DNA from: an uncultured Clostridia bacterium
Lineage (GTDB): Bacteria > Bacillota > Clostridia > Lachnospirales > Anaerotignaceae
Length of the DNA stretch: 64,000 nucleotides
NCBI GenBank assembly: GCA_945868505.1
Contig: CAMBLO010000010.1
Coordinates: 1 to 64,000 of the forward strand
Direction: 5' to 3'
Shown here: in pieces, positions 1 to 64,000 of the stretch
Numbering within the stretch: the stretch's first letter is position 1
Layout of the letters: the number at the start of each line of letters is the position of its first letter
The notes under the pieces: model-generated
Told to the model about the DNA's origin: nothing
Seen by the model: the letters and a program-made list of their open reading frames with translations, nothing else
Database searches by the model: none
Translations under genes and position numbers: made by a program

Positions 1-48
1 ACGGTAACGTGTTCAGCTGACCAATACTAATAGATCGAGGGCTTGACC
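1..48 (+). rRNA. 23S ribosomal RNA, 3' end (partial)
   Basis: The first 48 bases read through the well-known 3' terminus of bacterial 23S rRNA (…GACCAATACTAATAGATCGA then GGGCTTGACC). Only this tail lies in the window; the rest is upstream. A short spacer of about 80 bases, with a small CCCACT/AGTGGG hairpin near 102-117, separates it from tRNA-Trp. I see no 5S rRNA in the spacer. Confidence 0.93.
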
Positions 49-127
49 TAAATAAATTCGATTGAAAATTTGCGACTTGTGTTCAGTTTTGAAGGTGCAA
101 TCCCACTCAAGTGGGAGGCCGTTATAC

Positions 128-203
128 AGGGGTATAGTTCAGCTGGTAGAGCGTTGGTCTCCAAAACCAAATGTCGAGGGTTCGAATCCTTCTGCCCCTG
201 CCA
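128..203 (+). tRNA. tRNA-Trp (anticodon CCA)
   Basis: A full cloverleaf can be drawn: acceptor arm AGGGGTA (128-134) pairs with TGCCCCT (193-199), discriminator G200, and an encoded CCA at 201-203. The anticodon CCA is at 161-163 in the loop closed by TTGGT/ACCAA, and the T arm carries GGTTCGAATCC. It is the first tRNA after the 23S gene, so it is probably cotranscribed with the rRNA operon. Confidence 0.96.
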
Positions 204-233
204 TTTTTTTAAAACGATTCACCATTTTTATAT

Positions 234-307
<74 letters not shown>

Positions 308-313
308 TTTTGT

Positions 314-386
314 GGAAGTTTAGCTCAGCTGGGAGAGCATCTGCCTTACAAGCAGAGGGTCACAGGTTCGAGCCCTGTAACTTCCA
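314..386 (+). tRNA. tRNA-Val (anticodon TAC)
   Basis: Acceptor GGAAGTT (314-320) pairs with AACTTCC (379-385), discriminator A386, anticodon TAC at 347-349 closed by TCTGC/GCAGA. CCA is not encoded. It is only six bases after tRNA-Asp and is the last RNA gene before the operon terminator. Confidence 0.96.
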
Positions 387-405
387 CTTTTTTTATTTCT
401 AAACA

Positions 406-442
406 AAAGCACTAAAATCAGAAAATGGTTTTAGTGCTTTTT
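406..442 (+). terminator. Rho-independent terminator of the rRNA-tRNA operon
   Basis: Perfect 12-bp stem AAAGCACTAAAA (406-417) with TTTTAGTGCTTT (429-440), followed by T residues. It ends the 23S-tRNA transcript. Confidence 0.85.
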
Positions 443-508
443 CTATGTCGATTTGTAAAAAAGAGAATCTGCAGGGAAAACGGAGTTTTTTGCAGGCTCC
501 GCGTGTGG

Positions 509-514
509 TATAAT
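509..514 (+). promoter_or_regulatory. -10 box upstream of the CrtO-like gene
   Basis: A consensus TATAAT lies 32 bases before the GTG start of the next gene. The region where a -35 box should be is only a T run (486-492), so just the -10 element is convincing. Confidence 0.4.
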
Positions 515-545
515 CAGAAAAAAGCTTGAAACGGGGGCGGAAAAA

Positions 546-1145
546 GTGCGGAGTGAAAAAAAGACCATTGAAAAAATGACAGTGGGCTTTGGTGCGCTGA
601 CGCTGCTGTTTTTCCTGATGAACGCTTTTCTGCCATGGGATGGATGGTTTTCTTTTTTCATCACGGTAGCAACGACATTTTACCATTTTGCCGTACGGCT
701 TTTGGTTGGGGCGGTGACAAGAAACCATTGCAGGAACTTGATTCGGGCGGAAAGCCGTTGGTTTTTGCCTCACCAGCGGGAAAACAGACTTTATGAGGCA
801 CTGGGCGTGAAGCAATGGAAAAATCGGATGCCAACATATTTCCCAAAGGATTTTTCTTTAAAAGAGCATACGCCGGAGGAAGTGGTGCAGAATATGTGCA
901 TTGCGGAGGTGGGGCATGAAATCAATGTGATTTGCAGCTTTTTGCCGTTGCTTTATTCCCTCTGTCAGCCGCGGCTGCGAGGAGAATGGTATATTTTTGT
1001 CATTACAGGGATTTTGGCCTTGGGGGCAGATGTGCCCTTCATACTGATACAGCGATACAACCGCCCAAGGATGCTTCGGTTGCAGGCGGCTTGGGAAAAA
1101 AGAAAAAAGAAGGAAGGGGAGAAGAACTATGCAGTCGAATTGTGA
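546..1145 (+). CDS. CrtO-like membrane acyltransferase family protein
   Basis: 199-aa membrane protein with hydrophobic segments near residues 15-55 and 130-165. The sequence has the layout I associate with glycosyl-4,4'-diaponeurosporenoate acyltransferase (CrtO-like) proteins: a W-K-x-R-x-P motif near residue 94, an Asn/Glu-His stretch (VGHEINV) near 127, and a C-terminal QRYNRPRM motif near 172. Family members transfer an acyl group to glycosylated carotenoids in staphylococci, but no carotenoid genes are visible here, so the substrate is unknown. The GTG start follows a G-rich ribosome binding site (GGGGGCGG). The 3' end overlaps the next gene by 17 bases in another frame. The family call rests on motif memory only. 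Confidence 0.6.
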   Translation: MRSEKKTIEKMTVGFGALTLLFFLMNAFLPWDGWFSFFITVATTFYHFAVRLLVGAVTRNHCRNLIRAESRWFLPHQRENRLYEALGVKQWKNRMPTYFPKDFSLKEHTPEEVVQNMCIAEVGHEINVICSFLPLLYSLCQPRLRGEWYIFVITGILALGADVPFILIQRYNRPRMLRLQAAWEKRKKKEGEKNYAVEL

Positions 1146-1308
1146 AACCTGTATGTATTTTGCATATGATGAGGAATTTGAGGAATATTACTGTGAAGTA
1201 AATTTAGATGAGGATGAAATGGAAAAATTTTTGACGGACAGTTTTCAGGGAGGATGCCCCTATTACCGCTTGGAGGATGAATACAAAACGGTCAGAAAAC
1301 AGATGTAA
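1129..1308 (+). CDS. DUF6472-like cysteine-containing mini-protein (59 aa)
   Basis: 59-aa ORF starting at ATG 1129 inside the end of the previous gene, preceded by AAGGAAGGGGAGAAG as ribosome binding site. The product begins MQSNCETCMYFAYDEEFEEY and has Cys residues at 5, 8, 22 and 43, a Cys-x2-Cys near the start, many acidic residues and an aromatic core. This matches my memory of the small Clostridia family DUF6472. The Cys spacing suggests metal binding, which is inference. The 17-base overlap with the upstream gene implies cotranscription, and a terminator follows directly. Confidence 0.8.
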   Translation: MQSNCETCMYFAYDEEFEEYYCEVNLDEDEMEKFLTDSFQGGCPYYRLEDEYKTVRKQM

Positions 1309-1320
1309 AATGAGAAACAG

Positions 1321-1355
1321 AACCCTTTGGCTCCTGCGGGATACAAGGGGTTTTT
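1321..1355 (+). terminator. Rho-independent terminator
   Basis: Stem AACCCTT (1321-1327) with AAGGGGTT (1345-1352), then a T run. It separates the mini-protein gene from the fructose operon. Confidence 0.6.
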
Positions 1356-1420
1356 GATTTTCTGATGAAAAAGCAGGAAACGGGTATAATAGGAAAAAGC
1401 GAGAATCAGGAGGGATAGAT

Positions 1421-2347
1421 TTGATTTACACACTGACAGTGAATCCTTCGGTGGACTATGTGGTGCAGATGGGAGAATTTCGCCCGGGTATGGTGAACCG
1501 CACCTTGGGCGAGGCGGTCTTTTCCGGCGGAAAGGGCATCAATGTAACCATGATTTTGCAAAACCTTGGGGTGCCGAATCGTGCCTTAGGCTTTCTGGCG
1601 GGCTTTACCGGGGATTTCATTGAAGGGGATTTGCAGGAGCATGGGTGTCGGACGGATTTTGTGCGCCTTGCCAAGGGCTTTTCCCGCATTAACGTGAAGC
1701 TGAAGGGGCAGGAGGAAAGCGAGATCAACGGCGGCGGACCCGGGGTGGATCAGGCGGCTATGGAGCAGCTTTTTGAGAAAATCAATGGGCTGCAAAAGGG
1801 AGATATGCTCATCATTTCCGGCAGCATCCCTCCGTCTTTGCCCAAGGATTTTTATGAAAGGATACTGGATCTGTTGGAGGGACGGGGTATCTATACGGTG
1901 GTGGATGCCACGGGGGAAGTGCTGCTGAAAACCTTGCGGTATGAGCCTTTTCTCATTAAACCCAACCATCAGGAGTTGGAAGAACTGGCACAAAGCAGAC
2001 TTTTTACTAGGGAAGAAATCATTGCCCAAGGGAAACGGCTGCAGGAGATGGGGGCGAAAAATGTACTCATTTCCATGGCGGCAGAAGGAGCCGTTTTGCT
2101 GACTTCTGACGGGGATACCTTATTTGCCGAGGCACCCCGGGGAAAGGTGGTCAATTCCGTGGGGGCCGGGGATTCCATGGTAGGGGGCTTTGTGGCAGGC
2201 TGGCTGAAAACGGGCAGCTATCAGGAGGCATTAGGCTGGGGTATTGCGGCAGGGAGCGCAAGTGTCTTTTGCGAAGGATTGGCAACAGGGGAAGAAATTC
2301 GCAGATTATATGACGAAAAAATCAAAATAACCAGCGGAACGGTATAG
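1421..2347 (+). CDS. fruK: 1-phosphofructokinase
   Basis: 308-aa PfkB-family sugar kinase. It phosphorylates fructose 1-phosphate, delivered by the adjacent PTS permease, to fructose 1,6-bisphosphate. The N-terminal NPSVD motif and the GGKG motif at residues 36-39 are family signature 1; GAGDS at 248-252 holds the catalytic Asp251. Length is usual for FruK. The TTG start at 1421 is chosen because AGGAGGG ends six bases before it and the protein begins at the conserved IYTLTVNPS. A TATAAT box at 1385-1390 suggests a promoter directly upstream. The next gene, fruA, starts 31 bases after its stop. LacC-type tagatose-6-phosphate kinase is the nearest alternative, but the fruA neighbour decides. 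Confidence 0.93.
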   Translation: MIYTLTVNPSVDYVVQMGEFRPGMVNRTLGEAVFSGGKGINVTMILQNLGVPNRALGFLAGFTGDFIEGDLQEHGCRTDFVRLAKGFSRINVKLKGQEESEINGGGPGVDQAAMEQLFEKINGLQKGDMLIISGSIPPSLPKDFYERILDLLEGRGIYTVVDATGEVLLKTLRYEPFLIKPNHQELEELAQSRLFTREEIIAQGKRLQEMGAKNVLISMAAEGAVLLTSDGDTLFAEAPRGKVVNSVGAGDSMVGGFVAGWLKTGSYQEALGWGIAAGSASVFCEGLATGEEIRRLYDEKIKITSGTV

Positions 2348-2378
2348 CCTTTTGGGCGGACCGCTGAAGGAGGTCAAT

Positions 2379-4256
2379 ATGAGGATTTCGGAACTGTTGC
2401 AGAAAGAAAGTATCGCCATCGGGAAGAAGCTGCGGAACAAAAATACCGCCATTGACCAGTTGGTGGAGCTGTTAGCGAAAAGCGGCAATCTGAAGGATAA
2501 AGGCAAATTCAAACAGGCTATTTTGGAACGGGAAAAGCTTTCTACCACGGGTATTGGCGAGGGCATCGCCATTCCCCACGGGAAAAGCAACGCTGTGAAA
2601 CGGGCGGCACTGGCGGCTATGGTCGTGCCCGAAGGGGTGGATTTTGAAAGCGCCGACGGGCAGGATGCCCATTTGCTGTTTATGATTGCTGTGCCGGAAA
2701 ATGGCGCTGACCTGCATTTGGAGGTACTGGAACGGCTGGCGGCGATGCTGATGGACGAGGATTTTCGGAAAAAGCTGATAGAAGCGAAACATCCTTCTGC
2801 CTTTTTGGAGATTATTTCGGCGGAGGAAGAAAAACGCTTTGCCAAGGCTTCGGAGAAAGAAAAAATTGGCTATGATGTGCTTGCCGTAACCGCCTGTCCC
2901 ACAGGGATTGCCCATACCTTTATGGCGGCGGAAAGCTTGGAAAACAAGGCGAGAGAAATGGGCATCACCATTAAGGTGGAGACCAACGGCAGCGGCGGCG
3001 CGAAAAACGTGCTGACGGCGGAGGAAATCAAGGAGACTAAAGGCATCATCATTGCGGCAGATAAAAATGTGGAAATGGCAAGATTCCGCGGGAAAAAGGT
3101 GCTGCAGGTGCCTGTGACGGATGGCATCCGCAAGCCAGATGTCCTTTTGAGCAAAATCATACAAGGGGAAGCACCTTTTTACGGCGGCAGAACAGAGGCG
3201 GAAGCCTCTAGCGCAGGAGAAGAGAAAAGGGGCACAGGAAATAAGGTGTATCGTGATCTGATGAACGGGGTTTCCCACATGCTGCCTTTTGTCATCGGCG
3301 GGGGCATCCTGATTGCATTGGCTTTCCTGCTGGATGATTACAGCATCGACCCTGCCAATTTCGGTTCCAATCTGCCCCAAGCCGCCTTTTTCAAGACCAT
3401 TGGCGATGCTGCCTTTGGCTTTATGCTGCCCATTCTGGCGGGCTATATTGCCATGAGCATTGGGGACAGACCAGCCCTTGCGCCGGGCTTCGTGGGGGGC
3501 TTTCTGGCGAAGGAGGGTGGCAGCGGCTTTCTGGGGGCATTGCTGGCAGGCTTTGCGGCGGGCTATCTGATTCTGGGTCTACGAAAGCTTTTCGACAGAC
3601 TGCCCCGTTCCTTGGAGGGCATCAAGCCTATTTTGCTCTATCCTGTCCTTGGCATTTTCCTGATGGGGGCGTTGATTCAAGTTATCATCAATCCCCCTGT
3701 GGCATGGCTGAATGAAGCATTGTATGGACTGCTGTCACGGATGGGGACAAGCAGCCGTGTGCTTTTGGGTGTCGTTCTGGGGGGCATGATGAGTGTGGAT
3801 ATGGGCGGCCCCATCAACAAAGCGGCCTATGTATTCGGTACGGCTTCCTTAGCCAGTGATGAATTTCAGATTATGGCGGCAGTCATGGCAGGGGGGATGG
3901 TGCCTCCTCTGGCGCTGGCCTTGGCGGTGTTCTTTTTCCGCAATAAATTCAGCGAAAAGGAACGGCAATCCGGTGTGGCGAACCTCATTATGGGGGCCTG
4001 CTTCATCACGGAAGGGGCCATTCCCTTTGCGGCGGCAGACCCTCTGCGGGTACTGCCCGCTTGCATCATCGGCTCTGGGGTGGCCGGGGGTCTGAGTATG
4101 CTGTTCGGCTGTGCCCTGCGGGCACCCCATGGCGGGGTATTCGTCCTGCCTGTGATCAGCCATCCCTTTGGCTTTTTGGCGGCAGTGATTCTCGGTGCTG
4201 TGGTGGGGATGCTGCTTCTTGGACTTTTGAAAAAGAATCTGCCCCAGACCCTTTGA
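2379..4256 (+). CDS. fruA: Fructose-specific PTS transporter, EIIABC fusion
   Basis: 625-aa PTS permease that imports fructose and phosphorylates it at C1. Domain order is EIIA (about 1-150, phosphorylated His67 in IAIPHGKS), EIIB (about 165-265, phosphocysteine Cys173 in VTACPTGIAHTF) and EIIC (about 285-620, roughly nine membrane segments with a G-rich core). The ATG at 2379 is chosen over an upstream in-frame ATG (2352) because AAGGAGG lies at 2367-2373, five bases before it. It follows fruK in the same operon. No DeoR-type fructose regulator is adjacent, which is unusual for fruK-fruA operons. Confidence 0.94.
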   Translation: MRISELLQKESIAIGKKLRNKNTAIDQLVELLAKSGNLKDKGKFKQAILEREKLSTTGIGEGIAIPHGKSNAVKRAALAAMVVPEGVDFESADGQDAHLLFMIAVPENGADLHLEVLERLAAMLMDEDFRKKLIEAKHPSAFLEIISAEEEKRFAKASEKEKIGYDVLAVTACPTGIAHTFMAAESLENKAREMGITIKVETNGSGGAKNVLTAEEIKETKGIIIAADKNVEMARFRGKKVLQVPVTDGIRKPDVLLSKIIQGEAPFYGGRTEAEASSAGEEKRGTGNKVYRDLMNGVSHMLPFVIGGGILIALAFLLDDYSIDPANFGSNLPQAAFFKTIGDAAFGFMLPILAGYIAMSIGDRPALAPGFVGGFLAKEGGSGFLGALLAGFAAGYLILGLRKLFDRLPRSLEGIKPILLYPVLGIFLMGALIQVIINPPVAWLNEALYGLLSRMGTSSRVLLGVVLGGMMSVDMGGPINKAAYVFGTASLASDEFQIMAAVMAGGMVPPLALALAVFFFRNKFSEKERQSGVANLIMGACFITEGAIPFAAADPLRVLPACIIGSGVAGGLSMLFGCALRAPHGGVFVLPVISHPFGFLAAVILGAVVGMLLLGLLKKNLPQTL

Positions 4257-4279
4257 AAGAAATTACCATAGAAATAACC

Positions 4280-4308
4280 TTGCACCTTTTTGTCGAATCT
4301 CGTATACT
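4280..4308 (+). promoter_or_regulatory. Sigma-A promoter of lepB
   Basis: TTGCAC (4280-4285) and TATACT (4303-4308) are separated by exactly 17 bases. The predicted start is near 4315, giving a 5' leader of about 54 bases. Confidence 0.7.
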
Positions 4309-4368
4309 AATATGGAAAGAAAGACAGAAAATAACTTTCATTGAAAAAAAGAGCAAGGTTGGGATAAA

Positions 4369-4869
4369 GTGCAAGAATCATTACAAGAATGGGGAAAAGC
4401 GATCCTGCGGGCGGCGATCATCATTGTGGTACTGTTTTTTTTCTGTTGGCCCATGCGTTTGATGGGCAGTTCCATGGAGCCTACCATGGGGGACGGCGAA
4501 ATCGTGTTGATGAATCGATTGGCGGCACTGCGGGGGAATTATGAAAAGGGCGATATCGTCATGTTCCATTATTATGATGCCGATGGCAGCAAGACCGTGG
4601 TAAAACGCATTATCGCCACGGAAGGAGATACCATCCGTATTTTGGAGGATGGCGTGGAAGTGAACGGAGAGCTTTTGCAGGAGGACTATACGGAAGGTAT
4701 CACCGATGGCTTGGTCGATATGACGGTTCCCGAGGATACGGTGTTTGTTATGGGGGATAACCGCCAGAGCAGCTACGACAGCCGCAATATGGGCGTTATT
4801 TCCTGTGAGGACTTGAAGGGAAAGGTGTTTTTCCGCATCTATCCGTTCCATGAATTTGGCAAAATATAA
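4369..4869 (+). CDS. lepB: Signal peptidase I
   Basis: 166-aa type I signal peptidase that cleaves secretory signal peptides on the outer face of the membrane. One N-terminal membrane helix (about residues 11-30) is followed by the catalytic GSSMEPTM motif with Ser35, the general-base Lys in VVKRIIATEGD (near 76), and the C-terminal MGDNRQSSYDSR box. The length fits small Gram-positive enzymes. The GTG start at 4369 precedes MQESLQEW and leaves a short cytosolic N-terminus; a weak AAGGTTGGG site is upstream. It has its own promoter and terminator, so it is monocistronic. Confidence 0.95.
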   Translation: MQESLQEWGKAILRAAIIIVVLFFFCWPMRLMGSSMEPTMGDGEIVLMNRLAALRGNYEKGDIVMFHYYDADGSKTVVKRIIATEGDTIRILEDGVEVNGELLQEDYTEGITDGLVDMTVPEDTVFVMGDNRQSSYDSRNMGVISCEDLKGKVFFRIYPFHEFGKI

Positions 4870-4874
4870 TTTAG

Positions 4875-4906
4875 AAAGCACATTCCAAACGGAGTGTGCT
4901 TTTTTA
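4875..4906 (+). terminator. Rho-independent terminator of lepB
   Basis: Stem AAGCACATTCC (4876-4886) with GGAGTGTGCTT, one G-T wobble, then six T residues. Confidence 0.85.
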
Positions 4907-5005
4907 TGCGGATTTTTCATGAAAAACATGTAAAACATGCGTTTTTCTTATTGTATTTTTTGTGATACAGTATAGAAAAGAATTTTGCAGAAAAGAAGGG
5001 ATAGT

Positions 5006-5893
5006 ATGGGAAAGGATTTTTGGAAATATATTACGGCTGTGTTGATTTTTGGCACCAATGGCATTGTAGCCAGCAACATCCAATTGCCCAGTCAGGAAAT
5101 CGTTTTCCTGCGGGCGGGCATTGCCGGGTTGATTTTGGTGATTCTTTTTCTGCTGCTGCGGAAAGAATGCAATGCCCTGCGATATAAACGGGAGTTTGGT
5201 TTTCTTGCCATTGCGGGGGCGGCAACAGGGGCAAACTGGTTGTTTCTGTATGAATCCTATCAGCAGGTGGGCGTAGGAACGGCAACTTTGCTGTGCTATT
5301 GCGGGCCGATTATCGTTATGGCACTGGGGCAGGTTTTATTTCAGGAGAAGCTGACTCGGGAAAAATGTATCGGGTTTTTGGCGGTGCTGACAGGCTTGCT
5401 CTGCATCAACGGGCAGGCATTGCAGGAAGGCAAGACCCTTTGGGGAATGCTTTGCGGCATTTTTTCCGCGGTGATGTACGCAGTGCTTGTCATCGCCAAT
5501 AAAAAAGCTCCCCATATTACAGGGGTGGAAAATCCCATGTGGCAGGTCATTATCAGCTTTTTGATCGTCGCAGTGGTTTTGCTGCTTCGACAGGAGCTGC
5601 CCATCAAGGTGCCTACGGAAAGCTGGCCTTTTGTGCTGCTGCTGGGGCTTTTCAATACGGGTATTGGTTGTTTTTTATATCTTTCCTCCATGGGAAGGCT
5701 GCCGGTGCAGACCGTAGCCATCTGCGGATATCTGGAGCCCTTTGCGGCGGTGGTACTTTCGGCGGTTTTGCTGAAGGAAGGCATGGCCCCCATGCAGGCA
5801 GCGGGGGCGGCGCTGATTCTGGGCGGCGCCATGTATGGGGAGCTGGCAGGAAAAAGAGCCAGAGAAAAAACAGAGGAATATGTCAGAATATAA
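5006..5893 (+). CDS. EamA/DMT-family transporter, probable metabolite exporter
   Basis: 295-aa drug/metabolite transporter with ten predicted membrane segments in two tandem EamA halves (about 5-140 and 150-285). A typical motif, PIIVMALGQVLFQEKLT, lies near residue 100, and the repeat half has EPFAAVVLSAVLLKEG near 245. The substrate cannot be told. The ATG at 5006 is chosen over an upstream TTG because AGAAGGGA sits six bases before it. A LysR gene is convergent downstream and could regulate it, but the two promoters are not shared. A bidirectional terminator lies between them. Confidence 0.88.
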   Translation: MGKDFWKYITAVLIFGTNGIVASNIQLPSQEIVFLRAGIAGLILVILFLLLRKECNALRYKREFGFLAIAGAATGANWLFLYESYQQVGVGTATLLCYCGPIIVMALGQVLFQEKLTREKCIGFLAVLTGLLCINGQALQEGKTLWGMLCGIFSAVMYAVLVIANKKAPHITGVENPMWQVIISFLIVAVVLLLRQELPIKVPTESWPFVLLLGLFNTGIGCFLYLSSMGRLPVQTVAICGYLEPFAAVVLSAVLLKEGMAPMQAAGAALILGGAMYGELAGKRAREKTEEYVRI

Positions 5894-5898
5894 TGAAA

Positions 5899-5930
5899 GA
5901 AAGCCTACCGATTTTTCGGCAGGCTTTTTT
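5899..5930. terminator. Bidirectional terminator between EamA and LysR genes
   Basis: Stem AAGCCTACCGA (5901-5911) with TCGGCAGGCTT, T run on the + side and a T-rich tract on the - side. It serves both convergent genes and touches the LysR stop codon. Confidence 0.8.
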
Positions 5931-6789
5931 AGCGGTAAGAGAGATATTCCAGAAAACGCTTTACCGCCAGAGGGGCGGTTTTCCGATCCCGCAGGGCAAG
6001 GCCAATGTTTCGATGGATGGGCGTTTCCAATTCCTTGATTGCCACTTTATAAGGATTGCGCCGCAAAATCAGGCGGGGCAGCAGGCTGACGCCTAGCCCG
6101 CATTCCACCATGGAAAGAACGGCATAATCGTCCCAAGTGGTAAAGTGGACATCGGGGGTCAGGCCTTGTTGGCGGAACAGTTCGGAGGTTTCCGTATTTT
6201 TATCTTTTTCCAGAAGGAGGAAGGGCTCCTGACAGAGGGCTTCCATAGGGATGCATTCTGCATTGGCCAGAGGGTGCTCGGCGGGAAGAATGCCCAAAAA
6301 ATCATCCTGTTCCAGAAAAATGGTGTCTAGTTCCGGCAGGGTAGGCAGACGCAGAAAGCCACAGTCCACCCGCCCCTCCTGAATCCATCCTTCAATTTCT
6401 TTATAATCCCCCAGAAGCAGTTCATATTCGATATTAGGATAATCCCTTTGGAACGCCTTGATGATATTGGGCAGCCAATGGGTGGCGACGCTGGAAAAGG
6501 TGCCGATGCGGATGATGCCCGTTTCCAGCCCCTTCAAATCATCGGCCTGCTGCAGCAGGGATTGATGGGCGCTGCAAAGGGCTTGGATCTGGGGGAGCAG
6601 CTTGATGCCCTCGGAGGTTAGGCGGACGCCGCCCCGCCCCCGTTCTATGAGGGGGAGCCCCAGCTCCTTTTCCAATTCCTGTATCATGCGGCTGATGCCG
6701 GATTGGGAATAGGAAAGGGCCTCGGCGGCTTTGGTGATACTGCCGGATTCTATGGTTTTCAAAAGGGCGTGATATTTCTGGATATCCAT
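5929..6789 (-). CDS. LysR-family transcriptional regulator
   Basis: 286-aa LysR-type regulator. The winged helix-turn-helix occupies about residues 1-60 (ITKAAEALSYSQSGISRMIQ is the recognition region), followed by a linker helix and a periplasmic-binding-like effector domain from about 90 to 285. The start is placed at the ATG in complement 6787-6789, MDIQKYHALL, because AAAGGAG lies eight bases upstream and family members begin at this point; an upstream in-frame ATG at 6840 has no such site. The gene is divergent from sipL and convergent with the EamA exporter. Its target is not evident from sequence. Confidence 0.92.
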   Translation of the reverse strand: MDIQKYHALLKTIESGSITKAAEALSYSQSGISRMIQELEKELGLPLIERGRGGVRLTSEGIKLLPQIQALCSAHQSLLQQADDLKGLETGIIRIGTFSSVATHWLPNIIKAFQRDYPNIEYELLLGDYKEIEGWIQEGRVDCGFLRLPTLPELDTIFLEQDDFLGILPAEHPLANAECIPMEALCQEPFLLLEKDKNTETSELFRQQGLTPDVHFTTWDDYAVLSMVECGLGVSLLPRLILRRNPYKVAIKELETPIHRNIGLALRDRKTAPLAVKRFLEYLSYR

Positions 6790-6920
6790 GGGATTGCTCC
6801 TTTCTTGCGGAAATTTCATATAAAAGAAAATATGTTGCACAAATGCTCATATTTCCTTCATCCTACAGGAAAGAAATGGATTTGGCAAGGGAAAAAGGGG
6901 GCGAAAGCCCTTCTTTTTTT

Positions 6921-6948
6921 GCATAAAACCCACTTCCTTTCATATATT
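6921..6948 (+). promoter_or_regulatory. Possible sigma-E-type sporulation promoter of sipL
   Basis: GCATAAA (6921-6927), a 13-base spacer and CATATATT (6941-6948) resemble the mother-cell sigma-E consensus (-35 with ATA, -10 cATAcaaT). No sigma-A promoter is obvious. SipL is sigma-E-controlled in Clostridioides difficile, which fits. Confidence 0.4.
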
Positions 6949-7006
6949 TGCATAGAGACAAAGGGTGGATTTTTTAGGACATTCTTTTATGAATAGGAGG
7001 GTTTTT

Positions 7007-8566
7007 ATGCCGTTGACATTGGCGAAAGAAACGATGGATATGAATTGGAAGGATACAGGGGGGAAGCAGTCCTCTCAGATTTTGCTGGAGGGGGACATGA
7101 TTGTGCCCGACAGCAAGCCGGATTTGCAGGAAATCTTGCGCTGCGAAGGAAAGGTGAACATTCGGGAAAAGCGCATCACCGATGACCGCATTTCTTTTTC
7201 CGGGGATATGGAGGTTTCTGTCCTCTATCGGGCGAAAAACGGGGAGCGTCCCCTTTATGCCATGAAAGCCAGTCTGCCCTTGGAGGATTTTTTACATATC
7301 GACGGGCTGGAAAAGGACATGGATGTAACACTGGGGGCGGAATTGGAGCATTTGGACTGCCAAATCATCAATGACCGAAAAATCGGCGTGAAGGCAGTCA
7401 TTCAGATGCAGGCAGAGGCGGAGAAGCAGAAGCACGCGGAAATCCTCAGCGGCGTGGCAGGGGAAGGCATCGAATGCCTGAAAGGGATTTTGCGGATGGA
7501 GCGGGACACAGCTACCCTGAAAGACCGATTCACCGTGAAGGAGGACTTAAATCTTTCCCCCTCCAAGCCGGAGATTGCCGAGGTGCTTTGGGAAGGGATG
7601 GAACTGACGGAACAGGATATGCGGGCCATGGACGGCAAGGTCATGGTGCGGGGCAACCTGAAAATTTCCATGCTGTATTTGGACAGCGAAGGAAATATGG
7701 GCAGCTTCAACGAAAAAATTCCCTTCAATGGTTATTTGGAGGGGGAGGGCATCGAGCCGAAAACGGAGCTGAACGGCAGCTTGACCATTGAGGAAGGCAG
7801 GCTGACCCCCATGGCGGATGAGGACGGAGAGGCACGACAGGTGGCAGTAGACGTGACCATCGGGGCTCAGATGAACGGGAAAGAAACCGTGGAGCAGGAG
7901 ATTTTGCAGGATGCTTATGCGCCCAAGGGGACGGTCAATCTGGAAAAGGAAACCATCACCTACCCTGTGACCGTGGGCAGCGGCAAGAACCAGTTTATCG
8001 TGAAGGAGCGCATCCAACTGGAAAACGGCGAGATGCCTATGCTGCGGGCAGAGGAGGTCTGGGGAGAGGTGCGCCTTTCCGAAGCACGGACTGTGGTGGA
8101 TAACGTGGAAGTGGAAGGCGTCCTGACGGCGGATATCCTCTATGATTGCGAGGCGGATGAAGAACCTTTGTGTATGCTGCGGCGGGGGATTCCCTTTGGG
8201 CAGATGATGGAGCTGCGGGGCGTGGAAGAAGGGGACGAAGCCAATGTGTCCCTGCGGCTGGAGGATATTGATTTCCAGATGCTTTCCGAACGGGAAGGGG
8301 AGCTGCGGGCCACAGTGACCATGGAAACGATGGTGACGCGGCAGGAAACGGCGGAAACAGTGACGGATATCACCATGGAGGAGGAAATGGCTACCCAGCC
8401 TATGGCGGGGGCGGTCATCTATATGGTGCAGAGGGGGGACTCTCTCTGGAAAATTGCGAAACGGTACCGCACAACGGTCAATGATATTCTGGCGGTGAAT
8501 GATATTGAAAATCCTGATTTGATTTATCCGGGGCAGAAGTTATTGATTATTAAGATGGTGAGATGA
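7007..8566 (+). CDS. sipL: SipL-like spore morphogenesis protein (SPOCS/DUF3794 + LysM)
   Basis: 519-aa protein with repeated SPOCS (DUF3794) domains over about residues 15-455. The hallmark GDMIVPDSKPDLQEIL is near residue 28, and diverged repeats are near 180 and 330. A C-terminal LysM domain, YMVQRGDSLWKIAKRYR and following, spans about 473-518. In C. difficile the matching protein SipL binds SpoIVA and tethers the coat to the forespore. The ATG at 7007 follows AGGAGG by six bases; longer in-frame starts lack this site. It stands alone, and accessory module A begins just after its stop. Some Clostridia carry several SPOCS-LysM paralogs, so orthology to SipL is likely but not proven. Confidence 0.85.
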   Translation: MPLTLAKETMDMNWKDTGGKQSSQILLEGDMIVPDSKPDLQEILRCEGKVNIREKRITDDRISFSGDMEVSVLYRAKNGERPLYAMKASLPLEDFLHIDGLEKDMDVTLGAELEHLDCQIINDRKIGVKAVIQMQAEAEKQKHAEILSGVAGEGIECLKGILRMERDTATLKDRFTVKEDLNLSPSKPEIAEVLWEGMELTEQDMRAMDGKVMVRGNLKISMLYLDSEGNMGSFNEKIPFNGYLEGEGIEPKTELNGSLTIEEGRLTPMADEDGEARQVAVDVTIGAQMNGKETVEQEILQDAYAPKGTVNLEKETITYPVTVGSGKNQFIVKERIQLENGEMPMLRAEEVWGEVRLSEARTVVDNVEVEGVLTADILYDCEADEEPLCMLRRGIPFGQMMELRGVEEGDEANVSLRLEDIDFQMLSEREGELRATVTMETMVTRQETAETVTDITMEEEMATQPMAGAVIYMVQRGDSLWKIAKRYRTTVNDILAVNDIENPDLIYPGQKLLIIKMVR

Positions 8567-8577
8567 GAGTTTTGACT

Positions 8578-8640
8578 TGAAATTCAAGTTTTCGAAGGTT
8601 CAAGAAAACGAAGCTGGGCTCATTCGAGCCAAAGAGGAGG
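8578..8640 (-). repeat. R4 element, left end of accessory module A
   Basis: Read on the - strand this shows a GGCTC/GAGCC hairpin, then CAGCTTC, TTCTTG, TTCGAAAAC and TTGAATTTCAAG. The same order of blocks occurs at 9838-9925, 53765-53850 and 54705-54785. This is the most diverged copy. It points outward, opposite to the copy at the other end of the module. Confidence 0.55.
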
Positions 8641-8700
8641 TCGGGCAAACCTTCTGCCCGCCCGTTTGGAACTGTTTCGGCGAAACAGAACGGCTCATTC

Positions 8701-8855
8701 TTACTTTTTTTGAAAAAAAGTAACAAAAAACCCGGGAACCTTCCGTATGGTTCCCGGACCCTCTAACGGTCTAAGGGAAACGACGTTTCCCTTAGATATC
8801 CTTTCCCCACGAGCCCCTTCGGGCAGTATAAAGAGCCTTTCCGGCAAGGCTTGCT
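8701..8855 (-). ncRNA. R1 element: structured repeat or RNA with built-in terminator (copy A)
   Basis: An inverted relative of 54490-54645. Key stems, in + coordinates: a 12-bp arm TCTAAGGGAAAC (8770-8781) with GTTTCCCTTAGA (8785-8796) around a GAC triloop; CCGGGAACC (8732-8740) with GGTTCCCGG (8749-8757). On the - strand the second stem is followed by a T run, so it works as a terminator. In the other copy these arms read TCTAAGGGGAAC/GTTCCCCTTAGA and CCGAGAACC/GGTTCTCGG, so pairing is kept by compensatory changes. It lies downstream of the HTH genes on the same strand. No own promoter is clear. RNA or DNA hairpin function is undecided. Confidence 0.55.
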
Positions 8856-8890
8856 TTCGGAGATGAGAGGCAGGCAAAGGAGAAAACAAA

Positions 8891-8912
8891 AAAGGACGGA
8901 TTTCCGTCCTTT
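8891..8912 (-). terminator. Terminator of the two-gene HTH operon
   Basis: Stem AAGGACGGA with TCCGTCCTT, followed on the - strand by six T residues. It lies 16 bases past the stop of the 85-aa HTH gene and before R1. Confidence 0.8.
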
Positions 8913-8927
8913 ATTTGTGTTTGGTTC

Positions 8928-9185
8928 TTATGATAGTTTTTCCTCTGTTTCTTTCAATAATTCGTCGTAGGTGGTTTCCAGCACATTACGGATGCCTTGC
9001 AGTTGGGTGGCATAGATATGCTGGATGCCCCGCTCGATTTTGACAAGGGATTCTCTTGTTATATCAATGCCTTGCAGCTGAAGCAGGCGGACGAGTTCTG
9101 TCTGTCCGATGCCTTTTGCTTGGCGAATGGTACGAATATTTTGCCCGATGGGGATGGTTTTTGTCTGTTTGATTTTGGAATCCAT
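8928..9185 (-). CDS. XRE-family helix-turn-helix protein (85 aa)
   Basis: Small Cro/C1-type DNA-binding protein. The HTH spans about residues 12-75: IGQNIRTIRQAKGIGQTELV then an extended loop, ITRESLVKIERGIQHI, and a C-terminal ETTYDELLKETEE helix. There is no other domain. It starts one base after the stop of the upstream HTH gene on the same strand, so the two are translationally coupled and may act as a pair or heterodimer. With the neighbour, it forms the regulator side of accessory module A. The 18-bp palindrome at 9499-9516 is a candidate operator. Confidence 0.85.
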   Translation of the reverse strand: MDSKIKQTKTIPIGQNIRTIRQAKGIGQTELVRLLQLQGIDITRESLVKIERGIQHIYATQLQGIRNVLETTYDELLKETEEKLS

Positions 9186-9186
9186 A

Positions 9187-9429
9187 TTACTTGATTTCCT
9201 GTTCTAAGCTATTAAATTCGGGGGTATCAAAAAATTCTGCCAATGTCATATCCAGACCGTCACAAATCATTTTAATAGTCAAAATTTTTGGATTATTACT
9301 TTTCCCATAAAGGATATTTTTTAAAGATGTAGGGGGAATGGCAGAAATTGTTGCCAGTTTATTGATTGTTAAATTACGTTCCTCGCAAAGTTGAAGAATA
9401 CGAATTCTAATAGTTGAAATAGTATCCAT
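9187..9429 (-). CDS. XRE-family helix-turn-helix protein (80 aa)
   Basis: 80-aa Cro/C1-type repressor-like protein. The HTH is at about residues 6-65, with KLATISAIPPTSLKNILYGK as the turn and recognition helix and a C-terminal GLDMTLAEFFDTPEFNSLEQ segment typical of small stand-alone XRE proteins. It is the first gene of a two-gene operon with the 85-aa HTH protein and is divergent from the 81-aa gene at 9551. The 120-base intergenic region holds a sigma-A promoter and two inverted repeats, consistent with control of both directions. Confidence 0.86.
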   Translation of the reverse strand: MDTISTIRIRILQLCEERNLTINKLATISAIPPTSLKNILYGKSNNPKILTIKMICDGLDMTLAEFFDTPEFNSLEQEIK

Positions 9430-9468
9430 TTTAAGCCCTCCATTCTTCTTTCAGAATACCCAGAATAG

Positions 9469-9516
9469 TTGGACAAAATCGTCCATCTATGCTACTATTA
9501 GGCTATGCATAGCCTA
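9469..9516 (+). promoter_or_regulatory. Promoter with two overlapping operators for the 81-aa gene
   Basis: TTGGAC (9469-9474), 18 bases, TACTAT (9493-9498) forms a sigma-A promoter. A perfect 18-bp palindrome TAGGCTATGCATAGCCTA (9499-9516) covers the expected transcription start. A second inverted repeat, TGGAC and GTCCA six bases apart (9470-9485), covers the -35 box. Both positions suit repression, most simply by one of the divergent HTH proteins. Confidence 0.65.
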
Positions 9517-9550
9517 TTTTGGATTTGGGGGTAAAGGAGAGATTATTAGA

Positions 9551-9796
9551 ATGAAGCTATTTCAGGATATTTTGAAGGGAATTTTAATGGAAGAAGAAGT
9601 GCAGGTGGTTTTTCCAAATTTAAAGATGTCCCCCAGTGAGCTTGTGGAAATGAAATGCTACATGGCATTGCGGGACATCAAAAAAATTTTGGAGGATGAT
9701 ACATTGGAGGACAAGGAATGTTTTGCAAAAATTGAAGAAATTGTGCATATTTTCGAAGTGATGGGAAGCGATTGCGGAACAAGACACGAATTTTGA
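9551..9796 (+). CDS. Conserved 81-aa acidic protein of accessory module A
   Basis: Unknown function. The 81-aa product is predicted all-helical and acidic, with the block EMKCYMALRDIKKILEDDTL at about residues 33-52, ECFAKIEEIV at 56-65, and an RHEF C-terminus. It is 38/81 identical, without gaps, to the 82-aa protein at 53867-54115. The ATG follows AAAGGAGAG. It is divergent from two HTH genes across a palindromic operator, and a terminator plus an R4 repeat follow. There is no signal peptide or membrane segment. The steady pairing with DNA-binding proteins suggests a small regulatory or toxin-antitoxin-like module, which is inference. Confidence 0.75.
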   Translation: MKLFQDILKGILMEEEVQVVFPNLKMSPSELVEMKCYMALRDIKKILEDDTLEDKECFAKIEEIVHIFEVMGSDCGTRHEF

Positions 9797-9806
9797 GCGG
9801 AATAAG

Positions 9807-9837
9807 AACACTGGTGTTTGCCGGTGTTTCTTTTTTT
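9807..9837 (+). terminator. Terminator of the 81-aa gene
   Basis: Stem AACACTGG (9807-9814) with CCGGTGTT (9821-9828), one wobble, then a T run. Confidence 0.7.
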
Positions 9838-9925
9838 AGGAGCGTTGCGCCGCTTTTTGCCCGCATGGGCGCGGCTTCAAATTCTTGGAGTTTCGAGAAC
9901 TTGAATTTAGAGCCGTTTTCTTCCC
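9838..9925 (+). repeat. R4 element, right end of accessory module A
   Basis: Contains GCCGC, a TGCCCGCATGGGCG hairpin, GGCTTC, ATTCTTGGAG and the block TTTCGAGAACTTGAATTTAG. The same ordered blocks occur at both ends of module B and, more weakly, at 8578-8640. It points outward from the module and ends eight bases before the -35 box of the tmk operon. Confidence 0.65.
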
Positions 9926-9932
9926 TTTTCCT

Positions 9933-9961
9933 TTGATTCTGCCCATTGTATGTGCTATAAT
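9933..9961 (+). promoter_or_regulatory. Sigma-A promoter of the tmk operon
   Basis: TTGATT (9933-9938) and TATAAT (9956-9961) with a 17-base spacer. It drives tmk and probably the genes through trmN6. Confidence 0.75.
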
Positions 9962-10046
9962 ATACAATTAGCAAGAGTGTACCCATTTCTCAGCGCACTT
10001 TTGCCAAAGGTGAAGTTTCGGATATTTTTTAACAGAGGTGGGCCCC

Positions 10047-10673
10047 ATGAAAGGCTATTTTATTTCCGTGGAAGGCGGCGATGGCAGCGGCAAATCCACA
10101 CAGATCAAAAAAATAGAAGCATATTTGCAGTCGAAGGGGCAGGAAGTCCTTCTGACCAGAGAACCCGGTGGCACGCCTGTGGCGGAAAAAATCAGGGAAC
10201 TGATCCTTGACCCTGCCAATAAAGCATTGACGGGTAGAGCGGAAATGCTGCTTTACGCCGCATCCCGTGCCCAGCATGTGGAGGAAAAAATACTCCCCGC
10301 TTTGGCAGCAGGCAAAACGGTGCTTTCCGACCGTTTCACCGATTCCAGTATCGCCTATCAGGCCTTCGGCAGAGGCTTGGGGGATATGGTGGCAGAGGTG
10401 AACCGCATTGCCACCGGCGGCAAAGAACCGGACCTGACCATTTTTCTGAACATTACTCCTGCGGCGGGGATGGCGCGGAAAAACAATCAGGACGGGCATA
10501 CCTTAGACCGTTTGGAGCAGGAAAAGGCAGCCTTCCATGAAAAGGTATATGAAGGCTATCTGACCTTGGCGAAGGAAAGCGGCGGCAGAATTGCTGATAT
10601 CGATGCGGACAGACCCGCCGAAGCGGTTTTTGCCGACATCAAAAAACAGTTAGACAGAGTATTCGGTTTTTGA
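10047..10673 (+). CDS. tmk: Thymidylate kinase
   Basis: 208-aa kinase that phosphorylates dTMP to dTDP with ATP. The P-loop GGDGSGKST is at residues 10-18, and the DR(F/Y) motif (DRFTDSSIAYQ) near 92 binds the nucleotide. A LID region follows near 145. The ATG at 10047 is preferred to GTG 10038, which lies inside the AGAGGTG ribosome binding site. It is first in a conserved replication/signalling operon, tmk-darA-holB-ricT-trmN6, as in Bacillus. Confidence 0.96.
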   Translation: MKGYFISVEGGDGSGKSTQIKKIEAYLQSKGQEVLLTREPGGTPVAEKIRELILDPANKALTGRAEMLLYAASRAQHVEEKILPALAAGKTVLSDRFTDSSIAYQAFGRGLGDMVAEVNRIATGGKEPDLTIFLNITPAAGMARKNNQDGHTLDRLEQEKAAFHEKVYEGYLTLAKESGGRIADIDADRPAEAVFADIKKQLDRVFGF

Positions 10674-10696
10674 GCCATAGATAAGGAGGGGTTTTT

Positions 10697-11023
10697 ATGA
10701 AACTCATCATTGCCATCATTCAGGACGAAGATGCGGGCGAAGTCATCTCCCATCTGAACGAAGCAAGCTTTCAGGTAACCAGACTATCCACAAAAGGCGG
10801 CTTTCTCCGTGCCGGCAATACCACTTTGCTGACAGGTGTGGAAGCGGATAAAGTGGACGAAGCCCTGAAAATCATCGAAGAAAACAGCAAAGCACGTACC
10901 CAGTATGCCACACTGCCTTCTTCCTGCGGTGCCATGCATGGTTTCATCCTTGCACCCATCGAAGTAAAGGTGGGCGGTGCAACAGTATTCGTGTTGGATG
11001 TGGAACAGTTCCATAAATATTGA
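10697..11023 (+). CDS. darA: Cyclic-di-AMP receptor, PII-like (DarA/PstA)
   Basis: 108-aa PII-like protein that binds cyclic di-AMP as a trimer in Firmicutes. The start MKLIIAIIQDEDAGEVIS, the TRLSTKGGFLRAGNTTLL loop near residues 28-45 and the GGATVFVLDVEQF C-terminus are characteristic. The output of this receptor is not settled in the literature. AAGGAGGGG lies six bases before the ATG. Its place between tmk and holB is conserved across Firmicutes. Confidence 0.94.
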   Translation: MKLIIAIIQDEDAGEVISHLNEASFQVTRLSTKGGFLRAGNTTLLTGVEADKVDEALKIIEENSKARTQYATLPSSCGAMHGFILAPIEVKVGGATVFVLDVEQFHKY

Positions 11024-11043
11024 TTCAGAAGGAGCGGGCGGAT

Positions 11044-12030
11044 TTGTATACATTTCAGAAAATCTGGGAAAATACGCCCATGGTGGAGCAGCTCAAACGG
11101 GCAGTTGCCGGCGGGCGGGCTTCCCATGCCTATCTTTTTCTGGGGGGGGCAGGGGCAGGAAAACGGCTCATGGCAAACACCTTCGCCAAGGCGTTACAAT
11201 GCCAAGGCACAGGGGAGGCACCCTGCGGTTCCTGCAAAAGCTGTCAGGCCTTTGACAGCGGCAACCATCCCGATATCATTTATGTGCGGGGGGAAAAGAA
11301 AAATCTTCTCGTGGATGATATTCGGGAACAGATATTGGAAACGGTGGATGTGAAGCCGTATCAATATGACAAAAAAATCTATATCATCGAAAAGGCGGAC
11401 ACCATGAATGTGCAGGCACAAAATGCCCTGCTCAAAACCTTGGAAGAACCGCCTGCCTATGCGGTGTTCCTGCTTTTGGCGGAGCGGGCAGAGGCATTTT
11501 TGCAGACCATCCTTTCCCGTGTGGTTACCATGAAAATTCGCCCCCTTTCGGAAGAAACAGTGGCGGCGTATCTGATGGAAAAGGCATTTTTGGGGGAAGA
11601 AGAAAGCCACGTTTTGGCGGCATACGCCCAAGGGCGCATCGGTCAGGCACTGGAATTGATGGAGGATGAATCCTTCCGGGAAATGCGGCAGGATATTTTA
11701 GAAAAACTGGAAGCCCTGCCTTCTATGAACGAGGGCGAGGCATATTTGCTTGCAAAAGATCTGGAGGTCTATAAAAACGACCTGCGGTTTTTGGATATTA
11801 TGGAATTGTGGTATCGGGATCTGCTGGCGGCGAAAAGCCTGCGGGAGGAACGGTGCCTCATCCAGAAGGATAAAAAAGACGCCATTTTCCGCATGGCGAA
11901 GGAGCCTGCGGAGAGATTGGCAAAAAAAGCGGCAGCCGTCAGAGAAGCAAGAAGGCGGCTGGCGATGAACGCAAATTTTCGGCTGACCATGGAGGTCATG
12001 CTGATGGATTTAAAGGAGACTGTTGAATGA
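11044..12030 (+). CDS. holB: DNA polymerase III delta' subunit
   Basis: 328-aa clamp-loader subunit of the AAA+ fold. The Walker A region reads GGAGAGKR, with Arg where an ATPase has Thr or Ser, as expected because delta' does not hydrolyse ATP. A zinc-binding Cys cluster (C-x8-C-x2-C-x2-C: CQGTGEAPCGSCKSC) follows near residue 60, and the LLKTLEEPP sensor region is near 130. The TTG start at 11044 is chosen because AAGGAG lies nine bases upstream. The stop overlaps the ricT ATG by four bases (ATGA), indicating coupled translation. Confidence 0.93.
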   Translation: MYTFQKIWENTPMVEQLKRAVAGGRASHAYLFLGGAGAGKRLMANTFAKALQCQGTGEAPCGSCKSCQAFDSGNHPDIIYVRGEKKNLLVDDIREQILETVDVKPYQYDKKIYIIEKADTMNVQAQNALLKTLEEPPAYAVFLLLAERAEAFLQTILSRVVTMKIRPLSEETVAAYLMEKAFLGEEESHVLAAYAQGRIGQALELMEDESFREMRQDILEKLEALPSMNEGEAYLLAKDLEVYKNDLRFLDIMELWYRDLLAAKSLREERCLIQKDKKDAIFRMAKEPAERLAKKAAAVREARRRLAMNANFRLTMEVMLMDLKETVE

Positions 12031-12902
12031 TTGAAGTAGTAGGTATCCGTTTCAAAAAGGCGGGCAAGATGTATTATTTTGACCCTGCCGGTCTGAAACT
12101 GGAAAAAGAAGACGGCGCCATCGTGGAAACAGCCAGAGGCGTGGAATACGGCACTGTCATCAAAGGCAATACCATGGTGCCCGAAGAAGCCATCGTACCC
12201 CCTTTGAAGCAGGTGATGCGAAAGGCAACGAAGGATGACGCAAAAACAGTGGAAAACAACCACAAAAAAGAAAGAGAAGCCTTCGATATTTGTTTGGAAA
12301 AAATCGCCCGTCTGGGCTTGGATATGAAGCTGGTGGATGTGGAAATGACCTTCGACAGAAATAAGCTCATTTTTTATTTCACATCCGACGGCAGAGTGGA
12401 TTTCAGGGAATTGGTAAAGGAACTGGCGGCGGTGTTCCGTATGCGGATCGAACTGCGTCAGATTGGCGTCCGTGATGAAGCAAAGATGCTCAACGGCATC
12501 GGCATCTGTGGCAGACCCCTGTGCTGTGCCACATTTTTGGGGGATTTCCAGCCTGTATCCATCAAAATGGCGAAGGAGCAGAATCTGTCCCTGAACCCCA
12601 CAAAAATCAGCGGCATCTGCGGCAGATTGATGTGCTGCCTGAAATATGAAGAAGATGTTTACGAAGAACTGAATAAAAAGCTGCCCCGCGTGGGAGATAT
12701 TATCTCCACCCCTGATGGCACAGGGGAAATTCTCTCCACTAACGTGCTGATGCAGCAGGTGAAGGCGGCGGTAAGAAAAGCAGAAAATGACCCTCCCACC
12801 ATCGGTTTCTACCATTTGGAGGAAATTAAGCTGATTCGTTCCAAGAAAAAACGTAAACAGCAGGAACCCATTCCGGAGGAATTGAAGGCTTATGAGGATT
12901 GA
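12027..12902 (+). CDS. ricT: RicT (YaaT/PSP1-domain) regulator of RNA processing and sporulation
   Basis: 291-aa PSP1-domain protein. In B. subtilis RicT joins RicA and RicF in a [4Fe-4S] complex that aids RNase Y maturation of operon mRNAs and is needed for sporulation and competence. Cysteine pairs in CGRPLCCATFL (near residue 160) and CGRLMCCLKYE (near 195) are the cluster-ligand candidates. The C-terminus has a basic Lys-rich stretch (SKKKRKQQ). It overlaps holB by four bases and trmN6 by eleven. Confidence 0.92.
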   Translation: MIEVVGIRFKKAGKMYYFDPAGLKLEKEDGAIVETARGVEYGTVIKGNTMVPEEAIVPPLKQVMRKATKDDAKTVENNHKKEREAFDICLEKIARLGLDMKLVDVEMTFDRNKLIFYFTSDGRVDFRELVKELAAVFRMRIELRQIGVRDEAKMLNGIGICGRPLCCATFLGDFQPVSIKMAKEQNLSLNPTKISGICGRLMCCLKYEEDVYEELNKKLPRVGDIISTPDGTGEILSTNVLMQQVKAAVRKAENDPPTIGFYHLEEIKLIRSKKKRKQQEPIPEELKAYED

Positions 12903-13647
12903 TATCACCATCCATCCCCATGAACGGGTGGACGACCTCCATCGGGACGGGCATCTCATCATTCAAGACCCCAAACGGTTTTGCTTCGGCGTAGATGCAG
13001 TCATTCTCAGCGGCTTTGCCAAGGTGAAAAAGGGGGAGAAGGTGCTGGACTTGGGAACAGGCACAGGCATCATCCCCATTTTGCTGGCGGCAAAGACGGA
13101 AGGCGAGCATTTCACGGGGCTGGAAATCCAGACGGAAAGCGCAGAAATGGCGAACCGCAGTGTTTTGCTGAATGAATTGGAGGAACGGGTTTCCATCCGA
13201 GAAGGGGATATCAAGGAAGCGGTGCAGATTTTTGGCGGCTCCACCTTCGATGTGGTGACTTCCAATCCCCCCTATATGAATGAGGGGGGCGGTCTGGTGA
13301 ACCCCTTTGCAGCCAAGGCCATTGCCAGACACGAGATTCTCTGCTCTTTGGAGGATGTGGTGGCGGCAGCGGCAAAGACATTGAAGCCCTTGGGCAGATT
13401 TTACATGATTCACAGACCCCACCGCCTGACGGATATTATGGTGCTGCTGCGGCAGTATAAGCTGGAGCCGAAACGCATCCGTTTTGTGCAGCCCTATGCG
13501 GATAAGGAGCCTACTATGGTTTTGGTGGAGGCAGCAAGGGGCGGCAAGCCCATGGTGAAGGTGGATGCACCCTTGGTGATTTACAAAGCACCAAATGAAT
13601 ATACCGAAGAAATTTTTGAAATCTATTATGGAAAGGGACAGGCGTAA
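12892..13647 (+). CDS. trmN6: tRNA1(Val) (adenine37-N6)-methyltransferase family protein
   Basis: 251-aa class I SAM-dependent methyltransferase. The SAM-binding motif I is VLDLGTGTGIIPILLA near residues 48-63, and NPPY near 122 is the adenine-N6 catalytic motif. This is the YabB/TrmN6 family, which modifies A37 of tRNA-Val in E. coli; the Firmicute substrate is assumed. It overlaps the end of ricT by 11 bases. The B. subtilis neighbours yabA and yazA are absent from this operon. Confidence 0.88.
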   Translation: MRIDITIHPHERVDDLHRDGHLIIQDPKRFCFGVDAVILSGFAKVKKGEKVLDLGTGTGIIPILLAAKTEGEHFTGLEIQTESAEMANRSVLLNELEERVSIREGDIKEAVQIFGGSTFDVVTSNPPYMNEGGGLVNPFAAKAIARHEILCSLEDVVAAAAKTLKPLGRFYMIHRPHRLTDIMVLLRQYKLEPKRIRFVQPYADKEPTMVLVEAARGGKPMVKVDAPLVIYKAPNEYTEEIFEIYYGKGQA

Positions 13648-13722
13648 GTTTTAGCGGAATAAGAGTGCGATTTTCCATAGAAAAAACTTTTTCTCACAGA
13701 TGTATGCCGAAGATGAACGGCA

Positions 13723-13811
13723 CCGCCGCAGGCGGCTTTGCGAAGCAAAGTACTGACAGGACGCAGGCTAGACCATTGCGGCAGAGCCGCTAGCTAAGGG
13801 GCAAAGCCCCT
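13723..13811. repeat. Cluster of four triloop hairpins between trmN6 and rsmI
   Basis: Four perfect short hairpins, each with a three-base loop: CCGCC-GCA-GGCGG (13723-13735), CTTTGC-GAA-GCAAAG (13736-13750), GCGGC-AGA-GCCGC (13778-13790) and AGGGGC-AAA-GCCCCT (13797-13811). None has a T run. The 250-base gap shows no ORF. The style is like R2 and R3, but no second copy is seen in the window. Confidence 0.6.
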
Positions 13812-13886
13812 CCATGAACTCGAAAAAGTATTTTCTATGCGGGCTGCGCCAATTAGTATTTCTGCATTTCCCAAGCACCGTCTGTT

Positions 13887-13892
13887 TATAGT
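13887..13892 (+). promoter_or_regulatory. -10 box just upstream of rsmI
   Basis: TATAGT ends five bases before the rsmI ATG. If used, transcription would start at or next to the start codon. No good -35 hexamer is present at 16-18 bases. Confidence 0.35.
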
Positions 13893-13897
13893 ATCGT

Positions 13898-14740
13898 ATG
13901 ATAGGGACATTATATCTTTGCGCCACGCCCATCGGCAATCTGGACGACATCACATTGCGGGTCATTAAGCTGATGGAAAGCGTGGATGTGATTGCTGCGG
14001 AGGATACCCGCAATACATTGAAATTATTGAACCATTTTGAAATCAAGACCCCCATGACCAGCTACCATGAGCATAACAAGGTGACAAAAGGCCCTGTGCT
14101 AGTGGAGCGGCTTTTGGCGGGGGAAAGCATTGCCTTGGTGACGGATGCAGGGATGCCCGGCATTTCCGACCCCGGTGCCGATTTGGTGCGGCTGTGCTAC
14201 GATGCCGGTGTGCCTGTGACCGTTGCCCCCGGTGCTTCGGCGGCTGTGGTGGCGTTGGTGCTTTCCGGTCTGGATACAAGACGGTTCGTATTTGAGGGCT
14301 TTTTGCCCCCCGATAAAAAGGAGCGGAAGGCTATCCTGAAAACCTTGGAGCGGGAACACCGCACCATGATTTTCTATGAAGCCCCCCACCGCCTGACAGA
14401 TACGCTGGAAGAACTGGCGGAGCTGTTCGGGGAAGAACGGCAGATGGCGGCAACCAGAGAGCTGACGAAGAAATTTGAAGAAGTCCGCAGGGATACCTTA
14501 GGCGGACACATCCAATATTTCAAGGAAAACCCGCCCAAGGGGGAATTTGTTCTGGTCTGCGAAGGCTTTTCATTGGAAGCCCAGCGGCAGGAGGAAATGG
14601 AAAGCTGGGAAAGCATTTCCGTGGAGGAACACGTGCAGCGGTATTTGGATCAGGGCATGAGCGAGAAGGATGCTATGAAGCAGGCTGCCAAGGATCGGGG
14701 CGTTTCCAAGCGGGATATTTATCAGGTTTTGAAGAAGTAA
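13898..14740 (+). CDS. rsmI: 16S rRNA (cytidine1402-2'-O)-methyltransferase
   Basis: 280-aa member of the tetrapyrrole-methylase fold that 2'-O-methylates C1402 in the ribosomal P site. Visible motifs are LYLCATPIGNLDDIT at residues 5-19, AAEDTRNT near 33, VTDAGMPGISDPG near 84, APGASAAV near 110 and FEGFLPP near 137. The C-terminal KDAMKQAAKDRGVSKRDIYQ helix is also typical. There is no visible Shine-Dalgarno sequence before the ATG, unlike nearly every other gene here. Homology supports this start. Confidence 0.94.
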   Translation: MIGTLYLCATPIGNLDDITLRVIKLMESVDVIAAEDTRNTLKLLNHFEIKTPMTSYHEHNKVTKGPVLVERLLAGESIALVTDAGMPGISDPGADLVRLCYDAGVPVTVAPGASAAVVALVLSGLDTRRFVFEGFLPPDKKERKAILKTLEREHRTMIFYEAPHRLTDTLEELAELFGEERQMAATRELTKKFEEVRRDTLGGHIQYFKENPPKGEFVLVCEGFSLEAQRQEEMESWESISVEEHVQRYLDQGMSEKDAMKQAAKDRGVSKRDIYQVLKK

Positions 14741-14823
14741 GGGGAAGATGTCGGTAAGCGTGGGAAGTACAGAGCGACTGACGTTACAGCAATCAACTAT
14801 AATTTGGAAAGGAGTGATGACAA

Positions 14824-15210
14824 GTGGAGAGAATGATGGAAGGATTTGCCAGTCTGGGTTGGCAGCAATATCTGTTCGCCGCCAGTGTGGCTTATGTTGT
14901 CACTTATATCTATCGTGTTTATGTCCGCTGGAAAGAGAAAAAGAAAAATGGGGAAAAGACTTATGTCATCAAGACTCTGGACAGACATGCCTATGACCGC
15001 TGTGCAGAGCTGTTTCCCATCGATCGGATCACTTTTCGGGGGAGAGAATTTACCCGTGGCATGAAGATCAAGGTGACGACTATCCAGAAAAACGTCATTG
15101 AAGGGGAATTTATCGGGTTGAATCAGGTGAATCTGGTCTGCATCAAGACAGGCAATCAGATCATCGCCCATCAGCTGGAAAAGATCGAAGAAATCGTAGC
15201 GGCTGAATAA
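14824..15210 (+). CDS. Single-pass membrane protein of unknown function (128 aa)
   Basis: I do not recognise a family. A hydrophobic segment at about residues 13-28 (YLFAASVAYVVTYIYRVY) is followed by a basic stretch (RWKEKKKNGEK), so the protein is probably anchored with a cytosolic C-terminal domain of about 85 residues. That domain is mixed alpha/beta, with RITFRGREFTRGMKIKV and VIEGEFIGLNQVNLV strands suggesting a small beta barrel. The GTG start at 14824 follows AAAGGAG by nine bases. It is 83 bases after rsmI on the same strand. Confidence 0.7.
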   Translation: MERMMEGFASLGWQQYLFAASVAYVVTYIYRVYVRWKEKKKNGEKTYVIKTLDRHAYDRCAELFPIDRITFRGREFTRGMKIKVTTIQKNVIEGEFIGLNQVNLVCIKTGNQIIAHQLEKIEEIVAAE

Positions 15211-15233
15211 GAAACAGAATAGAAAAGAATTGC

Positions 15234-15290
15234 AATGCGTTGCTTCCACAAAGCGTAAATCCAATTGTGGCGGCGGCGCATTCTTTTTTT
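15234..15290 (+). terminator. Terminator of the 128-aa membrane protein gene
   Basis: Nested hairpin: outer AATGCG (15234-15239) with CGCATT (15277-15282), inner CCACAA with TTGTGG, followed by seven T residues. Confidence 0.65.
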
Positions 15291-15358
15291 GGGGGAAAAG
15301 GACATCTTTTCTGCGACAAAAATCTGCAAACTGTATCATTTTTCCCCTATATATGCGT

Positions 15359-15442
15359 TTTTAACGGGATTTTAACGGGTGTAAATATTGAAAATTCTGG
15401 ATGTGTGAATATAATGAAATGAGTAACAGACCGAGTGGTCTG
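15359..15442 (+). promoter_or_regulatory. Promoter, operator and direct repeats of the tetR-activase operon
   Basis: TTGAAA (15388-15393), 16 bases, TATAAT (15410-15415). A palindrome CAGACC-GAGT-GGTCTG (15427-15442) lies just after the expected start and looks like a TetR-family operator, suggesting autorepression. Upstream of -35, TTTTAACGGG occurs twice (15359-15368, 15370-15379) with an 11-base period, which suits a second, activating protein. This covers most of the 318-base gap before tetR; nothing coding is seen there. Confidence 0.7.
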
Positions 15443-15528
15443 ATATTCGTCGTGAAAATTTTGTCAAGCCCAAAAGACAAAAGGCTTTCACACAAGAAAA
15501 TTCGGTAAATGGAAAGAAGGAGAACCAT

Positions 15529-16188
15529 TTGAAAACAGAAAATGAAATATTGGAAATGGCCTTTGCCATGTTTCTGGAGAAGGGGTTTTCCGAAATCTCC
15601 ACCAATGAAATCATTCGGGAAGCGGGCATGACAAAGGGCGGCTTCTACTATTCTTTCAAAAGCAGAGAGGACTTGGACGAGAGGGTCATTGAAAAATATA
15701 TCCATCCCTTTTTCCAAAAACCTGCGGAGGAAATGCAGAGAGTATGGGAGGAAAGCAGGAAGGATATCCCCACGAGGGAACTGCTTTGGAAGTGCTTTTT
15801 CCAGCCCCAGCGCTTCGCCAACTATCAGGCGGAGATTGGCAAAGAAATCCCTTTCCGCAACTTTTATTTCCTCATCTATGAAGGGATGAAGAAATTCCCC
15901 AAAGTGGCAGGGTATTATAAAGCCTTCAATCAGAAGAAGGGCGAAATGCTGCATCAGATTTTGGAACGGGGGCAGATGCGGGGGGAAGTCACCAAAACCC
16001 TTGATTTAGACAATTACGTCACCATGATCCTGGCAATGCAGGATGGCATTCTGGCACTGAAGGTGCTGGATGACAGCATTGATGACGAAGAAAAATATAA
16101 GAAAATACAATATCAGATGTGGAAGGACATTTCCACAGAAGAAATCAGAAGTTATACAGATGGAGGTGTGACAAGTGCAGTATCTTAA
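15529..16188 (+). CDS. TetR/AcrR-family transcriptional regulator
   Basis: 219-aa TetR-type regulator. The N-terminal HTH (about residues 5-50) contains [20 protein letters not shown] and [11 protein letters not shown]. The rest is a helical ligand-binding domain, slightly long for the family. The TTG start at 15529 follows AAGGAG by six bases. It overlaps the activase gene by 14 bases, so both are in one operon under a promoter with a palindromic operator. The ligand may be an acyl-CoA or related metabolite of the downstream enzyme, which is inference. Confidence 0.92.
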
Positions 16189-19100
16189 TGACAATACATA
16201 TAAAATGGGTATCGACATCGGTTCCACAACAGTCAAAGTCGTTTTGGCCGATGAAGAAAATAAAATCGCATTCAGCAGATACAGAAGACACTTCTCAGAA
16301 ATCAAAAAAACAGTAAAGGATATCTTGAAAGAAGCCAAAGAAGAAATCGGCAACGTTATCTTCTCTGCCATGATTACAGGCAGCGGCGGCGTTGCTCTGG
16401 CAAAGGCCATCGGCGTGGAATTCATTCAGGAGGTTGTTGCCACAGCCAATGCCGTAGAAGCAACGGCCCCCCAGACTGATGTAGCCATCGAATTGGGCGG
16501 GGAGGATGCCAAAATCATCTACTTTGAAGGCGGCAATGTGGAACAGAGAATGAACGGTGTTTGTGCCGGCGGTACAGGCTCCTTTATCGACCAGATGGCA
16601 AGCCTGCTGCAGACAGACGCCACAGGCCTGAATGAACTGGCGAAGGGCTATAAAGTGATTTATCCCATCGCATCCCGCTGTGGCGTATTTGCCAAAACAG
16701 ATATTCAGCCTTTGATTAACGAGGGCGCAAGAAAAGAGGACTTGGCGGCTTCTATTTTTCAGGCCGTTGTAAACCAGACCATCGCAGGTCTGGCTTGTGG
16801 GAAGCCTATCCGCGGTCATGTGGCATTTTTGGGCGGCCCTTTGCATTTCCTGTCTGAACTGCGCCAGCGTTTCATCGAAACCTTGAAGCTGACAGACGAA
16901 ACCACCATCATTCCCGAAAATTCCCACCTGTTCGCAGCCTATGGCACAGCCGTTTCCAATAAGGGCGAAGCGACGCTGGATTTCGATAATCTGCTGACAA
17001 AGCTGGAAGCGGGCGTGGAACTGACAGCAGAGGTTTCCCGTATGGAACCCCTGTTCCGAGATGAGGAAGACTATGCAGCCTTCAAGGAACGCCATGACAA
17101 AGATAAAGTAAAGCGTATCCCTATTTCCAATTACCATGGGGACGTATTTTTGGGCATCGACGCCGGCTCCACCACCACAAAGGTGGCTCTGGTTTCCAAG
17201 GACGGTGACCTGCTCTATTCCTTCTATGCAGGCAACGAAGGCAACCCTCTGAATGTGGTTATGAAAAGCCTGAATGAAATGTACGACCTGATGCCGGAGG
17301 ATGTTGTGATCCGCAATTCCTGCGTTACAGGCTACGGCGAAGGGCTCATCAAGGAAGCCCTGATGATCGACTTGGGCTATATCGAAACTGTTGCCCACTA
17401 TAAGGCAGCCCAGTTCTTCAAGCCCGATGTAGATTTCATTCTGGATATTGGCGGTCAGGATATGAAATGTATCCGCATCAAGGATAATGTCATCGACAGC
17501 GTTCTGCTGAACGAGGCTTGCTCCTCCGGCTGCGGCTCTTTCATTGAAACCTTTGCCAAATCCCTGAATTATTCTGTAGCGGATTTCGCTAAGGTGGCTC
17601 TGTTCGCCAAGAACCCCATCGACTTGGGCTCCCGTTGTACGGTATTTATGAACTCCCGTGTAAAACAGGCCCAGAAGGAAGGGGCAGAGGTAGCGGATAT
17701 TTCCGCAGGTCTGGCTTATTCCGTTATCAAAAACGCATTGCTGAAGGTCATCAAGATTTCCGACCCCAAGGCTATGGGCAAATCCATGGTGGTACAGGGC
17801 GGTACCTTCTATAACGATGCCGTGCTGAAAAGCTTTGAAATGATTAGCGGCAGACAGGCTGTCCGTCCCGATATCGCAGGCATCATGGGTGCCTTCGGCG
17901 CAGGTCTGATTGCCAGAGATAAATATACAGCAGGCTATCAGACAACCCTCATCAGTCGGGATGAAATGAACGCATTGGAGGTTCAGTCCAACATGGCACG
18001 CTGTCAGGGCTGCACCAACCACTGCCTGCTGACAGTGAACCTGTTCAGCGGCGGCAGACGCTTCATCACAGGCAACCGCTGCGAAAGAGGTCTGGGTAAG
18101 GAAAAGATCGAAGATCCCGCACCCAACCTGTATGAATATAAACGCCACAGACTGTTCGATTACGAACCCCTGACGGCGGAACAGGCGACAAAGGGCACCG
18201 TGGGTATCCCCCGTGTGCTGAATATGTTCGAGGATTACCCCTTCTGGTATACCTTCTTTACCAAACTGGGCTACAGAGTGGTGCTTTCCCCTTATTCTTC
18301 CAAGGCAGTATTCGAAATGGGCATGGAATCCATCCCCAGTGAATCTGTATGCTACCCTGCAAAGCTGGTACATGGTCATGTGATGTGGCTCATCAACGAA
18401 GGTGTAGACTTCATCTTCTACCCCGGTATCGTTTACGAAAGACGGGACAGCTCTGCGGCGGATAATAACTATAACTGCCCCATCGTGGCATCCTATAACG
18501 AAAACATCAAAAACAACGTTGAGGATTTGAAGGAAAGAAATATCAAATTCATGAATCCTTTCCTCTCCTTCGATAACATCAACACTGTCATCAAGCGTAT
18601 GACAGAGGAATTTGTACCCATGGGCTGTGACCCTAAGGAAATCAAAGCCGCTGTAGAAGCAGGCTGGGAAGAATGGGGCAATTTCCGCAGAGATATGCGG
18701 AAAAAAGGAGAAGAAACTCTGGCATATATCCGTGAGAAGGGCATGACAGGCATCGTGCTGGCAGGCAGACCCTACCATGCAGACCCTGAAATCAACCACG
18801 GTATCCCCGAGCTGATCGCAGGCTACCGCATTGCCGTACTGACAGAGGACAGCGTTGCCCATCTGGGTCATGTGGAACGTCCTACCATCGTGCGGGACCA
18901 GTGGACCTACCATTCCAGACTGTATGAAGCGGCAGGCTTCGTGAAAACCCAGCAGAATCTGGAATTTGTACAGCTGAACTCCTTCGGCTGCGGTCTGGAC
19001 GCTGTAACTACCGATGAAGTCAAGGGCATCCTGACAGCGGCAGGCAAAATTTATACTGCCCTGAAAATCGACGAAGTAAATAATTTGGGTGCGGCTCGTA

Positions 19101-20479
19101 TCCGTATCCGTTCCCTGATCGCTGCCATCGAGGACAGAAAAGAAAAGAATGTGAAGATCAAAAAAGGCGATGCTTCCCTGAAACGTGTCCTCTTCACAAA
19201 GGAAATGAAGAAGGATTATACCATCATCTGCCCGCAGATGTCTCCCATCCATTTCGAACTGCTGGAGCCTGCTTTCCGTAAGGCTGGCTATCATATCGAA
19301 ATCATGGAAGCCATGGATAAAAATGCCATTGATACAGGATTGAAATATGTCAACAACGACGCCTGCTATCCTGCATTGATTGCCATTGGGCAGCTGCTGA
19401 ATGCGCTGCTTTCCGGAAAATACGACCTGAACCGCACCGCTCTGCTCATCACCCAGACGGGGGGCGGCTGCCGTGCGACGAACTATATCGCTTTCATCCG
19501 TAAGGCGCTGGCAAATATGGGCATGCCCAATATCCCCGTTATTTCCATCAACCCTGCAGGGCTGGAAAAGAACCCCGGCTTCAAATATGAGCCCGGTCTG
19601 CTGCATCGTGTGATGCAGGCCATGGTATACGGCGACTTGTTCATGCGGGTGGTATATCGCACAAGACCTTATGAAAAGGTGAAGGGCTCTGCCAACGCAT
19701 TGCATCGGAAATGGGTAGAAAAGCTGAGAAAAGATCTGCTGAAAGCAGACAGAAAGACATACTGCGAAAATATCCGTAATATCATCAAGGATTTTGAAGA
19801 ACTGGAATTGAATGATGTGGTAAAACCCCGTGTTGGCGTGGTAGGGGAAATTCTGGTAAAATTCCACCCCACAGCCAATAATGACTTGGTGAACCTGCTG
19901 GAAAGAGAAGGGGCAGAAGCAGTCGTTCCCGACCTGCTGACCTTCGCTCTCTACTGCTGCCATAACCAGGTGCAGAAGGAAAAATATCTGGGCGGCACCA
20001 GAAAAGCCCGTATTCTGGGCAATCTGCTGGCAAAGGTTATCGAATATTATCAGAAGCCTATGATGGATGCTCTGGAAAAGAGCAAACGCTTCGACAGACC
20101 TGAGGATATCAAGAGTCTGGGCAAACAGGCGGAAAAAGTCGTTTCCCTGTGCAACCAGACCGGCGAAGGCTGGTTCCTGACAGCGGAAATGATCGAACTG
20201 ATCCACAGCAATGTGCCCAATATCGTCTGCACACAGCCCTTCGGCTGCCTGCCCAACCATGTAGTGGGTAAGGGCGTTATCAAGGAGCTGCGGAAGCAGT
20301 ATCCCATGTCCAATATTGTTGCCATCGACTATGACCCCGGTGCCAGCGAAGTTAACCAGTTGAACCGCATCAAGCTGATGCTGGCAAGTGCCAATAAGAA
20401 TCTGGAAAAGGCAAACGACCAGAAAAAGCTGAAAAAGCCCCATTCTGTGGAACAGGTTGCTTTCAAAATTGAGGATTGA
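16175..20479 (+). CDS. Acyl-CoA dehydratase activase fusion protein (1434 aa)
   Basis: Very large protein with two BadF/HgdC-type ATPase modules. The first opens with [20 protein letters not shown] (about 11-30) and has [15 protein letters not shown] near 128. The second opens with [20 protein letters not shown] (about 325) and has [14 protein letters not shown] near 450. A DUF2229-like region with Cys cluster (CQGCTNHC) is near 611. The C-terminal half resembles the 2-hydroxyacyl-CoA dehydratase D component, with CYPAL and GGCRATNY motifs. Activators of this type inject an electron into dehydratases at ATP cost; the job of the long fused version is not known to me. GTG start with GGAGGTG upstream. 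It overlaps tetR by 14 bases. Confidence 0.88.
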
Positions 20480-20490
20480 GTACATAAGAA

Positions 20491-20516
20491 AAGAGCCCCT
20501 CTTTAGAGGGGCTCTT
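20491..20516. terminator. Bidirectional terminator between activase and HIT genes
   Basis: Perfect 11-bp stem AAGAGCCCCTC with GAGGGGCTCTT around a TTTA loop. The T tract is short on both sides, but its place between convergent genes fits a terminator. Confidence 0.75.
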
Positions 20517-20523
20517 GTTATGC

Positions 20524-20934
20524 TCAGATCAGGTTTTCCAGTTTTGCTTTTACCGCAGCGATCTGTTCGTCTGTGGGTTCTGTGGGTGTCCATGTCACAT
20601 TGATGCCGTCGCCTTCTCTTCTGGGAATCAGGTGGATATGGAAATGGAACACAGTCTGACCTGCCACGGTGCCGTTATTCTGCAGGATGTTCATGTGTTC
20701 AAAGCCCAGCACTTCCTTCATGGCTCTTGCCAGCTTTGCCGCCAGGGCATAGGCTCTGCCTGCCTGTTCAGGGTCGATTTCAAAGATATTTGCCACATGG
20801 TTTTTGGGCAGGATCAGGGCATGGCCTTCGCCGGAAGGGAATCTGTCCAGAATCACTTTGAATTCGTCGTTTTCGTATATGGTTGCAGAAGGGATTTCTC
20901 CTGCAATGATTTTGCAAAAAATACAATCGCTCAT
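20524..20934 (-). CDS. HIT-family nucleotide hydrolase
   Basis: 136-aa histidine triad protein, related to Hint-type nucleoside phosphoramidases. Two N-terminal Cys (CIFCKI) pair with a His for zinc, and the triad H-F-H-I-H-L is near residues 96-101 after NNGTVAGQTVFHFH. The length is standard. The physiological substrate is unknown. It lies 61 bases downstream of the ferritin-like gene on the same strand and may be cotranscribed. Confidence 0.93.
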   Translation of the reverse strand: MSDCIFCKIIAGEIPSATIYENDEFKVILDRFPSGEGHALILPKNHVANIFEIDPEQAGRAYALAAKLARAMKEVLGFEHMNILQNNGTVAGQTVFHFHIHLIPRREGDGINVTWTPTEPTDEQIAAVKAKLENLI

Positions 20935-20995
20935 GGGTATCTTCCTTTCTTTCGTGAGATTTTTTCAGATACCCCCATGATACCATGATTGAGCT

Positions 20996-21514
20996 TTAAT
21001 TCCCAGAGGTTTTGCAAAAGTATTTTGCATACAGATGATTCAAAGCGGCGGTATGGTTCTGCTTATCGGTGATGATCTCAAAAAGGGCATTCCACAAATC
21101 CTCCTCCGGCATGGCAAAGAGCAGATTGCGATAGAAATTGATATCGTCCATTTCCCCCAACAGCAGTTCCTCCATCAGGGCGGGAGCATCGGCAGTGATT
21201 TCCGTTTCCACGGCAGGTTCTGTCTCGTCGGTGTTGCCGAAAATGGTGAAGCCCACCTCCCGCAGCAGCCGCAGGTGCTTCAGTCCATCCAGATACATAG
21301 CCTTCAGGATGGCTTCTGCTTCTGCCATGTCGGTGTTCTGCAGCAGGGTTTTGAATTTCCTCGCCGTTTGATGGGCCTCCTGTCTTGCCAAAACCAGCAG
21401 TTCCTCCAGACGGCGGTCAGTGGAAAGCAGGTTGCTTTGGTCGGGCTTCATGGGGGTCTCCCGGGCACGGGTATGGGTATCGTAGAGGCGGGTGTTTCGA
21501 TTATATGGATACAT
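20996..21514 (-). CDS. Ferritin-like helical protein (172 aa)
   Basis: Probably a ferritin-like or rubrerythrin-like four-helix protein. The segment EELLLGEMDDINFYRNLLFAM carries Glu and Asp residues in helical spacing, and a second stretch, EIITDKQNHTAALNHLYAKY, has Glu and His ligand candidates. No rubredoxin domain is present. The first 45 residues are basic and disordered-looking. The ATG at complement 21512-21514 follows AGGAGAACG. Iron or other metal binding is inferred from spacing only. Confidence 0.6.
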   Translation of the reverse strand: MYPYNRNTRLYDTHTRARETPMKPDQSNLLSTDRRLEELLVLARQEAHQTARKFKTLLQNTDMAEAEAILKAMYLDGLKHLRLLREVGFTIFGNTDETEPAVETEITADAPALMEELLLGEMDDINFYRNLLFAMPEEDLWNALFEIITDKQNHTAALNHLYAKYFCKTSGN

Positions 21515-21637
21515 GAATCGTTCTCCTTTTCTAGGTAATATTTTGTTTTTTCTATCATCCTATGCGGAAAGGTTGTTTTTCTTTCCCGAAAGGGCGCAGA
21601 ATAGGGAAAAAGTATGGAAGAAACCTGCATTTAGTGA

Positions 21638-21643
21638 TATAAT
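21638..21643 (+). promoter_or_regulatory. -10 box upstream of murG
   Basis: GATATAAT contains a consensus TATAAT 43 bases before the murG ATG. No matching -35 hexamer is evident. Confidence 0.4.
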
Positions 21644-21685
21644 CGTTGCAGTTTCCAAAGAATATCAATAAAGGTGGTTATATAG

Positions 21686-22753
21686 ATGAGTAAAAAAATC
21701 GTGTTGACAGGGGGCGGCACCGCCGGTCATGTTACCCCCAATCTGGCACTGCTGCCCTATTTGCGGGCGGAAGGCTATGAAATCGTATATATCGGTTCCG
21801 AAAACGGCATCGAACGCAGCCTGATTGAAGCGGAAGGTGTGACCTATTATGGCATTCCCACAGGCAAGCTGCGCCGTTATCTTTCCAAGGAAAACCTTTC
21901 CGATATGTTTAAGGTGGTAAAGGGCATCCATGCGGCGAAAAAGCTGCTGAAAAAGCTGAAACCCGATTTGGTTTTCTCCAAGGGCGGTTTCGTTGCGGTT
22001 CCCGTTGTTTTGGGGGCAAAGAAAAACAATATTCCCGTTATTATCCATGAATCGGATATCACCCCCGGTCTGGCAAACAAGATTGCCATGCCCTCCGCAA
22101 GGGTGATTTGCTCTACCTTCCCCGAAACCTTGCAGTATGTACCCAAGGGCAAGGGCGTCCACACAGGTACCCCCATCCGCAAGGAATTGTTTGAAGGGGA
22201 CAGAGCAAAAGGTCTGGCGGCCTGCGGTTTCAGCGGCGAAAAGCCTGTTTTGCTGATGATGGGCGGTTCTTTGGGGGCAGTGAAGCTGAATAACTGCCTG
22301 CGGGAAATTTTGCCTGAGCTGACAAAAACTTTTGATATCATCCACCTTTGCGGCAAAGGCAATCTGGATGAAAAACTGCTGGGCAGAGCAGACTATAAAC
22401 AGTTCGAATATGTTTCCGATGGGCTGAACGACTTGTTTGCGGCGGCGGATTTCATCGTTTCCCGAGCAGGCAGTAACTCCATTTCCGAGTTTCTGGCGCT
22501 GAAAAAGCCCCATTTGTTGATTCCCCTCAGCGTAAGAGCCAGCCGCGGCGACCAGATTTTGAATGCGGCCTCCTTCGCAAAACAGGGCTTTGCCCGTGTG
22601 CTGGATGAGGACGAAATGACAGCGGCATCCATGCAAAAGGAGATTTTCGCCCTTTATGAAAACAAAGACAAATATGTGGCGGCTATGGCAAAAAGCCGCG
22701 CAGGGGATGGTGTAGAAGCAGTCATGACGCAGATTAAGGCTTTGATGCGTTAA
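21686..22753 (+). CDS. murG: UDP-GlcNAc:undecaprenyl-PP-MurNAc-pentapeptide GlcNAc transferase
   Basis: 355-aa GT28 glycosyltransferase that makes lipid II on the inner membrane face. Family motifs: GGGTAGHVTPNLAL at residues 9-22 (lipid I/diphosphate loop), FSKGGFVAVPVVLGA near 97, HESDITPGLAN near 122, and MMGGSLGAVKLN near 191, with SRAGSNSISEFLALKKP near 264 binding UDP-GlcNAc. Unlike in many bacteria it is not in a division/cell-wall cluster but stands alone, between a ferritin-like gene and a cyclophilin. AAAGGTGG is the ribosome binding site. Confidence 0.96.
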   Translation: MSKKIVLTGGGTAGHVTPNLALLPYLRAEGYEIVYIGSENGIERSLIEAEGVTYYGIPTGKLRRYLSKENLSDMFKVVKGIHAAKKLLKKLKPDLVFSKGGFVAVPVVLGAKKNNIPVIIHESDITPGLANKIAMPSARVICSTFPETLQYVPKGKGVHTGTPIRKELFEGDRAKGLAACGFSGEKPVLLMMGGSLGAVKLNNCLREILPELTKTFDIIHLCGKGNLDEKLLGRADYKQFEYVSDGLNDLFAAADFIVSRAGSNSISEFLALKKPHLLIPLSVRASRGDQILNAASFAKQGFARVLDEDEMTAASMQKEIFALYENKDKYVAAMAKSRAGDGVEAVMTQIKALMR

Positions 22754-22802
22754 AAACCGCTGATTTCTCTGGGATTTTAAGAAACTCTTAAGAATTTCTA
22801 AA

Positions 22803-22832
22803 TTGACACGCTTTCTCTCCGTAGAGTACAAT
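22803..22832 (+). promoter_or_regulatory. Sigma-A promoter of the cyclophilin gene
   Basis: Consensus TTGACA (22803-22808), 18-base spacer, TACAAT (22827-22832). Confidence 0.75.
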
Positions 22833-22877
22833 AGCCTTTGGTTTTACAACAAAAGATGGGATATGGAGGAAAATAAG

Positions 22878-23669
22878 ATGAAGAAAAGATATCTTGCACT
22901 GGCTTTGACGGCAATAATGGCTCTGGCAGGCTGCGGCGGCGGAGCAACCACAGAGCCCACAGACCAGACAGCAGCAGAAAATACAGACACCACAGGGATT
23001 TTGCAGGCCCAGATGCCCGCAGAGGGGGACGAGATTGCAGTCATCACCACCTCCGCAGGGGTTGTGAAGATGATGTTCTACCCAGAAGAGGCACCCAAGG
23101 CGGTGGAAAACTTCAAGACACTGGCAAAGAACGGCTACTATGATGGTCTTACCTTCCATCGTGTTATCAATAATTTTATGGTGCAGACCGGCGACCCTAC
23201 GGGCGTTGGCAACGGCGGCGAAAGCTGCTGGGGGGAACCCTTCGCCGATGAAATTTCCTCGAAGCTGCATTATTACAGAGGGGCTGTTGCCATGGCGAAT
23301 AAGGGCCCCAATACAAACGACAGCCAATTCTTCATTGTGCAGGAGAAGGATGTCAGCGAACAAACCATTTCCGCTCTGCGGGATGCCAGAGATAACAGTA
23401 AAGGAGAGCTGGGCGTAACCCTGACCGACGGTAACTATTATACCTTTAACCAGTTATTCCCCGATGAAGTGCTGGATTATTACCAGGAAGTAGGCGGCGC
23501 AGCCCATCTGGAATATGTTTTCGGCAATCCTTACAGCATTTTCGGGCAGGTCTTTGAAGGGCTGGATGTGATTGACGAAATTGCGGCGGCAGAGGTAAAC
23601 GAAAACAATAAGCCCGTAGAGGATATCACCATCGAAAGCATTACATTTGAAAGTTATACAGCAGAGTAA
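22878..23669 (+). CDS. Lipoprotein peptidyl-prolyl isomerase, cyclophilin type
   Basis: 263-aa secreted lipoprotein that catalyses proline cis-trans isomerisation outside the membrane. It has a lipobox signal peptide (ALTAIMALAGC, Cys near residue 18), a Thr/Asp-rich linker to about 45, then a cyclophilin domain with FHRVINNFMVQTGDPTG, AMANKGPNTNDSQFFI and a C-terminal YSIFGQVFEGLDVID. A 35-residue insertion between the last two blocks (VSEQTISALRDARDNSKGEL…) is long for the family. The ATG at 22878 follows GGAGGA; the longer in-frame start would put the signal peptide inside. A second lipoprotein gene follows 21 bases later. Confidence 0.93.
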   Translation: MKKRYLALALTAIMALAGCGGGATTEPTDQTAAENTDTTGILQAQMPAEGDEIAVITTSAGVVKMMFYPEEAPKAVENFKTLAKNGYYDGLTFHRVINNFMVQTGDPTGVGNGGESCWGEPFADEISSKLHYYRGAVAMANKGPNTNDSQFFIVQEKDVSEQTISALRDARDNSKGELGVTLTDGNYYTFNQLFPDEVLDYYQEVGGAAHLEYVFGNPYSIFGQVFEGLDVIDEIAAAEVNENNKPVEDITIESITFESYTAE

Positions 23670-23690
23670 ATTGGGGAGGCATTGGGGAAA

Positions 23691-24167
23691 ATGAAAAAAA
23701 GAATGTTGACAATGTTGCTGGCAGCCATTGGGGCAGTCGGCATGACAGCCTGCGGCGGCGAAGAAGTGGCTACCCAGGAAGTAGAATATGATATGGTCTT
23801 TGAAAACCAGACAGGCATGGATGTTTCCAAGCTGGAGATCCGCTATGCGGAGGATGCAGATTGGTCTGAAATCACCCTGACAGAGGCGGAATGGAAAAAC
23901 AGCTATGGCATGCCCGTTTCCATGGCAGGGCAGATGCCTGTGGCGGAGGATGGCTGGCAGGTACAGATGACCTTCGACGATCATGAAACCATGATTTGGG
24001 AAGGCGTGGATTTTGAGGATGAAACCATCCTGACCTTCTCCATCGATGCAGACGGCGAGCCTGTGGTGGAAATTGGCGAGGAAGCCCTTGAAACAGAACC
24101 CACAGAGACAGAAGCCCCCGCAGAAGCCTTGGACGGGGAGGAAGCTGTTCTGGAAGCCAAAGAATAA
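23691..24167 (+). CDS. Acidic lipoprotein of unknown function (158 aa)
   Basis: Signal peptide with lipobox (AIGAVGMTAC, Cys near residue 19), then a domain of about 100 residues rich in beta strands with repeated W and acidic residues (DMVFENQTGMDVSKLEIRYA, WQVQMTFDDHETMIWEGVDF). It ends in an acidic Thr/Glu-rich tail. The beta pattern resembles small extracellular immunoglobulin-like or DUF4377-like modules, but I cannot name the family. It is cotranscribed with the upstream cyclophilin lipoprotein, so a role in folding or binding outside the cell is possible. Confidence 0.8.
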   Translation: MKKRMLTMLLAAIGAVGMTACGGEEVATQEVEYDMVFENQTGMDVSKLEIRYAEDADWSEITLTEAEWKNSYGMPVSMAGQMPVAEDGWQVQMTFDDHETMIWEGVDFEDETILTFSIDADGEPVVEIGEEALETEPTETEAPAEALDGEEAVLEAKE

Positions 24168-24173
24168 GAATAG

Positions 24174-24207
24174 GAAGCATGTTCTGAAAAAAGAACGTGC
24201 TTTTTTT
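24174..24207 (+). terminator. Terminator of the lipoprotein operon
   Basis: Stem AAGCATGTTCT with AGAACGTGCTT, one wobble, then seven T residues. Confidence 0.85.
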
Positions 24208-24313
24208 AATTTGTAAGAAAGTCTTAATGAAAATGTTGGGAATTTCTAAGAATCATTTGCTACACTATACCATAAAGAAAGAGAGGGGAGATGTGAAAAA
24301 GGAGGAATTTGAT

Positions 24314-24754
24314 ATGGAGAAAATATTGGAAAAGATTTTGGTTTTGGTAACGGCGCAGAAAAGCTCTCTGCGATTGATTGAATATGGCTTTGCAATGGCC
24401 CATTCCTGCGGCGGGGAATTACATATCCTCCATGTGCAGAAGGGGGACAGTGTATTTGAAAGCAACGATACCCTGAAGCTGCTGCAGAATCTGGTGGATT
24501 ACGGCTGCAGAAGGGGCGGTATCATCCACCTTGCCTGTGAAGGGGATGTGGCGACCTATATCGGCCATTTTGCGGAGGAGGAAGAAATTACCCAAGTCAT
24601 TTTAGGGCAGCCGCCCCAGCCGGAAGGAAAAAAGGGTAAAAAGAAACGAGAAAACGAATTTGGAAGAATTTTGAACGCCCTGCCGGAAGGGACCAGGGTG
24701 CTGCTGTATCCCCCTGCGGAGGAGGAACAGGCAGACAAAAGAAAAATCGGATAA
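24314..24754 (+). CDS. Universal stress protein-like protein
   Basis: 146-aa protein with a single UspA-like fold: EKILVLVTAQKSSLRLIEYG at the N-terminus, then LHILHVQKGDS as strand 2 and ITQVILGQPPQPEGK as strand 4. The nucleotide-binding G-x2-G-x9-G(S/T) motif is not clearly intact. The pattern resembles the Usp module of KdpD sensor kinases. The ATG at 24314 follows AAGGAGG by seven bases; an upstream GTG has poorer spacing. It is monocistronic with its own terminator. Confidence 0.75.
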   Translation: MEKILEKILVLVTAQKSSLRLIEYGFAMAHSCGGELHILHVQKGDSVFESNDTLKLLQNLVDYGCRRGGIIHLACEGDVATYIGHFAEEEEITQVILGQPPQPEGKKGKKKRENEFGRILNALPEGTRVLLYPPAEEEQADKRKIG

Positions 24755-24763
24755 AAGATGCTG

Positions 24764-24794
24764 GCCTCGGGGGTTCTTTCCCGGGGCTTTTCTT
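24764..24794 (+). terminator. Terminator of the Usp gene
   Basis: Stem GCCTCGGG with CCCGGGGC, then TTTTCTT. Confidence 0.75.
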
Positions 24795-24918
24795 CTGGGA
24801 TGGTGGATTTTCCCTCTGTGAATTTGCTTTTTTTGTTGCAAATGGGGGGAAATCATAGTATTATTTGAAAGAATGGAGTAATCTGTGAAAAAATAAGAAT
24901 TTTGAAGGAGAGACGAGC

Positions 24919-25419
24919 ATGAGCTTATATGAAAATTGGATGAAAAAGGCATTTTCTCAGGAAGGCAGCAGCATTGAAGCTGTTTGGGAAGAATACCTGC
25001 CCAAGGAACAGAAAATTTATGAATACATCATCGGCGAAAAGGCAGAAAAGGTAGAAGGCAAGGTTTCCGAGCTGGCAGAACGTTTTGATATGACAGCAGA
25101 AATGATCGTTGCTTTCATCGACGGTCTGAACGCTTCTCTGGAAGAACCCTTTGAAATGGAATCCCTGACAGAGGACAGCGAAGTTTGCATCAACATCAAC
25201 TTTGAAAAGCTGTTCAAGCTGATGATCGAATACAAAGCAGAACACCTTTCCACACTGCCCCAGTGGGATGGCATCTTCGATGAAGAAACAAGAAGAAAAC
25301 TGGCACTGGAACAGAAAAAATCCAAAACTATCGTAAAAGGCGAAAAGATCGGCCGTAACGATCCTTGCCCTTGTGGTTCCGGCAAAAAATACAAAAAATG
25401 CTGCGGTGCCAACGCATAA
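24919..25419 (+). CDS. SEC-C metal-binding domain protein
   Basis: 166-aa cytosolic protein. The C-terminal 20 residues form a SEC-C zinc motif ([20 protein letters not shown]), identical in layout to the SecA tail. The N-terminal 130 residues are helical and acidic, with no domain I can name. Proteins of this build may bind ribosomes or act as adaptors; that is only inference. AAGGAGAG precedes the ATG. The sua5-like gene starts four bases after its stop, so they are coupled. Confidence 0.85.
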
Positions 25420-25423
25420 GCCT

Positions 25424-26497
25424 ATGAAAACCATACTGGCAAAGGTCGACCTGCGCCAGCCCGAAGCTGCGGAAATCATCCGGACGGCTGCAAAGATTTT
25501 GCAGGAAGGAGGTCTGGTTGCTTTCCCAACAGAAACCGTTTACGGCTTGGGCGGGAATGGACTGGACGGTGCGGCCTGTGAAAAAATTTATCTGGCAAAG
25601 GGGCGTCCTTCGGATAATCCTTTGATTTTACACATTTCCGAATTTGAGGAGCTGAACGCCATTGTGCGGGAAATTTCCCCGGCGGCGAAAAAGCTGATGG
25701 ATGCCTTTTGGCCCGGCCCTTTGACCATGGTCTTTCCTAAGGCAGATATCGTGCCTGCCAAGGCTACAGGCGGATTGGATACGGTTGCCGTGCGCTTCCC
25801 CAACCATCCCGTGGCAAGAGCCATTATCAAGGCGGCAGGACTGCCCATCGCAGCCCCCAGCGCCAATTCCTCCGGCAAGCCCAGCCCCACCAGAGCTTCC
25901 CATGTGGAATATGACCTGAATGGGAAGATTGACATGATTGTGGACGGCGGTGCGGCAGAATGGGGATTGGAATCCACCATTGTGGATGTTTCCGGCGATG
26001 TGCCCATGATTTTGCGCCCCGGTGCGGTGACAAAAGAAATGATGGAAGAGGTCGTTGGAGCAGTTGAGATCGACCCGGCGATTCTGACAAAGCCTGCGGC
26101 AGATTTGAAGCCCAAGGCACCGGGTATGAAATATACCCATTATTCCCCCAAGGCGGAGGTCATTCTGGTAAAAGGGGAAAGACAGGCGGTTGCTGACGAA
26201 ATCAATCGTCTGGCGGCGCTGGATATGTCCGAAGGAAAGAAAACAGGCGTGATGGCGACGGAGGAAACCAAAGACCTCTACCATGCGGATATCGTCCTTT
26301 CCTTGGGCAGCAGGGAAAGACCTGAGGAAATCGGGGCAAACCTGTTCAAGTTATTGCGAAAATTTGATTTTCTGGGAGCGGAAAAGGTCTATTCCGAGGT
26401 ATTCTCCGAGGAAGGAGAGGGAATGGCTATTATGAACCGCCTGAATAAGGCAGCAGGATATCAAATGATAGAAGTGCCAAAAACAAGCAATAACTGA
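25424..26497 (+). CDS. L-threonylcarbamoyladenylate synthase (Sua5 type)
   Basis: 357-aa enzyme of the Sua5 form, which makes threonylcarbamoyl-AMP for the t6A37 modification of ANN-decoding tRNAs. The YrdC domain (about residues 12-205) has GGLVAFPTETVYGLG, KGRPSDNPLILHI and AAPSANSSGKPSPT motifs. The C-terminal Sua5 domain begins after a linker with APGMKYTHYSPKAEV near 232. The ATG at 25424 lacks a clear Shine-Dalgarno sequence; translation is probably coupled to the SEC-C gene, whose stop is four bases upstream. Confidence 0.95.
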   Translation: MKTILAKVDLRQPEAAEIIRTAAKILQEGGLVAFPTETVYGLGGNGLDGAACEKIYLAKGRPSDNPLILHISEFEELNAIVREISPAAKKLMDAFWPGPLTMVFPKADIVPAKATGGLDTVAVRFPNHPVARAIIKAAGLPIAAPSANSSGKPSPTRASHVEYDLNGKIDMIVDGGAAEWGLESTIVDVSGDVPMILRPGAVTKEMMEEVVGAVEIDPAILTKPAADLKPKAPGMKYTHYSPKAEVILVKGERQAVADEINRLAALDMSEGKKTGVMATEETKDLYHADIVLSLGSRERPEEIGANLFKLLRKFDFLGAEKVYSEVFSEEGEGMAIMNRLNKAAGYQMIEVPKTSNN

Positions 26498-26508
26498 GCA
26501 TTTGGTTT

Positions 26509-26538
26509 TTGGCAAGATAGATTAGAATTGGATAGAAT
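26509..26538 (+). promoter_or_regulatory. Sigma-A promoter of rpiB-upp-tagO
   Basis: TTGGCA (26509-26514), 18 bases, TAGAAT (26533-26538). Confidence 0.6.
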
Positions 26539-26556
26539 AAAAAGGAGTGTTTGATT

Positions 26557-26985
26557 ATGTTGGCACTGGGTTGCGACCACGGCGGTTACCCCCTGATGAA
26601 GGAAGTCATCAAATATCTGGAAGACAATAAAATCGAATATAAAAACTTCGGCACATTTTCCGAAGAATCTGTAGATTACCCTGCTTACGGCAAGGCAGTT
26701 GCCCACGCTGTAGCCAATGGCGAATGTGAAAAGGGCATCCTGATTTGCGGCACAGGCATTGGTATTTCTATTGCGGCAAACAAGGTAAAAGGCATCCGTG
26801 CGGCACTGTGCGGCGATGTTTTTTCCGCAAAGGCCACAAGAGAGCATAACGATGCCAATATTCTGGCTATGGGTGCCAGAGTGACAGGCCCCGGTCTGGC
26901 TCTGGAAATCGTAAAGGCTTTTTTGGAAACACCTTTTTCCAATGATGAACGCCATATCAGAAGAATCAACCAGATTGAAGACTAA
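26557..26985 (+). CDS. rpiB: Ribose-5-phosphate isomerase B
   Basis: 142-aa RpiB/LacAB-family sugar isomerase interconverting ribulose and ribose 5-phosphate. The GCDHGGYPLM motif at residues 5-14, the catalytic Cys in GILICGTGIGISIAANK near 67, and the ATREHNDANILAMGAR block near 96 are all present. The ATG at 26557 is chosen over a TTG two codons earlier because the spacing from AAAGGAG is better. It is followed by upp 12 bases later, joining pentose phosphate and pyrimidine salvage. Confidence 0.95.
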   Translation: MLALGCDHGGYPLMKEVIKYLEDNKIEYKNFGTFSEESVDYPAYGKAVAHAVANGECEKGILICGTGIGISIAANKVKGIRAALCGDVFSAKATREHNDANILAMGARVTGPGLALEIVKAFLETPFSNDERHIRRINQIED

Positions 26986-26997
26986 GAAGGTGACAGC

Positions 26998-27624
26998 ATG
27001 AGCAAATTTTTTGTGTCTGAGCATCCCCTGATTCATACAAAAATGGCGATGCTGAGAAGCAAGGAAACCGGCACAAAGGAATTCCGTGAAATCATCGGGG
27101 AAGTGGCATCTTTGCTGTTTTACGAAGCAACCAGAGAGCTGCCCCTGACCGATGTGGAGGTAACAACACCCATTGCGGGTGCGGCCTGCAAGACCATTGA
27201 TACTAAGCTTGCGGTGGTGCCTATCCTGCGGGCGGGTATCGGCATGACAGACGGCATCCTGCATCTGGTGCCTACGGCGAAGATCGGGCATATCGGTCTG
27301 TATCGGGATGAAGTGACATTGGAGCCTGTGGAATATTACTGCAAGCTGCCTGCCGATGTGGCGGAAAGAACCGTATTTTTGGTAGACCCTATGCTGGCGA
27401 CGGGCGGCTCTGCCGATGCGGCGATCGGCTTTTTGAAGGCAAGAGGCGTGCAGAAGATCATCTTCCTGTGCATTTTGGCAGCACCCAATGGCGTGGAACG
27501 GCTGCAGAAAAACCACCCCGATGTGGATATCTACGCAGCTGCCTACGATGGCAAGCTGAATGAAAACGGCTATATCGTCCCCGGTCTGGGGGATGCCGGC
27601 GACCGTATCTTCGGTACAAAGTAA
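26998..27624 (+). CDS. upp: Uracil phosphoribosyltransferase
   Basis: 208-aa type I PRTase that converts uracil and PRPP to UMP. Motifs: [14 protein letters not shown] near residues 73-86, the PRPP loop [15 protein letters not shown] near 128-142 and the uracil-binding [17 protein letters not shown]-terminus. The length is typical. It is the second gene of rpiB-upp-tagO. Confidence 0.96.
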
Positions 27625-27654
27625 CTTTTTCACTCGAAAGAGGAGAGATTCATT

Positions 27655-28698
27655 TTGACAGAACATAATTGGTTATTGTATATTGCGGCCTTTGCCTGTG
27701 CCTTCGCCATTACACTGGTGACGACACCCTTTGCCAAGTGGCTTTCCGTGAAATGCGGAGCCATCGACTATCCAAAGGACAGAGGCGTGCATAAAAAACC
27801 GATGCCCCGTATGGGCGGGGTAGCCATCGTGCTGGGCTTCATCATTACAGTATTGATGGTATATCATTTTGATAAGAGCATGAACGGCAAGCAGTTTGCG
27901 GGCTTCCTCATCGGTTCCCTGATGATTGCAGGCTTGGGCGTTGTGGATGATATAAAAAACCTGCCTGCCAAACTGAAATTTTGTGTGCAGATTTTGGCGG
28001 CTTTGATTGTTATTCTGTCCGGCACAAGGATTCAGGTGGTGCTTTGGCCTGTGACGGCTTATTTGCAGAAATTCAGCGTTCCTATCACCTTGGTTTGGAT
28101 TGTTGGGGTGACCAATGCCGTAAACCTGATTGATGGTCTGGATGGCTTGGCGGCGGGGGTTACTTCCATTGCAGCCCTGAGCTTGATGGTCCTTTGCATC
28201 CTGACCGGCTCCACCACGGCGGTGGTGCTGACGGCGGCACTGGCAGGGGCGTGTCTGGGCTTTCTGCCCCGTAATTTTAACCCTGCGGAGATATTCATGG
28301 GCGATACAGGGTCTACCTTCTTGGGCTTTGTGCTGGCGGTAACCAGTATCCTTGGGGTGTTCAAGGGCTATGCCCTGCTGGCGATGATCGTCAGCGTGCT
28401 GTGCGTTGGTCTGCCTGTGTTCGATACCATCTGCGCTATGTTGCGCCGTATGGCAAAAAATCAGCCTATCATGCAGGCGGATAGAGGCCATCTGCACCAT
28501 AAGCTCATCGACCATGGCTTTAGCCAGAGACAGGCGGTTCTGATTATGTATACCATCAGCCTGCTGCTGGGCCTTTTGGCAATCTTTATCAGCTTTAAGG
28601 ATTCCGGCACGATTGTAGTTATGGTGCTGACAGTCATCGTATTGTGCTTCATCATTTATTATTTCAATGCCCATATCAAAAATAAGCAAGATAAATAA
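27655..28698 (+). CDS. tagO: Undecaprenyl-phosphate GlcNAc-1-phosphate transferase (TagO/WecA type)
   Basis: 347-aa polytopic membrane enzyme of the MraY/WecA superfamily, with about eleven membrane segments. It starts teichoic acid or other secondary wall polymer synthesis on undecaprenyl phosphate. Motifs: DYPKDRGVHKKPMPRMGG near residues 39-55, GVVDDIKNLPAKLKF near 101, the DDxxD-like VNLIDGLDGLAAG near 153-165, MGDTGSTFLGF near 216, and HLHHKLIDHGFSQRQ near 280. TTG start after AGAGGAGAG. Confidence 0.92.
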   Translation: MTEHNWLLYIAAFACAFAITLVTTPFAKWLSVKCGAIDYPKDRGVHKKPMPRMGGVAIVLGFIITVLMVYHFDKSMNGKQFAGFLIGSLMIAGLGVVDDIKNLPAKLKFCVQILAALIVILSGTRIQVVLWPVTAYLQKFSVPITLVWIVGVTNAVNLIDGLDGLAAGVTSIAALSLMVLCILTGSTTAVVLTAALAGACLGFLPRNFNPAEIFMGDTGSTFLGFVLAVTSILGVFKGYALLAMIVSVLCVGLPVFDTICAMLRRMAKNQPIMQADRGHLHHKLIDHGFSQRQAVLIMYTISLLLGLLAIFISFKDSGTIVVMVLTVIVLCFIIYYFNAHIKNKQDK

Positions 28699-28711
28699 GA
28701 ATAAATAAGCC

Positions 28712-28745
28712 TTCTCCCTGTTTCCAAAACAGGGAGATTTTTTTG
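28712..28745 (+). terminator. Terminator of rpiB-upp-tagO
   Basis: Stem TCTCCCTGTTT with AAACAGGGAGA around a short CC loop, followed by seven T residues. Confidence 0.85.
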
Positions 28746-28800
28746 TCTGTGTTCCCCTGTTTTTGTCGTTAGAAATGTGATATACTAATTTTCTAAATAT

Positions 28801-28893
28801 CATCCCAAAACTTGTTTTGGGATGAAGTATCGGGTCGAGGGGGTGACCCCCTCGCAGGGGTCGAGAGGGGACAGAGTCCCTCGAAGAAAGGAG
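28801..28893 (+). ncRNA. R2 leader element, copy 1 (upstream of the dnaD-like gene)
   Basis: Three hairpins in series: CATCCCAAAAC with GTTTTGGGATG (28801-28824); CGAGGGGG-TGA-CCCCCTCG (28836-28854); GAGGGGAC-AGA-GTCCCTC with one bulge (28865-28882). The element ends in AAGAAAGGAG, the ribosome binding site of the next gene. A TATACT box (28781-28786) ends 14 bases upstream, so it is probably transcribed as the 5' leader. Matching elements lie at 41751-41837 and complement 55968-56058. Confidence 0.6.
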
Positions 28894-28902
28894 TGTGCGG
28901 AT

Positions 28903-29847
28903 ATGGCAGATAAAATTGAATTAAGTAAAGCCTTTGTCGAGACAGAACTGCCTGTGGCGCCTCCTTTGTATGTCTCCATTTATTTGATGACCCTTGTGGT
29001 GGGTCGGGATTCCGCAAAGGTGGCGGAAAAACTAAACGCCACGGAAAGCGACGTCCTGCGGGCGTGGGCCTATTGGATGGATCGAAAGGTGATGCAGAAG
29101 GGGGAGGAAAGAAAACAGCCCCAAAGATGCACCCTCGTTTCTTCGGAACGCCCCGATTATCCCCCTGCGGAGCTGGCGATGTACATAAAAAATCAGGATG
29201 TCAAAAATCTTTTCGAATCTGCCCAGAAAAAATTGGGGAAGATGCTTTCCCATCAGGATATGAGCCTGCTTTTCAGCTTCCACGATTGGCTGGGGCTGCC
29301 CTTGGATGTCATCGACCTGCTGCTTTCCTATTGCACCGCCAGCGGACATAAGGGCATGCGCTATATCGAAAAAGTCGCCCTTGGCTGGGCAGAAGAAGGT
29401 ATCGATACGGTGGAAAAAGCGGCGGAATATATCGAATTGAGAAAAACAGGCTTCCGCAGTATTTTGCAGTCCTTCGGGCAGAATCGACTGCCTGTGCCTG
29501 CGGAAGAGGAATATATGAAAAAATGGCTGCAGGAATACAGAATGCCCATGGAATTGATTCAAATGGCCTGCGAACGTACTGTCTTCCAGACGGGGAAGGC
29601 TTCTTTCCCCTATGCCGACAGCATTTTGCGCCAATGGCGGGATGCAGGCGTGAAGGATGCGGCGGGGGTTGCGGAGCAGGATAAGGCCTTTGCGGCGAAA
29701 AAGAGCCAGAACAATCAGGCAGGGCAGAAGCCTGCCCAAAAAGAACCGCCCAAACCCAAACAGAACCGTTTCATCAACTATACCCAGAGCGAATGGGACT
29801 TTGCGGAGCTGGAACGGCTGGAACGGGAACAGCGGGAAAAATGGTAA
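28903..29847 (+). CDS. DnaD-domain replication protein
   Basis: 315-aa DnaD/DnaB-like primosomal protein, which helps load the replicative helicase in Firmicutes. The N-terminal winged-helix-like part (about 1-75) has VAPPLYVSIYLMTLV and LNATESDVLRAWAYWM. The DnaD C-terminal domain lies at about 190-260, with YMKKWLQEYRMPMELIQMAC and the FPYADSILRQWRDAGV motif (YxxxILxxW). A Gln/Lys/Pro-rich linker precedes a short C-terminal NYTQSEWDFAELERLEREQ segment. The ATG at 28903 is nine bases from AAAGGAG. The helicase loader gene follows after 30 bases. Confidence 0.9.
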   Translation: MADKIELSKAFVETELPVAPPLYVSIYLMTLVVGRDSAKVAEKLNATESDVLRAWAYWMDRKVMQKGEERKQPQRCTLVSSERPDYPPAELAMYIKNQDVKNLFESAQKKLGKMLSHQDMSLLFSFHDWLGLPLDVIDLLLSYCTASGHKGMRYIEKVALGWAEEGIDTVEKAAEYIELRKTGFRSILQSFGQNRLPVPAEEEYMKKWLQEYRMPMELIQMACERTVFQTGKASFPYADSILRQWRDAGVKDAAGVAEQDKAFAAKKSQNNQAGQKPAQKEPPKPKQNRFINYTQSEWDFAELERLEREQREKW

Positions 29848-29877
29848 CAGAGCAGAAATTGACAGGAGGGGAGAAGC

Positions 29878-30867
29878 TTGGCAACGAGAACACAGATTTA
29901 TCGGGAAGTGCTGCGGGAATATGACGCTTTGCATACTCAAAAGGCGGCGGAGCTGCGGGAACGGAAGGAAAGCCTGTATACCAGATTTCCCCGACTGGAG
30001 GAAATAGAACGGGAACTTTCTTTGCTGGGGGTTTCCACGGCGAAGCTGGTGCTTTTAAGCCCCGATGCCATGGAGGCGGCAGTGGCGGAAATGAAGCAAA
30101 AGCAGCGGGCCTTGGAGGATGAAAGAATGGGCATCATGGCGAAAAACTGCCTGTCCCCCAGTCTGCTGAAAATGGAATATGTCTGCCAAGTTTGCAAGGA
30201 CACGGGATATGTGGAAAACACCCCCTGTGCCTGTATGAAGCATAAATTGATGGACAGGCTCTACGACCAGTCCAATGTCCGTGATGTGATTCAGGTGGAA
30301 AATTTCGATACCTTTGATTTGCGCCTGTTCAGCGATGATGTGGTGCCTGCGGAGGGTATTTCTCCCAAGGAAAACGCAAAGCGCAACCTGAAAATGGCTA
30401 TGGCCTTTGCGGAGGATTTTACAGGAGATAATCTGCTCCTTTACGGCGGCGCAGGGCGGGGCAAGACCTTCCTGTGCAACTGTATCGCCAAGGATGTTTT
30501 GGAGCAGGGCAAAACTGTTCTTTACCTGACGGCGGGGCAGCTTTTCAAGCAGTTGGAAGAAATGCGTTTCCATCGGGATGAGGAAGAAGAAACCACAGAT
30601 TGGGATACGGAGCTGTTGGACGCAGACCTTCTCATCATTGACGACTTGGGAACGGAATTTGCCACCATGTTTACGGCATCGGAGCTGTTCCGTATCATCA
30701 ACGACAGAAAACTCCACAAACGTCCAGTGGTGATTTCCACCAATCTTGATTATCGGGCACTGATGGAACAGTATTCCGACCGTGTCATGAGCCGTTTGAT
30801 TGGGGAATATACCACCCTGAAATTTTTTGGGGAGGATATCCGCATGAAGAAAAAATACAATCGATAA
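29878..30867 (+). CDS. dnaC: Replicative helicase loader (DnaC/DnaI-like AAA+ ATPase)
   Basis: 329-aa AAA+ helicase loader. The N-terminal helical part ends in a zinc site, CQVCKDTGYVENTPCACM, near residues 102-119. The ATPase core has Walker A GGAGRGKT near 197 and Walker B LLIIDDLGTE near 256, then the sensor VVISTNLD near 286. The TTG start at 29878 follows AGGAGGGGAGAAGC. Its pairing with dnaD matches primosome loading; it matches the DnaI-type loader known from B. subtilis. Confidence 0.93.
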   Translation: MATRTQIYREVLREYDALHTQKAAELRERKESLYTRFPRLEEIERELSLLGVSTAKLVLLSPDAMEAAVAEMKQKQRALEDERMGIMAKNCLSPSLLKMEYVCQVCKDTGYVENTPCACMKHKLMDRLYDQSNVRDVIQVENFDTFDLRLFSDDVVPAEGISPKENAKRNLKMAMAFAEDFTGDNLLLYGGAGRGKTFLCNCIAKDVLEQGKTVLYLTAGQLFKQLEEMRFHRDEEEETTDWDTELLDADLLIIDDLGTEFATMFTASELFRIINDRKLHKRPVVISTNLDYRALMEQYSDRVMSRLIGEYTTLKFFGEDIRMKKKYNR

Positions 30868-30877
30868 GCAAAAAAAT

Positions 30878-30900
30878 AGAGTCCGAAAGGACTCTTTTTT
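30878..30900. terminator. Bidirectional terminator between dnaC and the small EamA gene
   Basis: Stem AGAGTCC-GAAA-GGACTCT with T runs on both strands; it ends in the stop codon region of the - strand gene. Confidence 0.85.
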
Positions 30901-31324
30901 ATTTGCCGATGAGGAACAGCCCTGCGGCGCAAACGGCGATGCCCGCCATCTGCTTTGGGGTGATGGTTTCGTGATACAGAAGGATACCCACAAAAAGCAG
31001 GATACATGCCACGGTGATATTGCAGACCAGAGAGGCAATGCTGATCTGCCAGCCCGCCCGATAGACGCAGATATAGCCGAATTCCAGAAAAACGATGGAG
31101 GCAGACAGGACGATGGTGGCCCAGTTGGCCTTCGTCATTTCCTGCAGGATATTTTTTTGCCCGCTAGTCAAAAAGAACATCACAATGGAGACTGCCCCTG
31201 CGATGAAATAGGTCAAAGCCAGAGAGGCGAAGGGGCTGATATCCGCCGGGGTGGATTTGGCGCAGGTATGGTAAAGGGTATTTGCGCCGATGACGATGAG
31301 AATAGGCCAAAGCATTTGCCACAT
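30899..31324 (-). CDS. EamA-domain half-transporter (141 aa)
   Basis: 141-aa protein with a single EamA half: about four to five membrane segments, NTLYHTCAKSTPADISPFAS near residue 15 and VGILLYHETITPKQMAGIAV near 112. Most EamA transporters have two halves; this length implies a dimer, as in SMR exporters. The ATG is eight bases from AAGGAGG. Its 5' leader has a promoter and a terminator-like hairpin before the gene, so expression is likely controlled by attenuation. The substrate is not known. Confidence 0.85.
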   Translation of the reverse strand: MWQMLWPILIVIGANTLYHTCAKSTPADISPFASLALTYFIAGAVSIVMFFLTSGQKNILQEMTKANWATIVLSASIVFLEFGYICVYRAGWQISIASLVCNITVACILLFVGILLYHETITPKQMAGIAVCAAGLFLIGK

Positions 31325-31350
31325 AAAACATTCCTCCTTAAAAATGAAAA

Positions 31351-31434
31351 ACCGCCTAAAGCCGATAGCCTTATGCGGTAGGTGCTCACCCGTTTGATTT
31401 TCCTTATTTTACTATAAACTCCATCGCTCTGCAA
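31351..31434 (-). promoter_or_regulatory. Promoter and attenuator leader of the EamA half-transporter
   Basis: On the - strand: TTGCAG (31434-31429), 17 bases, TAAAAT (31411-31406), then a short transcribed leader with a GGGT-GAGC-ACCT hairpin. A 13-position stem follows (ACCGC…GCGGT, 31379-31351) with a U-rich tract directly after it. This is an intrinsic terminator before the start codon. Small-molecule exporters often carry riboswitches of this kind, for example for guanidine, but I cannot assign a class. Confidence 0.5.
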
Positions 31435-31439
31435 GGGGA

Positions 31440-31586
31440 AAGGGGCGAAGGCTGTCGAAATTTTCTTTTTTCCCTCGACATTGTCCGACGATGGAACCCT
31501 GTTTAGAGGGAGGGCGAAGGTTGTCGAAAATTTCTTTTTCCTCTCGACGCTGTTTGACAAAAAAAGCGGTTCTATTTGTTTAGAAT
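31440..31586 (+). promoter_or_regulatory. Spo0A-type promoter region of spoIIE with duplicated 0A boxes
   Basis: TTGACA (31554-31559) and TAGAAT (31581-31586) are separated by 21 bases, the extended spacing known from Spo0A-activated sigma-A promoters such as B. subtilis spoIIE. Two exact TGTCGAA boxes (31453-31459, 31522-31528) match the Spo0A consensus. They lie in an imperfect tandem duplication with a 69-base shift (about 31443-31510 and 31512-31590). Inverted TCGAC sites follow each box. The second copy carries the intact promoter; in the first it has decayed. Confidence 0.75.
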
Positions 31587-31609
31587 GGGCATAGATGGAG
31601 GGAAGCAGT

Positions 31610-34018
31610 ATGGAAAAAACAGAAATCACATTGGAATATACGGAACAGACCCCTGCCTTGGGCAAGATGATTCTGCCGAAAAAAGAGCCGAAAAAGCCTT
31701 TTCCATGGAAAGCACTGGTGAAGGGCGGCTGCTTTTGTTTGGCGGGGCTGCTGTGGGGTAGGATGGAACTTTTGGGACTGCTGCGTCCCATGGGCTTGGC
31801 CTATCTTTCCGCCTTTTTCGGGGAAGGATGGCTGTTCTGGGCGGTCTGGCTGGCAGTGGGCATCGGTTCCTTTTCCCTTGCTCCCCTGAAAGCGGGGGCG
31901 GGACTGGCTGCAGCCTTTGCCATCCAGCTTACCTTAGGGCGTTTCCTCCAGCGGGAGGAGATGGGGAAGAAAGCCCTTCTGGGTACCTTCGCATCGGCTC
32001 TGGCGGGGATTTTCTTTGCCATCAGCCGACAGGGGCTGGGCTTCTACTTCGCCATTGCGGCGGTGGAAGGGGCATTGACCCTTGGTATCAGCTATCTTTT
32101 GCAGAAGGGCGTTTCTCTTTTGCTGGAACGGGAGAAATATTTCGTTCTGACGAGAGAAGAGACCCTCTCCTTGCTGCTTTTGCTGGGGGGCGCGCTGGCG
32201 GGGCTGGCTTCTTTGCAGCATCCCCTTTTGCGGGATACGCTTTTGCCCGCGGCTTCGGCTTTCTTCCTTCTATTTTCTGCAAGGCAGGAGGGCATCGGCG
32301 GCGGAGCGGCTGCCGGGGTGTTTCTTGGCTTCCTGCTTTTTTTATCGAACGGGGTGGAACTGCCCCTTTTTGTTGCCCTCGCTTTAGGGGGAATGTTGGC
32401 GGGCTGCGTCAATGGGCTGGGCAGGTTGGCCTCTGCTCTGGCTATGGTGTTGGCTCCCTGCATTTTTCTGTTTTACATAGATATGACGTTGCTGGAACCG
32501 ATTTGGATGGGAGGATTGATAATCGGGGCGGCTCTGTTTTCCCTGTTCCCCAAAGAACTGCTGGAAAAGCTCAGCGGTATACGGAAAACTGAAAGCCCTC
32601 AGGACAGATACACAAAGATGAAGGAGTTGACCGAAGAGAAGCTGCTGGATGTATCGGCAGCCTTTGAAGCACTGGCAAAAACCTTTGTCAAGGAGGGGGA
32701 ACGAAAAGACAAAGGAGAAATCGGAAGATTGGTCGATACCATAGCGGGAAGGGTCTGCCAAGACTGCGGGCTGGCTCATTACTGCTGGGAGGAAGACCTT
32801 TATAAGACCTATGGCATGACTTTTTCCGCTTTGTCCCATTGCGACAGTCGGGGGCGGTTTACGGAAGCCGAACTGCCGGAAAGCTTTCGGGAAACCTGCC
32901 CCCGGGTAGATGGGTTTGTGGAAACGGTCAACGAGGTCTATGAAATGTACCGAAGGGACTGCCTTTGGCTCAGCCGCCTGACGGAATGTAGAGAGTTAGT
33001 AGGACAGCAATTGCAGGCGGTGGGGAAAATCATGCAGACCCTTTCGGGACAGATGGAATTGAACTGCATTTTTCTGGAGGGGGCGGAAAAGGCCCTGAAG
33101 GATGCCCTGAAAAAACAGGGCTTTCGACCGAAAAAGGTAGTCGTCACAGAAGAGAAAAACGGCAGAGAGGGAACAGGAGGTTTCCGACAGGTGCGGATCG
33201 TTCTGCCTGCCTGCGGTGGGAAAGGCACTTGCAGAGATAAGATCCTGCCTTTGGTGAAAAAGACCTTGGGCTGCCCCATGGTCTTATTGGAGGAAGGCAC
33301 TTGCTCGGTGGATGGAGCGGAGCGGGACTGCACCCTGCATTTTCGGGAAGAGCCTGCCTTTTCCCTGACCACTGCCACGGCCTTTTCTCCTGCGGAGGAG
33401 GGCAGACCTACGGGGGATGCGGCAGCCTTTCTGGAAACAGAGCGGGGAAATGCCCTTCTTGCCCTTTCTGACGGCATGGGCACCGGGGAACGGGCGGCGA
33501 AGGAAAGTCGTATCGCCATCGAACTGCTGGAGCAATTCACGGAAGCCGGCTTCGACCGTGAACTGGCGGTGGGGATGATCAACTCTGCCCTGCTGCTGCG
33601 GCGGGGCGAAGAAACCTATGCCACACTGGATATCTGCCATGTAGACCTGTTTGACGGACATGCGGAGTTCATCAAGCTGGGGGCAGTGGCAACCTATATC
33701 TGGCGGGGCAGCCGTATTATTTCCCTGCGTTCCGTTACATTGCCTGCGGGCATTTTGAAGCAGGTCAGTGCGGAGAAAAATGAGATGCTCCTGAAAGACG
33801 GGGACATGATTCTCATGGTGACCGACGGCATTACTGATGCCCTTGGGGGCGAGGAGGAGACGGGGGCTTGGCTGAAAGGCAAGCTGACCTCTTTCCCCAT
33901 GTCGAATCCTCAGGATGCAGCGGATTATATCCTGAGGGAGGCCAAAAAGGAACGGCAGGAGGGCCGACGGGATGATATGACCGTTTTGGCCAGCCGTTTC
34001 TGGCGGAAGCGGGCCTGA
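31610..34018 (+). CDS. spoIIE: Stage II sporulation protein E (serine phosphatase)
   Basis: 802-aa membrane phosphatase that dephosphorylates SpoIIAA to activate sigma-F in the forespore. The N-terminal third holds about ten membrane segments (residues 35-310), followed by a central FtsZ/oligomerisation region with Cys-rich CQDCGLAHYCWEE near 380, and a C-terminal PP2C domain from about 590 with LSDGMGTGERAAKES and DMILMVTDGITDALGGEEE metal-binding Asp residues. The ATG at 31610 follows GGAGGGAAG; a nearby upstream ATG overlaps that site. The promoter has the Spo0A-type layout. Confidence 0.95.
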   Translation: MEKTEITLEYTEQTPALGKMILPKKEPKKPFPWKALVKGGCFCLAGLLWGRMELLGLLRPMGLAYLSAFFGEGWLFWAVWLAVGIGSFSLAPLKAGAGLAAAFAIQLTLGRFLQREEMGKKALLGTFASALAGIFFAISRQGLGFYFAIAAVEGALTLGISYLLQKGVSLLLEREKYFVLTREETLSLLLLLGGALAGLASLQHPLLRDTLLPAASAFFLLFSARQEGIGGGAAAGVFLGFLLFLSNGVELPLFVALALGGMLAGCVNGLGRLASALAMVLAPCIFLFYIDMTLLEPIWMGGLIIGAALFSLFPKELLEKLSGIRKTESPQDRYTKMKELTEEKLLDVSAAFEALAKTFVKEGERKDKGEIGRLVDTIAGRVCQDCGLAHYCWEEDLYKTYGMTFSALSHCDSRGRFTEAELPESFRETCPRVDGFVETVNEVYEMYRRDCLWLSRLTECRELVGQQLQAVGKIMQTLSGQMELNCIFLEGAEKALKDALKKQGFRPKKVVVTEEKNGREGTGGFRQVRIVLPACGGKGTCRDKILPLVKKTLGCPMVLLEEGTCSVDGAERDCTLHFREEPAFSLTTATAFSPAEEGRPTGDAAAFLETERGNALLALSDGMGTGERAAKESRIAIELLEQFTEAGFDRELAVGMINSALLLRRGEETYATLDICHVDLFDGHAEFIKLGAVATYIWRGSRIISLRSVTLPAGILKQVSAEKNEMLLKDGDMILMVTDGITDALGGEEETGAWLKGKLTSFPMSNPQDAADYILREAKKERQEGRRDDMTVLASRFWRKRA

Positions 34019-34030
34019 GATGGGATGGAC

Positions 34031-34059
34031 TTGCGTTTTTTTCCCAATTCGTGTAGAGT
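34031..34059 (+). promoter_or_regulatory. Sigma-A promoter of tilS-hpt
   Basis: TTGCGT (34031-34036), 17 bases, TAGAGT (34054-34059). Confidence 0.55.
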
Positions 34060-34097
34060 GAGGATACTAGGGTTACATACCAAATGAGGAGACGACT

Positions 34098-35459
34098 ATG
34101 CGGGAAAAAGTACGAAAGACCATCGCAAAATTTCATATGTTCCCCCGAGGGACAAAGCTCGTTGTGGGGCTTTCCGGCGGGGCGGATTCCGTGGCATTGC
34201 TGCATCTGCTCCATGGCTGGCAGGAGGGAGAGGACTGGCACATCACCGCTGTCCATATCCATCATGGGCTGCGGGGAAGAGAAGCCGACGAGGACGCTCG
34301 TTTTGCGGAGGATTTCTGCGCTTCTCTGGGTATCCCCTGCGTGGTAAAGGAGTATGATGTGGCGAAGGAAGCCAAGAGCCGTGGCCTTGGTGAGGAGGAA
34401 ACGGGGCGCATCCTGCGCTATGCTGCCTTTCGGGAGGCAGTCGGCGGGGAGGGGTGCATCGCCGTTGCCCATCATCGGAAGGACCAAGCGGAAACGGTTC
34501 TCATGCGCCTTTGCCGTGGTACAGGTCTGACGGGCCTTGTGGGCATGTCCCCTGTACGGGGGGATATCTGCCGCCCACTGCTGTTCTGCGACAGGGAGGA
34601 GATTGAACAGTATTGTCGGGAAAATCACTTGCCTTGGCGGGAGGATGCCACCAACCAACAGGAAAAATATACCCGAAATAAGCTGCGCCTGCGGGTTTTG
34701 CCCCTTTTGGAGGAAATTAACCCCAAGGCTGTGGAGCATATTTCGGAAACCGCCGCCCTTTTGGCGGGAGAAGAGGATTTTCTGGAACAACAGGCGGAGG
34801 CTTTTTTTGCCCAAGTGAAGCTGCCCTCTGGGGTGGAGGAAGTCTGCCTTTCCAGAGAAAAGCTGAAAGCCCTGCACCCTGCCATGCAGCGGCGGGTGCT
34901 GCGGAAGGCTATGGGAACTTTCCTGCAAGCAGATATTTCGCAGGCACAGATTGCAGCCATGGAAGAATTGTTGGAAAAGGAAACGGGCAAAAGCCGTAAT
35001 TTTCCCGAAGGCATCCGTGCCGAAAACCGTTATGAAGCCCTGATTCTTTCCCGCAAAAGAGAAAGGCAGACGGCAGGCTTTTGCTATGCACTGCCCATGG
35101 ACAGGGAAATTCTGATTCCCGAGGCGGGCATTGCTGTTTCTCTTTCTTTCCATGAAAAAAAAGTCGAAATTTCCGGGGAGACCTGTACGAACGTATTCGA
35201 TTATGATAAAATAAAATATACGCTGTTCTGCCGCAGTAGAAGGGCGGGGGATTGGATTCCGCTGGCCCAGGGCAGAAAGAAAATCAAGGATTTGTTCATC
35301 GATGAAAAGATTCCCAGAGATTGGCGTGCAGCCTATCCCCTCATCACCATGGGGGAGGAAGTCCTTTGGGTGCCCGGTTTGCGTGCTTCCGCAGCCGCAG
35401 GGGTAGATGAACAGACGGTTCGGCGGATTTGGATTCGGATACGGAGGGTACAGGAATGA
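34098..35459 (+). CDS. tilS: tRNA(Ile)-lysidine synthetase
   Basis: 453-aa enzyme that converts C34 of tRNA-Ile(CAU) to lysidine so that it reads AUA. The N-terminal PP-loop ATPase has VVGLSGGADSVALLHLL at residues 22-38 and HIHHGLRGREADEDA near 54. The substrate-binding DQAETVLMRLCRGTG is near 132, and RNKLRLRVLPLL is near 194. The C-terminal TilS domain (about 375-450) includes GDWIPLAQGRKKIKDLFIDEKIP. The ATG follows GAGGAGACG. Its stop overlaps the hpt start (ATGA). Confidence 0.95.
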   Translation: MREKVRKTIAKFHMFPRGTKLVVGLSGGADSVALLHLLHGWQEGEDWHITAVHIHHGLRGREADEDARFAEDFCASLGIPCVVKEYDVAKEAKSRGLGEEETGRILRYAAFREAVGGEGCIAVAHHRKDQAETVLMRLCRGTGLTGLVGMSPVRGDICRPLLFCDREEIEQYCRENHLPWREDATNQQEKYTRNKLRLRVLPLLEEINPKAVEHISETAALLAGEEDFLEQQAEAFFAQVKLPSGVEEVCLSREKLKALHPAMQRRVLRKAMGTFLQADISQAQIAAMEELLEKETGKSRNFPEGIRAENRYEALILSRKRERQTAGFCYALPMDREILIPEAGIAVSLSFHEKKVEISGETCTNVFDYDKIKYTLFCRSRRAGDWIPLAQGRKKIKDLFIDEKIPRDWRAAYPLITMGEEVLWVPGLRASAAAGVDEQTVRRIWIRIRRVQE

Positions 35460-35986
35460 AAGAAAGAGTAGAAGTGATGCTTTCTGCAGAACAGATCGAC
35501 AAAAGACTGGCAGAACTGGCAGATGAATTATATCAGGAATTTGGTGATGAACAGGTAGAACTGGTCTGCGCCCTGAAGGGTGCCGTTGTGACCATTGTCG
35601 ATTTGGCAAAGAAGATGAAAATGCCCGTGACTATGAATTTCATGAGCGTTTCCAGCTATGGCGACAGCACAGAAAGCTCCGGCAAAATCAATATCAAGAT
35701 GGACTTGGATGAGGATATTGCCGGGAAAAATGTGCTGATCGTGGAGGATATCATCGATACAGGCAGAACCCTGAAAAAATTGAAAGAACTGCTGGAAAGC
35801 AGAAACCCCAAAAAGCTGAAGCTGGTGACTCTGCTGGATAAGCCTGACCGCCGTGTGGTGGATATCAAGGCAGACTACACAGGCTTTACCATTCCCGATG
35901 CCTTCGTGGTGGGTTATGGTCTGGACTATGCCCAGAAATACAGAAACCTGAACTATGTTGGTGTGCTGCACTTCGACGAGGACTAA
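35456..35986 (+). CDS. hpt: Hypoxanthine phosphoribosyltransferase
   Basis: 176-aa PRTase for hypoxanthine/guanine salvage. The PRPP-binding loop VLIVEDIIDTGRTLKKL is at about residues 97-113, with ALKGAVV near 43 and the substrate-binding LLDKPDRRV near 135. The YGLDYAQKYRNL block near the C-terminus is typical. It overlaps tilS by four bases and lies upstream of ftsH, as in B. subtilis. It probably works with the distant xpt gene (61283) in purine salvage. Confidence 0.96.
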   Translation: MKERVEVMLSAEQIDKRLAELADELYQEFGDEQVELVCALKGAVVTIVDLAKKMKMPVTMNFMSVSSYGDSTESSGKINIKMDLDEDIAGKNVLIVEDIIDTGRTLKKLKELLESRNPKKLKLVTLLDKPDRRVVDIKADYTGFTIPDAFVVGYGLDYAQKYRNLNYVGVLHFDED

Positions 35987-35993
35987 AAAATAT

Positions 35994-36026
35994 AAGCCGT
36001 GAACCTTTTGGTTTGCGGCTTTTTTT
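35994..36026 (+). terminator. Terminator of tilS-hpt
   Basis: Stem AAGCCGTGAACC (35994-36005) with GGTTTGCGGCTT, one wobble, then seven T residues. Confidence 0.85.
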
Positions 36027-36060
36027 GGTGATTTTTTCGTACTTTCCGAGAAAACCTTCG

Positions 36061-36136
36061 TTGCGTTTCTATATAAAGTATGCTACAATTATAAATTGAT
36101 ATGGTCTAGCCTCTGTGGGGTAAAGAAGGCTGGACA
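36061..36136 (+). promoter_or_regulatory. Promoter and leader hairpin of ftsH
   Basis: TTGCGT (36061-36066), 17 bases, TACAAT (36084-36089). The leader contains a 9-bp hairpin GTCTAGCCT with AGGCTGGAC (36104-36136), function unknown. Confidence 0.7.
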
Positions 36137-36170
36137 GTCAAAATAATTATGAGTATAAGGAGGAACGCTC

Positions 36171-38081
36171 TTGAACAAATATTTTAAATCTATAGGGCTC
36201 TATGCTCTGGTGTTTATCGTCATCCTGGCAGCCCTGGCCTATACCGGCCCCCAGGTGCTCCCCCAGCAAAAGGAAGCGGCGGAAGCCTATGTTTACAGTG
36301 ACCTGCTGCAGGAACTGGAAGCAGATAATGTGGCATCCATTGAAGTTTCCAGAAGCACCGAAGTCAGCGACTATGGGACAGCACAGGCAACATTGAAAGA
36401 CGGCAGTATCATCACTGTCGATGTACCCAGTACATCTACCCTGCAGGCGAAGCTGGATGAAAAAGCAGTAGAAAATGGGTTCAAAATGGAAGTTGGGAAA
36501 CTACAGAAACAGAGTATGTTTTCCCAGATCGTCCCTTCCCTCATCATGCTGATCGTTATGATTATCGTTTTCTCCCTTCTGTTCAACAGAATGCAGGGGG
36601 GCGGCGGCAAAATGGCCAACTTCGGTAAGAGCAAGGCAAAGATGGGCGTGGACGGGGAAAATAAAGTGACCTTTGACAACGTGGCAGGCTGTGATGAGGA
36701 AAAGGCAGAGCTGGAAGAGCTGGTGCAGTTTCTGAAAGCACCCCAGAAATTCACAGATTTGGGCGCACGTATCCCTAAAGGGGTCCTCTTGGTAGGCCCT
36801 CCCGGTACAGGTAAAACATTATTGGCAAAAGCCGTTGCCGGCGAGGCGGGCGTGCCTTTCTTCAGCATTTCCGGTTCCGATTTCGTAGAAATGTTCGTCG
36901 GCGTTGGCGCATCCCGTGTCCGTGACTTGTTCGAACAGGCAAAGAAAAATTCCCCCAGTATCGTTTTCATCGATGAAATCGACGCAGTGGGCCGCCGCAG
37001 AGGTGCCGGTCTGGGTGGCGGTCACGATGAAAGAGAACAGACCTTGAACCAGTTGTTGGTAGAAATGGACGGCTTCGGCATCAATGAAAGCGTTATTATC
37101 ATCGCTGCTACAAACCGTGCCGATATCCTGGACCCTGCCCTCCTCAGACCCGGTCGTTTCGACAGACAGGTCTATGTAGGCAGACCAGATGTAAAGGGCA
37201 GAGAAGCCATCCTGCGGGTTCATTCCAAGGGCAAACCCATGTCTCCTGAGGTTGATTTGAAGGTGGTGGCACAGACCACAGCAGGCTTCACCGGTGCAGA
37301 CCTGGCAAACCTGCTGAACGAAGCAGCCCTGCTGACAGCCAGAGACGGCAAAAAGCAGATCGACATGGCGGAAATTCAGAAGGCTCTGATCAAAATCGGC
37401 GTTGGTACCGAAAAGAAAACAAGAGTTATTTCTGAAAAGGAAAAATACATCACAGCATACCATGAAGGCGGTCACGCCATTCTGTTTGAAGTGCTGAGCG
37501 AATTAGACCCTGTCCATAGCATTTCCATCATCCCTACGGGGATGGCTGGCGGCTATACCATGCCCCTGCCCGGTGAGGATCGGATGTATATGACGAAAAT
37601 GATGATGGAACAGGAAATCGTCAGCCTGCTGGGCGGCCGTGCGGCGGAAGAACTGGTCATCAAGGATATCACCACAGGCGCTTCCAACGACATCGAACGT
37701 GCCACATCCATGGCAAGAGATATGGTAACAAAATATGGTATGAGTGAGCTGCTGGGGCCCATCCAGTTTGGCGGAGACAGCAATGAAGTCTTTATCGGCA
37801 GAGACTGGGGTCAGGCAAGAAACTACGGCGAAGGCGTGGCATCCACCATCGACCAGGAAGTCAACCGCATTGTTACAGAAGCTTATCGGGAAGCAAAACG
37901 CCTCCTGAAAGAAAATATGGAAATGCTCCATGCTACCGCAAAGCTGCTGGTAGAAAAAGAAAAGGTGACAGGGGACGAATTCCGTGCTCTGTTTGACCAG
38001 AAGGTGCGCAATGAAATTTTGGGCATCGCCAATGAAGAGGAAGCAGAGGCTTCCCCGGAAACAACAGATATGGAAAACTGA
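36171..38081 (+). CDS. ftsH: ATP-dependent zinc metalloprotease FtsH
   Basis: 636-aa membrane AAA+ protease for quality control of membrane proteins and some cytosolic regulators. Two N-terminal membrane helices (about 8-25 and 115-138) flank an extracellular domain. The AAA module has Walker A GPPGTGKT near 203, Walker [12 protein letters not shown] near 258 and the second region of homology near 305. The protease site reads HEGGH, with Gly where most homologs have Ala, near 424. TTG start after AAGGAGG. The thioesterase gene follows 14 bases later. Confidence 0.96.
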
Positions 38082-38095
38082 GAGGAGAACGCATC

Positions 38096-38497
38096 ATGGA
38101 TTTCAAAAACATTGTACCCGGCATGACATTTGAAAAAGAATTTATTGTAGAAGAAGGCGATACAGCAGCACATTTCGGCAATGACCGCGTGCCCGTATTC
38201 GCTTCCCCCAGACTGATTTCTTGGATCGAAGGCACAGCCATCGGCACAGTGGCACCTTTCCTGCCCGAAGGATGGGAAACAGTAGGCACAACCTTCAACC
38301 TGTCCCATCTGGCTGCTACACCCGTTGGCATGAAGGTACGCATTGTGACAGAAGTTACAGAAGTAAAGGGCAAACTGCTGACATACAGCGTAAAGGCTTA
38401 CGATGAAGTAGATAAAATCTGCGAAGGCACTCATGGTCGTGCTATCATCGAACTGGATAAATTCTTGGGCCGTGTAAACAAAAAAGGCGATAAATAA
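38096..38497 (+). CDS. Hotdog-fold thioesterase (FlK-like)
   Basis: 133-aa hotdog protein resembling fluoroacetyl-CoA thioesterase FlK and related acyl-CoA thioesterases. Recognisable parts: VPGMTFEKEFIVEEGDTAAHF at the N-terminus, VFASPRLISWIEGTA near 36, and GTTFNLSHLAATPVGMKV near 64, where His and Thr/Glu residues could form the catalytic set. The natural substrate is unknown; many anaerobes have this gene without fluoroacetate. It is likely cotranscribed with ftsH. Confidence 0.85.
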   Translation: MDFKNIVPGMTFEKEFIVEEGDTAAHFGNDRVPVFASPRLISWIEGTAIGTVAPFLPEGWETVGTTFNLSHLAATPVGMKVRIVTEVTEVKGKLLTYSVKAYDEVDKICEGTHGRAIIELDKFLGRVNKKGDK

Positions 38498-38510
38498 GAA
38501 ATTGGTAATC

Positions 38511-38553
38511 AAAAAGTCTGAAGTCTGGCAAAGTCGGGCTTCAGACTTTTTTC
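38511..38553 (+). terminator. Terminator after the thioesterase gene
   Basis: Stem AAAAGTCTGAAG with CTTCAGACTTTT, then a T run. Confidence 0.85.
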
Positions 38554-38578
38554 TTAAAAAAGAAAGGAAGAAAGAACT

Positions 38579-38953
38579 ATGGCAAGAAACATATTGGCGG
38601 CTGCCAATAATCAGCAGCAGAAATATTATATTGAGGAAAAATTCGGCTTTCTGCCCGATGCCATCAAAGAGGACTTGAAAAAGGTCTGCGTGTATATGGC
38701 GGAAAAGCTGAACTGTACCTTTGTGGTGGGTTTCGAGGAAAATGGCGACCTGTATTTTGAAACCGTAAAGCATGAAGGCGACTGCGATTTCGATGATATC
38801 GGCGCAGAACTGGAAATCAAAAAGATTCAGAAGGAAGAACTGGAGCTATTCCGTTCCATCGAGCTTTGGTATGTGATCTTCTGCACAAAGGAAGGGGAAC
38901 TGGCGAAGCAGGAATTGATGCTCAGAGCCGCAGAAGAGGGGAAAACCCTGTAA
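38579..38953 (+). CDS. DUF6145-like hypothetical protein (124 aa)
   Basis: Cytosolic 124-aa protein with alternating charged segments. NNQQQKYYIEEKFGFLPDAI and VCVYMAEKLNCTFVVGFEENG lead into an acidic region and a C-terminal helix. I recall this pattern as DUF6145, common in Lachnospiraceae, with no known function. There is no membrane segment or catalytic motif. AAAGGAAG precedes the ATG. It lies between two independently promoted units. Confidence 0.65.
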   Translation: MARNILAAANNQQQKYYIEEKFGFLPDAIKEDLKKVCVYMAEKLNCTFVVGFEENGDLYFETVKHEGDCDFDDIGAELEIKKIQKEELELFRSIELWYVIFCTKEGELAKQELMLRAAEEGKTL

Positions 38954-38990
38954 AAACGGGCAAAAAACCCTGAAAAAATAGAAAAAAATG

Positions 38991-39175
38991 TTGTAATCTC
39001 CCCATTTGCTGTTATAATGGATTTGGTTGCGTAAAAAAGCGGAAAAGATGGGAAAAGAAGAGCATGACCCCGCAAAAGGGCAGGTATTTTTATTTCCTTT
39101 TCGCAGAAAAACGCAGCAGTCACTGATTTCCAAATCATCTTATATCTGAAAGCCCGCAGAAGGGCTGAGATAAGA
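38991..39175 (+). promoter_or_regulatory. Promoter and structured 150-base leader of the pantothenate cluster
   Basis: TTGTAA (38991-38996), 16 bases, TATAAT (39013-39018). The transcribed leader from about 39025 can fold into a long rod (TGCGT with ACGCA, AGCGGAAAAG with CTTTTCGC, GGGAAA with TTTCC), followed by AGCCC-GCAGAA-GGGCT just before the ribosome binding site. The length and the position upstream of a vitamin transporter suggest a riboswitch or attenuator. It does not match the TPP, FMN or cobalamin consensus as I know them. Confidence 0.5.
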
Positions 39176-39202
39176 ATGAGAATGAAAGGAGCTATTTTAC
39201 AA

Positions 39203-39844
39203 ATGAGCGAAACAACAACGACAGAAACAAAGAAAAAAGGGATGACAGCCCGTGAGCTGACCACACTGGGTCTGCTGACAGGCATCCTGCTACTGATGAG
39301 TTTTACACCCTTGGGATATTTCCATACATTTGGTCTGGATATTTCCCTGATGATGATTCCCGTGGGCATCGGTGCAATGCTGATGGGCCCCAAGGCGGGC
39401 ACATGGCTGGGCTTTATTTTCGGGGCCACCAGCTTTTATCAGTCCATGTCAGGCTCTTCCCCTTTCAGCACCATGTTGTTTAATATCAATCCTTTTTATA
39501 CATTCCTGCTTTGTATTCCCACCAGAATGTTGATGGGCTTCTTGACAGGGGTAATCTTCAAGGCAGTGCAGAAGCTGGACAAAAAGAAAACAGCCTGCTT
39601 TTTCGTAGGCGGCTTCTTTGCGGCATTCCTGAACACCCTGTTCTTCATGTCCGTCCTGATTCTCTGCTACTGGAATACAGAGTTCATTCAGGGCATCAAT
39701 GAAACACTGGGTAATTTGAATCCTCTGCCTTTTGTGGTTGCCTTTGTAGGCGTAAATGGTGCGCTGGAAATGCCTGCAAGCTGTATCGTGGGCGGCGTGG
39801 TTTCCAAGGCAGTCAGCAGAACATTATATAAAAAGGTAGTTTAA
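39203..39844 (+). CDS. ECF transporter S component, probable pantothenate uptake (PanT-like)
   Basis: 213-aa membrane protein with six predicted helices. It has the pattern of ECF-type vitamin transporter substrate-binding subunits: ARELTTLGLLTGILLLMSF at the start, MMIPVGIGAMLMGPKAGTWL near 60, and FVGGFFAAFLNTLFFMSVLI near 135. The energising ATPases and T subunit must be encoded elsewhere. Pantothenate is inferred from the two pantothenate kinase genes that follow. The ATG at 39203 is chosen because AAAGGAG lies 11 bases upstream; an earlier ATG overlaps that site. Confidence 0.82.
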   Translation: MSETTTTETKKKGMTARELTTLGLLTGILLLMSFTPLGYFHTFGLDISLMMIPVGIGAMLMGPKAGTWLGFIFGATSFYQSMSGSSPFSTMLFNINPFYTFLLCIPTRMLMGFLTGVIFKAVQKLDKKKTACFFVGGFFAAFLNTLFFMSVLILCYWNTEFIQGINETLGNLNPLPFVVAFVGVNGALEMPASCIVGGVVSKAVSRTLYKKVV

Positions 39845-39868
39845 AATACATAATATAGAAATGCATAC

Positions 39869-39900
39869 GGCACGGGATGGATTTTCCCGTGCCTTTCTTT
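39869..39900 (+). terminator. Terminator between the ECF and coaX genes
   Basis: Stem GGCACGGG (39869-39876) with CCCGTGCC (39886-39893), then TTTCTTT. Confidence 0.75.
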
Positions 39901-39929
39901 AGAAATCAATTCCGAATAGGAGAAGGCAA

Positions 39930-40709
39930 ATGTTATTGGTAATCGATGTAGGCAATACGAATATGGTTTTTGGCGTATTTGATGGAGAGGAATTGGTGGC
40001 AAACTGGCGCCTGTCCACCAAAAGCGGGCGTACCTCCGATGAAACGGGGCTGATGATCCGCAATTTGTTCGAATATTCCGAAGTTTCCGTAAATGAGATC
40101 GAAGCGATCATTGTTTCCTCCGTTGTGCCCAATGTGATGTATTCCACGCTCAACGGCATCAAAAAATTTTTGAAAAAAGACCCTATTGTGGTACGGGCCG
40201 GGCTGAAAACAGGCATTAACCTGCGGATGGAAAACCCTAAGGAAATGGGGACAGACCGTATCGTCAACCTGGTGGCGGCCCATGAGATTTACGGCGGTCC
40301 TGCCATTGTGGTGGATTACAGCACAGCAACCACCTTCGACGTTGTCAGCGAAAATGGCGAATTTCTCACAGGTATCACGGCCCCCGGGCTGCAGACCTGT
40401 GCCGATGCTTTGTATCAGAAGGCTGCAAACCTGCCCAAATTCGAGATTGTCAGCCCCAGTAGCATCATCACGAAGAATACCGTGGAAAGTATGCAGGCAG
40501 GGCTGGTAGTGGGTCATATCGGCGAAGCGAAGTATATCATCGAAAAGATCAGAGAATATTTCAAATGCCCCAATATGAAGGTGATCGCCACAGGTGGTCT
40601 GGGCAAGGTAATCCATGAGGAGAAAAAAGGTATTTTTGATGTATATGACCCTGTTTTGGCGCTCCATGGCCTGCGCCTGATTTATGAGAAGAATAAAAAC
40701 AGACGGTAA
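39930..40709 (+). CDS. coaX: Type III pantothenate kinase, copy 1 (diverged)
   Basis: 259-aa CoaX-family kinase, first step of CoA synthesis. The ATP-binding start MLLVIDVGNTNMVFGV is intact. Two otherwise strict motifs differ from copy 2 and from the family: GADR reads GTDRIVN near 111, and the DYGTA/DFGTA phosphate motif reads VDYSTATTFD near 131, with Ser for Gly. The catalytic Asp of the GxDR motif is kept. It may be a regulatory or specialised copy. AGGAGAAGG precedes the ATG; copy 2 follows 15 bases later. Confidence 0.88.
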   Translation: MLLVIDVGNTNMVFGVFDGEELVANWRLSTKSGRTSDETGLMIRNLFEYSEVSVNEIEAIIVSSVVPNVMYSTLNGIKKFLKKDPIVVRAGLKTGINLRMENPKEMGTDRIVNLVAAHEIYGGPAIVVDYSTATTFDVVSENGEFLTGITAPGLQTCADALYQKAANLPKFEIVSPSSIITKNTVESMQAGLVVGHIGEAKYIIEKIREYFKCPNMKVIATGGLGKVIHEEKKGIFDVYDPVLALHGLRLIYEKNKNRR

Positions 40710-40724
40710 GTAGGAGGAAAGCAG

Positions 40725-41492
40725 ATGCTTTTGGTAATCGACGTTGGGAACACCAATTTTGTTTTAGGCGTATATGAGGGGGAGAACCTCGTCAACTGCT
40801 GGCGCATGACCACCGGCGGCAACCGCACAGCGGATGAAACGGGCATTTTTATTCATGGCTTGTTCGATGCTTCCGGTTTGGATGTCAATAAGGTGGAAGC
40901 GGTCATCATTTCCTCCGTTGTGCCGGATATCATGTATTCTTTGACCCAGGGGATCCGCAGATATTTAGGGATCGAGCCCATGATCGTTGGGGTAGGGATG
41001 AAAACAGGCATCATCATCAAACGGGATGACCCGAAAACCGTTGGTGCCGATCGTATCGTGGATTTGGTGGCGGCAAATGAAATCTATGGCGGCCCTGCCA
41101 TTGTCATTGACTATGGTACAGCCAATACTTTCGATGTTATCAATGATAAGAATGAGTTTATCACGGGCTTTATCACGCCGGGGATTTCTTCCTGCGCCGA
41201 TGCCCTGTATCAGAAGGCGGCACAGCTGCCGAAAATAGAGATTAAGGCGCCGAAGTCCATCATTGCGAAAAATACGGTGGATAGCTTTCAGGCGGGCTTG
41301 GTGCTGGGGCATATCGGTCAGACCAAGTATATCATTGAGCAGTTGAAGGAGCAGTTGAACCTGCCCAATATGAAGGTCATTGCTACAGGCGGTCTGGCGA
41401 AGGTCATCGACCCCAATAATGAGATTTTCGATGTGCTGGACCCTGTATTAACCTTGAAGGGTTTACGCATACTTTATGAGAAAAACAAATAA
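40725..41492 (+). CDS. coaX: Type III pantothenate kinase, copy 2
   Basis: 255-aa CoaX-family kinase with canonical motifs: MLLVIDVGNTNFVLGV at the start, VGADRIVDLVAA near 110 and IDYGTANTFDVI near 128. It is tandem to copy 1 and clearly paralogous over its full length, with shared blocks such as ALYQKAAQLPKIEI near 170 and PNMKVIATGGL near 215. Type III enzymes need a monovalent cation and are not inhibited by CoA. This copy is the better candidate for the active enzyme. AGGAGG precedes the ATG. Confidence 0.92.
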   Translation: MLLVIDVGNTNFVLGVYEGENLVNCWRMTTGGNRTADETGIFIHGLFDASGLDVNKVEAVIISSVVPDIMYSLTQGIRRYLGIEPMIVGVGMKTGIIIKRDDPKTVGADRIVDLVAANEIYGGPAIVIDYGTANTFDVINDKNEFITGFITPGISSCADALYQKAAQLPKIEIKAPKSIIAKNTVDSFQAGLVLGHIGQTKYIIEQLKEQLNLPNMKVIATGGLAKVIDPNNEIFDVLDPVLTLKGLRILYEKNK

Positions 41493-41515
41493 AGACGGGT
41501 GCCTTCGGCCCCCTT

Positions 41516-41558
41516 ACGAAAAAATCTCAGATGCTACGCATCTTCAAGCTTTTTTCGT
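41516..41558 (+). terminator. Hairpin terminator after coaX
   Basis: Long interrupted stem: ACGAAAAAA with TTTTTTCGT outside and AGATGC-TAC-GCATCT inside; the T tract is part of the descending arm. Confidence 0.6.
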
Positions 41559-41573
41559 GTTTACTGGAGGTAT

Positions 41574-41693
41574 AAACAGATTCGTTCCATCGGTGCAAGC
41601 ACCTTGAAACTCTCTGTTTTCCTCGGCGGAAATGAATTCCGCCTGCGGATTTGACTTGAGAAACCCTTTGTTTCTCAAACTCTTCCGCCATGC
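41574..41693 (+). repeat. R3 element, copy 1
   Basis: A 120-base element matched in inverted orientation at 56163-56272. Shared blocks include AAACAGAT, GTTCCATCG, TTGAAACT, CTGTTTTCCTCG, CGGAAAT and AATTCCGCCTGCGGATT. A hairpin TTGAGAAAC with GTTTCTCAA (41656-41679) corresponds to AGGAAAC/GTTTCCT in the other copy, a compensatory change. It lies 58 bases before R2 copy 2, in the same order relative to the downstream gene as at 55968-56272. No ORF is present in this 350-base gap. Confidence 0.6.
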
Positions 41694-41721
41694 GAGGTTT
41701 ATGGCTTTTGTAAATTTAAAG

Positions 41722-41744
41722 TGCCGAATTATCGGCATTTTTTT
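41722..41744 (+). terminator. Terminator between R3 and R2
   Basis: Stem TGCCGA-ATTA-TCGGCA followed by seven T residues. It ends any transcript reading through R3 shortly before the dusB leader. Confidence 0.75.
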
Positions 41745-41750
41745 ATTCCT

Positions 41751-41837
41751 CCACAAAACGAAGTTTTGTGGCAATCGGGGTTGAGGGGAGTGACTCCCCT
41801 CATGGGGTTTGGGGCAACGCCCCAAAGAAAGAAGGTG
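41751..41837 (+). ncRNA. R2 leader element, copy 2 (upstream of dusB)
   Basis: Three hairpins: CCACAAAAC-GAA-GTTTTGTGG (41751-41771), TGAGGGGAG-TGA-CTCCCCTCA (41782-41802) and TTGGGGC-AAC-GCCCCAA (41809-41825), then AAGAAAGAAGGTG as the ribosome binding site. The joining segment CAATCGGGGT is shared with copy 3. Stem sequences differ from copies 1 and 3 with pairing kept. No promoter fits between the terminator at 41744 and this element. Confidence 0.6.
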
Positions 41838-41842
41838 TAAAT

Positions 41843-42808
41843 ATGAAAATTGGAAATTTGGAATTGGAAAATAACGTGTTTCTGGCACCCATGGCGGGGG
41901 TGACCGACCTGCCTTTCCGCCTGCTCTGCAAAGAAATGGGCTGCGGTCTGGTCTACTCCGAAATGGTCAGCGCCAAGGGCATTTTATACGATAATAAAAA
42001 TACAACAGAACTGCTGGAAGTCTCCCCGAAGGAACGTCCCGTTGCCGTGCAGCTTTTCGGCTCCGACCCGGAAATCCTTGGGAATATGGCGAAAAAAATC
42101 GAGGACTATCCCATTGATATCATCGATGTGAATATGGGCTGCCCCGCGCCGAAAATCGTGAAAAACGGCGAAGGCTCCTGCCTGATGAAAACCCCCGAAT
42201 TGGTAGGAAAAATCGTCAAATCTCTGGTGGAAAGCCAGAGCAAGCCTGTTACCATCAAATTCCGTAAGGGCTTCGATGATGACCATGTGAATGCCGTGGA
42301 AATTGCCAAGGTGGCAGAGGCCAACGGCGCATCCGCTGTGGCAGTCCACGGACGTACCCGGGAGCAGTATTATAGCGGGAAAGCCGATTGGGATATCATC
42401 CGTCAGGTGAAGGAGGCAGTCAGTATTCCTGTTATCGGCAATGGGGATATCTTTACCCCGCAGGATGCGAAAGCATTGCTGGAGCATACAGGCTGTGATG
42501 CCATTATGGTGGGCCGTGGGGCCCAAGGGAATCCTTGGATTTTCAAGCGCATCCTCCATTACCTGAAAACAGGAGAATTGCTGCCGGAGCCTACCTCCGA
42601 GGAACGGGTGGAAAAGGCCCTGCGCCATTCCCAAATGCTCATCGACTATAAGGGCGAGTATATCGGCATCCGGGAAATGCGAAAGCACATGGCGTGGTAT
42701 ATGAAGGGGCTGCCCGGTGCGGCGGAGCTGAGGGGCAAGTTGAACTATGCGGAGACTATGGCAGAGATGGAAGCACTGTTAAGAGGCTATTTACAGAAAA
42801 AAGTGTAA
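41843..42808 (+). CDS. dusB: tRNA-dihydrouridine synthase
   Basis: 321-aa FMN enzyme reducing uridines in the tRNA D loop. Motifs: [19 protein letters not shown] near residues 11-29, VQLFGSDPE near 74, [20 protein letters not shown] near 98 with the catalytic Cys102, [15 protein letters not shown] near 137, and [18 protein letters not shown] near 165. [11 protein letters not shown] near 232 contacts FMN. The ATG at 41843 follows GAAGGTG; an earlier in-frame ATG lies inside the R2 hairpins and would add 25 unlikely residues. Confidence 0.95.
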
Positions 42809-42902
42809 ATGCTTTTTTACGATATATTTGTTACAAAAAATGAAAAATTCTGCTATGATATAAAAAAGAGGATGACTTGTTGCGGATAGGAGATTTTGCA
42901 GT

Positions 42903-44027
42903 ATGTGGAGTGGATATAACCCAAAGGAAAAATTTTATCAAGACTATAAAGAGGAACTGCAAACAGAGATGCTGCGCCTGCAAAAGATTTTTCTGTATTT
43001 TATTATTTTTATTTATGGAAGCTATACGATTGCTGCTTTTTTGCCGGAGTGGCTCACGGAATATCAGATCGGGACAAGCGTTTATGTTTCCATGGCAGAG
43101 GTTGTAGTGGCGATCTTGCTGCTGCAGGTATTCAAATACTGGCTGCCAAAGCACAAAGAGTATATTACGCCGTTTTCTATCTTTGCGATAATGCAATTTT
43201 TGATCATTGGGTATTTGCAATATGCATATTTTGATTTGAAGGGCGATTTCCTTTTGCTGATCTTTGCCATCATAGCACCGGCGATTTTTATAATCCGGTT
43301 TAATTTCTTTTATGCAGTTGGTCTGATTCTTATTTTTGCTTGTGATATTTTTGCATATTGTCAACAATTTGGAATAGAGTACGGTATGAAAACATTTTAC
43401 TTGTTTTGCGTGCAGGATATTTTTGTCTTTGTTGTAGCTATGTTTATCAATATCAATTTTGCCAGGATAAAGCGGGAAGAAATTGTGATAAAATCCAAAC
43501 TGATACAGGAACGGGACAGAGACGGCCTGACAGGCCTGCTGAACAGGCGAGCCGGAGAATGGTACATACAGAACCACGGCAGCGAGAAGGGGCTGTCTGC
43601 AATGATCCTGCTGGATGTGGATAATTTCAAGCAGATCAATGATACCTTTGGACATAAAAACGGCGATGCGGTTCTGGTTGGTATTGCGTCTATCATGGAT
43701 TCCGTATTCCGCGAAAGTGACTACAAGATACGTTTGGGCGGAGATGAATTTCTTATTTTTATGACAGATTTGCCGAGCCATGGGATTGCGGTAAAAACGG
43801 TGGAGGAATTCATTCGCTCTGTCACGAAGACAGTGCTTGTAGGGGAGAAAAAAATGGAAATTTCCTGCAGTGTTGGCATTGTGTTCCAAGATGGCAGCTT
43901 CGAAAATAGTTTTACTACATTGTATGAAAGAGCGGATACCGCTTTGTACGAATCCAAACGGGAAGGTAAAGGGAGATATTCTGTTTGGAATTATGGAGAA
44001 AAGGCAAAAATTACTGTGGAAGAATAA
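42903..44027 (+). CDS. Membrane-bound diguanylate cyclase (GGDEF)
   Basis: 374-aa protein with six predicted membrane segments in residues 27-190 and a C-terminal GGDEF domain from about 200. The active-site motif is intact (RLGGDEFLIFM near 280), with DRDGLTGLLNRRAGEWYI near 205 and LLDVDNFKQINDTFGHKNGD near 238. It should make cyclic di-GMP. No RxxD inhibitory site is evident before GGDEF (the upstream residues are ESDYKIRL). The ATG at 42903 follows AGGAG with a ten-base spacer. It stands alone, with a strong terminator behind it. Confidence 0.92.
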   Translation: MWSGYNPKEKFYQDYKEELQTEMLRLQKIFLYFIIFIYGSYTIAAFLPEWLTEYQIGTSVYVSMAEVVVAILLLQVFKYWLPKHKEYITPFSIFAIMQFLIIGYLQYAYFDLKGDFLLLIFAIIAPAIFIIRFNFFYAVGLILIFACDIFAYCQQFGIEYGMKTFYLFCVQDIFVFVVAMFININFARIKREEIVIKSKLIQERDRDGLTGLLNRRAGEWYIQNHGSEKGLSAMILLDVDNFKQINDTFGHKNGDAVLVGIASIMDSVFRESDYKIRLGGDEFLIFMTDLPSHGIAVKTVEEFIRSVTKTVLVGEKKMEISCSVGIVFQDGSFENSFTTLYERADTALYESKREGKGRYSVWNYGEKAKITVEE

Positions 44028-44054
44028 ATATGAGGAAGCTAAAAAACAGAGATA

Positions 44055-44105
44055 AAACGATGCACTTCGGACACATAGAATTGTATACCGAAGTGCATCG
44101 TTTTT
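44055..44105 (+). terminator. Terminator of the diguanylate cyclase gene
   Basis: 16-bp stem AAACGATGCACTTCGG with CCGAAGTGCATCGTTT, then T residues. Confidence 0.9.
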
Positions 44106-44129
44106 ATTTGGCAAAAATGGAAAGCTTAC

Positions 44130-44158
44130 TTGACATTTTTTGAAATGGATGCTATATT
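44130..44158 (+). promoter_or_regulatory. Sigma-A promoter of the HTH-membrane protein pair
   Basis: TTGACA (44130-44135), 17 bases, TATATT (44153-44158): near consensus. Confidence 0.8.
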
Positions 44159-44201
44159 GAAACTATGGAAAGTAAACTTTATATTTTGGAGGAGAAAACC
44201 C

Positions 44202-44405
44202 ATGAAAAATAGATTGGAGGAGATCCGCAAATCACGGGGCATCCGTCAGGAGGAGCTGGCGGCGGCATTGGAGGTTTCCCGTCAGACCATTGGGTCGTTG
44301 GAAAACGGCAGATATAACCCGTCCATTTTGCTGGCGTTCAAGATTGCCCGTTATTTCGGGATGTCCATTGAGGAGATTTTTATTTATGAGGAGGAAAAGG
44401 CATGA
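44202..44405 (+). CDS. XRE-family helix-turn-helix regulator (67 aa)
   Basis: 67-aa stand-alone Cro/C1-type HTH of the YozG kind: NRLEEIRKSRGIRQEELAAA, LEVSRQTIGSLENGRYNPSI and FGMSIEEIFIYEE. The ATG at 44202 follows TTGGAGG; an upstream in-frame ATG would add 24 residues and lies on the promoter. It overlaps the next gene by four bases (ATGA). This gene order, a small HTH followed by a small membrane protein, is common in Firmicutes; the two are probably functionally linked. Confidence 0.9.
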   Translation: MKNRLEEIRKSRGIRQEELAAALEVSRQTIGSLENGRYNPSILLAFKIARYFGMSIEEIFIYEEEKA

Positions 44406-44827
44406 AACAGAAACGAAACATCAATTTGGGAATCCTCATTGCAGGGGTACTTTGTGTGATCGGGGCGTGCTTTTTGAAAGATGATTATTATGCCAATATG
44501 CTTCGCTCTGTCGGCATCGCATGGATTGCCAGCGGTGGCATCCAGCTTAGGCAGTATTATTACTATTCCAAGCCGGAGCATCAGGCGGAATACGAGGAAA
44601 AGCAGGCAGAGCAGCGCATTAACTTGAAGGATGAGCGAAAGGTCATGCTGCGGCAGATGGCGGGGCATAAGGCTTATCAGATTATGTTTTTTGTGCTGCT
44701 GGCGGTGAGCTTTCTGTTTGCCCTGCTGCGGGTGGAATGGTGGATCACGGGGCTTCTGTTCTTGCTGTGGATGGCGCAGTATGTGATGGGAGTTGTGCTG
44801 TTTCGGTATTATGAGAAACGGCTGTAA
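44402..44827 (+). CDS. Small membrane protein paired with the HTH regulator (141 aa)
   Basis: 141-aa protein with four predicted membrane segments: residues 9-25, a short one near 36-50, 91-107 and 113-133. A basic cytosolic loop (KPEHQAEYEEKQAEQRINLKDER) lies between the pairs. The family is one usually annotated only as hypothetical. Translation is coupled to the upstream HTH gene by ATGA overlap, which suggests that the HTH responds to, or controls, this membrane protein. Confidence 0.8.
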   Translation: MKQKRNINLGILIAGVLCVIGACFLKDDYYANMLRSVGIAWIASGGIQLRQYYYYSKPEHQAEYEEKQAEQRINLKDERKVMLRQMAGHKAYQIMFFVLLAVSFLFALLRVEWWITGLLFLLWMAQYVMGVVLFRYYEKRL

Positions 44828-44833
44828 AAAAAC

Positions 44834-44879
44834 AAAACCGAAAGAGGTCTTGATTAGAAAAGGCTTCTTTCGGTTTTTT
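44834..44879 (+). terminator. Terminator of the HTH-membrane protein pair
   Basis: Stem AAAACCGAAAGA with TCTTTCGGTTTT, then T residues. Confidence 0.85.
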
Positions 44880-44926
44880 AGTGAAGGTGGAGCGCCATAT
44901 CCTCCCTTTCAGGAAGAGAGTGCCCC

Positions 44927-45145
44927 TTAAACTGTTTTATCCAGAGAGTGAAGAGAAGTGTGGATATCTTCACTGAGGGTTTCTGTTAATTCCAGCAATG
45001 CGTAAGCGGCTTGGGAACGAGAGGTGTTGTCAGGTACATCCCCTAGGGAAAGGGATTCCCAGAGGACAAAGGAGATGCCTTTTATTTTTTCCGAGAGAAA
45101 AAACAAATTGTCCAGCTCCTGCAAAATTGTTTTATGATCGTTCAT
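44927..45145 (-). CDS. Small helical protein of unknown function (72 aa)
   Basis: 72-aa acidic, helical protein (MNDHKTILQELDNLFFLSEK at the start, SQAAYALLELTETLSEDIHT near the end). No family is recognised. AAAGGAG precedes the ATG. It is downstream of the ribbon-helix-helix gene on the same strand, with 126 bases between them that hold a candidate + strand sRNA. Similar small proteins next to RHH genes occur in mobile elements, so it may belong to an accessory pair. Confidence 0.6.
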   Translation of the reverse strand: MNDHKTILQELDNLFFLSEKIKGISFVLWESLSLGDVPDNTSRSQAAYALLELTETLSEDIHTSLHSLDKTV

Positions 45146-45171
45146 AGAAAAAACTCCTTTCGATATTTTTC

Positions 45172-45277
45172 TTGAAAGAAGTCACGTTTTCTGATAGGAT
45201 AGATTTATCAGAAGGCAACTTCTGGGCGAGGGACTTTCGCTGGTTGACAGACCATAGCGGCGGAAGTCCTTTTATTT
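45172..45277 (+). ncRNA. Candidate small RNA with promoter and terminator
   Basis: TTGAAA (45172-45177), 17 bases, TAGGAT (45195-45200) would start a transcript near 45207. It has a perfect hairpin CAGAAG-GCAA-CTTCTG (45209-45224, GNRA loop) and ends in a GGACTT/AAGTCC stem (45231-45269) with TTTTATTTT. The product would be about 70 bases. It runs opposite to both flanking genes and overlaps the 3' end of the RHH gene by a few bases. No ORF fits. Confidence 0.5.
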
Positions 45278-45445
45278 TGCCAATTCATCGTAGACCTTTT
45301 GAATCCCCAGTCGAATGATATCAGATTTTTTTAAACCTGTTCTTTCCACGCAAAATTCCAAACGTTCTAAATCCTTAGAAGAAAGGCGGATTCGCGTGCT
45401 TAAAATTTTAGGGTCATCGGTAGGTCTTCCTAATTTGGATGACAA
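45272..45445 (-). CDS. Ribbon-helix-helix (CopG-like) protein
   Basis: About 57 aa from a TTG start at complement 45443-45445 (product SSKLGRPTDDPKILSTRIRL…). A longer in-frame TTG at 45472 would place the AGAGGTG site inside the gene. The RHH fold is seen in ILSTRIRLSSKDLERLEFCV and the helix RTGLKKSDIIRLGIQKVYDEL. Such proteins repress their own operons, often toxin-antitoxin or plasmid-type genes. It probably controls the 72-aa gene downstream. Confidence 0.75.
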   Translation of the reverse strand: MSSKLGRPTDDPKILSTRIRLSSKDLERLEFCVERTGLKKSDIIRLGIQKVYDELAK

Positions 45446-45511
45446 TAACCTCACCTCTTTCTGTATCCACAATTATCATAACATAATGTATCTACAAAAT
45501 AAAGAGAAATT

Positions 45512-45550
45512 GAAAAAGGAACATTTCAAATAGTCGAAATGTTCCTTTTC
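45512..45550 (-). terminator. Terminator of the csoR-copA operon
   Basis: Stem GAAAAAGGAACATTTC with GAAATGTTCCTTTTC; on the - strand a T-rich tract follows. It lies 42 bases past the copA stop. Confidence 0.75.
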
Positions 45551-45591
45551 AATATTTATGAATTGTTGTAAGGAAATCCGAAAAGAGAAAT

Positions 45592-45813
45592 TTACTGGAT
45601 ATCCACTACCTCATACCCGGCGTCTGTTACCACCTTCACCAGTTCTTCGTCGCTGATATCCTTGCTCAGTTCCACTTCTGCGCATTTGCCTTCCAGAGAA
45701 ACGGTTGCGGATACGCCGTCCATTTCGTTCAGGGCTTTGTCCACTCTGCCTGTGCAGTGGTTACACATCATGCCTTCGATTTTCAATACCTTTTTCATTT
45801 TGATTTCCTCCTT
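45592..45813 (-). other. Internal ribosome binding site and start for a free CopZ-like chaperone
   Basis: Inside copA, AAGGAGGA (45813-45806) is followed after eight bases by ATG at 45798, in the copA frame. Translation from here gives a 68-aa protein, [15 protein letters not shown] and onward, the exact form of a stand-alone CopZ. Either this is an internal start giving both a fused and a free chaperone, or it is the relic of a copZ gene that lost the stop codon of copA. Confidence 0.6.
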
Positions 45814-48135
45814 ATTTTCAATGGCTTTGTTTTCTTGTATGGTTTGCGCCGCCGTTGCAGCGTTGTGTTTTGTATAGGTTGGCTGGAATAATTTCAGCCG
45901 CAGGGCATTGCCCACAACAAAAGCGGAGCTGAAGCTCATGGCTGCTGCCGCAAACATGGGGTTCAATTTCCAGCCCAAAGCGGAGTAGAATACCCCTGCC
46001 GCCAAGGGAATGCCGCAGACGTTATAGAAGAACGCCCAAAACAGGTTTTGCTTGATATTTTTGATGGTGGCATGGCTGAGTTGCACCGCCGTCACCGCAT
46101 CCAACAGGTCGCTTTTCATCAAAACGATATCTGCCGATTCCATGGCAACGTCTGTGCCTGCGCCGATGGCAATGCCCACATCCGCCCGAGTCAGGGCAGG
46201 GGCATCATTGATGCCGTCGCCAATCATGGCCACCTTTTTGCCTGTTTCCTGCAGGCGGCGCACTTCCATTTCCTTATCTTGGGGCAAAACCTCGCCGATG
46301 GCATGGATACCCAGCTTTTCCGCAATGGCGTTAGCCGTACGTTTATTATCCCCCGTCAGCATGATAACGTCAATGCCCATTTGATGAAAGGCATCTACGG
46401 CATCCTTGCTGGTGGGCTTCAAAGTATCCGCCAGACCTAGCAGGCCAAGGAATTTTCCCCCTTCCGCAAAGAACAGGGGCGTTTTGCCTTCCTCTGCCAG
46501 TTGGGCAGCTTTTTCCGCAAAGCCTTTCAGGTCGATGCCCCGTTTCTGCATCATTTTCAGGTTGCCGCCCAGAATATGCTTTCCGCCGACATCGGCTTCG
46601 ATGCCCTGTCCTGCCGTTGCCGAAAGGTTTTCTGCATCGTTCAGGCTGATTTCCTTTTCATTGGCATAGCTGACCACAGCCTCCGCCAGAGGGTGTTCCG
46701 ACAATGTTTCTAAAGAAGCCGCCATCCGCAGGAAGGGATTCCGCAAAACACCGGGGGCGGGAAGAATATCCGTCACAACGGGATGCCCTTCTGTCAGGGT
46801 GCCTGTTTTATCCAGAACGACTGTATCGATTTGATGGGCGATTTCCAAACTTTCTGCAGATTTCACTAGAATACCGTATTCTGCGCCTTTGCCTGTCCCC
46901 ACCATAATAGCCGTTGGCGTTGCCAGACCCAAAGCGCAGGGGCAGGAAATAACCAGCACGGCAATGCCGATGGAAAGGGCAAAGGAGAAGGGCTGTCCCA
47001 GAAGCATCCATACGATGGTTGCCAGAATGGCGATGGTGATGACCACAGGCACGAAAATGCCGCTGACCTTATCCGCCAGCTTGGCGATAGGGGCCTTGGA
47101 TGCACCGGCTTCCTCCACCAGTGTGATGATTTGGGAAAGTGTGGTGTCGTTGCCCACACGGGTGGCTTCCATTTTGAAGAAGCCGTTTTTATTTACCGTT
47201 GCCCCAATGACCGTATCACCGGCCTGCTTGTCTACGGGGATGGATTCCCCTGTGATGGCGCTTTCATCCACGGCGGAGAAGCCTTCGATGAGCTTCCCGT
47301 CCACAGGGATGCTCTGACCGGGGCGAACGAGGATGATATCCCCAACAATGACCTGTTCCACGGGGATTTCCTGCTCTGCGCCGCCCCGCAGGACCGTTGC
47401 CATCTTGGGGGCTAAGTCCATGAGCTTGCTGATGGCTTCGGAGGTCTTGCCCTTGGAACGGGTCTCCATATATTTCCCCACGGTGATAAGGGTTAGAATC
47501 ATAGCCGCCCCTTCCAGATACAGCTCCATGCCGTACTGATGGGCTGTTTCTAAATCGCCGTGCCCCATGTGGTAGGCCATGGCATAAATGGCAAAGAGGC
47601 TGTAGAGATAGGATGCGGCGGCCCCCAAAGCCACCAGAGAGTCCATGTTTGGCGCACGGTTCCAAAGGGCTTTGAAACCCACCACGAAGAATTTCTTATT
47701 GATGATGAGGACGGGCGTTGCCAGCAAAAGCTGGGTCAGGGCGAAAATCATCATATTTTCATGCCCCAGCAAAATGGCGGGTAGGGGTGCGCCCATCATG
47801 TGCCCCATGGAAATATAGAATAGGGGAATCAGGAAGCAGAAGGAGGAAATCAGCCGTTTTTTCATGACTGCCATTTCCTCCAAGGCTACGTTTTTGGGCG
47901 GTTCAGTAGCAGAAGTTGTTTTAGCACCCTGGGGGCTTGCGCCGTACCCGCCGCTTTCCACAGCTTTGATGATATCCTCTGTATGCAGTGCCGTTTCGTC
48001 ATATTCTACGACCATGCTGTTTTGTAAAAGGTTGACATTGACAGCCCGGATGCCTTCCAGTTTTCTCACAGCCTTTTCCACATGGGCAGAGCAGGCGGAG
48101 CAGGTCATCCCTGTCACGTCAAATTTTTGTTTCAC
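45592..48135 (-). CDS. copA: Copper-exporting P1B-type ATPase with C-terminal CopZ-like domain
   Basis: 847-aa heavy-metal ATPase. N-terminal HMA domain ([15 protein letters not shown], Cys12 and Cys15), eight membrane segments, actuator TGES (near 255), CPC metal site in [13 protein letters not shown] (near 400), phosphorylation DKTGT (near 440), and [10 protein letters not shown] (near 650). After an Ala/Gln linker, the last 68 residues form a second HMA domain ([15 protein letters not shown]), the size and sequence of the chaperone CopZ. A perfect ribosome binding site and ATG precede that domain in frame. GGAGGTG lies upstream of the main ATG. csoR is directly upstream. Confidence 0.95.
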
Positions 48136-48186
48136 ATTGAAACACCTCCCATCGTTTTTCTTGAAAAATAGTATGTGAGTTTTCTC

Positions 48187-48450
48187 TTACTTAAATACTT
48201 TACCCATAATTTCAATCAATTCATCAATTTTTTCGTCTCTTTCCTGTTCACTTTCTGCATTTCTGACGCAGGTTTTCAAATGAGCGGAAAGCACTTCCTT
48301 ATTTGCTTTATTCAAAATCGCCATGGTTGCCATCAATTGATGAGAAATATCAATACAATACCGATCTTCCTCAATCATGTTCAGGATGCCATCAATCTGA
48401 CCTCTGGCGGTTTTCAGCAGGTTTCCGACTTTTGTTTTGTCTGCTTGCAT
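48187..48450 (-). CDS. csoR: Copper-sensing repressor CsoR
   Basis: 87-aa DUF156 repressor that leaves DNA when it binds Cu(I). The ligand set Cys-His-Cys is visible: YCIDISHQL (Cys near 31), and HLKTCV with His and Cys near 56-60. The ATG at complement 48448-48450 follows AAAGGAG; an upstream in-frame ATG at 48531 overlaps the promoter and operator. It is first in the operon with copA, which starts 51 bases beyond its stop. Confidence 0.93.
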   Translation of the reverse strand: MQADKTKVGNLLKTARGQIDGILNMIEEDRYCIDISHQLMATMAILNKANKEVLSAHLKTCVRNAESEQERDEKIDELIEIMGKVFK

Positions 48451-48470
48451 TTCTATTCTCTCCTTTCTAT

Positions 48471-48498
48471 CACTCCACCCCTGGGGGGAGGGTGTCAA
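48471..48498 (-). promoter_or_regulatory. CsoR operator overlapping the csoR-copA promoter
   Basis: On the - strand, TTGACA (48498-48493) is followed by a GC-rich pseudo-palindrome (CCCTCCCCCC then AGGGGTGG) of the kind bound by CsoR (C-rich and G-rich halves). The operator fills the spacer region. The -10 box is unclear. Confidence 0.6.
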
Positions 48499-48606
48499 TG
48501 AAATTATATGGGATATCTTCAAAAAAAGCAATCAAAATTTTTGAAAAAAACTCCTTTCCTTTTGATTTTGCCTGTGCTAGACTAAAGAAAAAGGAGGGGC
48601 AGAAAG

Positions 48607-49086
48607 ATGAGAGAGGGACAGAAAATGCGCCGTCAGGACAGGTTGGTTTCCGAAGAAAGGACCAGAGAGATTATCAAAAAGGCGGAATACGGCATCCTCA
48701 TGACAGCAGATAAGGACGGGCAACCTTACGGGGTAGCAGTTTCCCATGTGATGGATGGGAATAAGATTTATTTCCACTGTGCCTTGGAGGGCAGAAAGCT
48801 GGAGAATATCCGTGTGAATCCCAAGGTCTGCATGAGCTGTGTTTCCAATGCTTATGTGGATCAGGAGAAATATACCCATCGCTACGAAAGTGCTGTGGCG
48901 GAGGGGAAAGCTACCATCGTTTCGGACAGGGAAGAAAAGCTCTACGCTCTGCGGCTCATTTGCAGGAAATATGCGCCCCATTCCTTCAAGGATTCCGATG
49001 ATTACATTTTGCCGAAGATGGACAAAACCGGTGTTGTCCGCATCGATATAGAGATGTTGTCCGGAAAGGTGAATGAAAGAGAATAA
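48607..49086 (+). CDS. Pyridoxamine 5'-phosphate oxidase-like flavoprotein (NimA-like)
   Basis: 159-aa split-beta-barrel flavin-binding protein. It starts with MRRQDRLVSEERTREIIKKA and has GILMTADKDGQPYGVAVSHV near 33 and IYFHCALEGRKLENIRVNPK near 58. Relatives are annotated as PNPOx-family or 5-nitroimidazole resistance NimA-like; the real substrate is unknown. AAAGGAGGGG precedes the ATG. It is divergent from csoR but has its own short upstream region. Confidence 0.88.
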   Translation: MREGQKMRRQDRLVSEERTREIIKKAEYGILMTADKDGQPYGVAVSHVMDGNKIYFHCALEGRKLENIRVNPKVCMSCVSNAYVDQEKYTHRYESAVAEGKATIVSDREEKLYALRLICRKYAPHSFKDSDDYILPKMDKTGVVRIDIEMLSGKVNERE

Positions 49087-49118
49087 TTACAAAAACAGAG
49101 AAGCAGTTCTTCTGCAAT

Positions 49119-49147
49119 AAAAAAGCCATCCCATTGGGATGGCTTTT
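49119..49147. terminator. Bidirectional terminator
   Basis: 12-bp stem AAAAGCCATCCC with GGGATGGCTTTT between two convergent genes. Confidence 0.85.
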
Positions 49148-49181
49148 GCTTTGTCGTGGTTTTGTTATTTTTCTGTTTCGA

Positions 49182-49976
49182 TCAGCTCAAAACATATACT
49201 GTCACGTTTCGAACGCCCCAGCCGTATGCTTCGCTCAGAGAGCCGTAGCAAACGTCTATGCGGTTGCCCTTGATAGCACCGCCGGTATCTGTAGCAGTTG
49301 CTACACCGTAACCGGGGATATAAACTTTAGAGCCCAGAGGGATGACCTTGGGGTCTACGGCGATGGTGCCATAGCCGGCCTTTGTGCCGGAGGCTGTGAT
49401 GCCGTTGCAGCCAGCATCGAAAGGTGTGTAAGCAGTTACCTTTGCGTTGATGGCTTTGGAATATTTCATGCCGTTGATCACATTTGTGGGACCAACCTCA
49501 ACAATTTTATCCTGTGCTGCTGTTACCACTTTCTTTTCTACGAACTTTGTATCAATCAGTTCGCTGCCGTGATAAACTTCTTTGCTGATGACGGATGCTA
49601 CACCGTCTTTACCTTCCTGAACCACACGGCTTTCACCGGATTTCAGGGAATCATTGGTGCGTTCCACTGTTTGGTAGGGGATCGCTTCTGTGGATGCCAC
49701 TGTTTTTTCTGTAACAGAGGTCAGAGACAGTGTCATCATTGCTTCGATGGAGTCGCTTTCCTTTGCGTCCTCCAGGATATAGTCTGTGTCGATGGTGTTT
49801 GCCAGATCCTCCAGCAGTTCGCCAACGGTTTCCTTATCGGTGGAAACCATTCTGGGGGCACCGTCGATGTTGATGACTACAGATTGCATATTTGTTTTGC
49901 TGTAAGCAGATGCTGTTCCGCAGCCGATTACCAATATAAATACCACGATAGCAAATACTCTAAGATGTGTTTTCAT
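49182..49976 (-). CDS. YabE-like secreted cell-wall protein (DUF348, G5, 3D domains)
   Basis: 264-aa exported protein with an N-terminal signal sequence or anchor (residues 7-25), a DUF348-type domain (VVINIDGAPRMVSTDKETVG near 33), a G5-like domain (about 85-155) and a C-terminal 3D domain with the three conserved Asp (VTAYTPFDAGCNG; VDPKVIPLGSKVYIPGYG; ATDTGGAIKGNRID). The 3D fold is a lytic transglycosylase-like module used in spore germination and wall remodelling. AAGGAGG precedes the ATG. It is next to tatD and metG, as yabE is in B. subtilis. Confidence 0.9.
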   Translation of the reverse strand: MKTHLRVFAIVVFILVIGCGTASAYSKTNMQSVVINIDGAPRMVSTDKETVGELLEDLANTIDTDYILEDAKESDSIEAMMTLSLTSVTEKTVASTEAIPYQTVERTNDSLKSGESRVVQEGKDGVASVISKEVYHGSELIDTKFVEKKVVTAAQDKIVEVGPTNVINGMKYSKAINAKVTAYTPFDAGCNGITASGTKAGYGTIAVDPKVIPLGSKVYIPGYGVATATDTGGAIKGNRIDVCYGSLSEAYGWGVRNVTVYVLS

Positions 49977-50316
49977 TTTTTCCTCCTTGAACGAGCCGTA
50001 CTGCCGTTTTTGTGGGAATGGCAGGGGATGTCGCTCCTCTCGTTATTATGATAGACATTAGATTTTATGCCTTTTGCCGTCCTTGAATGGGGGACGGTCG
50101 CAGTCGTATTTACACGGGGAGTCGTCACTTCCGCATAATGTTTACGCCTTATTTTTTTGACTGCAATTTTGCATGAAAGGAATCCGGCTGATGCCGCAGA
50201 GGACTGTCTGCATTTATTGCCAATACTTTCATTGCAAAAGAAAAGACATATCATTTCTGATATATCTTTATGCTTCGTACAGTGGATATATTAACACATT
50301 TGTAACAATTACGCAA
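49977..50316 (-). promoter_or_regulatory. Promoter and 300-base leader of the yabE-like gene
   Basis: On the - strand: TTGCGT (50316-50311), 17 bases, TAATAT (50293-50288). The leader then carries a hairpin AGATATATCA-GAAA-TGATATGTCT (50267-50244) followed by a T-rich tract, close to the start site. A further CCGTCC/GGACGG hairpin lies near 50075-50098. The remaining bases are not coding as far as I can tell. I could not match it to the ydaO c-di-AMP riboswitch found before some related genes. Confidence 0.55.
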
Positions 50317-50385
50317 CCTTTTTTAAAAAATTTAACGGAATTCCTTAAAATAAATGGCAAAAAAACGCAATCATTTTGAAATAGA

Positions 50386-50427
50386 AAAACCCGGAGAACC
50401 TTGATTTTAAAGGGTTTTCCGGGTTTT
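50386..50427. terminator. Terminator of metG-tatD
   Basis: Stem AAAACCCGGAGAACC with GGGTTTTCCGGGTTTT (mismatches in the centre), T-rich on both strands. Confidence 0.75.
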
Positions 50428-50466
50428 GAGCTTTTTTATGGAAGATGGAAAAATTTTCTGAAATTT

Positions 50467-51231
50467 TTATTTGAAAAATAGAGATTTTGCATTGTTTTCT
50501 GTAATTTCTGCAACATCTTCGGGGGTCATATTTTTGATTTCCGCGATTTTTTCTACGATATATTTCAGATTGGTGGAGTCGTTCCGTTTACCCCTGTTGG
50601 GGTTGGGTGCCAGATAAGGGCAGTCCGTTTCGATGAGGATGCTTTCGATGGGGACAGCCTCCACCGTTTCCACCAGTTTTTTCGCATTGGAGAAGGTGAC
50701 CACGCCGCCAACGCCGATATGGAAGCCCATCTTCACATAATCCTGCGCCATCTGGGCGGAGCCGGAATAGCAGTGGATAGAGCCGCGGCGGATATTGGTG
50801 GACTGGATGATATCAAAGGTTTCCTGAGAAGCATCTCGGGAATGGATGATAACGGGTTTGTTCACTTCCTCTGCCAGGCGAAGCTGCTGGCGGAACCAGA
50901 ACCGCTGCAATTCTCTGGGGTGGGTATCATAGTAATAATCCAGACCGATTTCCCCGATGGCAACCACCTTGGGGTGTTCGCTGAGCTTTTTCAGCTTTGC
51001 GATGGTCTGAGAGGACATATCATAGAGTTCATGGGGGTGTACGCCGACGGCAGCGTAGATATAGTCATATTTATCTGCCAGACGGATGCTCATTTCAGAG
51101 CTTTTCACGTCGCAGCCGATATTGATGACATGACTGACCCCGGAAGCAGGGAGAAGCTCCCCCAGGAGCTCCTCTCTATCTTCTCTGAATCTCTTATCGT
51201 CGTAATGGGCGTGGGATTCAAAATATTTCAT
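50467..51231 (-). CDS. tatD: TatD-family metal-dependent DNase
   Basis: 254-aa TIM-barrel hydrolase. Metal ligands are visible: ESHAHYDDKRF at the N-terminus, GEIGLDYYYDTHP near 95, IHSRDA near 128, HCYSGSAQMAQ near 153 and ETDCPYLAP near 203. The family has 3'-5' DNase and D-aminoacyl-tRNA deacylase activities reported in different species. Its ATG overlaps the metG stop by one base (TAATG), so it is translationally coupled and shares the metG T-box. Confidence 0.94.
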   Translation of the reverse strand: MKYFESHAHYDDKRFREDREELLGELLPASGVSHVINIGCDVKSSEMSIRLADKYDYIYAAVGVHPHELYDMSSQTIAKLKKLSEHPKVVAIGEIGLDYYYDTHPRELQRFWFRQQLRLAEEVNKPVIIHSRDASQETFDIIQSTNIRRGSIHCYSGSAQMAQDYVKMGFHIGVGGVVTFSNAKKLVETVEAVPIESILIETDCPYLAPNPNRGKRNDSTNLKYIVEKIAEIKNMTPEDVAEITENNAKSLFFK

Positions 51232-53228
51232 TAGCTGATTGCGCTGCCGCTTTCAAAGTTTTTATCGTCTGTAGTCAGGATAGACAGTTTGCCGTCGCTG
51301 TCTTCTGCACACAGAATCATGCCGTAGCTCATTTCGCCCATCATTTTTCTGGGTTTCAGGTTGTAAGCAACAACAACGCGCTTGCCAACCAGTTCACCGG
51401 GAGCGTATGTGCCTTTGATGCCGGAGAAGATAACTCTTTCTTCGTCACCGAATTTTACGATATTTCTCAGCAGCTTTTTGGATTTGGGCACTTCGTTGCT
51501 TTCGATGACTTCGCCCACCTTGAGCTGTACCTTGCAGAAATCGTCGATGGTGATTTCTGCGGGATATTCGGGTTCTTCGTGAGCAGGTGCTTTTGCTTCT
51601 TCCTTCTTGGGTTCTTCTTCCTTCTTCTGGTTTGCGATAGAAGTAGCCTGAGAAGCCTTGATGGCAGCTTCCAGTTCAGCCAGTTCCTTCTTCATATCGA
51701 TACGAGGGAAGAGGGTTTCGCCTTTCTGCACAGCCAATTCTGCGGGCAGCAGACCCCATGTCTTTGTGCTTTCCCAATCTGTCAGTTCGCCTTCTGCGAT
51801 GTTCAGCTGTGCCCAGATCTTTGCGGGGGTCAGAGGCATGAAGGGCTGAATCAGGATGGAAATGATACGGATGCTTTCTGCAACGTTATACAGGGCATTT
51901 GCCAGTTCTGCTTTCTTTGCTTCATCCTTGCACAGTACCCAAGGCTGTGTTTCGTCGATATATTTGTTGGTACGGCGAATCAGGTTCCAGATTTCGATGA
52001 GGGCATCGGAGAACAGCATATTGTCCATCTTTTCTTCCACTTTGGGGATGGTAGCCGCTGCCATAGCCTGCAGGTCTGCGTCAAATTCTGTTACGGCTCT
52101 GTCTGCGGGCAGTTTGCCGCCGAAGTATTTTTCGATCATGCCAACGGTTCTGGAAACCAGATTGCCCAGATCGTTTGCCAGGTCGGAGTTGATGCGCTGA
52201 ATCAGTGCTTCGTTTGTGAAGTTGCCATCCTGACCGAAAGCGATTTCTCTCAGCAGGAAGTAACGGATAGCGTCTACGCCGTATTTATTTACCAGAACAA
52301 CGGGGTCAACCACGTTACCAACGGATTTGGACATTTTGCCGCCGTTGATAACCAGCCAGCCGTGACCGAATACCTTTTTGGGCAGAGGCATATTCAGTGC
52401 CATCAGCATTGCAGGCCAGATGATAGCATGGAAACGAACGATTTCCTTACCAACAACGTGAACATCTGCGGGCCAGTATTTCTGATAGTCTGCATCGTTT
52501 TCGCTGCCCCAGCCCATAGCAGTGATATAGTTGGACAATGCGTCGATCCAAACGTATACGATATGACCGGGGTCGAATTCTACAGGTACGCCCCATTTGA
52601 AGGAGGTACGGGAAACAGCCAGATCTTCCAGACCGGGTTTCAGGAAGTTTGCGATCATTTCGTTCTGGCGTGTGTTGGGCTGCAGGAATTCGGGGTTTTC
52701 TTCATAATATTTGATGATTCTGTCACCGTACTGGGAAAGACGGAAGAAGTAGCTTTCTTCCTTCAGCAGTTCTACGTCACGGCCGCAGTCGGGGCATTTG
52801 CCATCCTTCAGCTGTGTTTCTGTGAAGAAGGATTCACAGGGAGTGCAGTACCAGCCTTCGTAGGAGGATTTGTAGATATCGCCCTGATCGTAAAGCTGTT
52901 TGAAGATTTTCTGTACTGCTTTTACATGGTAGTCGTCTGTGGTACGGATGAATCTGTCATAGGAAATTTCCATCAGCTTCCACAGGTCTTTGATACCTGC
53001 AACGACTTTATCTGTGTATTCCTTGGGTGTCATGCCCTGACCGTTGGCGATACGTTCGATCTTCTGACCATGTTCGTCTGTCCCTGTCAGGAACATAACG
53101 TCGTAGCCCCGCAGTCTTTTGTAACGAGCCATTGTGTCTGTTGCTACTGTGCAATAGGAATGACCAATGTGCAGTTTATCACTGGGATAGTAAATGGGTG
53201 TGGTGATATAGAATTTTTCTTTAGCCAC
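51231..53228 (-). CDS. metG: Methionyl-tRNA synthetase
   Basis: 665-aa class I synthetase. HIGH reads HIGH (PSDKLHIGHSYC near residue 20), the KMSKS loop is KMSKS (GGKMSKSVGNVVDP near 300), and a zinc knuckle CTPCES…CPDCGR sits near 125-145. A C-terminal tRNA-binding OB-fold (EITIDDFCKVQLKVGEVIES, from about 560) follows an Ala/Glu/Lys-rich linker. The GTG start at complement 53226-53228 follows AAAGGAGAG; a longer in-frame start would add 31 unrelated residues. It is preceded by a methionine T-box. Confidence 0.97.
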   Translation of the reverse strand: MAKEKFYITTPIYYPSDKLHIGHSYCTVATDTMARYKRLRGYDVMFLTGTDEHGQKIERIANGQGMTPKEYTDKVVAGIKDLWKLMEISYDRFIRTTDDYHVKAVQKIFKQLYDQGDIYKSSYEGWYCTPCESFFTETQLKDGKCPDCGRDVELLKEESYFFRLSQYGDRIIKYYEENPEFLQPNTRQNEMIANFLKPGLEDLAVSRTSFKWGVPVEFDPGHIVYVWIDALSNYITAMGWGSENDADYQKYWPADVHVVGKEIVRFHAIIWPAMLMALNMPLPKKVFGHGWLVINGGKMSKSVGNVVDPVVLVNKYGVDAIRYFLLREIAFGQDGNFTNEALIQRINSDLANDLGNLVSRTVGMIEKYFGGKLPADRAVTEFDADLQAMAAATIPKVEEKMDNMLFSDALIEIWNLIRRTNKYIDETQPWVLCKDEAKKAELANALYNVAESIRIISILIQPFMPLTPAKIWAQLNIAEGELTDWESTKTWGLLPAELAVQKGETLFPRIDMKKELAELEAAIKASQATSIANQKKEEEPKKEEAKAPAHEEPEYPAEITIDDFCKVQLKVGEVIESNEVPKSKKLLRNIVKFGDEERVIFSGIKGTYAPGELVGKRVVVAYNLKPRKMMGEMSYGMILCAEDSDGKLSILTTDDKNFESGSAIS

Positions 53229-53410
53229 AAATATCTCTCCTTTTTGATTATAGTTAGGTAAATATATAGGTAAACCATTCATAATGCTGCACATTATGAA
53301 TGTATTTGCTCCGCAAATCACCTTTCTTCAACCCTGAATCTATATCTTTGCAAGCAAAAACAGTTTAAGGATTGAAGAAAAATGGTTTTTCTCCGCTTTG
53401 TTACAAATAA

Positions 53411-53690
53411 AAAAACCGTCCTTCTTTTGAAAGGACGGGCATTTTGCCGTGTTACCACCTTACTTCGTTTTTCCCTCGCGGAAAAAACCTCTGTGGGTAG
53501 ATACCCGAAAGGATAACTACCGCAACGCGATAACGGGCGAACCCGTCGCAGCCTAATGCCTGCCGATGCAGACACTCGGGGCGAAGCTCCAAGGCCATCT
53601 TCGGTGATTCTTCTGCGCCCCTTTTCAGCCGCCGGGGCTCTCTGTCAGCAGAAGGAGGTCACTTACTCTCCTTTTCAAAGCTGTTTGTCC
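53411..53690 (-). promoter_or_regulatory. T-box leader of metG (methionine specifier)
   Basis: The - strand has the T-box sequence AAGGTGGTAACACGG (53461-53447) and a terminator, ACCGTCCTTCTTTTG-region stem with CCGTCC/GGACGG (53438-53411) plus T run. The stem I specifier context is GAAG-ATG-GCC, with the AUG codon at 53598-53596, matching methionine. Uncharged tRNA-Met should stabilise the antiterminator and turn on metG-tatD. Confidence 0.9.
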
Positions 53691-53701
53691 TAATAAGAAT
53701 C

Positions 53702-53731
53702 ATTCTACTATATTTCCCGCTTTTCTGTCAA
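53702..53731 (-). promoter_or_regulatory. Sigma-A promoter of metG-tatD
   Basis: On the - strand: TTGACA (53731-53726), 18 bases, TAGAAT (53707-53702). Accessory module B begins about 35 bases upstream of it. Confidence 0.75.
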
Positions 53732-53764
53732 TGGATACAGGGGAAAAAGAAGGGATTCTAACGA

Positions 53765-53850
53765 AGGTTTTCGTCCCTAAATTCAAATTCTCGATTTCCA
53801 AGAGAATGAAGCTGCGCCATTTGGCGAAAACGGCGGCGGTGTGCCTAAAA
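53765..53850 (-). repeat. R4 element, left end of accessory module B
   Basis: Read on the - strand: CCGCCGTTTTCGCC, ATGGCG, CAGCTTCATTCTCTTGG, ATCGAGAATTTGAATTTAGG. It aligns block for block with 9838-9925 and 54705-54785 and contains an ATTCTC/GAGAAT hairpin. It points outward from the module. Confidence 0.65.
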
Positions 53851-53866
53851 AGGAGATGCTTTTTGT

Positions 53867-54115
53867 TTATCCAAAATCATGTCTTTCATTTATACTACTT
53901 CCCAGCTTTTCAAAAACAGAGATTATTTTTTCGATACGTTCAAAGCAATCGCTGTCATTTAAAGATTCATCTTCCAAGATTTTTTTGATTTCATTTAATG
54001 CCTGATAACATTTTAGCTCCATCATTTCCTCAACGTTCATTTTCCATTTAGGCAGTAAAATCTCAAATTCATCAGATTCCAATATTCTGCACAACATATC
54101 ACGGTACAGTTCCAT
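53867..54115 (-). CDS. Conserved 82-aa acidic protein of accessory module B
   Basis: Paralog of the 81-aa protein at 9551-9796: 38 of 81 aligned residues are identical with no gaps, including KCY at 35-37, IKKILED at 43-49, CF at 57-58 and RH-x-F at the end. Predicted all-helical, acidic and cytosolic, with two conserved Cys. Unknown function. It is divergent from a ribbon-helix-helix gene across an AT-rich near-perfect palindrome, while its relative in module A is divergent from HTH genes. An R4 element lies directly downstream. Confidence 0.75.
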   Translation of the reverse strand: MELYRDMLCRILESDEFEILLPKWKMNVEEMMELKCYQALNEIKKILEDESLNDSDCFERIEKIISVFEKLGSSINERHDFG

Positions 54116-54144
54116 TTTTCATCACTCCAAACTAAAAACATGTT

Positions 54145-54167
54145 ATATGTTATAAAATATAACATAT
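54145..54167. promoter_or_regulatory. Inverted repeat between the 82-aa and RHH genes
   Basis: Perfect 10-bp arms ATATGTTATA (54145-54154) and TATAACATAT (54158-54167), 3-base spacer, in the centre of a 99-base divergent intergenic region. It is a likely operator of the RHH protein. Confidence 0.65.
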
Positions 54168-54214
54168 ATTATAGCTGATTTGCAATCATAAACTATGTGC
54201 AAGGAGGCGATTTC

Positions 54215-54424
54215 GTGAAAAGTGAAAAACTGATTGTAAAGCCCAAAAAGCCCAAGGGCGAAGATGGACATAAAGTCTTTTCTATCCGTGTGAAAGATGA
54301 AATCGTAGCACAGTTGGAAGAGATTTGCGCAAGAACGGGACACAGCAGAAATGAATTGATTGGCATGCTTTTGGAGTATGCTTTGGAAAATTGCGAAGTT
54401 GAAGAGACAAATGAAGAAGAATAA
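54215..54424 (+). CDS. Ribbon-helix-helix DNA-binding protein (69 aa)
   Basis: 69-aa Arc/MetJ-type protein. A basic N-terminus (KSEKLIVKPKKPKGEDG) precedes the strand VFSIRVKDEIVAQLEEICA and the helix RTGHSRNELIGMLLEYALEN; the tail is acidic. The GTG at 54215 follows AAGGAGG by seven bases; an upstream GTG at 54197 lies before that site. It is the regulator of accessory module B, divergent from the 82-aa gene. The HTH genes occupy this slot in module A. Confidence 0.82.
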   Translation: MKSEKLIVKPKKPKGEDGHKVFSIRVKDEIVAQLEEICARTGHSRNELIGMLLEYALENCEVEETNEEE

Positions 54425-54436
54425 TTTTTAAAAGAT

Positions 54437-54467
54437 AACAGCCTCGAGTGATTCGGTGGCTGTTTTG
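54437..54467 (+). terminator. Terminator of the RHH gene
   Basis: Stem AACAGCC (54437-54443) with GGCTGTT (54458-54464), then TTTGATTT. Confidence 0.6.
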
Positions 54468-54489
54468 ATTTACAGCTATTTCGATAGAC

Positions 54490-54645
54490 CAGCAAGCTAT
54501 GCCGGAAAGGCACTTTATACTGCCCGAAGGGGCTTGTGGGGAAGGGATATCTAAGGGGAACGTTGTTCCCCTTAGACCGTTAGAGAGTCCGAGAACCATA
54601 CGGAAGGTTCTCGGGTTTTTTGCAACTTTTTTTCAAAAAAAGTTG
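54490..54645 (+). ncRNA. R1 element: structured repeat or RNA with built-in terminator (copy B)
   Basis: Matches complement 8701-8855. Stems: TCTAAGGGGAAC (54550-54561) with GTTCCCCTTAGA (54565-54576) around GTT; CCGAGAACC (54589-54597) with GGTTCTCGG (54606-54614) followed by a T run, a full intrinsic terminator. A GCCCGAAGGGGC hairpin is near 54522. Compared with copy A, several stem positions changed on both sides together. It follows the RHH gene on the same strand, as copy A follows the HTH genes. Confidence 0.55.
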
Positions 54646-54704
54646 GGGAAAGGCTGTTGTTTTGCCAAGAAACTTCTGGGGGTGGGCGAGTGCTGATATT
54701 CGCC

Positions 54705-54785
54705 GACCGCCGTTTTCGCCCGGCTGGGCGCAAATACATATTCTTGAGTTTTCGAGAACTTGAATTTCAAGCGCAACCCCTCCCT
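54705..54785 (+). repeat. R4 element, right end of accessory module B
   Basis: Contains CCGCCGTTTTCGCC, a CGCCC/GGGCG hairpin, ATATTCTTGAG and the block TTTTCGAGAACTTGAATTTC. It shares 15-20 base blocks with the copies at 9838-9925 and complement 53765-53850. It points outward. The 418-base gap from 54425 to 54842 holds only R1, R4 and terminators. Confidence 0.65.
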
Positions 54786-54810
54786 CGGCGAACCATTTTA
54801 TCCCAAAGAA

Positions 54811-54837
54811 AAAACCACAGATTTCTCTGTGGCTTTT
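54811..54837 (-). terminator. Terminator of the M29 aminopeptidase gene
   Basis: Stem CCACAGA with TCTGTGG; T-rich on the - strand. Confidence 0.8.
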
Positions 54838-54842
54838 TATCT

Positions 54843-55958
54843 TTATTTCAAGTTTTCAGGATTCAAACATTCCAATTCAGGCACAACGAAGATGCCATCC
54901 TTGCGAATCAGCTTATCATCGAACCAGATCTCTCCTCCGCCGTATTCCGGTGTCATAATCAGCACCAAATCCCAATGGATGGCGGATTTATTGCCATTGG
55001 GGGCATCATCATAGCAGTTGCCGGGGGTAAAGTGGATAGAGCCGGCGATTTTTTCATCGAAAAGAATGTTATTCATAGGCTTGGTGATATAGGGATTTAC
55101 GCCGATGGCAAATTCGCCCACATATCTTGCGCCTTCATCTGTATTGAATACCTTTTCCAGACGTTCCTTGTCGTTGCCGTCGCAATCCACGATTTTCCCA
55201 TCCTTGAAGGTAAGCTTTACGTTTTCAAAGGTAAAGCCGTTGTATTCGGAAGGGGTATTATAGGTAATCACGCCGTTGATGGAATCCCGTACAGGGGCGG
55301 TATAGACCTCGCCGTCGGGGATATTGCAGCCACCGGCGCATTTGATGGCAGGGATATCCTTGATGGAGAAGGAGATATCCGTATCCTTTGCCACCAGACG
55401 CACCTTATCTGTCTTGTTCATCAGTTCCACCAAGCTGTCCATGGCCTTGCTCATTTTGCCATAGTCCAGATTGCAGACATTGAAGTAGAAATCCTCAAAG
55501 TCCTCCAGAGAGGTTTTGGCTGCCTGTGCCATGGAATTGGTGGGGTAGCGCAGCACGACCCATTTGGTATGGGGCACGCGAATCTGATGATGGACAGGGT
55601 CGTCATACAGGCGGTTCTGCATATCGATTTTTTCTGTGGGCACATCGTATTGTTCTGTCAGGTTATCTTCGCCCCGCACGCCGATGAAGGCATCCATCTG
55701 TTTCATCAGATGGCAGTCCACTTCCGCCAGCATTTTCTGCTGTTCCTCCGTTGCACCCAAGAGCAGTTCCCGTTCCAGAGAGTTTGTCATCAGCTGCACA
55801 AAGGGGATAGCACCTACCTGATAGACTTCTTTGATAATCTGCTTTACCAGAGGCATGGGGTGGATGCCGTTGCAGGAGATCCATACCTTTTCGCCTTTTT
55901 CCAAGCGGCAGGAATAATGTACCAAGTTATATGCCAGTGTTTTGATTCTTTCGTCCAT
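54843..55958 (-). CDS. M29-family aminopeptidase (AmpS/PepS-like)
   Basis: 371-aa thermophilic-type metalloaminopeptidase (family M29) that trims N-terminal residues from peptides in the cytosol. Typical segments are LAYNLVHYSCRLEKGEKVWI near residue 8, HTKWVVLRYPTNSMAQAA near 128, IPDGEVYTAPVRDSINGVI near 211 with metal-ligand Glu, EFAIGVNPYI near 283, and the C-terminal IHWDLVLIM (near 329) with His and Asp ligands. The start follows AAAGGAG by nine bases. The leader is R2 copy 3. Confidence 0.93.
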   Translation of the reverse strand: MDERIKTLAYNLVHYSCRLEKGEKVWISCNGIHPMPLVKQIIKEVYQVGAIPFVQLMTNSLERELLLGATEEQQKMLAEVDCHLMKQMDAFIGVRGEDNLTEQYDVPTEKIDMQNRLYDDPVHHQIRVPHTKWVVLRYPTNSMAQAAKTSLEDFEDFYFNVCNLDYGKMSKAMDSLVELMNKTDKVRLVAKDTDISFSIKDIPAIKCAGGCNIPDGEVYTAPVRDSINGVITYNTPSEYNGFTFENVKLTFKDGKIVDCDGNDKERLEKVFNTDEGARYVGEFAIGVNPYITKPMNNILFDEKIAGSIHFTPGNCYDDAPNGNKSAIHWDLVLIMTPEYGGGEIWFDDKLIRKDGIFVVPELECLNPENLK

Positions 55959-55967
55959 TTTTCAATA

Positions 55968-56058
55968 CTCCTTTCTTTTTCGGGACGCTGTCCCGAACCC
56001 TGCGAGGGGAATCATTCCCCTCGACCCCGATTGCCAAGAAACTACCGTTTCTTGGAGG
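55968..56058 (-). ncRNA. R2 leader element, copy 3 (upstream of the M29 aminopeptidase)
   Basis: On the - strand three hairpins follow in order: CCAAGAAAC-GGTA-GTTTCTTGG (56055-56034), CGAGGGGAA-TGA-TTCCCCTCG (56023-56003) and CGGGAC-AGC-GTCCCG (55995-55981), then AAGAAAGGAG as ribosome binding site. The joining segment CAATCGGGGT is identical to copy 2. The promoter at 56072-56100 places it in the transcribed leader. Confidence 0.65.
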
Positions 56059-56071
56059 GCTTTTGAATAGT

Positions 56072-56100
56072 ATTGTACAACGTTTTATGAAAATACGCAA
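56072..56100 (-). promoter_or_regulatory. Sigma-A promoter of the M29 aminopeptidase
   Basis: On the - strand: TTGCGT (56100-56095), 17 bases, TACAAT (56077-56072). The predicted start is just before R2. Confidence 0.7.
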
Positions 56101-56162
56101 AAAAATTGACAAATATATTGATTCACAGATAAAATATTGAAAAGGACAGGATTTTAGTGCCG

Positions 56163-56272
56163 CGGAAGGTTTTAGGAAACGAAGCGTTTCCTGAGTGGAA
56201 TCCGCAGGCGGAATTTATTTCCGGCGAGGAAAACAGGAAGTTTCAAGCGGAGCGATGGAACTTATCTGTTTA
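56163..56272 (-). repeat. R3 element, copy 2
   Basis: Inverted relative of 41574-41693. On the - strand it shares AAACAGAT, GTTCCATCG, TTGAAACT, CTGTTTTCCTCG and AATTCCGCCTGCGGATT. The AGGAAAC/GTTTCCT hairpin (56173-56193) replaces GAGAAAC/GTTTCTC of copy 1. Relative to the gene that follows on each strand, the order R3 then R2 is the same at both loci. Confidence 0.6.
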
Positions 56273-56288
56273 ACATCTGTTTCAACTC

Positions 56289-56340
56289 GCCAAAATCCTG
56301 ATTTTGGCGAAAGCCAGCGGCAGCTGGCGCGAAGGAGGGA
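56289..56340 (+). promoter_or_regulatory. Two leader hairpins and ribosome binding site of the NifX-like gene
   Basis: CGCCAAAATC with GATTTTGGCG (56289-56310, 2-base loop) and GCCAGC-GGCA-GCTGGC (56314-56329), then GAAGGAGGG. The layout is like the end of R2, but the sequence differs. No promoter is evident between R3 and these hairpins. Confidence 0.5.
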
Positions 56341-56346
56341 GTTTGC

Positions 56347-56691
56347 ATGCGTGTCGCCATTCCAACCAAAAATGGCAGGATCGACCAGCAGTACAGCCGT
56401 GCCACGGAATTCACGGTTTACGAAGTGGAGATCGAACTGGTAAAGAAAAAAGAGATCATCCCTCTGGGCAAGACCACCGTGTCGGATTTCCTGACGGAGC
56501 AGGACATCAATGCCGTTATCTGCGGCAACATCCGTTCCTCCGCCCGCAATACCCTGCGCACGAAGCGCATCGAACTGACCTATGGTGTCATGGGTGAAGC
56601 GGATGATGTGATGATCCGTTATCTCAGCGGGGAACGACTGGGGGATATCGATGAAAACGCCTACTGGAGAGCAGGCAGAGAAGGGGAGTAA
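56347..56691 (+). CDS. NifX/NifB-associated fold protein (dinitrogenase cofactor-like)
   Basis: 114-aa protein of the NifX/MTH1175-like fold: MRVAIPTKNGRIDQQYSRAT at the start, FLTEQDINAVICGNIRSSAR near 48, and GVMGEADDVMIRYLSGERLG near 79. In nitrogen fixers this fold carries iron-molybdenum cofactor, but stand-alone members are widespread in anaerobes without nitrogenase, and no nif genes are here. It is followed four bases later by yqeG, so the two are coupled. Confidence 0.8.
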   Translation: MRVAIPTKNGRIDQQYSRATEFTVYEVEIELVKKKEIIPLGKTTVSDFLTEQDINAVICGNIRSSARNTLRTKRIELTYGVMGEADDVMIRYLSGERLGDIDENAYWRAGREGE

Positions 56692-56694
56692 TTT

Positions 56695-57204
56695 ATGGCA
56701 TTACTGGAACGTTTTTTTCCTGATATTTATGTAAAATCTGTATTCGAACTGCCTTTGGATGACCTGAAAAAGCTGGGCATCCGGGGCTTGGTGTTCGATA
56801 TCGACAACACCGTTGCACCGTTCGATGTGGCAGAGCCCGATGAGGAAATCGTAGAGCTGTTTGCCTATCTGCGGAAACAAGGGTTTAAACTTTGCATTTT
56901 GTCCAATAATACCAAGGAGCGGGTGCATCTGTTCAACAAAAAGCTGGGGACCCTGGCGGTACATAAGGCAGGCAAGCCCGGCATCAAAAAGCTGAACAGA
57001 GCCATGGAAATCATGGGGACGACGCCCCACAGCACAGCCATGGTGGGCGATCAGGTCTTTACGGATATGTGGTGTGGTCACAAGGGCGGTCTGCTTTGCA
57101 TCATGACAGCCCCTATCTGCAACAGAGACCAGCTCATCACCAAGGTGAAGCGGGGGGCAGAACGTCAGGTCATGAAGGTATATTTCAAGAAATATGGCAA
57201 ATAA
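56695..57204 (+). CDS. yqeG: YqeG-family HAD phosphatase
   Basis: 169-aa HAD superfamily IIIA phosphatase. The nucleophile motif is GLVFDIDNTVAPFD near residues 31-44, motif II Ser/Asn is LCILSNNTKERV near 66, and the C-terminal Asp pair is MVGDQVFTDMWCGH near 113. It resembles YqeG and mitochondrial phosphatidylglycerophosphate phosphatase GEP4, so a lipid phosphate substrate is possible but not shown. It overlaps no gene and starts four bases after the NifX-like stop. Confidence 0.92.
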   Translation: MALLERFFPDIYVKSVFELPLDDLKKLGIRGLVFDIDNTVAPFDVAEPDEEIVELFAYLRKQGFKLCILSNNTKERVHLFNKKLGTLAVHKAGKPGIKKLNRAMEIMGTTPHSTAMVGDQVFTDMWCGHKGGLLCIMTAPICNRDQLITKVKRGAERQVMKVYFKKYGK

Positions 57205-57237
57205 AAAGCGAATTTGTGGCTATTTTTCAATTTTTTA

Positions 57238-57331
57238 TTGAAATATACGGCCCAATCTATTAAAATATAAAAGGATAAGCAGGTTTGGCATTCACCAAAC
57301 TGCAGCGGCGGTTTTTAAGAAACCGTCACAA
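57238..57331 (+). promoter_or_regulatory. Promoter and leader hairpins of efp
   Basis: TTGAAA (57238-57243), 17 bases, TAAAAT (57261-57266). The leader has two hairpins, CAGGTTTGG with CCAAACTG (57280-57302) and CGGTTT with AAACCG (57309-57327). There is no T run between them and the gene. Confidence 0.65.
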
Positions 57332-57407
57332 GTGTTTATTTTTTTATAGAAATAGGCATTGAAATTCGGAATGATAAAAATGATAAAGCATTTGAGGAGG
57401 AAATACT

Positions 57408-57971
57408 ATGATTTCTGCAGGTGAATTTAGAAATGGCGTAACAATGGAATATGAAGGCGATCCCTATGTAATCGTGGAATTCCAGCATGTAAAACCCGGT
57501 AAAGGTGCGGCTTTCGTTCGTACAAAAGTAAAAAATCTGAAAACAGGTGCAGTTCTGGAAAAAACATTCAGACCTACTGAAAAAATGCCCAGAGCCCACA
57601 TCGACAGACAGGATATGCAGTATCTGTACAACGATGGTGAACTGTACCACTTCATGAACACAGAAACTTTCGACCAGATTGCTCTGAACGCAGCAGACGT
57701 TGATGATTCTCTGAAATTCGTAAGAGAAAACGACGTTGTAAAAGTTTTGTCCTACGCTGGCAAGGTATTCGGTATCGAACCTCCCATGTTCGTAGAACTG
57801 GAAATCACAGATACAGAACCCGGCTTCGCAGGCAACACAGCACAGGGTGCAACAAAACCCGCTATCGTTGAAACAGGCGCACAGATTCAGGTGCCTCTGT
57901 TCATCAATCAGGGCGAAATCGTTAAGATCGACACAAGAACAGGTGAATACCTGGGCAGAGCAAACGGCTAA
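57408..57971 (+). CDS. efp: Translation elongation factor P
   Basis: 187-aa EF-P, which relieves ribosome stalling at proline runs. The KOW-like domain I has [20 protein letters not shown] at about residues 26-45, with Lys in the loop tip where modification can occur; OB domains II and III follow. The last block is [19 protein letters not shown]. No EpmA/B-type modification genes are in the window. GAGGAGG precedes the ATG. Confidence 0.97.
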
Positions 57972-58007
57972 TCATTTTTGCGGTTTCATGCAAGGAGGCT
58001 ATGACCA

Positions 58008-58355
58008 ATGGAATATTTTGAAAAGAAGATCACTTATTTAAGAGGGCTTTGCGATGGAAGCGGTTTCCCCGAGGAAAGCAAAGAGGGAAAAATCTTCCAC
58101 GGTATTCTGGATGTTCTGGACGACATGGCTTTCATGCTGGAAACATTCATGGATGATGAAGACATGGTGATGGAGGAAGAGGATCTGGATGAAACAGACG
58201 AACCCATTTTCTTCTATTCCTTCATTTGCCCCAACTGCGGCGAGGAAATCGATGTGGACGAGGCAACCATGGAAAGCGAAAAAGAAATCGAATGTCCCGG
58301 ATGCGGCAACAACATTCCCATGGGGACAGCCGATATCGATGAGCTGAAATTCTGA
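58008..58355 (+). CDS. CD1247-type zinc-ribbon protein (115 aa)
   Basis: 115-aa acidic protein. The N-terminal half (FEKKITYLRGLCDGSGFPEE, GKIFHGILDVLDDMAFMLET) matches the clostridial CD1247 N-terminal domain as I recall it. The C-terminal half is a zinc ribbon, CPNCGEEI and CPGCGNNI (residues about 76-101). The middle is strongly acidic. A role in cell division or transcription is speculative. CAAGGAGG precedes the ATG; it is 36 bases after efp and likely cotranscribed. Confidence 0.82.
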   Translation: MEYFEKKITYLRGLCDGSGFPEESKEGKIFHGILDVLDDMAFMLETFMDDEDMVMEEEDLDETDEPIFFYSFICPNCGEEIDVDEATMESEKEIECPGCGNNIPMGTADIDELKF

Positions 58356-58368
58356 TTTGCAAAAACAA

Positions 58369-58404
58369 AGGCACGATTTGGAGATTCCGAATCGTGCTTT
58401 TTTT
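58369..58404 (+). terminator. Terminator of efp and the zinc-ribbon gene
   Basis: Stem GCACGATT (58371-58378) with AATCGTGC (58390-58397), then seven T residues. Confidence 0.85.
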
Positions 58405-58419
58405 GTGAAACGAAAAGAA

Positions 58420-58449
58420 AAAAATCCCGTATCTCGAAAGAAATACGGG
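58420..58449 (-). terminator. Terminator of the HTH gene at 58461
   Basis: Stem CCCGTAT with ATACGGG and, on the - strand, a run of seven T residues. Confidence 0.8.
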
Positions 58450-58460
58450 TTATTTTTTGC

Positions 58461-58703
58461 TTATTTTTCTTCTTCTGTTTCCAGAGGAAACCCTTCATAG
58501 GGTTCTTCATCAAAAGCAAACAAATCATTGGGGGTACATTCAAATATTTGGCAAAGAGTTTCAATCACTTCATAACGGATGGATTTGGTTTCGTTATTCA
58601 ACATTTTCGTCAGATTTTGCCAGCTTGTGCCAAGTTGTTTGCTGAGCCAGTATTTTGTATGTCCTGTTTCTTTCAGCAATTCTGCCGCTCTTAACCGTAC
58701 CAC
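58461..58703 (-). CDS. XRE-family helix-turn-helix regulator (80 aa)
   Basis: 80-aa Cro/C1-type protein: AAELLKETGHTKYWLSKQLG, TSWQNLTKMLNNETKSIRYE as the HTH, then LCQIFECTPNDLF and an acidic tail. Family relatives regulate single divergent genes. The divergent neighbour is the SLOG protein at 58845, and two ATAGTAT-type sites in the intergenic region are candidate operators. The ATG is at complement 58701-58703 with a G-rich site (GGAGGGATTG) upstream. Confidence 0.85.
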   Translation of the reverse strand: MVRLRAAELLKETGHTKYWLSKQLGTSWQNLTKMLNNETKSIRYEVIETLCQIFECTPNDLFAFDEEPYEGFPLETEEEK

Positions 58704-58733
58704 TGCAATCCCTCCAATAGCATATCTTATGTT

Positions 58734-58823
58734 TTCATATAGTATGTATTGATACCATATTAAAAAATAATACTAATTGAATTAAAGAAGATTTGATTGT
58801 ATAATGAAAATATACTATAGTAT
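58734..58823 (+). promoter_or_regulatory. Divergent promoter region with ATACTATAGTAT operator
   Basis: TTGAAT (58777-58782), 17 bases, TATAAT (58800-58805) serves the SLOG gene. A perfect 12-bp palindrome ATACTATAGTAT (58812-58823) covers the start site. The half-site ATAGTAT recurs at 58737-58743, near the HTH gene, followed by an inverted ATAC 58752-58755. The HTH protein probably binds both. Confidence 0.6.
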
Positions 58824-58844
58824 GTTTAAGAGGGTGATTTTGAT

Positions 58845-59363
58845 ATGCAAGAGAAAAAAGAAAAGACCTGCTGTTTCACAGGGCACAGGACTATCCCACG
58901 GGAAGAAATAGGTCGTTTACAGTTTGCTTTACAAGCGCAGATTTCTGCTCTGGCGGAAAAAGGCATTACCATATTTTATTGCGGCGGCGCCTTAGGTTTT
59001 GATACCTTGGCGGCGGAGGCTGTTTTGCAGGCGAAAAAGGAGCATCCCGCCATCCGCCTGCATCTGGCGTTGCCCTGCCCGGAACAGGCGGAACGATGGT
59101 TGGCAGAGGATGTGGCGCGGTATGAAAAAATCAAAAGACAGGCGGATGAAGTAGTTTTCTTGTCTCCCAGATATGCCTATGGCTGTATGCAGAAGCGGAA
59201 CCGATACATGGTAGATTGCAGTTGTGTTTGCATTGCCTATCTGCTGCCTGAACAAGAGCGGGGCGGCACGAAATATACCGTTGCATATTGCGAAAAAAAC
59301 CATATCCCCGTGATAAATCTGGCAGAGAAAAATAAAGCCCGTATCCTGATGGATACGGGCTGA
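58845..59363 (+). CDS. SLOG-family (DUF1273/YpsA-like) protein
   Basis: 172-aa Rossmann-like SLOG protein. CCFTGHRTIPREEIG at residues 9-23 and YCGGALGFDTLAAEAVLQAK near 45-65 form the nucleotide-binding pocket; LALPCPEQAERW (near 73), RYAYGCMQKRNRYMVDCSCV and YLLPEQERGGTKYTVAYCE follow. SLOG proteins bind or cleave nucleotide-derived ligands and appear in stress and defence pathways; YpsA affects cell division in Bacillus. It is divergent from an HTH repressor. Its last codons overlap a bidirectional terminator. Confidence 0.9.
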   Translation: MQEKKEKTCCFTGHRTIPREEIGRLQFALQAQISALAEKGITIFYCGGALGFDTLAAEAVLQAKKEHPAIRLHLALPCPEQAERWLAEDVARYEKIKRQADEVVFLSPRYAYGCMQKRNRYMVDCSCVCIAYLLPEQERGGTKYTVAYCEKNHIPVINLAEKNKARILMDTG

Positions 59364-59369
59364 TTTTTT
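59336..59369. terminator. Bidirectional terminator overlapping the end of the SLOG gene
   Basis: Perfect 11-bp stem AGCCCGTATCC (59336-59346) with GGATACGGGCT (59351-59361), then ATTTTTT. Confidence 0.8.
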
Positions 59370-59373
59370 GTCT

Positions 59374-61020
59374 TTATGCTTTTGCAGCGGGTCTGGGTCT
59401 ATTTGTCAGCAGAACACGTTCCACGCTCCAGTAGAAGTTTTCGTCGCCGATGATTTCGTGCAGATCGGAACGATCCATCATTTTCATGGCATGGGTAGGC
59501 ACACCGCAGATGGCAACATCCACGCCTTTTTTCCGCAGGCTTTCCACCAGCTCACGAAGGGTCTGGGCGCAGGAAATATCGATGTTGGACACGCCTCTCA
59601 TGGAGAAGAGGACAGTGTCATAGCCTTCCACCTTCAGGGCGATATCCGCAACGGACTGTGTATTTGCGAAGATCATGGGGCCTGTGATGTAAACAACCTT
59701 TGCGTTGCTGTAACGTTCGCAGAGAACGGGGTCTGTTACGTGCATACGGTTCATATCAACATCTTCGTAGTTGATTTCGATGAAGGACAGACGGGATACC
59801 AGGAATACCAGACCGATCAGCACACCGATGAGGATAGCTACTGTCAGGTCGAAAACGATAGTTGCCAGCATGGTAGCAACAAATTCCAGCATAGCGCCTT
59901 TGAATTTATGGGAGAAGATGTAGCGGATGGATTCCCATTCGTTCATTCTCCAAGCGGTTACCATCAGAACACCTGCCAGAGCCGCCAGAGGAATCTTGGA
60001 CATAACGGGAGCCAGCAGGAACATGGAGATCAGCAGACCTACCGCATGGAAGATACCTGTCAATCTTGTTTTTGCGCCGGATTTGATGGCTACGCTGGTA
60101 CGGGCGATGGCTGCTGTAGCGGGGATACCGCCGAAGAAGGGCAGCAGGATATTACCAACACCCTGAGCGATCAGTTCCTGATTGGCATCCAGACGAACCC
60201 CTGTCATACGGCCTGCGGAAGCACCGCAGAGCAAGCTTTCGATCATGCCCAGAATGGCGATGGAGAAAGCAGGTGTTACCAGTGCTGTGATAGTTTTCAC
60301 ATCAAGGGAACTGAACAGCAGACGGTTTTCGGGGATCAGTGTTTTGGGAATCTCACCAACGACAGCCACATCCAGACCCATGAAGATGGAGAAGGCTGTG
60401 GTGAGGATGATGCTCAGCAGGGAAGCAGGGATCACTGCGTTCCATTTCTTAGGGAAGAACACCATGAACAGGATCACGAAAACACCCAGACCCACGGCTG
60501 TCATGTTGGGGGAGAAGCCCAGACGACCATAGCTGAACAGCTTTGCGATGGCAGAGGTGCCTTCGGAATATGTACCAAAGAAATTATCTACCTGCCCCAA
60601 TGCGATGATGATGGAGATACCGGAGGTAAAGCCTGTGATAACAGGAGCGGGAATGAAGGAAGTCAGCTTGCCCAGATGCAGGATACCTGCCAAAAGCAGG
60701 ATAACACCGGCGATCAGTGTGGCAATGAACACACCATCCATACCATAGGCAGCCACCAGAGACATCAGGATAGCCGCCATAGCACCGGTAGGGCCGGAAA
60801 TCTGGTAATACCCACCGGAAAGCAAGCTCATGATGAGACCGGCGATGATAGCGGTAATCAGACCGGCAGCAGCGTCAGCACCACTGCTGACACCGAAGGC
60901 CAGCGCCAAGGGCAGGGCAACGGCGGCAACGGTCAGACCGGCCATTAGGTCTTTTGTCAATGCGGCTGCGTTATAGCCGCGGAATTCATTTTTCAAACTG
61001 CTGATGAATGTACTCAGCAT
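59374..61020 (-). CDS. SulP-family anion transporter with STAS domain
   Basis: 548-aa SLC26/SulP transporter, often for sulfate or bicarbonate. About twelve to fourteen membrane segments span residues 20-415. The SulP signature lies in DLMAGLTVAAVALPLALAFG and YYQISGPTGAMAAILMSLVA near 25-95, and GIPATAAIARTSVAIKSGAKTR is near 300. The cytosolic STAS domain runs from about 430 to the end (VLFSMRGVSNIDISCAQTLR). The ATG at complement 61018-61020 follows AAAGGGG by nine bases, better than a TTG two codons earlier. The substrate cannot be told. Confidence 0.93.
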   Translation of the reverse strand: MLSTFISSLKNEFRGYNAAALTKDLMAGLTVAAVALPLALAFGVSSGADAAAGLITAIIAGLIMSLLSGGYYQISGPTGAMAAILMSLVAAYGMDGVFIATLIAGVILLLAGILHLGKLTSFIPAPVITGFTSGISIIIALGQVDNFFGTYSEGTSAIAKLFSYGRLGFSPNMTAVGLGVFVILFMVFFPKKWNAVIPASLLSIILTTAFSIFMGLDVAVVGEIPKTLIPENRLLFSSLDVKTITALVTPAFSIAILGMIESLLCGASAGRMTGVRLDANQELIAQGVGNILLPFFGGIPATAAIARTSVAIKSGAKTRLTGIFHAVGLLISMFLLAPVMSKIPLAALAGVLMVTAWRMNEWESIRYIFSHKFKGAMLEFVATMLATIVFDLTVAILIGVLIGLVFLVSRLSFIEINYEDVDMNRMHVTDPVLCERYSNAKVVYITGPMIFANTQSVADIALKVEGYDTVLFSMRGVSNIDISCAQTLRELVESLRKKGVDVAICGVPTHAMKMMDRSDLHEIIGDENFYWSVERVLLTNRPRPAAKA

Positions 61021-61237
61021 ATCCAAAATCCCCTTTCTTACTTAACATCTTTTTTTATGGTTTTTTATAGAAAGTAGCAAATACGCCCCGTATTTGCTGC
61101 GGCTTTTTTTTACGAGACAAAGCACGCCTGCTTATCATAGCAAAGCGGATGGCAGTTCTCAACCGTGAAAACGTAGATTTTTTGGGGTGTTTTTTGTGCA
61201 AAATTGGGAATAAAACCGAAAGAATGAAAAAATGGAT

Positions 61238-61261
61238 AAAAAACCCGCCGTTTTCGGCGGG
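61238..61261 (-). terminator. Terminator of xpt
   Basis: Stem CCCGCCG with CGGCGGG; on the - strand a run of six T residues follows. The 262-base gap between xpt and the SulP gene otherwise shows nothing. Confidence 0.85.
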
Positions 61262-61282
61262 AATCGTATTTTTTATGAAAGA

Positions 61283-61858
61283 TCAATCCTTGAAGGTGAT
61301 GTGACCGTTTTCGATTTTTGTGATGACAGCCAGAGAATCTACATGGTAGCCGGCTTCTCTCAGCTTTGCGCTGCCGCCCTGGAATTCCTTTTCGATGACG
61401 GCTGCAATGCCGCAGACAGTGCCGCCAGCCTGTTCCACCAGGGAACAAAGCCCCATGGCAGCTTCGCCGTGGGCCAAAAAGTCATCGATGATGAGGACTT
61501 TGTCGGTTTCCTTCAGGTACTGCTTTGCCACCCGGGCAATGGAAATGGTGCCTTTTGTGAAGGATTTTACGGCTGCACCATAAAATTCATCGGACATGGT
61601 ATTGGGCTGTGTTTTTTTCGCAAACACAACGGGAACCAAATCGAAATATATGGCTGTAATGGCTGCAATGCCGATGCCGGAGGATTCAATGGTCAGAATC
61701 TTGTTGATGCCCAAATGACCGAATCGACGATGGATTTCTTTACCAATAGCCATAAAAAGACCAATATCAAGCTGATGATTCAAAAAAGAATCTACTTTTA
61801 CGACTTCTGTACCCAATTCTGTTCCGTCTTCGATAATTCTTCTCTTTAACAAATCCAT
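61283..61858 (-). CDS. xpt: Xanthine phosphoribosyltransferase
   Basis: 191-aa PRTase salvaging xanthine to XMP. MDLLKRRIIEDGTELGTEV at the start is characteristic, the PRPP loop is VLIIDDFLAHGEAAMGL near residues 120-136, and LTIESSGIGIAAITA near 54 contacts the base or pyrophosphate. In Bacillus this gene is controlled by a guanine riboswitch, but I see none in the 190 bases upstream. AGAGAGGAAG is the ribosome binding site. Confidence 0.95.
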   Translation of the reverse strand: MDLLKRRIIEDGTELGTEVVKVDSFLNHQLDIGLFMAIGKEIHRRFGHLGINKILTIESSGIGIAAITAIYFDLVPVVFAKKTQPNTMSDEFYGAAVKSFTKGTISIARVAKQYLKETDKVLIIDDFLAHGEAAMGLCSLVEQAGGTVCGIAAVIEKEFQGGSAKLREAGYHVDSLAVITKIENGHITFKD

Positions 61859-61927
61859 GGTGCCGGCTTCCTCTCTATTTCTTCACTGCTTTCCTTTTTC
61901 AACCATCATCAAATAGGTATTTCATTT

Positions 61928-61956
61928 ATTATACGGCTTGTATATGACAATGTAAA
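61928..61956 (-). promoter_or_regulatory. Sigma-A promoter of xpt
   Basis: On the - strand: TTTACA (61956-61951), 17 bases, TATAAT (61933-61928). The leader is about 65 bases, too short for a purine riboswitch. Confidence 0.7.
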
Positions 61957-62052
61957 TACTCATGTGTTTTTTCGGGAGAATGAATAGAAAGTTTTGTTTT
62001 TTAGGAGAAGTTTTGGGAATTTTGTGTGAAAAGGGCACACCTTGCGGTGTGC

Positions 62053-62232
62053 CTATTTGCGCTTTGCTGTGCGTTCCAATTCGCCGGGTGTGTTCGCCAT
62101 ACGGATACGATCCAATACATCCTGTCTTTCTTCTGTGGAAAGCGTATAGAAACGTCCCATATCTCTGCCGTTGTGCAGGATGAGCTGCCGCACTTCCTCT
62201 GGCAGAGTGTCCCATTTGCGAAGCCAGTCCAT
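62053..62232 (-). CDS. Small basic-acidic helical protein (59 aa)
   Basis: 59-aa protein, MDWLRKWDTLPEEVRQLILH and on, with RFYTLSTEERQDVLDRIRMA in the middle and a basic tail. No family recognised; codon pattern and a good ribosome binding site (AGAGGTG, six bases before ATG at complement 62230-62232) support coding. Longer in-frame starts exist at 62238 and 62253. It is divergent from the zinc-ribbon gene at 62369. Confidence 0.6.
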   Translation of the reverse strand: MDWLRKWDTLPEEVRQLILHNGRDMGRFYTLSTEERQDVLDRIRMANTPGELERTAKRK

Positions 62233-62368
62233 GTCCATCACCTCTCTATTCATTATGAAGGAATTTTGTTTTTTTATGCAGAAAAAAGGCGGACAGAAAA
62301 AGGAATTTCAGGGAAAAAAGCGAAAATATATAATATGGATAAATATGGAACAAAGAGGAGGAATTTCG

Positions 62369-62833
62369 ATGGCTTTTTTTGATAAATTAGGTGAAATGGC
62401 AAAAACGGTTTCCGAAAAGGCAAACGACAGTTTGGAAACAAATAAACTGATCGGCGACATCAATCTGACTAAGGGCAATATTCAGGTGTACCAGAGAGAA
62501 CTGGGCGAATTTTACTGGGCAAAATTTGCCGTTGGGGAGCAGCTGGAGGAAGAAGCCATGCTGATCTGCGACAAGATCGTGGCAGCCCAGGATAAGATCC
62601 GCGATCTGGAAGCCCAGATCGACCAGATCAAAGCAGAAAGTGAAGCAAGAAAAGCGGAGCGGGAGGCGGAAAAAGCGGAACGCAAAGCGGCGGAAAAGGC
62701 GGCAGAAGCAGAACAGGCAGCGGAAAAAGCAGGCATCGAAAAAGACCCTGTTCCCGTTTGTGCCGAATGTGGCGCAGTGCTGGCAGAAGATCAGAAATTC
62801 TGCGGTTTCTGCGGCAAGCCCGTTGGAAAATAA
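62369..62833 (+). CDS. Coiled-coil zinc-ribbon protein (154 aa)
   Basis: 154-aa cytosolic protein. The N-terminal 90 residues are helical (MAFFDKLGEMAKTVSEKAND, IGDINLTKGNIQVYQRELGE). A long charged coiled coil with KAERE/EAEKAE repeats follows at about 83-125, and a C-terminal zinc ribbon (CAECGAVLAEDQKFCGFCGK, near 131-150) ends it. It resembles zinc-ribbon proteins common in Lachnospiraceae with unknown role. The ATG at 62369 follows AGGAGG by seven bases. Confidence 0.8.
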   Translation: MAFFDKLGEMAKTVSEKANDSLETNKLIGDINLTKGNIQVYQRELGEFYWAKFAVGEQLEEEAMLICDKIVAAQDKIRDLEAQIDQIKAESEARKAEREAEKAERKAAEKAAEAEQAAEKAGIEKDPVPVCAECGAVLAEDQKFCGFCGKPVGK

Positions 62834-62850
62834 ATGAAATAGCGTAAGAC

Positions 62851-62884
62851 AAAGCCTCAAGTCTGAAAAGAGATTTGGGGCTTC
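62851..62884 (+). terminator. Weak terminator after the zinc-ribbon gene
   Basis: Stem AAGCCTCAA with TTTGGGGCTT, wobble pairs, followed by a T/C-rich tract. Confidence 0.45.
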
Positions 62885-62916
62885 TCTTTCAGGGGAGGCA
62901 GAAAAGGAGGAATGAT

Positions 62917-64000
62917 GTGGAGAAGTTGACGGAACAAAAACAAAATATTCTGGGGACAGAGCCAATTGGTCGGCTTTTGTTGAAATTTTCTATCCCTACT
63001 ACCCTGACCCTGATGGTAAATTGTCTGTATAATATCGTGGATCAGATCTTCATTGGCCATGCGGTGGGCATCACTGGCGTTGCAGCCACCAATGTAACCT
63101 TCCCCATTTCCACCATTGCGGCGGCATTGGCCCTTTTGATCGGCGATGGCTGTGCGGCGAATATCAGCCTGCACCTTGGCAGAAAGGAACAGGAGGAAGC
63201 AGACCGTACTTTTGCCAATGCAGTGGTTCTGCTGTTTAGTGTGGGAATATTGCTGGCTTTCTTTGGACGGCTTTTTGCGGAAAAGCTGGTGGTGTTTTTT
63301 GGTGCCTCTCCCACGGTGGCGGCAGCATCGGTGCAGTATATGAGCATCGTCCTGCTGGGACAGCCCTTTGGTATGTGCAACATGACCTTTACCGCCATCA
63401 TCCGTGCCGATGGCAACCCCCAATATATGATGCGGAGCATGATGATTGGCGCAGGCTTGAACCTCATCCTAGACCCCATTTTTATTTTTGTATGCCGCTG
63501 GGGCATTGCCGGGGCAGCTTTGGCGACCATCATCGGGCAGATCGTTTCCGGCTGTATTGCTCTGGCATATCTGCCCAGATTTCAGCATTTCCGCCTGAAA
63601 AAGGAAAACCTGCGGTTAAAAGGCAAAACCGTGGGAAATATCGTGCAGCTTGGTTTCCCCAGTCTTTGCACCCAAACGGCAACGGCAGCCACCCAGATTG
63701 TCATGAACAACCTGATGCGGAATTACGGCGCCATGACCATTTACGGCAGCGATATCGCCATTTCCTGCTATGGGCTGATGATGAAGATTTATCAGATTGC
63801 CCATGCCATGTTTGTGGGGCTGGCCTCCGGTACACAGCCCATCAATGGCTACAACTTCGGAGCGAAGCAGTTTGAACGGGTGAAGCAGACCATTAAAATT
63901 GGGGCGAAGGTTTCCATTCTCATTTCTGTGGTGTGGTTTGCCGTTTTCCAGCTTGGCGGTGGTTTTCTGGAGGCGTTGTTTGTGGAAAATGAACCCCTCT
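62917..64000 (+). CDS. MATE-family efflux transporter (partial, runs off the window)
   Basis: The first 361 codons of a MATE-type multidrug/metabolite exporter. MEKLTEQKQNILGTEPIGRL begins the protein; LLKFSIPTTLTLMVNCLYNI (about 20-40) and VDQIFIGHAVGITGVAATNV are the usual first helices. At least nine membrane segments are visible, with the DxxF-type GLASGTQPINGYNFGAKQFE near 306. The GTG at 62917 follows AAAGGAGG by six bases; nearby ATG codons are out of frame. The C-terminal third lies outside the window. Confidence 0.93.
   Translation, partial: MEKLTEQKQNILGTEPIGRLLLKFSIPTTLTLMVNCLYNIVDQIFIGHAVGITGVAATNVTFPISTIAAALALLIGDGCAANISLHLGRKEQEEADRTFANAVVLLFSVGILLAFFGRLFAEKLVVFFGASPTVAAASVQYMSIVLLGQPFGMCNMTFTAIIRADGNPQYMMRSMMIGAGLNLILDPIFIFVCRWGIAGAALATIIGQIVSGCIALAYLPRFQHFRLKKENLRLKGKTVGNIVQLGFPSLCTQTATAATQIVMNNLMRNYGAMTIYGSDIAISCYGLMMKIYQIAHAMFVGLASGTQPINGYNFGAKQFERVKQTIKIGAKVSILISVVWFAVFQLGGGFLEALFVENEPL

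Follow-up and report, generated by a model that had tools for sequence, protein, structure and literature searches.

Cassette-like modules with hairpin-rich ends and exchangeable small regulators in the genus Anaerotignum

Results

Two modules built on one plan

The stretch of DNA analyzed here, referred to as the window (64,000 nucleotides; G000:C10:1-64000), comes from a 2.53-Mb genome of the genus Anaerotignum assembled in 69 contigs, and carries two small gene modules, A (8576-9912) and B (53767-54775), delimited by sequence reading and by alignment of their ends. A first-pass annotation had proposed that both follow the same plan, and such a plan was borne out once the inverted repeats, structured elements, genes and palindromes had been located: an outward-facing repeat (R4), a structured element (R1) at one end, one or more genes for DNA-binding proteins, a palindrome, a divergent gene for a protein of 81 or 82 amino acids, and a second R4, again facing outward.

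Module A opens with its left R4 (8576-8640, + strand), which comprises the outer tip and the hairpin GGGCTCATTCGAGCC, faces outward, and was recognized from the end alignment and as an inverted repeat with 9855-9908. As the first-pass annotation had suspected, this is a weak copy; the two R4 arms (8580-8633 and 9855-9908) are 76% complementary over the 54 nt of their inverted repeat. R1 (8641-8870, + strand), defined by alignment and pair counting, holds the hairpins H1 (8701-8723), H2 and H3 (8770-8796), followed by inner hairpins of a kind called here type i. Read from the inside of the module outward, H2 (GGTTCCCGGGTTTTTTG in A) consists of a G+C hairpin followed by T6, and thus reads as an intrinsic terminator. 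A further terminator-like hairpin (8888-8915, inverted repeat I4) lies 3' of an operon of two XRE regulator genes on the minus strand. The first of these (8928-9185, 85 aa, type XA1) gives weak matches to HTH_19 and HTH_3 and has a 121.6-bit relative adjoining an 81-aa gene in genome G004; the second (9187-9429, 80 aa, type XA2) matches Pfam HTH_26 (E 5.6e-9), and DNA 83% identical to it occupies the same site, between sipL and tmk, in genome G002. On the plus strand, a predicted promoter of the 81-aa gene (9470-9498, TGGACA-17-TACTAT), with a modest 9 of 12 consensus matches, is followed by a perfect 18-bp palindrome, TAGGCTATGCATAGCCTA (9499-9516), that appears operator-like from its sequence and from comparison of operators, and by the 81-aa gene itself (9551-9796), an open reading frame whose product belongs to an unnamed family and for which AlphaFold2 predicts three helices. 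The right end (9835-9912, minus strand), read from the repeat alignment, is an outward-facing R4 with a remnant of a type-ii inner hairpin, and appears internally deleted.

In module B the order is reversed, with an apparently internally deleted left end (53767-53858, + strand), again R4 plus a type-ii inner remnant by repeat alignment, adjoining the 82-aa gene (53867-54115, minus strand), which its open reading frame and protein comparison place in the same family as the 81-aa gene of A. Repeat and promoter scans identified an operator-like palindrome, TATATGTTATAAAATATAACATATA (54144-54168), overlapping the predicted -10 of this gene. The regulator of B (54215-54424, + strand) is a ribbon-helix-helix (RHH) protein (Pfam RHH_1, E 2.4e-6), whose start is a GTG after AAGGAGG, the listed open reading frame beginning at 54197. 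A full R1 of type i (54485-54700, minus strand; alignment and pair counting) and an outward-facing right R4 (54700-54775, minus strand; repeat alignment) complete the module. The R4 arms of B (53779-53836 and 54707-54767) agree at 73.8% over 61 nt with an exact core of 14 nt, and R1+R4 of A matches R1+R4 of B at 78% identity across 286 nt. Identity between the small proteins is 47%, which is the 38 of 81 positions counted originally, and the regulators do belong to different folds, an XRE pair with an HTH_26 match in A and RHH_1 in B. Directly adjoining module B is a T-box leader (53428-53687; Rfam RF00230, 100.4 bits) upstream of metS.

Structure and copies of the ends

An alignment of 22 ends, taken from this genome and from others of the genus, revealed one order from the outside to the inside: tip, R4 hairpin core, the hairpins H1 to H3, and a set of inner hairpins. 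Tips are of two types, GCTTGAAATTCAAGTTCTCGAAA or GGTTTTATCTGAAG..CGGCTTCGGAAGTTCTCGAAA; the R4 core occurs in the compensatory variants GCGCCCAGTCGGGCG, GGGCTCATTCGAGCC and GCGCCATTTGGCG; H1 is TTACTTTTT..AAAAAGTAAC; and the inner set is of type i or type ii, most cassettes read having one of each. Modules A and B each have one complete R4+R1 end of about 290 nt, and at the other end R4 is joined directly to the innermost R1 hairpin. Because the R4-only ends keep the innermost hairpin of a full end, they look like internal deletions, and in the past each module probably had a full end on either side.

Compensatory changes keep the R1 hairpins. Pair counting found standard pairs in 97.2% of the H1-H3 cells of this multi-copy, hairpin-rich, non-coding repeat, and 41 double-change cells in R1, compared with 12.2 in shuffled controls and no more than 4 in slid ones. 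Only 2 of 387 H1-H3 cells are G.U pairs, a scarcity that could point to pairing being selected in DNA and not in RNA. When R1 and R4 were compared to Rfam, no family was reached at gathering score and a relaxed threshold gave chance-level matches only, which speaks against a described RNA. Open reading frames that cross R1 (e.g. MPERHFILPEG...) were judged spurious, as type-ii ends lack them and the changes in R1 track hairpin pairing. At some cassettes, R1 is replaced by a second structured end element, GTTCGAGYTGCCCCCTTCCCTCGG...CTGCGCAGGGGCAG (L096 2165-2280, L098 2740-2850, L068 4550-4690, L036 3420-3520), some copies of which are preceded by AGTTACTGCA repeats. Elsewhere in the order, other families have numerous cargo-free intergenic copies of related H1-CAAAAA-H2 hairpins, both tandem and inverted (L083, L084 and L085 in G046, and loci of G048).

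In this genome, R4/R1 ends are found at seven places, namely six cassettes and one solo end (C33), and since they recur at seven loci and R1 hairpins covary, the likeness of the A and B ends is more than chance. Besides A (XRE pair and 81-aa protein) and B (RHH and 82-aa protein), the cassettes are C11, between the genes for dihydrofolate reductase (dfr) and aldo-keto reductase (AKR), with an XRE and a 66-aa Cys-rich protein (MNCENKFCIYYENHACILE); C24, with an XRE and a relative of that protein (MSIKSCENLFCIYWEENKCIL); C61, at argS, with a 79-aa protein (MNEMHQKLRVLEK) alone; and C2, with an RHH and a relative of the 79-aa protein (MEEIKQQLYELQNL). Cassette interiors hold small regulators and small proteins only, and the small partners of all six have no confident Pfam or PHROG family and, where tested, no PADLOC family. 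A covariance model of R1 found about 17 strong sites across nine Anaerotignum species and few elsewhere in the family. At 15 of the 16 evaluable genus sites, R1 is adjoined by a gene for a small regulator or a small effector or partner, and pairs of ends can also enclose a single gene, as for the 79-aa gene of G000:C61 and a 77-aa gene of G001:C25. At one site, beside an M20 peptidase gene, the 77-aa partner gene is nearly identical in G004 and G001, and the RHH regulators differ; at this site in G001, R1 ends enclose the 77-aa gene alone (L234 1392-2089; L235 532-1377).

The same chromosomal sites in other species

Comparison of corresponding sites revealed that cassettes differ between species in orientation, content and presence. 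Between dfr and AKR, a 732-bp cassette is inverted in G000 relative to G002 with 85% identity, and the flanks have the same orientation on both sides (91% and 88% identity). Inversion of a 1185-bp cassette (83.6% identity) is seen at the C24 site, where the right flank is conserved; the left neighbors differ, so a larger rearrangement was involved there. At argS, the outer flanks agree and the G000 ends align with the G002 ends at 90%, in inverted order, with breakpoints at or near the R4 core, and the cargo is a 79-aa gene in G000, a divergent XRE-XRE in G002, and one XRE in G006. Assembly flips are an unlikely source of these inversions, as exact matches between the left and the right end of any one cassette extend over 10-39 nt at most. 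From the between-species comparison, we infer that the ends act as recombination substrates.

Between sipL and tmk, where G000 has cassette A, G002 has an ortholog of the second XRE regulator plus an RHH and a divergent XRE, and G007 has an RHH and an XRE; the cargo of these two genomes adjoins another structured element (GTTCGAGTTGCCCCCTTCCCTCGG...CTGCGCAGGGGCAG). In G008, the left and right R4 are fused into a palindrome without cargo that has one hairpin in common, and in G003 and G006 the site is empty. The sipL-like gene is co-directional with tmk in G000, G002, G007, G003 and G006, and inverted in G008, G004 and G001; in G008, the fused cargo-free R4-R4 lies at the junction (window 6965-10673; L097, L101, L102).

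Between metS and the aminopeptidase gene, where module B resides in G000, the site is empty in G008, and G002 has an 85-aa gene and RHH pair devoid of R4 and R1, which means that the gene pair can do without the ends. This G002 pair (L069 3626-4353) sits between two copies of a flank sequence of about 55 nt (TGTCAATGGATACAGRGGAAAAAG...), and a barstar-like fragment comes next. In G004, an A-type XRE and an 81-aa gene lie upstream of metS in the opposite orientation, the latter with an internal TAG (L079 4187-4375) and thus seemingly broken. The empty sipL/tmk sites that the first-pass annotation had proposed looking for do therefore exist, along with the empty metS/aminopeptidase site; modules are not fixed in place without empty sites, nor are R4 copies mostly found without modules.

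The 81-aa protein family and its regulators

The cargo of the Anaerotignum cassettes includes an unnamed and widespread small-protein family, present at no fewer than 80 Clostridia loci, mostly in gut species, and without matches in IMG/VR, phages or plasmids. Searches with the 81-aa protein of Pfam, NCBIfam, PHROGs, PADLOC, PDB sequences, and PDB and viral structures through Foldseek returned nothing. The AlphaFold2 model (mean pLDDT 85.7) has helices at residues 2-14, 28-48 and 54-70, and its predicted fold has no PDB or viral counterpart in Foldseek. M1, C57, F58, I61, E62, I64 and H79 are invariant in the family, and R78, D80 and F81 nearly so.

A divergent gene for a small DNA-binding protein lies just upstream of the 81-aa gene in 70 of the 73 loci examined. 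These regulators are of at least five types: classic XRE (31 of the 70 loci), HTH_26-type XRE (22), RHH type 1 (8), A-type XREs (5) and RHH type 2 (2), two loci being mixed. When mapped onto a tree of 67 proteins, weakly resolved with its 82 columns, regulator type changes about 25 times, the least possible being 5; one such change falls inside an Anaerotignum trio, winB/L136 (RHH2) and L177 (XRE), that has support of 100/99. Comparison of the intergenic regions revealed that the operator tracks the regulator and not the species: all 22 HTH_26-type (X2) loci have one operator, ATTATGGGGGTTATAAT...AAGGGGATATAATCCCC, with small variations, XRE loci have one of a few palindrome pairs (e.g. TAACGGAAATACCGTTATTGACTTTTAACGGTATTTCCGTTA), and RHH type 1 loci have TAAAGTAGTATAAAGTAGTATA-like direct repeats. 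Judging from these comparisons, regulator and operator are replaced together. A promoter with at least 10 of 12 consensus bases precedes the gene at 47 of 73 loci, against 3.8 expected, and the operator commonly overlies the promoter spacer or the -10. The regulators would be repressors of the small-protein promoter.

Strong flanking inverted repeats are missing at 53 of 54 distant loci of the family, which rules out R4-type repeats as its general companion. R4 pairs do recur around varied small gene sets within the genus, but not around the distant 81-aa loci. Since the pair is widespread without R4, and free of R4 and R1 at the G002 metS site, regulator swapping, originally put forward as a feature of the repeat-bounded unit, belongs to the gene pair itself; the regulators are indeed exchangeable, and the R4/R1 ends are so a genus-level layer on top of that pair. 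In Candidatus Merdivicinus (L178), the one exception among the 54 distant loci, an 81-aa/XRE module is found between hairpin-rich inverted repeats (3269-3426 and 4294-4453; 160 nt, 86% identity) unrelated to R4/R1, an independent instance of the same architecture.

Marks of mobility

Repeats of 0-5 nt were found at eight boundary pairs, no more than in mismatched pairs, in agreement with the earlier remark that target-site duplications were not established. GTTTT flanks module A on both sides, and was discarded as a duplication because mismatched boundary pairs show it too. No transposase or recombinase is attached to the cassettes, and the 17 tyrosine-recombinase matches of the genome are all on contigs other than that of the window. 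No copy of an R4/R1 cassette was found in phage, plasmid or viral-contig collections, which speaks against a phage or plasmid origin, and no IS or autonomous relative with the same ends was found in the genus (nine species), the family, phages, plasmids or viral contigs. Of the original description as a small mobile or cassette-like unit, the second term is supported, as R4/R1 ends surround different gene sets; the first, mobility, we infer.

Discussion

The reading that we favor, and to which we give about an even chance of being correct, is that of two nested layers, with a repressor-gated two-gene switch inside a non-autonomous, hairpin-ended cassette whose ends recombine. The cargo would be a switch in which a small three-helix protein is expressed from a sigma-A-type promoter under an operator read by a divergent small repressor, and in which repressor and operator may be swapped as one block for unrelated repressor/operator blocks. 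Such block replacement suggests that what is conserved is the control of the small protein by a repressor rather than the identity of the repressor. The small protein might act only when the repressor lets go, possibly as an effector that modulates growth or resembles an anti-repressor. The cassette, R4-R1 ... R1-R4, would house this and similar switches in Anaerotignum, with the outward-reading R1 terminators possibly insulating the neighbors from cassette transcription. A crossover between the inverted ends of one cassette would flip it, and one with cassettes elsewhere or with incoming DNA would replace its cargo or leave a fused R4-R4 palindrome behind. Homologous recombination would be the default agent of these events, and a transposase provided in trans the simplest idea for the first spread of the ends.

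It could be argued, alternatively, that R4 and R1 are nothing more than extragenic hairpin repeats, terminators of the BOX or REP kind that come to lie at gene 3' ends, and that the gene pairs were never moved by them. As a divergent pair ends in a 3' end on both sides, two such repeats would face outward and mimic terminal inverted repeats; R1 does carry an outward terminator, the H1/H2 arrays of distant genomes such as G046 have no cargo, and the G002 pair at metS does without either element. We consider this account unlikely, however, because R1 is almost confined to small-regulator loci (the 15 of 16 evaluable genus sites), because end pairs also enclose one gene only, in G000:C61 and G001:C25, because ends invert along with their cargo, and because a gene-free fused R4-R4 remnant exists.

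Equally doubtful to us is that these units are mobile insertion cassettes proper, that is, IS derivatives with passenger genes in place of the transposase, moved in trans by that IS. The absence of target-site duplications above null at the eight boundary pairs, the lack of an autonomous relative with the same ends in the genus and family as well as in phages, plasmids and viral contigs, and the variation of tip type all speak against it, even though terminal inverted repeats, passengers, several copies, empty sites and the missing transposase would be expected of such elements.

It is quite unlikely that the loci form a dedicated exchange system for regulatory switches, in which the hairpin cores are recombinase sites at which an enzyme inverts, excises and swaps two-gene switches among fixed chromosomal stations, with the 81-aa family being a new class of repressor-gated effector with an interchangeable repressor. 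A site-specific recombinase acting at the R4 core (GCGCCCAGTCGGGCG / GGGCTCATTCGAGCC) as XerCD acts at the pdif sites of dif modules, with both inversion and excision permitted by the palindrome of the core, seems very unlikely, given that no enzyme is linked to the cassettes, that the core sequence itself varies, and that homologous recombination across the ends would give the same breakpoints as those at or near the R4 core in argS, in spite of the joining of left and right R4 at one hairpin in G008 and of the compensatory changes that keep the core.

If the two-layer reading holds, these loci would represent a clear natural case of a small protein whose need for repression persists while repressor and operator are exchanged as a unit among no fewer than five DNA-binding types. 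They would also define a family of chromosomal cassettes whose switches invert and exchange positions. With 80 Clostridia loci, the 81-aa family has neither a name nor a fold match, and its nearly ubiquitous divergent repressor, often with a consensus promoter, makes the protein a candidate effector or toxin that lends itself to direct testing. The R4/R1 ends, in turn, could be used to test how hairpin-bounded cassettes are exchanged in gut Firmicutes.

Comparison with known systems

The gene pair resembles phage CI/Cro switches and type II toxin-antitoxin loci in its small size, palindromic operator and XRE or RHH repressor. Unlike those of type II toxin-antitoxin loci, however, its genes are divergent (70 of 73 loci) and not in one operon, and the 81-aa partner differs from the components of both systems in having no toxin or phage family match and in being absent from phage and viral collections.

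Mobile insertion cassettes such as MIC231 of Bacillus cereus and mic-qnrD have inverted repeats and passengers and no transposase, usually with target duplications and a parent IS (PMC3913671). The Anaerotignum cassettes share with them the inverted terminal repeats, the passenger genes, the lack of a transposase gene and the presence at multiple loci, but their ends, unlike the short ends of an IS, are about 300 nt long and hold several covarying hairpins, they contain two genes under a divergent regulator, they show inversion and cargo exchange at fixed sites, and neither a target-site duplication nor a parent IS was found for them. With no such duplication found, we do not class them as mobile insertion cassettes, though they may work alike.

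The dif modules of Acinetobacter plasmids (pdif/XerCD) also invert and shuffle small units, often toxin-antitoxin pairs, and have Xer sites as borders (PMC13141974). Small units with inverted borders are inverted and shuffled here as well, in our case between species only; the cassettes, however, are chromosomal, have no link to XerCD and no plasmid match, and the R4 core GCGCCCAGTCGGGCG, judged by eye, shows no recognizable 28-bp Xer site and no dif-like 11-6-11 AT-rich pattern.

In Streptococcus pneumoniae, BOX, RUP and SPRITE are structured interspersed repeats of a narrow group that move at a low rate and may span open reading frames (PMC3049150), and the R4/R1 ends are likewise structured, multi-copy and confined to a narrow group, R1 having the hairpin-rich, conserved secondary structure of a MITE or BOX-like repeat. 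For the Correia repeat enclosed elements of Neisseria, inversion is reported in work cited in PMC10969869. Our cassettes resemble the latter as short inverted-repeat units able to invert in place. Correia elements measure about 100-150 bp and are devoid of genes, whereas the Anaerotignum cassettes carry them. BOX and Correia elements come closest among structured repeats, but to our knowledge neither brackets conserved gene pairs; in Anaerotignum, by contrast with BOX, RUP and SPRITE, structured elements lie in inverted order on the two sides of conserved gene pairs.
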